Source of the DNA: Alloprevotella sp.
GTDB taxonomy: Bacteria > Bacteroidota > Bacteroidia > Bacteroidales > Bacteroidaceae
NCBI GenBank assembly: GCA_017477205.1
Contig: JAFUXE010000035.1
Coordinates: forward strand, 1-34,695
DNA: 34,695 nt
Direction: 5' to 3'
The stretch's first letter is position 1. The number at the start of each line of letters is the position of its first letter. Positions 1 through 34,695 of this stretch are shown here, piece after piece. A program made the translations under genes and the position numbers. Below the pieces are notes generated by a model. That model was given only the letters and a program-made list of their open reading frames with translations, made no database searches and was not told the DNA's origin.

Positions 1-17
1 ATGCAGTAGATTTCTAC

Positions 18-25
18 TATATTTG
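18..25 (+). promoter_or_regulatory. possible Bacteroidetes -7 promoter box
   Basis: The sequence TATATTTG matches the Bacteroidetes sigma-ABfr -7 consensus TAnnTTTG exactly. It is preceded by the small dyad AGTAGA-TT-TCTACT. No -33 element can be judged because the window starts just upstream. Transcription would run into the inverted repeat at 35-104 and, much further on, the alpha-galactosidase gene. A 33-codon frame starting at 43 behind GGAG is possible but has no recognisable product. This is a motif match only. Confidence 0.35.
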
Positions 26-34
26 CAGTGTTCA

Positions 35-104
35 TAGGAGTGATGAGTTTGTTTGTAAGTATTTGTTTATCATATGTAAAGTTACAAATAAATTCTCACT
101 CCTA
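35..104. repeat. imperfect inverted repeat, hairpin-forming
   Basis: The arms 35-58 and 82-104 are near-perfect reverse complements. The outer 9 bp (TAGGAGTGA / TCACTCCTA) are exact and the inner parts (GTTTGTAA / TTACAAAT) are mostly matched, around a 23-nt AT-rich loop. The surrounding 1-150 segment is far more AT-rich than the genes beside it. It could be a leader hairpin downstream of the 18-25 promoter motif, a terminator of a gene left of the window, or a remnant of a mobile element. No coding gene is supported in 1-375. Confidence 0.5.
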
Positions 105-345
105 CAACTTTTTCAACAACTTTCTTACACCGAACTCACGTTAATCAAAAAGGCAAAAAAACACCATAGGGAAATTGAAAGTTGCCCAACGGTCTTCGAG
201 CCATGTGGAACAGATTAGTCCGAAGGGGCGAAGTTACCACTGGCGGACGTAAACTTTTGTGGCTGGGAGGTGATGTGTAAGGAGGGAAAAAAACAGTTTT
301 CATTTTTTTAACCTCTGGCTGCACGTCCATGCTGCGGGGAATGCG

Positions 346-353
346 TATTTTTG
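346..353 (+). promoter_or_regulatory. probable -7 box of the alpha-galactosidase gene
   Basis: TATTTTTG fits TAnnTTTG and ends 22 bp before the ATG at 376, which would give a very short leader. A convincing TTG -33 box at the usual 19-21 bp spacing was not seen. The leader contains the purine-rich stretch AGAAGAAGAA just before the ATG. Confidence 0.4.
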
Positions 354-375
354 CGTCCTCATAGCAGAAGAAGAA

Positions 376-2130
376 ATGAAAAGAATCCTGTTGCAATCCA
401 TCCTCCCTGCCGCCCTGCTGGCCTGTGCCGGCACGGCGGCAGCGCAGGAGCTGCCCACGATGGGCTGGAGCTCCTGGAACACCTACGGCGTGAACATCAG
501 CGACGCCCTCATCCGCCGCCAGGCTGACGCTATGGTGGAGAAGGGGCTGAGCGCCGCCGGCTACAAGTACATCAACATCGACGACGGCTTCTTCGGCGGC
601 CGCAACACGGCGACGGGGGAGCTCCTCGTCCACCCCACGCGCTTCCCCAACGGCCTGAAGCCCGTGGCGGACTACATCCACTCCCGGGGCCTCAAGGCGG
701 GCATCTACAGCGACGCGGGGGCCAACACGTGCGGCAACTACTGGGCGCACGACGGGCTGGCCGTGAACGTCGGCCTCTACGGCTACGACCAGCGCGACAT
801 CGACTTCTACTTCAAGGACTGCGGCTTCGACTTCATCAAGGTGGACTTCTGCGGAGGCATGGCGGGCAACAACTCCCAGAACCTCATCCTCGACCCGCAG
901 GAGCGCTACACGGCCATCGCCGAGGCCATGAGGCGCACGGGCCGCAACGACATACGCCTGAACGTGTGCCGCTGGAACTATCCCGGCACCTGGGTGCACG
1001 ACGTGGCCCTCTCCTGGCGCACGACGGCCGACATCTACGACGGCTGGCAGTCCGTCAAGGACATCATCGCCGAGAACCTCTACCTCTCCGCCTACTGCTA
1101 CGACGGCCACTACAACGACATGGACATGCTCGAGGTGGGGCGCTCCATGACGGCGGAGGAGGACAGGACGCACTTCGGCCTCTGGTGCATCATGGCCTCG
1201 CCCCTGCTCATCGGCTGCGACCTGGAGAACATCAAGGACGAAACGCTGGCCCTCGTGACGAATCCGGAGCTCATCGCCCTGAACCAGGACCCCTTGCAGC
1301 TGCAGGCTTACGTGGCGGGCTACGTCAGCGGCTGCTACCTGCTCGTGAAGGACGTGGAGGTGCCGGGCGGCAAGCGCCGCGCCTTTGCGGTCTATAATCC
1401 CGGCTCGACGCGCCGCAGCGTCAGCGTGAACCTCGCCAGCCTTGACCTGCAGGGCCAGGTGAAGCTCCGCGACCTCTTCGAGCGCGAGGACCTCGGAACC
1501 TTCGAGGGGACGTACACGGTTTCCGTTCCCGCCCACGGCACGCGCATCTACATGGCCGAGGCCGCGTCGCGCACCGAGCGCAGGCGCTACGAGGCCGAGG
1601 CGGGCTACATCAGCGACTATCAGGAACTCGTCAACAACCAGTCGGCCGGAACGGGCGTCTATACCGCCTCCGGCAGCTGCTCCGGCGGCTTCAAGGCCTC
1701 ATGGCTCGGCGGGCGCGAGGAGAACGACCTCCTCTGGCGCGACGTTTACAGCGTGGGCGGCGGCGACTACGAGCTCACCATCGCCTACCTCAGCGCAGAG
1801 GACCGCGGGATCACGGTCAGCGTCAACGGCGAGGACGTGCAGAGCCTCACGCTCAACTCCGGCAGCTGGACCCGCGCGGCCACCGGGACGCTCACCGTAC
1901 GCCTGCGCCCGGGCCGCAACACGCTGCGCCTCCACAATGCCTCCGGATGGATGCCCGACGTTGACTACGTGGACCTCGTACCTGTCACCCCTGACGGCGT
2001 ACAGCCTCCCGTCGTCCTCCCGTCCTCCGGCTCCGCGCCGTGCAGCTACGGCCTTGACGGACGCCCCGCCACTGCCGCCAGCCTCGTCACCATCGCCGGG
2101 GGGCGCAAGCAGCTTGGCAAGGCGAGATAA
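376..2130 (+). CDS. secreted GH27 alpha-galactosidase with C-terminal CBM35/6-like domain
   Basis: The 584-aa protein starts with a signal peptide (cleavage likely near AAA-QE, residues 21-25; an LLAC sequence at 14-17 makes a lipoprotein possible). The GH27 (beta/alpha)8 barrel begins with GWSSWN at residues 30-35. The catalytic nucleophile should be D157 in KVDFC and the acid/base D250 in YNDMDML, by analogy with D170 and D231 of human alpha-galactosidase A. A beta-sandwich domain starting RYEAEAGY (about 404-545) resembles carbohydrate-binding families 6/35. The last 27 residues (YGLDGRP... to the end) resemble the short C-terminal tail of Prevotella secreted proteins and recur in the M6 protease at 19126-20961. 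Expected role is release of terminal alpha-galactose from galactosides or galactomannans in the periplasm or at the surface. No polysaccharide-utilisation genes (SusC/SusD) are visible beside it. Confidence 0.93.
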   Translation: MKRILLQSILPAALLACAGTAAAQELPTMGWSSWNTYGVNISDALIRRQADAMVEKGLSAAGYKYINIDDGFFGGRNTATGELLVHPTRFPNGLKPVADYIHSRGLKAGIYSDAGANTCGNYWAHDGLAVNVGLYGYDQRDIDFYFKDCGFDFIKVDFCGGMAGNNSQNLILDPQERYTAIAEAMRRTGRNDIRLNVCRWNYPGTWVHDVALSWRTTADIYDGWQSVKDIIAENLYLSAYCYDGHYNDMDMLEVGRSMTAEEDRTHFGLWCIMASPLLIGCDLENIKDETLALVTNPELIALNQDPLQLQAYVAGYVSGCYLLVKDVEVPGGKRRAFAVYNPGSTRRSVSVNLASLDLQGQVKLRDLFEREDLGTFEGTYTVSVPAHGTRIYMAEAASRTERRRYEAEAGYISDYQELVNNQSAGTGVYTASGSCSGGFKASWLGGREENDLLWRDVYSVGGGDYELTIAYLSAEDRGITVSVNGEDVQSLTLNSGSWTRAATGTLTVRLRPGRNTLRLHNASGWMPDVDYVDLVPVTPDGVQPPVVLPSSGSAPCSYGLDGRPATAASLVTIAGGRKQLGKAR

Positions 2131-2203
2131 GCCCCGGGCCGGAACATATCCTGCATTTACAAGAACATACCTAAATATATAAAAAAAAGACAAATAAGGA
2201 AAT

Positions 2204-4657
2204 ATGACGAACACTCTGAAAAAGACATTCGCGCTTGCCGCGTGTATCCTCTCCTTTACTGCTATGACGGCGCAGCGCGCCTATACCGTTACGGGCGTGC
2301 TGCAGGACTCTGCGAGTGGTGCGCCGGACGCTTATACGACGGTGCGCCTCATGCCCGAGGGCAAGCAGCAGGTGCTGGCCGTCTGCGCCAGCGACGAGCA
2401 GGGACGCTTTACGCTCCGCTACAACAAGGAGGGCAGCTATCAGCTCCAGACGTTGGGACTGGGAAGGCAGCCCGTGGTGCGTAAGCTGACGCTGGGCGCG
2501 GAGACGGCGATGGACCTGGGCGTAATCCTGACGCAGGAGACATCGACGGAGCTGGGAGCGGCCACGGTGGTGGCGGCGGCGCCGATCGTGACGAGCCAGA
2601 TAGACCGCCTGTCGTACAGCATGGCCGACGACCCGGACGCGCAGGCGAACACGATGATAGAGATGCTGCGAAAGGTGCCCCTCGTCACCGTTGACGGGCA
2701 GGACAACATCACCATCAACGGCAAGAGTGACTTCAAGATATACGTCAACGGCAAACCCAACAAGATGATGAGCGACAACGCCAGCATCGTGCTGAAAAGC
2801 TTCCCGGCCAGCGTGGTGAAGAAGGTGGAGGTCATCACGGACCCGGGCGCGAAGTACGACGCTGAGGGCGTGAGCGGCATCCTGAACATCGTGACGGCGA
2901 CGGAGGCCGAGACCAGCGGCTACACCGTGACGCCGAACCTCCGCATGAGCAGCCGCGACATGGGCGGCAACCTCTTTGCCATGACGCAGGTGGGCAAGCT
3001 GACGCTCTCCCTGAACGGAGGCGTGCACAAGCAGTTCATGTCGCGCACGACGACGGAGGCCGAGCGTGAAATCTTTGCCGACCCCGTGAACCACCTCACG
3101 CAAGGAAAGAGTGAGGGCAAGAACGGCGGCACCTTTGCCTTCGGAGGCCTGGAGGCCAGCTACGAGTTCTCGAAAAAGGACTTGCTCAGCGCCAGCGCCG
3201 ACATGTTCATCGGACGCCCGAAGAATAACAACATGAGCTTCACGGAGATGCTGGACGCAAACGGAGCACGCGTGTTCTCATATCGTGAAGAGGCACACGG
3301 GAGGCAACGTTTTCACGGCGTGAACACGAGCGTGGACTATCAGCACCAGTTTGCCCGCGAGGACCAGAACCTGACGCTGTCCTACCGCTTCAGCTCCAGC
3401 CGCCGCGACGACCGCACGACGAACTACTATTCGGACCTTGAGAACCTGCCCTTCGAACTGAAGGACCTGAAGACGGACCCCGACGGCAAGACGCAGGAGC
3501 ACACGGCGCAGGCGGACTTCACGACGCCCTTCGCAAAGTACCACACGCTGTCCGTGGGCGCGAAGTACATCTACCGCCTCAACCGCTCGGACAACCGTGA
3601 GCTGGCGCGCGCGGCGGGCACGCAGGACGACTTCCTGCTGGACACGGACCTGAGCCTGCTCTACCGCCATCGCAACGACATCGCTTCGGGTTATGCGGAG
3701 TACATGTTCAAACTTGCGAAGTTCTCGGCACGTGCGGGTATGCGCTTTGAGAGCAGCCACATCAAGGTGACCTATCCCGGCAGCACGACGCACGAGCCGT
3801 TCTCCACGACGCTGAACGACCTGGTGCCCAGCCTCAACGTGGCCTACAACCTGAAGCCCACGATGATGCTGCGCGCAAACTACAATACGCGCATCGGTCG
3901 CCCCGACATCACCTACCTCTCGCCCTACGTGAACCACGCCTCGCCGCTCTCCATCAGCTATGGCAGCCCGAACCTCACGAGCGAGAAGGCGCACAACTTC
4001 GAGCTGAACTTTTCGAACTTCACGCAGCTGTTCAGCGTGAACCTCTCCGCCAGCTACGCCACGTCCGTCACGGGCCTGACGCAGTACTCCTTTGTGAGGG
4101 ACGGCGTGCAACACACCACGTACGGCAACTTCCTGCACTCGAAAGTGCTTGATTTCAATGCCTTCGTAAACATGATGCTCTCCCCGAAGACCACCTTCAT
4201 GCTCAACGGCGAGTTCGGCTACAGCGACTTCAAGTCCTATCGCACGGGCGACCACAACTACGGTTTCGACGGGCGCATCTTCGCCATGCTGCGCCAGGAG
4301 CTCCCCTGGAAGGTGAAGATGAACCTGGGCGGCGGCTACAACTGGCCGCACGTCAACCTGCAAGGCTCCGGCGAGAAGTTCTACTTCTACTTCGGAAGCC
4401 TCAGCAAGTCGTTCCTCAAGGACGACCGCCTCGCCGTCGAGATTCACGCTTTCAATATCTTCAAGCCCAGCCGCACGTTCCGCAGCGTGACGGAGACCGC
4501 AGACTTCCGCAGCTCAAGCGCCTTCACGATGCACCACCTGGGACGCTGCGGCATAGGCCTCTCTTGGCGCTTCGGCTCCCTGAAAGCCTCTGTCAAGAAG
4601 GCTGCACGCACCATCGAGAACGACGACGTGCAGACGAACTCCTCATCCTCCTCGTAG
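2204..4657 (+). CDS. TonB-receptor-like outer-membrane beta-barrel protein (OMP_b-brl_3 family)
   Basis: The 817-aa protein has a signal peptide ending near MTAQ (residue 23). A CarboxypepD_reg-like beta-sandwich follows (VTGVLQDSASG, about 29-110), then a plug-like domain (VPLVTVDGQDNITINGK and KKVEVITDPGAKYDAEGVSG, about 155-235), then a long barrel of alternating aromatic strands to about residue 795. This architecture is the Bacteroidetes 'outer membrane beta-barrel family protein', related to TonB-dependent receptors; its substrate is unknown. The last barrel strand (GIGLSWRFG) is followed by a polar tail ending in a serine run. Directly after the TAG stop the same frame continues for 22 Gly/Thr/Ala-rich codons to a second TAG at 4724-4726, so the tail may have been shortened by a nonsense mutation. 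It lies 73 bp after the alpha-galactosidase gene, with which it may be co-transcribed. Confidence 0.9.
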   Translation: MTNTLKKTFALAACILSFTAMTAQRAYTVTGVLQDSASGAPDAYTTVRLMPEGKQQVLAVCASDEQGRFTLRYNKEGSYQLQTLGLGRQPVVRKLTLGAETAMDLGVILTQETSTELGAATVVAAAPIVTSQIDRLSYSMADDPDAQANTMIEMLRKVPLVTVDGQDNITINGKSDFKIYVNGKPNKMMSDNASIVLKSFPASVVKKVEVITDPGAKYDAEGVSGILNIVTATEAETSGYTVTPNLRMSSRDMGGNLFAMTQVGKLTLSLNGGVHKQFMSRTTTEAEREIFADPVNHLTQGKSEGKNGGTFAFGGLEASYEFSKKDLLSASADMFIGRPKNNNMSFTEMLDANGARVFSYREEAHGRQRFHGVNTSVDYQHQFAREDQNLTLSYRFSSSRRDDRTTNYYSDLENLPFELKDLKTDPDGKTQEHTAQADFTTPFAKYHTLSVGAKYIYRLNRSDNRELARAAGTQDDFLLDTDLSLLYRHRNDIASGYAEYMFKLAKFSARAGMRFESSHIKVTYPGSTTHEPFSTTLNDLVPSLNVAYNLKPTMMLRANYNTRIGRPDITYLSPYVNHASPLSISYGSPNLTSEKAHNFELNFSNFTQLFSVNLSASYATSVTGLTQYSFVRDGVQHTTYGNFLHSKVLDFNAFVNMMLSPKTTFMLNGEFGYSDFKSYRTGDHNYGFDGRIFAMLRQELPWKVKMNLGGGYNWPHVNLQGSGEKFYFYFGSLSKSFLKDDRLAVEIHAFNIFKPSRTFRSVTETADFRSSSAFTMHHLGRCGIGLSWRFGSLKASVKKAARTIENDDVQTNSSSSS

Positions 4658-4764
4658 GGCGGCACCACAACGGGTACCGGAACGGGCACTTCCGCTACGG
4701 GAGCCGCTGGGGGCATGGGGATGTAGTTTTCTCTCCCGTGCCTTTCGGCATGAAAGGATATAAA

Positions 4765-4797
4765 GAAAGGGGCTATGCGGAAATGCATGCCCCTTTC
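4765..4797. terminator. bidirectional terminator hairpin between convergent genes
   Basis: GAAAGGGGC (4765-4773) pairs with GCCCCTTTC (4789-4797). On the minus strand it is followed by a T-rich stretch. It lies between the stop of the outer-membrane protein and the stop of the lipoprotein gene, so it can serve both. A smaller hairpin, CCTTTC-GGCAT-GAAAGG, sits just left of it at 4741-4757. Confidence 0.7.
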
Positions 4798-4816
4798 TGC
4801 GTGTTATCAAAAGTGT

Positions 4817-5332
4817 TTATTTCACCTTCACGGAAGCGAGTACGGCCGCCAGGGTGGCGTCGTCAACGGCTACGTTCCACGTGTTTGCGCTGATGAAGTT
4901 GTCGTCGTCAATCTTCTTGAAGGCTTCCACGTGGCCGTCGCTCTGGAATACGAGGAAGGTATTGTCGCCAAAGGTCTTCTCGCCGAGCTTTTCCGTGCGA
5001 TCGGCTTTTTCCTCGTTTTCAATAGTTGTGGTCCATGTGCTGAAGCGTGCGTCAACTTTAATCTGGGCATCCTTCGTGTGGTCGTCGCCTACGCCGATGC
5101 GAACATAGTCTCCCCTTACCTGCAGCACCTTCCAGCCTGCGGGAACGTCCACGCTGAACTTCTCGCACTCGAACGTGCAGGGGCCTTCGGAGCCTTCGCC
5201 TACCTCGCCCGTCTGGGCTGCAGCTTCGGGATTCTCGCTCTCAGCGGGGGCTGCGTTGTTGTCAGTCTTGCTGTTGCAGGATGCAAATGCAAAGGCAGCG
5301 GCGGCTGCCATCATGAAAATGACTTTCTTCAT
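4817..5332 (-). CDS. small hypothetical lipoprotein
   Basis: The 171-aa protein has a short signal sequence ending in the lipobox FASC (Cys at about residue 18), then an acidic Glu/Ala/Asn-rich linker to about residue 48. A globular domain (about 50-171) starts CTFECEKFSVDVPAGW and has an alternating beta pattern. A 'FSVDVPAGWKV' opening is common in small periplasmic or lipid-anchored domains of unknown function, and I do not recognise a specific family. Its ATG overlaps the TGA of the B3/4 gene, but a good -7 box at 5375-5382 suggests it has its own promoter. Confidence 0.85.
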   Translation of the reverse strand: MKKVIFMMAAAAAFAFASCNSKTDNNAAPAESENPEAAAQTGEVGEGSEGPCTFECEKFSVDVPAGWKVLQVRGDYVRIGVGDDHTKDAQIKVDARFSTWTTTIENEEKADRTEKLGEKTFGDNTFLVFQSDGHVEAFKKIDDDNFISANTWNVAVDDATLAAVLASVKVK

Positions 5333-6081
5333 ACTTGTCTTGTTTTAATTGGTTGGTAAAGTAAATTCCGGGGACAAAGATAAGGAATGTTTTGAATTAC
5401 TGCTACTTTTCTATGCCTTTTTTGCAATATCTCCTCGTCCTGCGCGCAGGCGTAGCTTCGCAGCAGGCTTAGGGCATACTGGACGGCCTCGTCCACACGC
5501 CCGGCGTTGCCGTCGTAGCCATTGATGATGATGAGCACGCGGGTGGTGTCGGCAGAGCATTGTGTGCGCACGTGGTCGCTCGTGGGCGTTGCGAAACCTC
5601 CCGTTTCATCGCGGAATACGGGCATCCGGTGGATGTTCAGCGGGCCGCGTCCGATGGCCTCGTAGGCTTCTCCCTCGCGCCCGATGCCCAGCGTGATGCT
5701 CTCGCCCGAGATTTTGTCGCGGTCCACGACGGCTACGGTGTAGCCCGAACGCATCGAGACGGCGTTGCCAAGGTCCACGAGCGTGTCGATGCTGTAGAGG
5801 TCTTTCCCTTGCAGCACGCGTCGGCAGAGCTGTTCGCAGGCGGGACGATAGCGACTGGGGTCCTTGCCCGCCGCGCGGTAGGCGGCTCGCGTTTCGCGTA
5901 TGCCGTCGCGCTCCTTGACGGTCGTGGGGTCATAGTGGGTGCGCAGCTCTTGCGTGAGGCGTGCGATTTCCTCCCACAGCGCCTCGGACGTGGGAGAGTT
6001 CTGTACGCGGGCCTCGATGAAGGCGCCGCAATACTGCGGCGCGATGCCGCGAAGTTCTTCTGAAATGTTTACGTGTATCAT
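5329..6081 (-). CDS. B3/4 (PheRS beta-like) tRNA-editing domain protein, 3' end probably frameshifted
   Basis: The 250-aa protein matches free-standing B3/4-domain proteins, which resemble the editing module of phenylalanyl-tRNA synthetase beta. The core runs from about residue 60 to 215 and includes LVDLGNAVSMRSGYTVAVVD and ITLGIGREGEAYEAIGRG. Such proteins are thought to hydrolyse mischarged tRNA, which is a family inference. The domain ends near SLLRSYACAQDEEILQ. The following 29 residues are encoded by AT-rich DNA holding the neighbour's promoter. The minus strand has a run of six A at 5418-5423; one extra A would put a TAG at 5411-5413, giving an end of ...EEILQKKA. I infer that the true gene ends at about 5411 and that the longer reading results from a one-base deletion or a sequence error. 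Confidence 0.85.
   Translation of the reverse strand: MIHVNISEELRGIAPQYCGAFIEARVQNSPTSEALWEEIARLTQELRTHYDPTTVKERDGIRETRAAYRAAGKDPSRYRPACEQLCRRVLQGKDLYSIDTLVDLGNAVSMRSGYTVAVVDRDKISGESITLGIGREGEAYEAIGRGPLNIHRMPVFRDETGGFATPTSDHVRTQCSADTTRVLIIINGYDGNAGRVDEAVQYALSLLRSYACAQDEEILQKRHRKVAVIQNIPYLCPRNLLYQPIKTRQV
5375..5382 (-). promoter_or_regulatory. -7 box of the lipoprotein gene
   Basis: On the minus strand TATCTTTG matches TAnnTTTG exactly and lies 42 bp before the lipoprotein ATG. The region around it (5333-5420) is AT-rich like other intergenic DNA here, although the upstream reading frame formally runs through it. No clear -33 TTG was found at 19-21 bp. Confidence 0.55.
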
Positions 6082-6103
6082 GTTTTATATTTTATGTCGT
6101 TAA

Positions 6104-6149
6104 AACCCAAGACCCCAAGAACCTAAAAACCCAAAAACCCAAAAAACCT
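6104..6149 (-). repeat. G-tract repeat (GGGTTTTT-like) between addB and the B3/4 gene
   Basis: On the minus strand, directly after the stop of the AddB-like gene, there are repeated GGGTTTTT, GGGTCTT and GGTTCTT units: G-runs of 2-4 separated by T-rich loops. At least four runs of three or more G could form an intramolecular G-quadruplex. The DNA is low complexity and no gene is supported. Confidence 0.55.
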
Positions 6150-8888
6150 TCACCTGCTCTTCTCCTCCCTCCAACCGCAGAGCGAACGAAAGTCGCACCA
6201 CAGGCAGCGGCGCTCGCGGGGGGCAGCCACGAAGCCCGTGTCGGGACGAAGGAGCTCCTGCAGCGTTTCGGTGAGGTGCTTCGTGAATTCCTGCCCCATT
6301 TCATCGGTGAAAACCTCCAGCGGTGCCTGCTCGTACTCCACGCGGCAGTCATAGTCGTCGGCCGATGCGCACAGGGGATAGAACAGCGCAGCCGTCACGC
6401 CGTCTGCACCGGGCTCCAGCTGCCCGAGGCGTTTCTTCACCGCCAGCGTGTAGAGGAAGGTCTGGAGGAAATAGTGGGGGCGCGTGTCCGAGGGTGTGAA
6501 GATGTCCTCCATCGCCTTGCACGTTTCCACGTGAACGCCCGTCTTGTAGTCCACGACGCGCACGATGCGTCGGCCCGTCGCGGAATCAGTGACGGCATCC
6601 AGGCGGTCAATGATGCCTCCCACCTTCAGGCTGGTGCTTTTCCCCATGATTTCAACGGGGATATCCAAACTGTAGTTTTCTTCGAGGCCGATGATTCTCA
6701 GGTCCTTCAGCTTGGCGTCGTGACGGATGAGGTTCCTCATGCACTCCTCCAGCGTGACGGCGGCCACCTCGCTGCGGCTTTTCTCCAAGTCCCTGAACGC
6801 TTGTCCAATCAGTTCCCGCACGTGTTCCCAGCGATGTGGATTCTGAAGCACGGCGTGAAGCTCCTTACTGTTGACGAAGCCCTTTTCATCGCGCATTTCA
6901 TGATAGAATAGCTCTGCGGTGCGATGGAACAGCTCGCCGAACGAGGTGTTCTCAATCTCGTCGGCATCGGGTTCGGGGACGTGCAGGCGCGCAATGCGCT
7001 GATAGTAGAAGCGCATCGGGCAATCCAGGAAGTTGTTGATGGAGGTGGGCGAGAGGGGATTCAGCAGGCTGGGGAGATCATCGGGCTTCCGGGCTTCCAG
7101 CGGCAGCGTCTCCTGACGTATCTGCCTGACGCTGAGCGGCAGATGGCGAATCTTCGGCCCCAGTGTCTTGTCCGTCAGCAGCTGGCGCATGAAGCGCGAC
7201 ATCTCCGCCGTGCGCGCTCCCGTAGAGGTTTCGTTGTAGCACAGGCGGATGTGGCTTGCCCGCTGGAGCAGGCGGTAGAAATAGTAGGCGAAGACAGCCG
7301 TATGCTTCTCGGCGTCCGTGAGGCCGTAGGCGATGCGTAAGGGGTAGGGGATGAAGGAGTTGTCGCCGATGCGGCGGGGCAGCATGTCCTCATTTGTGGA
7401 CAGCAGGAGGACATTGTCGAAGTCGAGGTTGCGCGTCTCCAGCACGCCCAGCACCTGCAACCCTTGTGCGGGGTCGCCGTGAAAGGGGATGCTGGCAGAG
7501 CGGACTACCTGACGCAGCAGGCGCCCCAGCGTGACGCCTTCAATCTTCAGCAAGCCCCGCTGCGTCAGCCCGATGAAGCGCTCCACAATGGTGGAAGCCT
7601 GGTAGTAGGCTTCGGTATAGAGCAGGCGCAGCAGTTCCTTGTCGGCGTCTGCGGGTTCCCCCTCCTTGGCGGAGAATTCCTCCTGCGCAGAAAGTGCCGC
7701 TTCATGAAGCCTTTCGGCAATGATGCGCAGAGTCTCCAGATTGTCCTGCGCCTTCCCGTCTCCCTGCGCCTTCCCGTCCCTTGCGGACATTTCCTTCAGG
7801 CACGTTTCCAGCAGCGATGCGGCCGGCGTGTGGGCCAGGGGGAAACCCTTCGTGATGTTCACGTGTGAAGCCTCTTCCGGCAGAGCGTGCAGCACGGGCT
7901 CAATGAGTTCCTCGTTGCATAGCACGAGAGCCGTGCGGCGCGGGTCGTCACCTTTGCGCAGGCGTTCCGAGAGCCATTCGGAGGCGGCGAAAACTTGCGC
8001 ATTCTCCGTAGGGGCGCTGACAAATTCGACGGTTTTATCGTGGTAGAAGTTTGAGAAGCATTCCCGGGGCAGCTCATTGCCGAAGTCTTTCAGGTTCTGG
8101 CGCAGAAAGCGTCCGGCTTCATGCTGCGGGGCATCTTCGACGTAGGCAGTGTCGTAGTCCCAGTAGAACATGGCGCGCCCCTCGCCCTTCAGGAACGAGA
8201 AGAGCGTATGCTCCACGCGATCCAGCACGTTGAAGCCCACAAACACGTAGCGCGTCCTTTTGTCGTCGAAGCGTAACGTTCCGTTTTTCAAGCCTTCGGC
8301 AACGTTTCGATAAAGTGAACCTTCATAGGCAAGGCCGTCCTTCCGAAGTGCCTCGTTGAGCGTGCGGTAGATATGGCCGATGTGGTCCCAGAATGCGCAG
8401 AACCTTTCGCGAATCCCTCCCTGCGTGTCTTCGCGAAAGTCCACGAGGAAACGCCGCAGGGCATCCTTCTGCTGTTCCGTGAGCGGGGAGCCCAGAAGGT
8501 TCGTGAGGCGATGGTAGTCTTCGACGTTTGTGAAGAGGCTTTTGGCGTCGGCCATGTTCTTGTCCACATCGTCAAAATCGGCCAGCAGACGTTCGCCCCA
8601 GCCGTAGAAATGGTCCAGCGTCTCGTCCGTTTGCGTCGCGTCGCGATAGATATTGTACATCCGGCACACCGTCTCAATGGGGTCGGCGACGGTGAGGTGG
8701 TCTGAGAGGCTCGTGAAAAGCTCTGCTATCGTCTGGTAGCGCGGAGCCCAGAGCGGCTTTCCCGCCAGCAGGTATTCGTTGAAGAAGAGTGCGGCGCGAC
8801 GGTTGGGAAACACGACGGTGACGTTCGTGAAATCTTCGCCCACTTTGTGGCGCAGGTCTTCTGCTACAAGTTGAAGAAAAGGCTTCAT
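6150..8888 (-). CDS. addB: AddB-like subunit: PD-(D/E)XK nuclease with Fe-S cluster
   Basis: The 912-aa protein opens with an inactivated helicase-like fold (TVVFPNRRAALFF, about residues 23-35). It ends in a RecB-family nuclease domain whose catalytic motif is VDYKTG (D780, K782), preceded by GGIIDRLDAV. Four cysteines frame the nuclease: C623 in FLDCPMRFYYQ, then C895, C898 and C904 in RRCLWCDFRSLCGW. This is the 4Fe-4S arrangement known from AddB and Dna2/Cas4-type nucleases. The gene starts 19 bp after the end of the AddA-like helicase gene, so the pair is an operon for double-strand-end resection feeding RecA recombination. Databases often list it only as 'PD-(D/E)XK nuclease family protein'; the AddB assignment rests on the partner and the cysteines. 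Confidence 0.88.
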   Translation of the reverse strand: MKPFLQLVAEDLRHKVGEDFTNVTVVFPNRRAALFFNEYLLAGKPLWAPRYQTIAELFTSLSDHLTVADPIETVCRMYNIYRDATQTDETLDHFYGWGERLLADFDDVDKNMADAKSLFTNVEDYHRLTNLLGSPLTEQQKDALRRFLVDFREDTQGGIRERFCAFWDHIGHIYRTLNEALRKDGLAYEGSLYRNVAEGLKNGTLRFDDKRTRYVFVGFNVLDRVEHTLFSFLKGEGRAMFYWDYDTAYVEDAPQHEAGRFLRQNLKDFGNELPRECFSNFYHDKTVEFVSAPTENAQVFAASEWLSERLRKGDDPRRTALVLCNEELIEPVLHALPEEASHVNITKGFPLAHTPAASLLETCLKEMSARDGKAQGDGKAQDNLETLRIIAERLHEAALSAQEEFSAKEGEPADADKELLRLLYTEAYYQASTIVERFIGLTQRGLLKIEGVTLGRLLRQVVRSASIPFHGDPAQGLQVLGVLETRNLDFDNVLLLSTNEDMLPRRIGDNSFIPYPLRIAYGLTDAEKHTAVFAYYFYRLLQRASHIRLCYNETSTGARTAEMSRFMRQLLTDKTLGPKIRHLPLSVRQIRQETLPLEARKPDDLPSLLNPLSPTSINNFLDCPMRFYYQRIARLHVPEPDADEIENTSFGELFHRTAELFYHEMRDEKGFVNSKELHAVLQNPHRWEHVRELIGQAFRDLEKSRSEVAAVTLEECMRNLIRHDAKLKDLRIIGLEENYSLDIPVEIMGKSTSLKVGGIIDRLDAVTDSATGRRIVRVVDYKTGVHVETCKAMEDIFTPSDTRPHYFLQTFLYTLAVKKRLGQLEPGADGVTAALFYPLCASADDYDCRVEYEQAPLEVFTDEMGQEFTKHLTETLQELLRPDTGFVAAPRERRCLWCDFRSLCGWREEKSR

Positions 8889-8907
8889 CTTTCTGAATAA
8901 TAATTTC

Positions 8908-12291
<3,384 letters not shown>

Positions 12292-12500
12292 CGGCTGCGA
12301 AGTTACAAAAAAAACGGGAATATAAACTCCTTTTCCCGGCAAGAAGTGCCTCCCTCGGCATTTTTTTTGTGTTCTCAGGCGGAAGAATCCTTTTTCCTGC
12401 CTTCAAAAAGTTCCGGATATTCGGGCAAAAAGTGCGTCGTTAACATCTTTTTTAATAAAATAATGTGTTCGTTCCCGAAAAAATACATAATTTCGCTGCC

Positions 12501-13460
12501 ATGAAACGCATCTTTACATACCTCTTCGCGCTCGTTGCACTTTCCGCCTCGGCGCAATCCACACTCTATCAGGACTATATCCGACGCTATAGCCCGTTGG
12601 CTGTTGAACAGATGAAACGTTACGGCATTCCTGCCAGCATCACGCTGGCGCAAGGTCTGCTGGAAAGCGGAGCCGGAACGAGTATGCTCGCACAGAAAGC
12701 CAACAACCACTTCGGCATAAAGACCGGCGGCACCTGGAGCGGGCCTTACGTCACGAAGGACGACGACCGCAAGGGCGAGCGTTTCAGGAAGTATGAGTCT
12801 GTTGACGAAAGCTTTGAGGATCACAGCCGTTTCCTTTCCGAGCGCCAGCGCTACGCCTCCCTCTTCAACCTTGAGCCGACCGACTACGTGGGTTGGGCGC
12901 ACGGTCTGAAGGCCGCAGGGTATGCCACGAATCCTGAATACGGCAACAAGCTCGTCAGTCTAATTGAGATTTACAAGCTTCACGAGTACGACCTTCCCAA
13001 GGGCGGCAAGCATCACGCACGAAAACAGGAGACGGAACCGCGCGAGGAGGCTCAGCACCATAAGCACCAGAAGCCGGAAACGCCCGCGAAGCAGCCTGTG
13101 GCGGTGGCCTCCCAGCCGCTGCAAATCCGCATGTGCAACGGATGCCGTTACGTCATCGCCCGCAAGGGAGACACGTTCAGCACGCTTGCCGACGTCACCG
13201 GCGTGAGCCGCAAGAAGCTTGTCCAGTTCAACGAGGTGGACGAAAACTATATGCTTCGTGCCGGCGAACCCGTGTATCTGGAGAAGAAAAAAGCACACGT
13301 GGGCGCATCGCAGCGTGGACAGTTCCATGAAGTCAAGGCGGGGCAGAGCATGCACTCCATCAGCCAGCTCTACGGCCTGCGCCTCCAGTCGCTTTATCGC
13401 GCCAACAACCTGGACGCAGACTTCCAGCCCGCCGTTGGCGACCTTCTCATGCTGGATTAA
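12501..13460 (+). CDS. secreted glucosaminidase (GH73-like) with two LysM repeats
   Basis: The 319-aa protein starts at the ATG at 12501, because a signal peptide (MKRIFTYLFALVALSASAQ) begins there; an upstream in-frame ATG at 12465 would precede it with a charged stretch. The glucosaminidase/FlgJ-type domain covers about residues 22-165 and has GIPASITLAQGLLESGAGTS, where E55 is the likely catalytic acid, and NNHFGIKTGG. A basic, Lys/His/Pro/Gln-rich linker (about 170-205) leads to two LysM-like domains at about 212-258 (VIARKGDTFSTLADVTGVS) and 273-318 (HEVKAGQSMHSISQLYGLR). It should bind and cut peptidoglycan glycan strands in the periplasm. It is divergent from addA across 209 bp. A near-consensus -7 (TAATTTCG, 12487-12494) lies just before the start. 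Confidence 0.9.
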   Translation: MKRIFTYLFALVALSASAQSTLYQDYIRRYSPLAVEQMKRYGIPASITLAQGLLESGAGTSMLAQKANNHFGIKTGGTWSGPYVTKDDDRKGERFRKYESVDESFEDHSRFLSERQRYASLFNLEPTDYVGWAHGLKAAGYATNPEYGNKLVSLIEIYKLHEYDLPKGGKHHARKQETEPREEAQHHKHQKPETPAKQPVAVASQPLQIRMCNGCRYVIARKGDTFSTLADVTGVSRKKLVQFNEVDENYMLRAGEPVYLEKKKAHVGASQRGQFHEVKAGQSMHSISQLYGLRLQSLYRANNLDADFQPAVGDLLMLD

Positions 13461-13638
13461 TGGCGTCTTCTTTTTGCGGGAAACGCAAATATCAAAAAAA
13501 GTTTCCTTCCGGAGTTAACTTTTGCGCTTTTCCCCCGTCTTATCGGAAAGCGAAAGCGCGCGAAGATGCCTTGGGGCAGCTTCGGGAAAAGGTCAAAAGC
13601 AAGTAGAAACAATAAAAACAAACAAAATAACTAAGGAC

Positions 13639-14823
13639 ATGAAAATGAAAAACTACCTTCTGTTTGCATTTGTCGCCCTGCTGGGCTACAATGTGGGTTA
13701 TACTCAGGACGATGTCTATTTCGTTCCCTCAAAGAAGCAGCCAAAAACGACTCCTTCCGCACCCTCAACAGAGCGTTCCAGTTACGAGAGCCTGGATGTT
13801 CCCGGCGCTCAGGACTACGACAATTGGTACGAAGGACGCAACAGTTCCCGTGACGTTGACGACTACAACCGCCGCTCTACGTCCACACGCGATGATGAGA
13901 ACAACGCAGCGGAAGAAGAGAACTGGGACGAGCAGAACACGGCGGACGGACTTTACACGTCCCGCATCGTTCGCTTCCACGCTCCCGGCTGCGTGGTTGT
14001 GGCCAGTCCTTATTATTGGGATTATTACGACACGTATTTCTACGACCCCTTCTGGGGCTGGGGATGGCGTAACTATTACGGATGGTACGATCCGTTCTAC
14101 GTTTCCTGGTACGGCCCGAGCTGGTACTCCGGATGGTACGGTGGCTGGTATGGCGGCTGGTACTCCCCGTGGGGCTATTGGGGCTGGCACGGTCCCGGTT
14201 GGTACGGCGGCTGGTATAACTCCTGGGCGTGGTATCCGCGTGGCGGTCATCACGGTCCCGGATGGTGGGCCGACAGCCGTCGCGGCTGGGGAAGCCATCG
14301 CGGTACCTTCGGCAACAATCGGAATGGCGGCCTGCTTGCCGGCAACAACCGGGGCGGCGGACGCGGGGGCTCTTCCCTCGGCCTGAACAACAACCGCACG
14401 TCGTCTTCCTCCTCGACCTATCGTGGTTCCGGCGGCTTCAACCGCAGCACCAACACGGGCGGACGCACCTTTGGCAACAGCAACGGAAACCGCACGCTTA
14501 ACGGCGGCGTGACCGGTGCCGGCCGCAACCGTCAGTTCGGTACGGGCGGAACCGGCAGCACGGGACGCTCCTTCGGAACGGGCAGCGGAAGCACGCCTTC
14601 CCGCCAGACAACGACGCCTTCCTCCGGCAGCAGCCGTTCCTTCGGCAATTCCGGCAGCAACAGCCGTTCCTATGGCAACAGCAGCAGCGGCAGCTCACGC
14701 TCGTTCAGCGGTGGCGGCAGCAGTAGCGGAGGTTCACGCAGCTTCGGCGGTGGCGGTGGCGGCGGAAGTCGCAGCTCCGGTGGTGGCGGCGGTGGCGGTC
14801 GAAGCTTTGGCGGACGCCGTTGA
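13639..14823 (+). CDS. exported Trp/Tyr/Gly-rich low-complexity protein
   Basis: The start at 13639 is chosen because it begins a signal peptide (MKMKNYLLFAFVALLGYNVG, cleavage near YTQ-DD); an in-frame ATG at 13522 would add 39 unlikely residues. The 394-aa product has three parts. Residues 23-115 are a polar, acidic, Ser/Thr/Asn/Arg region. Residues of about 123-214 are dominated by Trp, Tyr and Gly, with repeated WYGGWY/GWYGPSW motifs. Residues of about 215-394 are a Gly/Ser/Arg/Asn tail with recurring SRSFG and GGGGG blocks. No enzymatic domain is visible. The composition recalls adhesive or phase-separating structural proteins, and similar Bacteroidetes proteins have been loosely annotated as vitellogenin-like. 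Function unknown; the AT-rich leader and signal support expression and export. Confidence 0.85.
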   Translation: MKMKNYLLFAFVALLGYNVGYTQDDVYFVPSKKQPKTTPSAPSTERSSYESLDVPGAQDYDNWYEGRNSSRDVDDYNRRSTSTRDDENNAAEEENWDEQNTADGLYTSRIVRFHAPGCVVVASPYYWDYYDTYFYDPFWGWGWRNYYGWYDPFYVSWYGPSWYSGWYGGWYGGWYSPWGYWGWHGPGWYGGWYNSWAWYPRGGHHGPGWWADSRRGWGSHRGTFGNNRNGGLLAGNNRGGGRGGSSLGLNNNRTSSSSSTYRGSGGFNRSTNTGGRTFGNSNGNRTLNGGVTGAGRNRQFGTGGTGSTGRSFGTGSGSTPSRQTTTPSSGSSRSFGNSGSNSRSYGNSSSGSSRSFSGGGSSSGGSRSFGGGGGGGSRSSGGGGGGGRSFGGRR

Positions 14824-14891
14824 ACCTGCATGACGCAAGTTCCTGAAAGATGACAATAGACTATATAAAACACATAACGACAGACAAGACA

Positions 14892-16481
14892 ATGAAAAGA
14901 ACTCACATCCTGCTTGGTGCCCTGCTTATGGCTTTGCCCATGTCGGCCCAGGATATATACAAAGTTGAATCCTTTGCCAGCCGCGACCTCATCGGTACTG
15001 CACGCTACGTGGGCATGGGCGGCGCGATGAACGCCCTGGGTGCCGACCTCAGCACACTTCACACAAACCCCGCCGCAGCTGGACTTTTCCGCCGCAGCGA
15101 CGTTTCCGGAACGCTCAGCATGCTGATTACGCCGGGCGCAGAATCTTTTGCGGACATCGGCAAGACGCGTATGTCCTTTGACCAGCTGGGCTTCGTCTAT
15201 AGTGCAGCAACCGGCGACAGCGGACTGAAGTTCCTGAACTTCGCGATGAACTATCAGAAGTCGCGTAACCTGAAGAACTTCATCGGTCTTTCCAACGTAA
15301 AGCTTCCCGGCGGCCTTTCGCAGAGCTGGCAGATGACGAACCTCGCTGACTACTACGGCCAGTGGCAGGATGGCTCCAACGACTGGGTTTCTCCGATAGC
15401 CCACACGGGTTGGAACAGCTACATGGTCGATGTGGATGCGAACGGCAACTTCGTGGGCTGCGATGCCGACAGCTACGACTACACGCGTGTACAGCATGGC
15501 GGTGTGGAAGCCTTCGACTTCAACGTCTCCATGAACTTCGACGACCAGTGGTATCTGGGTGCTACGCTTGGCGCCTACAATGTGAACTGGAACTCCTATC
15601 TGCTCTATCGTGAAGCCTTGCTTGACGAATTTGGCGGCACGCATCCCTATGCGATGATTAACGACGAGAAGATTACGGGTTCCGGTTTCGACCTCAAGTT
15701 CGGCTTCATCGGCCGCCCCATTGAGGACAGCCCCTTCCGCTTCGGCCTCTCGATTGCTACGCCGACGTGGTTTGACCTTACGGGCAACAACATCCTGACG
15801 ATGGACTCCCCCTTCGTGAACGACCCCAACGAGACGCACACCGTTTCGGGCGTTGAAACCGGCGATTTCGACTATCGTGTCACCACTCCCTGGACGTTTG
15901 GCGTGAGCGTTGCTACGACCGTAGAGGATTTCCTCGCCTTGGACGCCGAGTATGAGTACAAGGACTACACGGGTGCCAGCGTTCGCTACCCCGACGGCTA
16001 CGACCCCTATCTTGGCGGCAACATGTATTCCCATTCCCGCAAGGATATCGCTATGGGCAACGAGATTGACAAATACCTTTGTGGCGTCAGCACGTTCCGC
16101 GTAGGTGCTGAGGTAAAAGTGGCCGACGGCGCATATCTCCGTGCCGGTTACAACTACGTATCCAAGCCCTTCAAGGACGATGCCATGATGAACCTCTACA
16201 ACGGATTTGACAACAATGGGCTTGGCGATTCCGACGGCGTCATCAACACGACGGGCACCGACTACGTGAACCTCGGCGCCACAAACCGCCTGACGCTGGG
16301 CGTGGGGCTTCGCGGGAAGCACTGGTATGGCGACCTCGGCTATCAGTACCAGACGCAGAGCGCAGACGTCTATGCCTTCCACAACTTCGATGGCACAGCA
16401 ACACGTACGAACCTCCTGCCGAAGCAGTCGCTCGACTTGGAGCGTCACAGCCTGACGCTCACGGTGGGCTATAAATTCTAA
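14892..16481 (+). CDS. FadL/OMPP1-like outer-membrane transport protein
   Basis: The 529-aa protein starts at the ATG at 14892, which opens a signal peptide (MKRTHILLGALLMALPMSAQ); an in-frame ATG at 14850 adds 14 non-signal residues. The N-terminus of the mature protein (ESFASRDLIGTARYVGMGGA, then NALGADLSTLHTNPAAAGLF) is the typical entry to the FadL/OMPP1/TodX-like or PorV-like barrel families of Bacteroidetes. Alternating aromatic strands continue to a C-terminal strand ending LTLTVGYKF, with the terminal Phe used for BamA recognition. The substrate is not predictable, although hydrophobic compounds are typical of the family. The gene follows the Trp/Gly-rich gene by 68 bp and is followed by a strong terminator. 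Confidence 0.88.
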   Translation: MKRTHILLGALLMALPMSAQDIYKVESFASRDLIGTARYVGMGGAMNALGADLSTLHTNPAAAGLFRRSDVSGTLSMLITPGAESFADIGKTRMSFDQLGFVYSAATGDSGLKFLNFAMNYQKSRNLKNFIGLSNVKLPGGLSQSWQMTNLADYYGQWQDGSNDWVSPIAHTGWNSYMVDVDANGNFVGCDADSYDYTRVQHGGVEAFDFNVSMNFDDQWYLGATLGAYNVNWNSYLLYREALLDEFGGTHPYAMINDEKITGSGFDLKFGFIGRPIEDSPFRFGLSIATPTWFDLTGNNILTMDSPFVNDPNETHTVSGVETGDFDYRVTTPWTFGVSVATTVEDFLALDAEYEYKDYTGASVRYPDGYDPYLGGNMYSHSRKDIAMGNEIDKYLCGVSTFRVGAEVKVADGAYLRAGYNYVSKPFKDDAMMNLYNGFDNNGLGDSDGVINTTGTDYVNLGATNRLTLGVGLRGKHWYGDLGYQYQTQSADVYAFHNFDGTATRTNLLPKQSLDLERHSLTLTVGYKF

Positions 16482-16526
16482 GTGGAACATATCGGGAAAA
16501 CATCAGGAGCCTTCGGGTTCTGAGAC

Positions 16527-16573
16527 AAGTGCGAGTGACAGGGGCCGCAGGCTCCGGTCACTTGCACTTTTTT
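16527..16573 (+). terminator. strong intrinsic terminator
   Basis: AAGTGCGAGTGAC pairs with GTCACTTGCACTT (one G-U pair). An inner GGGGCC/GGCTCC stem continues the helix, and the hairpin is followed by a T6 tract. It lies 45 bp after the stop of the FadL-like gene. Confidence 0.85.
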
Positions 16574-16612
16574 GTTTTCTTTCCGAATCCATCGGCTTTT
16601 GCCTTTCCTTTT

Positions 16613-16712
16613 CGAGGCTTCAAAAATCTTTTTTGTGCCTTCAAAATGATTTTTCGAGCCTTTAAAAAACATTTTTGCGCCTTTAAAACTTATTTTTGCG
16701 CCTTCAACATTA
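16613..16712. repeat. five-copy 21-bp tandem repeat upstream of ettA
   Basis: Five degenerate copies of a unit built as GnGCCTTYAAAA followed by an AT-rich TTTTT block have their GCC cores at 16616, 16637, 16658, 16679 and 16700, an exact 21-bp period. Copies differ at several positions, so this is an old or constrained array rather than a recent duplication. The last copy holds the ettA -7 box. Both strands stay open across it as a heptad-repeat peptide, which is a trivial result of the 21-bp period. Confidence 0.8.
16691..16698 (+). promoter_or_regulatory. -7 box for ettA within the 21-bp array
   Basis: TATTTTTG matches TAnnTTTG and lies 36 bp before the ettA ATG. It sits at the junction of the fourth and fifth copies of the tandem repeat. 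The matching position of the earlier copy reads CATTTTTG, so only the last copy meets the consensus. Confidence 0.5.
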
Positions 16713-16734
16713 AACAACTAACAACCAACTCCTC

Positions 16735-18429
16735 ATGGCCAACGGCGAAGAAAAGCAAATCATATTCTCGATGGTGGGACTTTCAAAGACCATCAAGCAA
16801 AGCAACAAGACCATTCTCAAGGACATATACCTCAGTTTCTTTTACGGAGCGAAAATCGGCATCATCGGCCTGAACGGTGCCGGTAAGAGTACGCTGCTGA
16901 AAATCATTGCCGGCCTTGATGCCGACTATCAGGGGCAGGTGGTGTTCTCCCCGGGCTACAGCGTAGGCTACCTGCCGCAGGAGCCGCAGCTGGACAACAC
17001 GAAGACCGTGCGCCAGGTGGTGCAGGAAGGCGTGCAGGCCGATGTGGATGCTTTGCGCGAGTATAACGAGATAAACGACAAGTTCGGGCTTCCCGAATAC
17101 TACGAGGACGAGGAGAAGATGAACCGCCTCTTCGCCCGTCAGGGGGAATTGCAGGATTATCTGGACGCTCACGACGTCTGGAACCTGGACAATCGCCTTG
17201 AGCGCGCTATGGATGCCCTTCGATGTCCTCCCGCCGACCAGGGCGTAGAGTTCCTCAGCGGTGGCGAGCGTCGCCGTGTGGCGCTCTGCCGCCTGCTCTT
17301 GCAGCAGCCCGACATCCTTCTTCTGGACGAGCCCACCAACCATCTTGACGCCGAGAGCATCGACTGGCTGGAGCAACACCTCAACCAATATGCCGGCACC
17401 GTCATCGCCGTCACCCACGACCGCTACTTCCTTGACGACGTGGCCGGTTGGATTCTGGAACTGGACCGTGGGGAGGGCATCCCCTGGAAGGGAAACTATA
17501 CGTCCTGGCTTGAACAGAAGTCAAAGCGTTTGGAGCAGGAAGAGAAGACGGCCTCGAAGCGACGCAAGACCCTTGAACGCGAACTGGAGTGGGTACGCAT
17601 GGCACCGAAGGCCCGTCAGGCAAAGGGCAAGGCGCGCCTGAACTCCTACGACAAACTCCTCAACGAGGACCAGAAGGAGAAGGAGCAGAAGCTGGAGATT
17701 TACATCCCCAACGGACCGCGCCTTGGCAACAAGGTCATCGAGGCGCAGCACGTGGCGAAGGCTTTTGGCGAAAAGATCCTCTTCTCCGACCTCAACTTCA
17801 TGCTTCCTCCCAACGGCATCATCGGTGTCATCGGCCCCAACGGTGCCGGAAAGACGACGCTGTTCCGCCTCATCATGGGGCTCGAAACGGCTGACGGCGG
17901 GCAGTTTGAGGTAGGGGAGACCGTGAAACTGGCCTACGTGGACCAGCAGCATCGCGACATCGACCCCGAAAAGACCGTTTACGATGTCGTCTCCCAGGGC
18001 AACGAGCTTCTCCGCATGGGAGGTCGCGACGTCAACGCCCGTGCCTATCTCTCGCGCTTCAACTTCAGCGGCGCCGACCAGCAGAAGAAATGCGGCGTCC
18101 TCAGCGGTGGCGAGCGCAACCGCCTGCACCTCGCCCTAGCCCTGAAGCAGGAAGGCAACGTCCTCCTGCTCGACGAGCCCACCAACGACATTGACGTCAA
18201 CACGCTGCGCGCCCTTGAGGAGGGCCTAGAGAACTTCGCGGGCTGCGCCGTCGTCATCAGTCACGACCGCTGGTTCCTCGACCGCATCTGCACGCACATT
18301 CTCGCCTTCGAGGGCGACGGCAACGTCTTCTTCTTCGAGGGCAGCTACAGCGACTACGAGGTGAACAAGGCCAAGCGCCTCGGCATCGAGGAGCCCAAGC
18401 GCATCCGCTATCGTCGTCTCACAGAATAA
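16735..18429 (+). CDS. ettA: energy-dependent translational throttle protein EttA (ABC-F)
   Basis: The 564-aa protein has two ABC ATPase domains and no membrane segments. In domain 1 Walker A is GLNGAGKST (45-53), the signature is LSGGERRRVALCR, Walker B is ILLLDEPTNHLD and the H-loop is VTHDRYFLDD. In domain 2 Walker A is GPNGAGKTT, the signature is LSGGERNRLHL, Walker B is VLLLDEPTNDID and the H-loop is ISHDRWFLDR. The linker between them is rich in Lys/Glu/Arg, and an 'arm' insertion (EYYEDEEKMNRLFARQG) lies in domain 1. Length and arm fit EttA. It binds the ribosomal E site and gates the first elongation step according to the ATP/ADP ratio. The nucleosidase gene follows after 17 bp, probably in the same transcript. 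Confidence 0.95.
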   Translation: MANGEEKQIIFSMVGLSKTIKQSNKTILKDIYLSFFYGAKIGIIGLNGAGKSTLLKIIAGLDADYQGQVVFSPGYSVGYLPQEPQLDNTKTVRQVVQEGVQADVDALREYNEINDKFGLPEYYEDEEKMNRLFARQGELQDYLDAHDVWNLDNRLERAMDALRCPPADQGVEFLSGGERRRVALCRLLLQQPDILLLDEPTNHLDAESIDWLEQHLNQYAGTVIAVTHDRYFLDDVAGWILELDRGEGIPWKGNYTSWLEQKSKRLEQEEKTASKRRKTLERELEWVRMAPKARQAKGKARLNSYDKLLNEDQKEKEQKLEIYIPNGPRLGNKVIEAQHVAKAFGEKILFSDLNFMLPPNGIIGVIGPNGAGKTTLFRLIMGLETADGGQFEVGETVKLAYVDQQHRDIDPEKTVYDVVSQGNELLRMGGRDVNARAYLSRFNFSGADQQKKCGVLSGGERNRLHLALALKQEGNVLLLDEPTNDIDVNTLRALEEGLENFAGCAVVISHDRWFLDRICTHILAFEGDGNVFFFEGSYSDYEVNKAKRLGIEEPKRIRYRRLTE

Positions 18430-18446
18430 TTTATCCGTACCATATC

Positions 18447-19046
18447 ATGAAGAAGCTCATTCTCGCCTTTGCCTTGCAGGAGGAGGTAGTTCCCGCCGCT
18501 TTTGAGGGATGGGAAATCATTACAGTCGTCACCGGCGTGTCGAAGCCCTATGCTTCTGCCCGCCTCGCCCATGCCATCGTCGCCCACAAGCCCGACCTCG
18601 TCATCAACGTCGGGTCGGCCGGTGCCGGAAAGCATGCCGAACCGCGCGCCCATGTGGGCGACATCTTCGTCTGCGACCGATTCGTTGACCGCGACCTTGA
18701 ACACCAGCAGTTCACGTCCGTTTCCCCGCAGCTCTGCACAACGTCGCCGTTCACGCAGGGCTTCTCCTCGCGCCTTGCTGCCTGCGGAGGCCTTGTGGAA
18801 AGGACTTTCACGACGAATACCGGCGACGACTTCGTGACCGAGCACGCCGCATACACGGGGCAGGTTGTGGACATGGAAGCCTTCGCCGAGGCGCTTCTTT
18901 GCCAAACCTTCGGCGTCCCGTTCTTCGCCGTGAAGTACGTCACGGACATCATCGGTGAAAATTCCATGCAGATTTGGGAAGAGCGCCTCGCCGCTGCACG
19001 CGCTGCGCTGACGGACTACCTGCGAGGCTGCACGCTGAAGGGATAG
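18447..19046 (+). CDS. 5'-methylthioadenosine/S-adenosylhomocysteine nucleosidase-like protein
   Basis: The 199-aa protein has the PNP/UDP phosphorylase fold of MTA/SAH nucleosidases: N-terminal LILAFALQEEV (E13 corresponds to E. coli E12), VINVGSAGA (53-61), and VVDMEAFA with E144 as the ribose-binding Glu. D167 in YVTDIIGE is the likely catalytic Asp. It is about 30 residues shorter than E. coli MtnN but similar to Bacteroidetes forms. It should remove adenine from methylthioadenosine and S-adenosylhomocysteine, products of SAM-dependent reactions. Futalosine hydrolase has the same fold and cannot be fully excluded, though no menaquinone genes are nearby. Confidence 0.85.
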   Translation: MKKLILAFALQEEVVPAAFEGWEIITVVTGVSKPYASARLAHAIVAHKPDLVINVGSAGAGKHAEPRAHVGDIFVCDRFVDRDLEHQQFTSVSPQLCTTSPFTQGFSSRLAACGGLVERTFTTNTGDDFVTEHAAYTGQVVDMEAFAEALLCQTFGVPFFAVKYVTDIIGENSMQIWEERLAAARAALTDYLRGCTLKG

Positions 19047-19125
19047 AAAAGCCGTCCCGCCGTAAGAACAGTCTAATAAGATTCCCGGCACCCATAAACT
19101 TGTCACTAACAAAAACATCAACAAT

Positions 19126-20961
19126 ATGCGAAACCGCTACTTCACTTTCATCGCGCTGTTCCTCCTCGTGCTGACGGCTTCTGCGACGCGCCCCCTGCGC
19201 GGTGCCTTCAACCGTCCGCAGAGCGACGGAACGCTTGTCCGCGTGACCCTTCAGGGTAACGCCTTCTTCAACTATTTCCTCTCAACGGACGGCATCGCGC
19301 TGCTCCCCAACGCCGACGGCGACCTTTGCTACGCACGTATCGACGCCACGGGGCAGGTGCCCGTCGCCTCCGAAGTGCTTGCCCACAATCCCGAAGGCCG
19401 CAGCCTTGAGGAGAAAGCCTTCGTGGCAAATTCCCGTGCGGACATTGTTACTATAGCACGCACGCGCGCGATACGCCTTGCCAGCCAGCACCGTCGTGCA
19501 AGCGCCGCGCCCAATCCCGACGGCACCTGCACCTACGGCCAGCGTTCCGCAGGCGTTTGCGGAAGCATCGGCGCGCCCGTGATTCCCGTCATCATGGTCT
19601 ATTTTCCCAACCGTGCCTTCCAGGACACCACGACTGTGGACAAGATTTCCCGCCTCTTCAACGAGCCCGGCTACCACGACGAGCGCTATTGCAACGGCAG
19701 TATCAAGGATTACTTCGAGAGCCAGAGCGGCGGCCTCTATCGCCCGTCGTTCAAGGTCGTGGGCGTTGTGGAAACAATGCTGGGCTACGAAGCCTACGGC
19801 AACCGCGCTGACGGCGGAACCGTAGCCGCCACGAAGAGCCTCCTGCGCGAAGCCCTTGACGGTGCCGTCGAACAGGGCGTCAGCTTTGAGGAGTTCAAGG
19901 ACGAGAACGGCGAAATCCCCCTCGTCTCCATCTATTATGCCGGTCCCGGCGCCCATAGCGCCAAGGAGGTGGGAGCGGAGAAATACATCTGGGCACATTT
20001 CCAGACGGTTGCCAACCTCAAGGTGCAGGGCATCCCCGTGAACGGCTGCTTTGTGGGTAACGAGCTGCTCCAGTCCTACGACAATCCCAACGCCGCCTCG
20101 CCAAAGGTGACTGGCGCGCAGACCGACGGCATCGGCGTCTTCTGCCACGAGTTCGGACATGCCCTCGGACTCCCCGACTTCTACTATACGGGCTCGAACT
20201 CCGACATCACGAACAGCCTCCTCTCAATGGATTTCTGGAGCGTCATGGACTACGGCCAGTATTGCTACGACGGCTATCGTCCGCTTGGCTTCAATGCCTA
20301 CGAGCGTTGCATGCTGGGCTGGCAGAAGATTGTGGACCTTGCGGACAACAGCGTCCGCCATACGCTCAAGGCCTATGCCGATGCCGGCGACGAGGACGTG
20401 AGCTGCTACCGCATCAAGAACCCGCAGAACGAGCGCGAGTACTTCCTGCTTGAAAACCGCCAGACGGGCACGTGGTATCCCAGCTTCATGGGGCGCGGCA
20501 TGCTCATCACGCACGTTGACTACGACGCTTCAGCCTGGAGCAGCAACACGCTGAACAACACGCCCTCGCATCAGCGCTTCACGTACGTGCCTGCCGACGG
20601 TGCGAAGCAGGGTGTCGTTGACGGCTCAAACTTCGACAAGACGAAGGGCGACCTCTATCCCGGCACGGAGAACGTTACGGAGTTCTCGGCTGTCAGTCCG
20701 TCGGTGGAGTGGGGCACGTTCTTCACGGGCAACGCCCTTGAGGATGCCCTCTACCACATCCGCATGGACGGCCGCGACGTGAGCTTCGCCTTCAACAATC
20801 CCGACCTCGTCGGCATTCACGCGCCGCAGACTCCGTGGGATGCTTCCGCAGTTCCTGCTGCCGCCTACACCCTTGACGGCCGTCGTGCCGCCGAGACGAA
20901 TGCACCCGGCATCCGCATCGTCCGCATGTCTGACGGAACGTGGCGCAAGCAGCTGAGATAA
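19126..20961 (+). CDS. secreted M6-family zinc metalloprotease
   Basis: The 611-aa protein has a signal peptide (about residues 1-20, ending TASA) and a propeptide-like region with GTLVRVTLQGNAFFNYFLST. The M6 catalytic domain starts near IPVIMVYFPNRAFQD and carries the zinc site HEFGHALGLPD, with H341, E342 and H345 and a following Asp as expected for immune-inhibitor-A-like enzymes. MDFWSVMDYGQY gives the Met-turn region. The last 31 residues (YTLDGRRAAE ... TWRKQLR, 581-611) form a short C-terminal tail resembling that of the alpha-galactosidase at 376-2130. It probably digests host or dietary protein outside the cell. A strong terminator follows 30 bp downstream. Confidence 0.92.
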   Translation: MRNRYFTFIALFLLVLTASATRPLRGAFNRPQSDGTLVRVTLQGNAFFNYFLSTDGIALLPNADGDLCYARIDATGQVPVASEVLAHNPEGRSLEEKAFVANSRADIVTIARTRAIRLASQHRRASAAPNPDGTCTYGQRSAGVCGSIGAPVIPVIMVYFPNRAFQDTTTVDKISRLFNEPGYHDERYCNGSIKDYFESQSGGLYRPSFKVVGVVETMLGYEAYGNRADGGTVAATKSLLREALDGAVEQGVSFEEFKDENGEIPLVSIYYAGPGAHSAKEVGAEKYIWAHFQTVANLKVQGIPVNGCFVGNELLQSYDNPNAASPKVTGAQTDGIGVFCHEFGHALGLPDFYYTGSNSDITNSLLSMDFWSVMDYGQYCYDGYRPLGFNAYERCMLGWQKIVDLADNSVRHTLKAYADAGDEDVSCYRIKNPQNEREYFLLENRQTGTWYPSFMGRGMLITHVDYDASAWSSNTLNNTPSHQRFTYVPADGAKQGVVDGSNFDKTKGDLYPGTENVTEFSAVSPSVEWGTFFTGNALEDALYHIRMDGRDVSFAFNNPDLVGIHAPQTPWDASAVPAAAYTLDGRRAAETNAPGIRIVRMSDGTWRKQLR

Positions 20962-20991
20962 GCGCCGCTTAGGCTTCAAATCCAAAAGTTT

Positions 20992-21028
20992 AAACCCGCA
21001 GGCTCTTTCAGTCTGCGGGTTTCTTTTT
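20992..21028 (+). terminator. intrinsic terminator of the M6 protease gene
   Basis: AAACCCGCAG (20992-21001) pairs perfectly with CTGCGGGTTT (21013-21022) around an 11-nt loop, followed by CTTTTT. Confidence 0.9.
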
Positions 21029-21054
21029 GGCTTCAAGCCCTCGGGTCTGAGGCA

Positions 21055-21093
21055 CGAAAAATCCGCGCGGCCTGAATGGAGGCCGCGCGGATT
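21055..21093 (-). terminator. intrinsic terminator of dnaK
   Basis: A 14-bp perfect stem (AATCCGCGCGGCCT, 21060-21073, with AGGCCGCGCGGATT, 21080-21093) has a 6-nt loop. Read on the minus strand it is followed by TTTT at 21060-21057. It starts 27 bp after the dnaK stop codon. Confidence 0.9.
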
Positions 21094-21120
21094 GCGTCTG
21101 TTGTGTTGGTTATGTGGTTT

Positions 21121-23064
<1,944 letters not shown>

Positions 23065-23139
23065 TGTTGTGTGTGTATTTGTTTTGTTGTTATTGTTTGT
23101 TTGTCTGTTTCTGTCCGTTTTCGGGACGCTTTTTCTCTT

Positions 23140-23156
23140 TGCAAACAGCGTGCCAA
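23140..23156 (-). promoter_or_regulatory. sigma-54 (-24/-12) promoter motif facing dnaK
   Basis: The minus strand reads TTGGCACGCTGTTTGCA. This matches the RpoN consensus TTGGCACG-N4-TTGCA at every fixed position, with GG at 23154-23153 and GC at 23142-23141 correctly spaced. The predicted start is near 23129, giving a leader of about 65 nt that is A-rich and lacks a Shine-Dalgarno. No TAnnTTTG box was found between it and the dnaK ATG. Sigma-54 control is an inference from the motif. Confidence 0.7.
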
Positions 23157-23270
23157 AACCTCCCCGTCGGCTTCTGCAGGCATGGAAATGCGGCATTTTG
23201 TCACGGTTGTCCGCTTTTGCCCGCGCGCATGCGCCTCCTTGCTCGCCTTTCGCGCCTTCTTGCTCGTCGC

Positions 23271-23358
23271 CCACGACCGTGGGACGAAGAAACCACCGAC
23301 GTGGGCAGAAAAAACCACGACCGTGGGATGAAGAAACCACCGCGGTGGTTTATGAGCG
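23271..23358. promoter_or_regulatory. four tandem 22-bp dyad units, candidate enhancer array
   Basis: Four units begin at 23271, 23293, 23315 and 23337, an exact 22-bp period. Each starts with a 12-bp dyad CCAC-N4-GTGG: CCACGACCGTGG, CCACCGACGTGG, CCACGACCGTGG and CCACCGCGGTGG. In the first three the dyad is followed by a G and an A-rich spacer such as ACGAAGAAA. Two turns of helix per unit place all dyads on the same face of the DNA. The array lies about 140-220 bp upstream of the predicted sigma-54 start of dnaK, the usual distance for activator binding sites. It is also upstream of the divergent GT5-like gene. The rest of the gap, 23359-23500, is GC-rich, with one bulged hairpin near 23430-23462 and no gene. 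Confidence 0.75.
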
Positions 23359-23502
23359 ACGTGCCCGGGAAGGCGATGCCGTGTGCCTGAAGAGACGCCC
23401 CGACGTGCCTGCGGACGCGACGCGATGCGCTCCGGGCCGCCATGCGCGGCGCCCCGGACTCCCCGTTTTCTGGGAGGCGGAGAAAAATAAATGGCTCTGG
23501 GC

Positions 23503-23535
23503 TTGCTCCTTTACAAAAGTTTTTTTATATCTTTG
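23503..23535 (+). promoter_or_regulatory. promoter of the GT5-like gene (-33/-7)
   Basis: TATCTTTG at 23528-23535 matches TAnnTTTG exactly, and TTG at 23503-23505 is a candidate -33 box, with a 22-bp spacer that is slightly long. The start would be near 23542, about 50 nt before the ATG at 23595. This supports that ATG over an open in-frame extension back to 23442. Confidence 0.65.
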
Positions 23536-23594
23536 CAACTGCAAATCTGCGTACCCTCGCATCGGAGGGTCTTCATAAGCGCAGAAACAATAGC

Positions 23595-24419
23595 ATGAAA
23601 GCAGAAAAAGTATTGTACATCACGCAGGAAGTGAAGCCTTACTCTCCTGAAACTCCCATGTCCCTGCTGGGACACACCATTCCCGCCCAACTTACGGAAG
23701 ACGGACGGCAGGTACGCACCTTCATGCCCCTGTGGGGGACCATCAACGTGCGCCGCCACCAGCTCCACGAGGTGCAGCGCCTCTCCGGCATGAACATCAT
23801 CATCGACGAGAGCGACCACACGCTGGTCATCAAGGTGGCTTCTGTTCCCCAGTCGCGCACGCAAGTCTATTTCATCGACAACGACGACTACTTCCACAAG
23901 CGCGGCGCCCTGACCGACGAGGCCGGGAATCCCTACGAGGACAACGTGGAGCGCGCCATCTTCTTTGCGCGCGGCGTTCTGGAGACGGTGAAGAAGTTCC
24001 GCTGGATTCCCGACGTGATTCACTGCCACGGATGGATGTCCATCTTCGCGCCGCTGCTGATCCGCACGGCTTACAAGGACGATCCCCCCTTCACGTCCGC
24101 CCGCATCCTGTTCTCCGCGTACGGTCCCACGCCCGAGGCGCTTGCCCCCGCAGCCTTCTCGCGCCTCGTGCGCTTCCGCTCGCTGAACGACCGCGCCTTG
24201 CGCAACGCCGGGCTCAGCCTGAAGAACGACATCGCGCCCGAGGACCTGCTCATGACCTTCTGCGACGCCTACGCCGTCGGTGCCCCGGATGCCGCCCCGA
24301 GGCTTTTCTCCCGCGCCCGCGAGGAGGGAAAACCCGTCATGGAGCTTGTGGAGGGCGACGCCACGCAAGCATGCATTGACTTCTACGACAAACTTCTGGA
24401 TGAAGCGGGCGCAGAATGA
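23595..24419 (+). CDS. half-length glycogen/starch synthase-like protein (GT5 N-terminal domain only)
   Basis: The 274-aa protein resembles only the N-terminal Rossmann domain of GlgA: VLYITQEVKPYSPETPMSLL, then MPLWGTINVRRHQLHEVQ, DNDDYFHKRG, and DVIHCHGWMSIFAPLLIRT. The C-terminal glycosyltransferase half is absent. The N-terminal ADP-glucose-binding KxGGL motif of GlgA is replaced by a segment around SPETPMSLLG. It is therefore probably not an active synthase on its own. This half-size form followed by a DUF4270 lipoprotein gene is, as I recall, a common Bacteroidetes arrangement. Its function is unknown; a regulatory or scaffold role is only a guess. The true glycogen synthase here is likely the GT3 enzyme at 30157-31791. 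Confidence 0.85.
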   Translation: MKAEKVLYITQEVKPYSPETPMSLLGHTIPAQLTEDGRQVRTFMPLWGTINVRRHQLHEVQRLSGMNIIIDESDHTLVIKVASVPQSRTQVYFIDNDDYFHKRGALTDEAGNPYEDNVERAIFFARGVLETVKKFRWIPDVIHCHGWMSIFAPLLIRTAYKDDPPFTSARILFSAYGPTPEALAPAAFSRLVRFRSLNDRALRNAGLSLKNDIAPEDLLMTFCDAYAVGAPDAAPRLFSRAREEGKPVMELVEGDATQACIDFYDKLLDEAGAE

Positions 24420-24462
24420 CGCCCCGCCGCCACGAAACGTTGACTTAGCGAACAAACTTGAA

Positions 24463-25932
24463 ATGAAAAAACCATACCTGAAAGGCTTCCTGTCCCTCCT
24501 GATGGGACTCTCCTGCCTCGCGTCGTGCGACGATGACACGGTCAGCGTCGGTTCCGACGTGCTGCCCGACATGAACAAGGTGACAACCTCCTCGGCATCC
24601 TTTGCCGTCAACTCCCGCAGCGTGAAGGCCGACTCCGTGCTGGCCAACACGAACTACTGCTACCTCGGCAGCATCGCCGACCCCGAGACGCGCGCCACGA
24701 CGGAGTGCAGTTTCCTGGCGCAGTACTATCTGCTGGAAAACACCCACCCGCCCGTCAAGGAGCGCATCGTCATGCGCGACGGCATGCCCCTCTGCGACAC
24801 CTGCCAGGTGCGCTTCAGCGTCACCTCCTCCTATGGCGACAAGCTCGCCCCCATGCGCCTCTCCGTCTATGAACTTGACACGGCCAACGTCATGGGCGAG
24901 GGCGAGAACTTCTTCACCGACATCGACGCCACGCAGTTCATCCACGCCAATGCCGAGCCGCTCACGACGCAGACCTACACGCTCAGCGACCTCGTCAGCA
25001 CCAGCAGCGGCACCGCCAGCAGCTTTACCGTGAGCCTGCCGCCTGCCTACGGCTCGTTCATCCTGGGCAAATACTACGAGAACCCCGACTTCTTCAAAAA
25101 CTCCTACCACTTCCTGCGCCACGTCTGCCCGGGCTTCTACATGCAGTGCGCCGGCGGAACCGGGGCCATGATGGGCATCAACACCTCCGACCTCGTCGTG
25201 CACTTCAAGTACCACGCTACGACCGCCGCAGGCAACGACACCATCTACGACGGCTATCTCACGCTGGCCTCCACCGAGGAAGTCATCCAGAACACGCGCG
25301 TCGCAAGCGACATCCCTGCCGAGATGCTTTCGCCGGACAACGACTATACCTACGTGAAGGCGCCCGCCGGCATCTTCACGCTCGTGGACCTTCCCGTTGA
25401 CGACATCGTGGCGGGCGACCACTATACGGACACCATCAACTCCGCGCGCATCGCCTTCCCAAGCCTTGCCAGCGAAGCGCAGGGCACGTTCAGTCTCAGC
25501 ATGCCCTCGACGCTGCTCCTCGTGCGCAAGGGGCAGATGTACTCCTTCTTCGAAACCTCCCGCACGGGCGACCAGCGCACCTCCTTCATTGCCGAGTATT
25601 CCTCCGCATTGGGAGCCTACGTCTTCAGCAACATTGCGCCCCTCATCACCACGATGAAGCGTGAGCGCGACCTCGGCGCGGGCGTCACCATCAGCGATAC
25701 CGAGGCACAGCGCCGCGCGAAATATGCCGTCTGGGAAGCCGCAAATCCCGACTGGGCCACCATTGCCCTCGTCCCCGTTTCGCCTGAGTTCCTCACGTCC
25801 AGCAGCGCCTACACTTCCACCACGCGCACCGTCCTGCGCCTGCGCAACGAGCTCGACCTCGCCAGCGTGCGCCTGCTTGGCGGTCCGCGCGGAAAACTCT
25901 CCATCGACGTGACCTATAGCCGCTTCAACTGA
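24463..25932 (+). CDS. DUF4270 domain lipoprotein
   Basis: The 489-aa protein starts at the ATG at 24463, which begins a lipoprotein signal with lipobox CLASC (Cys at about residue 21) followed by DDDTVSVGSDVLPD. That DDDT.. VGSDVLP opening is typical of DUF4270 proteins in Bacteroidetes. The rest is beta-rich, with repeated ECSFLAQYYL-, VRFSVTSSYGD- and DLVVHFKYH-like strands. It should be attached to the outer or inner membrane; no function is established. An upstream in-frame ATG at 24280 overlaps the preceding gene and is rejected. The stop overlaps the next gene's start (TGATG). Confidence 0.88.
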   Translation: MKKPYLKGFLSLLMGLSCLASCDDDTVSVGSDVLPDMNKVTTSSASFAVNSRSVKADSVLANTNYCYLGSIADPETRATTECSFLAQYYLLENTHPPVKERIVMRDGMPLCDTCQVRFSVTSSYGDKLAPMRLSVYELDTANVMGEGENFFTDIDATQFIHANAEPLTTQTYTLSDLVSTSSGTASSFTVSLPPAYGSFILGKYYENPDFFKNSYHFLRHVCPGFYMQCAGGTGAMMGINTSDLVVHFKYHATTAAGNDTIYDGYLTLASTEEVIQNTRVASDIPAEMLSPDNDYTYVKAPAGIFTLVDLPVDDIVAGDHYTDTINSARIAFPSLASEAQGTFSLSMPSTLLLVRKGQMYSFFETSRTGDQRTSFIAEYSSALGAYVFSNIAPLITTMKRERDLGAGVTISDTEAQRRAKYAVWEAANPDWATIALVPVSPEFLTSSSAYTSTTRTVLRLRNELDLASVRLLGGPRGKLSIDVTYSRFN

Positions 25933-26660
25933 TGAAGAGCATGGTCTTTGCCGCCGGACTCGGCACACGTCTGCGTCCGTTGACCGATACGCGTCCTAAA
26001 GCCCTCGTTACTGTGGGCAATAGGACGCTTCTCGAAATTGTCCTTTCGCGCCTTGCCTCCGCCGGAGCGGAGGAAGCCGTTGTCAACGTTCACCATCACG
26101 CGGCGATGCTGGCGGACTTCATCCGCACGCACAGCTTCCCCCTTCCCGTGGCAGTCAGCGACGAGAGCGATGCCCTCCTCAACACGGGCGGCGGCCTGCG
26201 GCGCGCCGCGACCTTCTTCCGGGGGGAGCAGCAGCCCGTCCTCATCCACAACGTTGACATCCTCTCCAATGCCGACCTCGCCGGCTTCCATCGCCGCAGC
26301 CTTCCCTTTGCCGCCACGCTCCTCGTGAGCCGCCGCCAGACGTCGCGCTACCTGCTCTTCGACGCGCGCATGCGTCTCGTGGGTTGGACGAACCTCCAGA
26401 CGGGAGAAGTGCGAAGTCCCTATGCGGACTTGCGCCCTGAAACCTGCACGCGGCTCGCCTTCAGCGGCATCCACGCCTTTTCTCCCCGCCTCTTTCCCCT
26501 TATGGAATCCTTTCCCGAGGCATTCTCCATCATCGACTTCTATCTTTCCGTCTGCGACAAGGTAGAGATTCACGGCTACGAGCAGCCCGGCCTTCGCCTC
26601 CTCGACGTGGGCAAGCCCGAAGCCCTTGCCGCTGCCCCCGGGTTCCTGAAAAGTCTATGA
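25932..26660 (+). CDS. sugar-phosphate nucleotidyltransferase (MurU/mannose-1-P guanylyltransferase-like)
   Basis: The 242-aa protein begins with the nucleotide-binding signature AAGLGTRLRPLTDTRPKAL (about residues 7-25, K23 contacting phosphate). It continues with EAVVNVHHHAAM, LNTGGGLRRAA and VLIHNVDILSNADL, the last giving the metal-binding Asp. It lacks the C-terminal left-handed beta-helix of GlmU or GlgC, so it is a minimal single-domain enzyme like MurU (N-acetylmuramate-1-phosphate uridylyltransferase) or GDP-mannose pyrophosphorylases. The kinase AmgK that often accompanies MurU is not adjacent here, so the substrate stays open. Its ATG overlaps the stop of the DUF4270 gene, and its own stop overlaps the next ATG (ATGA), indicating translational coupling. 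Confidence 0.87.
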   Translation: MKSMVFAAGLGTRLRPLTDTRPKALVTVGNRTLLEIVLSRLASAGAEEAVVNVHHHAAMLADFIRTHSFPLPVAVSDESDALLNTGGGLRRAATFFRGEQQPVLIHNVDILSNADLAGFHRRSLPFAATLLVSRRQTSRYLLFDARMRLVGWTNLQTGEVRSPYADLRPETCTRLAFSGIHAFSPRLFPLMESFPEAFSIIDFYLSVCDKVEIHGYEQPGLRLLDVGKPEALAAAPGFLKSL

Positions 26661-27367
26661 AACGGGCGATTGTCATAGGAGCCTCGTCGGGCATAGGACG
26701 GGAAGTGGCGCTTCTGCTGAGGCAGGAAGGCTGGAAACTGGGCGTTGCCGCCCGCCGGGAGGACTTGCTGCGCAGCATCGGCGACGACGTGGAGGTTGCG
26801 CAGATAGACGTGACGCAGCAGGATGCCTGCGAGCGGCTTCGGAATCTTGTTGAAAAGGTGGGGGGAATGGACCTTTTCTTCTACGCCTCCGGCATCGGCA
26901 GGCAAAACCGGGAATTGAGGGAGGACACGGAGCTGCGCACCGTCGAAACCAACGCGCTTGGCTTCACGCGCATGATTGGCGAGGCCTATCGCTACTTTGC
27001 GGAACAGGGAACCGGGCACATCGCCGCCATCACGTCCATCGCCGGCACAAAGGGACTCGGCCCCGCGCCTTCCTATTCCGCCACGAAAGCCATGCAGGGT
27101 GTCTATCTGCAGGCTTTGGAGCAGCAGGCACATGCGCGCGGCCTGAAGATACGCTTCACGGACATACGCCCGGGCTTCGTGGACACGGCTCTGCTGAGCG
27201 GCGACTTCCACTATCCCATGATGCTTCGCCCCGAGCGGGTGGCGCGCGAGATTGTCTCAGCCATCAAGGCCCGCCGCCACGTCCGCGTCGTCGATTGGCG
27301 CTACCGCCTGCTGACAGCCCTTTGGCGGCGCATTCCCCGCTGCCTTTGGCGAAGGATTCGCCTGTGA
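26657..27367 (+). CDS. short-chain dehydrogenase/reductase (SDR)
   Basis: The 236-aa protein has the Rossmann motif GASSGIG (8-14), which prefers NADP(H) given the following AARRE basic pair. It has an active-site set of N99, S127 (AAITSIAG), Y140 and K144 (YSATK), and a cofactor-pyrophosphate loop RPGFVDTALL. This is a classical SDR of the YqjQ/DltE-like group; the substrate is unknown. It overlaps the nucleotidyltransferase gene by 4 bp. The last five codons and the stop lie in the first of two tandem 20-bp copies, so the duplication does not change the protein. Confidence 0.9.
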   Translation: MKRAIVIGASSGIGREVALLLRQEGWKLGVAARREDLLRSIGDDVEVAQIDVTQQDACERLRNLVEKVGGMDLFFYASGIGRQNRELREDTELRTVETNALGFTRMIGEAYRYFAEQGTGHIAAITSIAGTKGLGPAPSYSATKAMQGVYLQALEQQAHARGLKIRFTDIRPGFVDTALLSGDFHYPMMLRPERVAREIVSAIKARRHVRVVDWRYRLLTALWRRIPRCLWRRIRL

Positions 27368-27388
27368 AGCGAAGGATTCGCCTGTGAA
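27349..27388. repeat. 20-bp tandem duplication across the SDR stop codon
   Basis: GCGAAGGATTCGCCTGTGAA occurs twice without a gap (27349-27368 and 27369-27388). Each copy can form the small hairpin GCGAA-GGA-TTCGC. Identity of the copies suggests a recent slippage or duplication event. Confidence 0.9.
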
Positions 27389-27392
27389 GCGT

Positions 27393-27416
27393 GCGTTTTT
27401 GGAGGCACAAAAACGC
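27393..27416 (+). terminator. hairpin after the SDR gene
   Basis: GCGTTTTTG (27393-27401) pairs perfectly with CAAAAACGC (27408-27416). No T-tract follows, so efficiency as a terminator is uncertain; the larger hairpin at 27455-27492 may be the main stop. Confidence 0.45.
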
Positions 27417-27454
27417 GGCGGCGAGGCTTGAAAAACAGTTTTCGTGAAACAGAA

Positions 27455-27492
27455 AAGGGGACGGAGCGGCCTTGCGGCTTTTCCGTCCCCTT
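27455..27492. terminator. bidirectional terminator between SDR and glgP genes
   Basis: AAGGGGACGGA (27455-27465) pairs with TCCGTCCCCTT (27482-27492). It lies 36 bp after the glgP stop on the minus strand, where AAAA at its left end gives a short T-run, and serves the convergent SDR gene on the plus strand. Confidence 0.8.
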
Positions 27493-27528
27493 CCTAATAG
27501 GCGGTTTTAAACCTTCGCGTCGCGGGAA

Positions 27529-30087
27529 TCAGTTGAACCACTTGACGTAGCAGAAGTCCTGACGATGGGGCAGGAGGGCATTCTTCGGGTACATGCGGTA
27601 TGCCACCTTGAAGGTGCCTGCAAACTCCAGCGCGGTCTTCACCTCGAAGGTGTAGAGATTGCCTTCGCGCTTCACGACGTTCATGGGGATGACTTTCTGA
27701 AGCTTGTCCTGGCCGTCCTGTGTGCCGACAAGAACCATATCTACGCCGATGGCGTCCTCAAGTCCCTGCTCGTCGATGGTGTGACGGATGCAGATTTCCT
27801 CGCCACTCGTGACAATGCCGGCTGCGCCTACATTGCGCTCGGAGCCTACAACGTGGATGGCGTCCCAACGCTGGGCGACGAGTTCCTTCCAGGCAGCGAT
27901 TTCCTTTGCCACCTTCGCGCCGTCGGCACTGATGGCCTTGAAGCGGTTGGCCTGCGGCACGTAGAATTTCTCGAAGTAGTCGTCCAGCTGGCGCTTCATG
28001 GTGTAGTGCGGAGCGATGCGTGCGATGGAGTTCTTCACGGTGCGAATCCAGTTTTCGCTGTAGCCGCGACGGTTGCGGGCGTAGTAGAGCGGAATGATTT
28101 CCTGCTCAAGCATGCCGTAGATGGTCGTGGCGTCGAGGCGGTCCTGATGGTCTTGGTTCTGGTAGGTGCGCTTTTCCGTGAGTGCCCATCCTGCGCCCTC
28201 GCGATAGCCTTCGTACCACCATCCGTCCAGCACGCTGAGGTTGACGACGCCGTTCATGAGGGCTTTCTCGCCGCTCGTGCCGCTGGCCTCGAGGGGGCGC
28301 GTAGGCGTATTCATCCAGATGTCCACGCCGCTGACAAGGCGGCGGGCAAGATGCATGTCGTAGTTCTCAAGGAAGAGAATCTTTCCGATGAACTCGGGGC
28401 GCTGGGAAATCTCGTAGATGCGCTTGATGAGTCCCTGTCCGGCTCCGTCGGCGGGGTGGGCCTTGCCGGCGAAGATGAACTGTACGGGGTAGTCGGGATT
28501 GTTGACAATCTTGGAAAGGCGGTCAAGGTCGGAGAAGAGAAGATGTGCGCGCTTGTAGGTGGCAAAGCGGCGTGCGAAGCCGATGAGCAGCGCGTTGGGG
28601 TTGATTTTGTCCAGGAGGCTGACAACGCGGCTGGGGTCGCCCTGGTTCTTGAGCCAGTTTTCACGGAAGCGCTCGCGGATGTAGTCGATGAGCTTGGTCT
28701 TCAGCTCCATGCGCGTCTTCCAAACCACTTCGTCGGGCACGTCGTAGATTTTCTCCCAGATGCGCTCGTTGCTTTCGTCGTTCATGAAGTTGGCATCGAA
28801 GTACTTGGCGTGAACGCGGCGCCATTCGCGTGCGCTCCACGTGGGATAGTGTACGCCATTGGTGACGTAGCCGACGTGGCTTTCTTCGGGGAAGTAGCCG
28901 CGCCAAATGTCGTTGAACATTTTCTTGGAGACTTCGCCGTGCAGCCAGCTGACGCCGTTCACTTCCTGGCAGGTCTTGCAGAGGAATGTGCTCATGCAGA
29001 ACTTTTCACCGCTGTCTTCGGGGTTCGTGCGTCCGAGGCCGACGAAGTCCTCCCAGGAGATGCCGAGGCGTTCAGGCACCCAGCCCATGTACTTGCCGAG
29101 CAAGGTCTCGTCGAAGTAGTCGTGGCCGGCGGGCACGGGCGTGTGGACGGTATAGAGGCTTGATGCGCGAACGAGTTCGAGGGCTTCGCCGTAGCTGAAG
29201 CCTTCGGCCACGTAGTCCACGAGGCGCTGTACGTTGCAGAAGGCAGCGTGTCCCTCGTTGCAGTGGTAGATGTCCTTCTTGATGCCAAGCTTCTGGAGGG
29301 CCAGCATGCCGCCGATGCCGAGGAGGTACTCCTGCTTCATGCGGTTTTCCCAGTCGCCGCCATAGAGCGTGTGCGTGATGCTGCGGTCGAACTCGCTGTT
29401 CTGCTGAATGTCCGTGTCGAGGAGGAAGAGGCTGATGCGGCCCACGCGCACCTTCCAGATGGCTGCGTGGACAACGTAGTTGGGGAAGGGAACGTCCACG
29501 ATGACCTGATTGCCTTCAGCGTCGAGGACGCGTTCGATGGGCAGGAGGTCGAAGTCCTGCGGCTCGTAGTTGGCAATCTGCTGGCCGTCCATGGAGAGCG
29601 TCTGCGTGAAATATCCGTAGCGATAGAGGAAACCGACGCCGCACATGTCAACGTTGGAGTCGGAGGCTTCCTTCATGTAGTCGCCTGCGAGGATGCCGAG
29701 GCCGCCGCTGTAGATTTTCAGCACGTGATAGAGCCCGTATTCCATGCAGAAATAGGCCACGGAGGGACGCTTGGCGTCGGGCTTCACGTCCATGTAGGTG
29801 CGGAATTGCTTGTACACCTTGTTCATGCGTGCGATGAGCTCGTCGTCCTTGGCGAGTTCCTTGAGGCGGTCATAGCTGATGCTGCGGAGCATCTCGATGG
29901 GGTTGTGGTCTGTCTTGCTGTAAAGCTCGTCGTCAATGCTGCGGAACAGCTCGCGTGCGTCGGGGCTCCATGTCCACCAAAGGTTGCGGCTCAGCTCGTC
30001 GAGCTTCTGGAGTTCCGAGGGAATGTGGCTTTTCACATTCACGAGGTTCCACTGGGGTTCGTTTGCGTTGCTTACTTTTACTTTCAT
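27529..30087 (-). CDS. glgP: alpha-glucan (glycogen) phosphorylase
   Basis: The 852-aa protein belongs to GT35. An N-terminal DUF3417-like segment ([19 protein letters not shown]) marks the alpha-glucan phosphorylase subgroup found in many bacteria. Motifs include [29 protein letters not shown] and [20 protein letters not shown]. The pyridoxal-phosphate lysine region is [16 protein letters not shown], with K608 as the likely Schiff-base lysine, followed by [11 protein letters not shown]. It degrades glycogen or maltodextrins to glucose-1-phosphate in the cytoplasm. The gene lies 69 bp after the GT3 glycogen synthase gene on the same strand, so synthesis and breakdown enzymes form one operon with the promoter at 31868-31897. 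Confidence 0.95.
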
Positions 30088-30156
30088 GCGTGATATAATG
30101 ATTGTTTAGTTGTTTCTGTTTCCGTCATGGGTGCCGGGGGGCTTGGCTTCCCTGCG

Positions 30157-31791
30157 TTATTTCGCCATTGCGAAGGCATAGGCCTTGAAGTACTGGCCGA
30201 TGAAGTCTTTCCATTCGGCATGCGCGGCCAGCTTGCGTGCGGCGGCAGCGGCCTGCGCGCGTTTCTGTGCGGGTGCGAGTGCCGTTTGCAGGATGATGCC
30301 GGCGATTTCGGCTGCGCAGGAGAAGTAGTTCTCGTCGTCGCGATGGAGTACGGCGCAGCCGTCCTTCAGCGTGGCGGGGTGCTGAAGGCGTGCTGCCACC
30401 CACTGTCCGAACCCCGAGAGGTCTGTCGTGATGCAAGGTACGCCGTAGGCGCATGCCTCCAGGGGGGTGTAGCCCCAGGGTTCGTAGTAGGAGGGATAGA
30501 CGCAGAGGTCGGTGGCAGCGAGCAGCTCGTAGTAGTGGCGGTTCAGGATGCCGTCGGCTCCGTCGAGATAGCAGGGCACGAGCATGACCTTCACGGGGTC
30601 CTGCGGCGTGTTCCATAGTGCAAGGCCGCGAATGGTGTTCACGATGCGGTCCTCGTGGAAGTTGTGGAGTTCGTGCGTGATGATGGGGTGGGGCAGGGGC
30701 TTTCGCTCTGCGGCGGGACGCCGGAGGTTCTCCAGCAAATCCTGGCGGGGTGCCTTTGTCCAGCAGGGCACTTCTATGAGTGCCAGGACGCGCTGCTCAG
30801 GAGCCTCGTCGCGAAGGCGGGCATTGAGCTGCGCAAGGGATTCGAGATAGACGTCGAAGCCTTTGCAGCGATAGTCGTTGCGCCCGCTCGTGGCCACGAT
30901 GAGCGTGTCTGCGGGCAGCTCCTCGCCGAGGAGGGCGGAGGCTGTATCGAGCATGCAGGCGCGCGCGTCTGCCGCCTTGTCCTTCTCCAGGGGCGGAAGG
31001 CGGAATCCGTTGGGCAGCACGACGTCGGCAGACTTTCCGAGGAGCTGCCGGCATTCGCGGTCCGTGAAGGTGGAGACGGTCGTGAAGCAATCTGCGCGGA
31101 GTGCGCTTTGCTTTTCCACGCTGTGCTTTGCCTCCATGGAGAGCTCGCGCGCCATCTGGTCGCCGTCGTAGCCGTTGAAGTATTTGTAGAGCAGCTTGTT
31201 GTTGCCTGCTATGGAGCGCCCGATGCTGGTGGCGTGGGTTGTGAAGATGGTTGCCACGGAGGGCACGGCCTGCTTCAGGAACATCATGCCCAGCCCCGAC
31301 ATCCATTCGTGAGCCTGATAGGCAATCCGTGCGTTTTGCAAGGTTTTCGTCCTGGCGGCGATGCTTACAAAAAGTCCCGCTGCATAGGAGAACATCGAGG
31401 CTTCGTCGTAGTCGCCGTAGGCGTGAAGGCTGTCAACGCCGAAGAGTTCCCAGGCACGGGAGTAGATGTCGTTTTTCTGCTCAAGGAAGGGTTTGAAGTC
31501 CACCAGCACTGCGGCGGGGCTTCCCTCCACGAGCCAGCGTCCGGTTCTCACGTGTAGCCCTTCTTTTTCTGCAGCCTCGCGAAGCGGCCGCATCAGGCGG
31601 CGGTCTTCCCTGAAGTCGCGGCATTCCTTCTCTTTCCAGAGGTCGGGGCCGATGAATACAAGGTGGTCGCCAAAGGTTTCTTTCAGTGTCTGTGCGCGGG
31701 AGGACAGTACCGTGTAGATTCCTCCCACTTTATTGCATACTTCCCAGCTGGTTTCAAAGACCCAGTCGGGCATTGTCGTGTTCTTATTCAT
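30157..31791 (-). CDS. glycogen synthase, GT3 (eukaryotic-type) family
   Basis: The 544-aa protein starts MNKNTTMPDWVFETSWEV; the second Met (residue 7) is also possible. Motif CNKVGGIYTVLSSRA near the N-terminus is the UDP-glucose-binding KVGGIYTV of yeast/animal-type glycogen synthases. VATIFTTHATSIGRSIAG, ATSGRNDYRCKGFDVYLES and PSYYEPWGYTPLEACAYG follow, the last with the two conserved Glu residues 437 and 445. GT3 enzymes transfer glucose from UDP-glucose to glycogen. In Bacteroidetes this shorter form lacks the phosphorylated regulatory ends of the eukaryotic enzyme. It is the first gene of a glycogen operon with glgP. Confidence 0.92.
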   Translation of the reverse strand: MNKNTTMPDWVFETSWEVCNKVGGIYTVLSSRAQTLKETFGDHLVFIGPDLWKEKECRDFREDRRLMRPLREAAEKEGLHVRTGRWLVEGSPAAVLVDFKPFLEQKNDIYSRAWELFGVDSLHAYGDYDEASMFSYAAGLFVSIAARTKTLQNARIAYQAHEWMSGLGMMFLKQAVPSVATIFTTHATSIGRSIAGNNKLLYKYFNGYDGDQMARELSMEAKHSVEKQSALRADCFTTVSTFTDRECRQLLGKSADVVLPNGFRLPPLEKDKAADARACMLDTASALLGEELPADTLIVATSGRNDYRCKGFDVYLESLAQLNARLRDEAPEQRVLALIEVPCWTKAPRQDLLENLRRPAAERKPLPHPIITHELHNFHEDRIVNTIRGLALWNTPQDPVKVMLVPCYLDGADGILNRHYYELLAATDLCVYPSYYEPWGYTPLEACAYGVPCITTDLSGFGQWVAARLQHPATLKDGCAVLHRDDENYFSCAAEIAGIILQTALAPAQKRAQAAAAARKLAAHAEWKDFIGQYFKAYAFAMAK

Positions 31792-31801
31792 TATTCTCTT
31801 T

Positions 31802-31857
31802 TATGTGCGCCTGCGTGTTTATGTGCGCTTGTGTGCGCCTGCGCGCGTGCGCGTTAT
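31802..31857 (-). repeat. alternating purine-pyrimidine GTGCGC-rich leader of the glycogen operon
   Basis: The leader between the promoter and the ATG at 31791 contains repeated TATGTGCGC, TGTGCGCCTGCG and CGCGCGTGCGCG blocks. It is a nearly continuous purine-pyrimidine alternation of a kind that can adopt Z-DNA or form slipped structures in RNA. No riboswitch fold is recognised. Confidence 0.6.
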
Positions 31858-31867
31858 CCAGACGGCG

Positions 31868-31897
31868 CAAAGATAAGCCAAAGGTCTTGCAGTGCAA
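31868..31897 (-). promoter_or_regulatory. promoter of the GT3-glgP operon (-33/-7)
   Basis: On the minus strand TTG (31897-31895) is followed after exactly 19 bp by TATCTTTG (31875-31868). This is the full Bacteroidetes TTG-N19-TAnnTTTG promoter. Transcription would start near 31861, about 70 nt before the ATG. Confidence 0.8.
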
Positions 31898-31978
31898 GGG
31901 AGTTTTACGGTTTATTCCGCATAAGCGCTTTGCTACGTCGCGAAAACGGGAAGTGGTCTTTGCAAAAACGCACTTTCT

Positions 31979-33154
31979 TCAGTCTTCGAGCTCTTCGATT
32001 TCGTAGATGTCGTCCCCGTCTTCTTCCTCTTCCTCGCGTATGTCGGCTTCGCGCGCATCTTCCCAGTCGGGTTCCCAGTCCGTGAAGTCGCGGTCGAGGA
32101 CGTGGGTCTCGCGGTCCCGATGCGCCAGCGTGTCCTCTCCCATCATGGCGGCGAGCTTGTTGGATTCGCTGTCGAGGGCGTTCCACAGCACGTCCTTCAG
32201 CTCCTGCAGCCCTTTCTGGGCTACGGAGGAGATGAATACGACGGGCAAGTCCGTCGGCAGGTCTTCGCGCAGCATTTCGATGAGCTCGTCGTCCAGGAGG
32301 TCGGCCTTCGTGACGGCCAGGACGCGCTGCTTGTCCAGCATTTCGGGGTTGTAGCGCTCCAGCTCGCCAAGGAGTATTTCGTATTCGCGGCGTATGTTGT
32401 CCGTGTCGCCCGGCACCATGAAGAGGAGCAGGGAGTTTCGCTCGATGTGGCGCAGGAACCGCAGGCCGAGGCCGCGTCCCTCGCTGGCTCCCTCGATGAT
32501 GCCGGGGATGTCAGCCATGACGAAGGAGTGTCCGTCGCGATGGGCCACGATGCCCAGGCTGGGCTCCAGCGTGGTGAAGGGATAGTTGGCTATCTTCGGG
32601 CGTGCTGAGGAGAGGGTTGAGAGCAGCGTGGATTTTCCTGCGTTCGGAAATCCCACAAGCCCCACGTCGGCCAGCAGCTTCAGCTCCAGGATGACCATGA
32701 GTTCCTGCATCGGCTCGCCGGGCTGTGCGTAGCGCGGCGTCTGGTTTGTCGAGGTGCGGAAGTGCCAGTTTCCGCGTCCTCCGCGTCCGCCTTGCAGCAG
32801 GAGGACTTCCTGTCCGTCCTGCGTCACGTCGCAGAGGTAGCGTCCCGTCTCGGCATCGTAGGCGACGGTTCCGCAGGGTACGTCTATGTACCTGTCCGCG
32901 CCTGCGGCTCCGTGGCGCAGGTCCTTTCCGCCGTTCTGCCCGTGCTCGGCAAATGCGTGGCGCTCGTAGCGCAGGTGGAGCAGTGTCCAGAAGTTCCTGT
33001 TTCCGCGCAGATAGACGCTGCCTCCGCGTCCGCCGTCGCCGCCGTCGGGCCCTCCGTTGGGCTGGTACTTGGCGCGGTGCAGGTGCATGGAGCCTCGTCC
33101 GCCCTTTCCGGAGCGGCAGTATATTTTCACGTAGTCAACGAAGTTGGATTCCAT
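31979..33154 (-). CDS. obgE: GTPase ObgE/CgtA
   Basis: The 391-aa protein starts [19 protein letters not shown]. The Obg fold has the glycine-rich repeats [12 protein letters not shown] and [12 protein letters not shown] (about residues 1-157). The G domain has the P-loop GFPNAGKS (168-175), the G2/switch region YPFTTLEP, G3 DIPG and the G4-type TKAD. The tail from about residue 355 is highly acidic (runs of Glu/Asp), as in many Obg proteins. It acts in 50S ribosome assembly and stress signalling. It lies 25 bp after adk in an hpt-adk-obgE operon typical of Bacteroidales. Confidence 0.96.
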
Positions 33155-33179
33155 TCGGGCGGAGCTGTGTTTTCCTGGT

Positions 33180-33752
33180 TCAGTCCAGGTTGTCGATGGC
33201 CGTGCGGAGCACGGCGTTGATTTCTTCCACGCTTCCCACGCCGTTTACGCGCGTGAGCAGTCCGCGTTCGCCGTACCATGCGGCGAGGGGTGCCGTCTGG
33301 CTGTGATAGACGCCGAGGCGTGCCTTGATGGTCTCCTCGTTGTCGTCGGCGCGTCCGCTGGTCTTTCCGCGCAGCAGAAGGCGTTCCGTCAGCAGTTCGT
33401 CGGGCACCTGGAGCTCCAGCACGGTGCTGACCTTCGTGTTTCTCTGCGCCAGCATGTCCTGGAGGGCTTCCGCTTGCGGTATCGTGCGGGGGAAGCCGTC
33501 GAAGATGACGCCTTCGCAGGGTGTCAGGGCGTCGTAGGTTGCGGCCAGTATGCTGACCATGAGCTCGTCGGGGATGAGCTGTCCCTTGTCGATGTATGCC
33601 TTTGCCGTCCGTCCGAGCTCGGTGCCGTTCTTGATTTCTGCGCGCAGGACGTCGCCTGTGGAGATGTGGCGGAAGGCGTATTTTTCCACGAGCAGGTCGC
33701 TCTGGGTGCCTTTTCCGGAGCCGGGGGCCCCGAAGATGATGATGTTTTTCAT
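33180..33752 (-). CDS. adk: adenylate kinase
   Basis: The 190-aa protein has the P-loop GAPGSGKGT (8-16), followed by [20 protein letters not shown], the AMP-binding [12 protein letters not shown] and the LID-region [19 protein letters not shown]. The LID is the short form without zinc cysteines. It interconverts ATP, AMP and ADP in the cytoplasm. The start is 10 bp after the hpt stop, so the two genes are probably coupled. Confidence 0.97.
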
Positions 33753-33762
33753 TTTTTCAGCG

Positions 33763-34302
33763 TTAGTCGTTTACAACCGTGTAGATGTCGGCCAGGTTGC
33801 GTCCGTAGCCGTCGTAGTCGAGTCCGTAGCCGACGATGAAGTCGTTGGGGATGCGGAAGCAGCAGTAGGGGATGTCGAGGTCCACCTTGAGGTTCCCGGG
33901 CTTTACGAGCAGGGCTGCGATGCGCACGTCGGCGGGGTTCTTGCCCTTGAGGCTTGCAAGGAGTTCCTTCATCGTCAGGCCGCTGTCGATGATGTCCTCG
34001 ATGATGACGACGGTGCGCCCCGTGATGTCCTCGTTGAGGCCCATGAGTTCGTGCACTTTCCCCGTGCTTTCCGTTCCGGCGTAGGAGGAGAGGCGGATGA
34101 AGGAGATTTCGCAGGGCGTTGTGATGCCGCGCACGAGGTCGGCGGCGAATACGAAGGAGCCGTTCAGTACGGCCAGGAAGAGGGGGTTCTTCCCTTCGAG
34201 GTCCTTGCTGATTTGCGCGGCGAGGGCGGCTACGCGTTCCTGTATCTCCTCCCTGGGGATGGAGATGCTGAAACGTCTGTCTTTAACTGTGATTGGTTCC
34301 AT
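33763..34302 (-). CDS. hpt: hypoxanthine phosphoribosyltransferase
   Basis: The 179-aa type I phosphoribosyltransferase has the PRPP loop VVIIEDIIDSGLT (98-110), a conserved hood start LFLAVLNGSFVFAADLVR (41-58), and the purine-contact region KPGNLKVDLDIPY near the C-terminus with FIVGYGLDYDGYGRNL. It salvages hypoxanthine (and usually guanine) to IMP/GMP. First gene of the hpt-adk-obgE operon; a -7 box lies 31 bp upstream. Confidence 0.95.
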   Translation of the reverse strand: MEPITVKDRRFSISIPREEIQERVAALAAQISKDLEGKNPLFLAVLNGSFVFAADLVRGITTPCEISFIRLSSYAGTESTGKVHELMGLNEDITGRTVVIIEDIIDSGLTMKELLASLKGKNPADVRIAALLVKPGNLKVDLDIPYCCFRIPNDFIVGYGLDYDGYGRNLADIYTVVND

Positions 34303-34333
34303 GACGCTATAGGGATGTTGTTTTATGAAAGCG

Positions 34334-34341
34334 CAAATATA
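34334..34341 (-). promoter_or_regulatory. -7 box of the hpt-adk-obgE operon
   Basis: On the minus strand TATATTTG (34341-34334) fits TAnnTTTG and lies 31 bp before the hpt ATG. No clear TTG is seen 19-21 bp upstream. The presumed IS end lies only about 51 bp upstream. Confidence 0.6.
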
Positions 34342-34392
34342 GTCTTTTTCGCGGAAAACGGGGATGCGCGTGGCAGAAAAATGCCCGGTGGG

Positions 34393-34695
34393 TGTAGTTT
34401 AACGATTTTGGTTGACTACTTTCAGTCTTATTTGTAATGTGGGTTGACCTTGGTTGATACTTAATTTTAGTTTCAGTTGACAGCTGTCGTTGCCTATTTA
34501 TATTTTCCGTGGACTGTGTTTTTTGTTATTCACAAACCAGGTTGACCACGAAAGTCGCCTGCAAAGCTAATTAATTGTTTCTATGTAGCCAGGCCTTTGA
34601 TGGCTTTTTCTCTGTAGCTGGTCCACTTTTTCTTTAATTCTCCTGTGCAGCGTGCGGCTTCTGCCGGTGTCTTCCAGTCAAGGCTCATGTGCGGA
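34393..34695 (-). mobile_element. partial insertion sequence, right part outside the window
   Basis: The segment from about 34393 is AT-rich and unlike the adjoining GC-rich genes. It begins TGTAGTTTAACG, which resembles the TGTA-starting terminal repeats of IS3/IS150-type elements. It contains the C-terminus of a transposase read leftward. GTTGAC (once GTTGAT) recurs at 34411, 34443, 34453, 34476 and 34541. The exact end and target duplication cannot be set from one side. Confidence 0.55.
34581..34694 (-). CDS. IS transposase, C-terminal fragment (rve integrase type), cut by window edge
   Basis: The 37 visible codons plus TAG encode PHMSLDWKTPAEAARCTGEL and then KKKWTSYREKAIKG. The (R)PHxSLxxKTPAE sequence is the characteristic end of DDE/rve-domain transposases of the IS3/IS481 type. 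The gene continues beyond the window's right end, so completeness is unknown. Confidence 0.75.
   Translation of the reverse strand, partial: PHMSLDWKTPAEAARCTGELKKKWTSYREKAIKGLAT

What the first reader, a model, noticed from the sequence alone, without database searches (positions are those of the whole stretch)
23140..23358. dnaK appears to have a sigma-54 promoter with a phased enhancer array
The minus strand upstream of dnaK carries TTGGCACGCTGTTTGCA, a full match to the RpoN -24/-12 consensus, and has no -7 box of the housekeeping type. About 140-220 bp upstream of the predicted start lie four CCAC-N4-GTGG dyads at exactly 22-bp steps (23271, 23293, 23315, 23337), all on one helix face. 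Sigma-54 promoters need an AAA+ activator bound at just such a distance. The combination suggests that the Hsp70 chaperone is controlled by RpoN and an enhancer-binding protein instead of by HrcA/CIRCE or sigma-32. No activator gene lies in the window.
Basis: partly seen in the sequence, partly recalled or inferred. Interest (0 to 1): 0.85.

Follow-up and report, generated by a model that had tools for sequence, protein, structure and literature searches.

The report
Sigma-54 heat-shock promoter of dnaK
In this bacterium the gene for the stress chaperone DnaK is very probably switched on by the unusual sigma-54 system, as in its relatives, but the eye-catching row of repeats upstream looks like a scattered repeat element and not the switch; a smaller conserved site next to the promoter is the better candidate.

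Summary
Observation confirmed: TTGGCACGCTGTTTGCA lies at 23140-23156 (-) and four CCAC-N4-GTGG dyads lie at exact 22-bp steps.
Promoter reading supported: TGGCA[CT]-N5-TTG[CT] sits before dnaK in 47 of 47 upstream regions read (31 of the near group, window included; 16 from other Bacteroidales) and 0 of 80 glgA-like controls. rpoN is in 55 of 58 related genomes. Variant boxes precede groES (27/30) and hsp20 (21/28).
Enhancer-array reading not supported: the array is a copy of a dispersed element (15 matches in G001, 10 in G021 at E<=1; 12 and 6 below 0.01) of 3-4 units with inverted-repeat ends. No array in the other 30 dnaK regions. One probable exception: a G021 contig end.
Better activator site: dyad CTGMCA-N3-TGKCAG, mostly 26-32 bp before the box, phased by about 10.5 bp elsewhere, in 15 of 16 held-out dnaK promoters; degraded in the window at 23189-23205 (p 0.002-0.003).
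45 of 58 genomes encode exactly one strong sigma-54 activator. Sigma-54 at dnaK is already reported in Flavobacterium; I found no report of the site or the single-activator link.

The parts
21121..23064 (-). dnaK (Hsp70), 647 aa
   Evidence: Translation; Pfam HSP70 E 2.7e-251
23140..23156 (-). sigma-54 -24/-12 promoter TTGGCACGCTGTTTGCA; predicted start near 23129
   Evidence: box conserved in 47 of 47 dnaK regions
23189..23205 (-). degenerate upstream activator dyad CGTGACAAAATGCCGCA (consensus CTGMCA-N3-TGKCAG), 31 bp before the TTTGGC of the -24 box
   Evidence: Score 8.1, shuffle p 0.002-0.003 with the softer matrix, above the 95% but not the 99% null; not found with the first, harder matrix (p 0.21)
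23271..23348 (.). four 22-bp CCAC-N4-GTGG units: one copy of a dispersed repeat element
23349..23361 (.). right terminal inverted repeat of the element, TTTATGAGCGACG; left end (CGTCGC, 23265-23270) is degraded
   Evidence: Compared with G001 copies
23595..24419 (+). divergent neighbour: short glycogen/starch-synthase-like protein (GT5 N-terminal domain)

Best explanation
dnaK here belongs to a sigma-54 heat-shock regulon of the Bacteroidales. RNA polymerase with RpoN sits closed at the -24/-12 box (23140-23156); an AAA+ activator bound at a dyad one short step upstream (23189-23205) remodels it. Shown by comparison: the promoter, its conservation, rpoN in relatives, the conserved dyad and its helical phasing. 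Inferred: that the dyad is bound by the sensor-less AAA+-Fis activator which is the only strong sigma-54 activator in most related genomes, that it responds to protein damage, and that the window's own genome (not held) encodes both. The 22-bp array is a separate dispersed element lying between dnaK and its divergent neighbour.
For: Box in 31/31 and 16/16 dnaK regions, 0/80 glgA-like controls, 0 of 9400 shuffled regions. groES variant box 27/30 with the relaxed pattern, 1/80 controls; hsp20 21/28, 0/80 controls with that pattern. Strict boxes in six genomes, 18 sites: dnaK in 6 of 6, and also two Clp ATPases, ClpP and thioredoxin (Pfam). rpoN 55/58. One strong PF00158 protein in 45 of 58, two or more in 11, none in 2 (hand count, E below 1e-30). 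Of 24 activator frames printed from 30 loci, 22 start almost directly with the AAA+ domain; Pfam shows AAA+, lid and Fis HTH and no sensor in the two tested. An LptE gene follows the activator in the 4 loci tested. Dyad: 20/31 group dnaK promoters above the 95% null (many of these trained the matrix; the window did not), 15/16 untrained promoters above the 99% null, 3/80 controls above 95% with the best at 11.8. The 11 sites outside 26-32 bp keep the helical phase of the main group at 10.5 bp (R 0.74, simulated p 0.0013). Precedent: mapped starts with a sigma-54 motif at dnaK, groESL, grpE-dnaJ, htpG, clpB in F. psychrophilum (PMC9723704, passages).
Against: No whole genome is held for the window, so rpoN and the activator are inferred from relatives. 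The window's dyad is a half-site plus a degraded half, and its significance depends on the matrix used. The five nearest relatives by DnaK (L081, L089, L090, L091, L092) stay below the 95% null at dnaK (L090 reaches p 0.009 in the 20-40 bp stretch), although four of their activators keep the HTH letters (L119, L126, L130; L273, in a split frame). groES with the strict pattern scored 0 of 30; its -12 is T[GCA]G[CT]. At 26-32 bp the dyad lies near -55, closer than textbook enhancers (recalled), so it could bind another regulator. In PMC9723704 mutagenesis tested another operon's promoter, not dnaK's. Related sequences are not independent samples.
Confidence: 0.82

Rival explanations
1. The 22-bp array is the enhancer: an activator hexamer binds the four dyads at -142 to -219 and loops to the promoter.
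For: Exact 22-bp steps and distance fit. A contig end in G021 (L267) carries a 3-unit copy 155 bp before a perfect sigma-54 box whose surroundings resemble the window's dnaK promoter (gap 112 bp in the window); full dnaK is missing from that assembly, so this may be its dnaK region.
Against: The element occurs at many other loci in G001 and G021; of 21 copies read, three have a relaxed hit within 400 bp and only L267's is a proper box (some flanks are cut by contig ends). No array at dnaK in the other 30 group regions (one lone dyad in L090; L102 only 381 bp read), including G001, which has many copies elsewhere.
Confidence: 0.07
2. The conserved dyad CTGMCA-N3-TGKCAG binds a different regulator (a repressor or a nucleoid protein) and the sigma-54 activator acts without a specific site or from elsewhere.
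For: Very short and fairly fixed distance; 11 of 31 group dnaK promoters with intact boxes stay below the 95% null; G010's activator has no HTH by Pfam.
Against: Helical phasing at 10.5 bp over 18-90 bp fits a DNA-bound activator touching polymerase; the dyad recurs at groES (7/30 by a full-dyad regex) and at some hsp20 promoters (2 of the 9 parsed; by eye).
Confidence: 0.3
3. dnaK is transcribed mainly by the housekeeping sigma factor and the box is a chance match.
For: With two mismatches the motif is at chance frequency in the window.
Against: 47 of 47 conservation with invariant TGGCA and TTG; no TAnnTTTG upstream.
Confidence: 0.03

Closest known systems
Sigma-54 protein-quality-control regulon of Flavobacterium psychrophilum (PMC9723704; passages read)
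   Same: Mapped starts with a -24/-12 motif at dnaK, groESL, grpE-dnaJ, htpG, clpB; a sigma-54 regulator gene listed with lptE behind one promoter, as the activator and lptE lie together in the 4 loci tested here.
   Different: Another order of Bacteroidota (recalled); three PF00158 proteins there, usually one strong one here; the passages I read name no activator binding site.
COG-level prediction of sigma-54 chaperone genes in Bacteroidota (PMC12316311; passages and part 2 of the reference list read)
   Same: Finds DnaK, GroEL, GroES, GrpE, DnaJ, IbpA enriched under predicted sigma-54 promoters in Bacteroidota, Bacteroidia included.
   Different: Promoter matrices; no activator site in the passages read. 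Its reference for B. thetaiotaomicron is a cockroach endosymbiont paper, so that support is unclear.
PspF-type sensor-less enhancer-binding proteins (recalled)
   Same: AAA+ domain plus Fis HTH, no N-terminal sensor.
   Different: A long stretch without Pfam match between lid and HTH; no PspA partner sought.
BrickBuilt MITE of Porphyromonas gingivalis (PMC4596501; abstract and section 7 part 1 read)
   Same: Dispersed element, 23-nt tandem units, inverted-repeat ends, 19 copies.
   Different: Here 22-bp units that are each a dyad, three or four per copy read; ends differ; transposition not tested.

Membership tests
Sigma-54-dependent promoter | GG at -24 and GC at -12 with fixed spacing | tested here: met
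   Exact match
Sigma-54-dependent promoter | rpoN in the organism | tested here: inconclusive
   Own genome not held; 55 of 58 relatives have it
Sigma-54-dependent promoter | Transcription start 12 nt after the GC and loss in an rpoN mutant | not testable with these tools
   Needs the bench
Sigma-54-dependent promoter | Activator binding site upstream | tested here: inconclusive
   Conserved phased dyad in relatives; degraded in window
Enhancer array of CCAC-N4-GTGG dyads | Conserved at dnaK and tied to sigma-54 promoters | tested here: not met
   No array in 30 other group regions; dispersed elsewhere; probable exception L267
BrickBuilt-like MITE | Tandem units of about 22-23 bp between terminal inverted repeats, dispersed in the genome | tested here: met
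   Tested on relatives' copies: 14 of 14 G001 copies read have 4 units at 22 bp; 7 G021 copies have 3 or 4. The window's left end is degraded and its genome is not held
BrickBuilt-like MITE | Always intergenic | tested here: inconclusive
   4 of 20 copies overlap an unannotated frame of 90 aa or more, possibly spurious
BrickBuilt-like MITE | Target-site duplication and IS5-like ends | not tested
   Ends TTCATAAA...TTTATGAA differ from those printed in PMC4596501; duplications not examined
HrcA/CIRCE control | CIRCE inverted repeat near the start | tested here: not met
   No exact half-site in window (sequence recalled)

The most novel reading that the evidence does not exclude
In Bacteroidales the heat-shock response runs through one dedicated, sensor-less sigma-54 activator that binds a helically phased dyad CTGMCA-N3-TGKCAG beside the promoters of dnaK, groES and hsp20, and whose activity is set in trans, perhaps by free chaperone.
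Probability: 0.5. Interest if true: 0.75.

Novelty: new member of a known kind. Interest (0 to 1): 0.55.

Why it matters
Sigma-54 promoters cannot fire without an ATP-driven activator. If the main chaperones of abundant gut bacteria are under it, their heat-shock control differs in kind from the sigma-32 and HrcA textbook cases (recalled). The comparison names one activator family and one DNA site, so the question of what senses protein damage in Bacteroidales becomes directly testable.

Tried and rejected
Rejected: the array as enhancer. An array upstream of the glgA-like gene at a similar distance in L001 is a different repeat, and only 4 of 80 such regions have one. Enrichment of 20-23-bp arrays at dnaK (7 of 47 upstream, against 4 of 80 glgA-like, 3 of 30 groES, 2 of 43 dnaK downstream) was too weak to use. 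The adjacent glgA-like loci carried no dnaK. An unbiased dyad count put TGACA-N3-TGTCA in 5 of 31 regions against a shuffle maximum of 2, with TATAT/ATATA in 6; the first matrix with hard penalties did not score the window (p 0.21), the softer one did: the window's site depends on that choice and was first seen by eye. G010's HTH-less activator was considered as a natural test and dropped: its clpP promoter scores 12.0. A first hsp20 scan parsed only 9 of 30 loci and was replaced. Literature searches without a hit; one search gave nothing useful beyond PMC12316311. PMC12596196 and PMC3162934 (passages) mention no sigma-54 control of dnaK.

Rows left out: dnaK rows without a locus (5 full, 3 N-terminal pieces, and paralogue or C-terminal pieces) were not read, 2 of 18 loci were partial; for hsp20, L251 (weak) was left off and L250 was too short, 28 examined; one search scored 15 of 21 first-look candidates in G001, so its count is a lower bound; one search kept the best 80 of 496. 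The control group of 80 is the glgA-like loci. What I say of absence from print rests on the searches and the passages.

Full report
What was claimed and what is there. The -24/-12 match is exact and the only exact one in the window. The four dyads are at exact 22-bp steps.

Where the window comes from. No genome is held for it. A scan of genome contigs with the neighbouring glgA-like protein gave RUG689, an uncultured Prevotellaceae bacterium, as the best match at 65%; its DnaK is 93% identical. I therefore worked through the 58 genomes of its group and 20 genomes behind other loci, one of which (G011) is also in the group.

The promoter. In all 31 dnaK upstream regions read from the group (window included; 30 loci) and all 16 usable ones of the 18 found, TGGCA[CT]-N5-TTG[CT] occurs within 200 bp of the start codon; none of 80 glgA-like control regions and none of 9400 shuffled regions has it. 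The TGGCA and TTG columns are invariant, partly because the pattern demands them. With the core TTGGCAC-N5-TTGC the counts are 25 of 31 and 2 of 16, because the second set mostly ends in T. rpoN (PF04552) is in 55 of 58 genomes. groES has a variant box in 27 of 30 by the relaxed pattern, 1 of 80 controls, but 0 of 30 by the strict pattern. hsp20 has a box in 21 of 28, 0 of 80 controls with the same pattern over 500 bp. A strict scan of six genomes found 18 sites, 1 to 6 each: dnaK in all six; two Clp ATPases, ClpP and a thioredoxin, confirmed by Pfam; one small fragment that looks like Hsp20 but has no Pfam match; other sites had no recognised stress gene after them.

The activator. A hand count of the sorted list gives one strong PF00158 protein in 45 of 58 genomes, two or more in 11, none in 2; the weak hits mostly sit in frames of 700-900 aa, as in Clp ATPases (inferred). 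Of 24 activator frames printed from 30 loci, 22 start almost directly with the AAA+ domain and two carry a receiver-like N-terminus (by eye); two tested by Pfam have AAA+, lid and Fis HTH only, apart from weaker overlapping AAA and HTH models. An LptE gene lies next to it in the four loci tested. If a genome has only one activator, it must serve the sigma-54 promoters there; that is the inference on which the single-activator model stands, and draft assemblies could hide a second one.

The upstream dyad. Reading the 31 regions side by side showed CTGMCA-N3-TGKCAG close to the -24 box. With a symmetric matrix, 20 of 31 exceed the 95% null, and 17 of those 20 lie 18 to 32 bp before the box. In the 16 regions that did not train the matrix, 15 exceed the 99% null; 3 of 80 controls exceed the 95% null. 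Among 35 sites, the 11 outside 26-32 bp keep the phase of the main group at a 10.5-bp repeat (R 0.74; p 0.0013 by simulation; the best of the periods tried from 8 to 13.5). The species are related, so p-values are guides only. In the window the best site, CGTGACAAAATGCCGCA, is 31 bp from the box, p 0.002-0.003 by shuffles, and ranks fourth among all places in the window; with the first matrix it was not found. The five nearest relatives stay below the 95% null at dnaK, which weakens the link to the window.

The array. Used as a query, the array finds 15 places in G001 and 10 in G021 at E up to 1, of which 12 and 6 are below 0.01, the strongest 8.7e-16; the best match in any other genome is 0.036. 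In G001 all 14 copies read have four units at 22-bp steps, with cores mainly AAGC/GCTT and AGAC/GTCT, between ends of the form AGGCTTCTCGTTCATAAA...TTTATGAACGAGAAGCCT; of seven G021 copies five have three units and two have four, one step being 21. They lie between varied genes; 4 of the 20 copies overlap an unannotated frame. Two G001/G021 pairs lie beside similar genes (L255/L268, L264/L271, by eye), so some copies are old. Relaxed sigma-54 hits lie within 400 bp of 3 of 21 copies, only one of them a proper box: the G021 contig end L267, whose flank resembles the window's dnaK promoter and whose assembly lacks dnaK, with 155 bp between array and box against 112 in the window. Its upstream dyad is not found by the matrix (score 1.1). 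This exception should be kept in view: if it is dnaK, two of the three species in which I saw the element have a copy near dnaK. More broadly, 21-22-bp tandem arrays with dyad units are common in these loci: of 36 arrays of period 21-22 with at least 2.4 copies, 16 have arms of 5 or more against 3.4 expected from shuffled units, and periods 19-20 and 23-24 are rare. The window has others at 16609-16707 and 27349-27391.

Verdict. dnaK under sigma-54 is very probably right and is a new member of a regulon already reported in Flavobacterium (PMC9723704) and predicted for Bacteroidia (PMC12316311). The array is most likely something else. The phased dyad and the single sensor-less activator are the parts I found in no paper, and they can be tested.

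Noticed in passing
window 16609-16707: Another tandem dyad array, 21-bp unit CTTCAAAAATCATTTTTGCGC, 4.3 copies.
   Followed up: partly
window 27349-27391: Perfect 20-bp tandem repeat with inner dyad GCGAAGGATTCGC, 2.2 copies.
   Followed up: no
L001-L113 and window: Tandem repeats in these Bacteroidales loci peak at period 21-22 and their units are often dyads of different sequence in each array; L011 carries three different ones close together.
   Followed up: partly
L274 1616-2626: The only strong sigma-54 activator of G010 (337 aa) has AAA+ and lid but no HTH by Pfam.
   Followed up: partly
L273 near 3349: A four-unit copy of the CCAC array lies upstream of the sigma-54 activator gene in G001.
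   Followed up: no
L273 1987-3050: The G001 activator gene reads as two frames with start codons in this assembly, though one search reports an open frame without stops around the AAA+ match; not resolved.
   Followed up: no
window 23528-23535: TATCTTTG, a -7-type box for the divergent glgA-like gene on the plus strand, seen in the sequence (consensus recalled).
   Followed up: no
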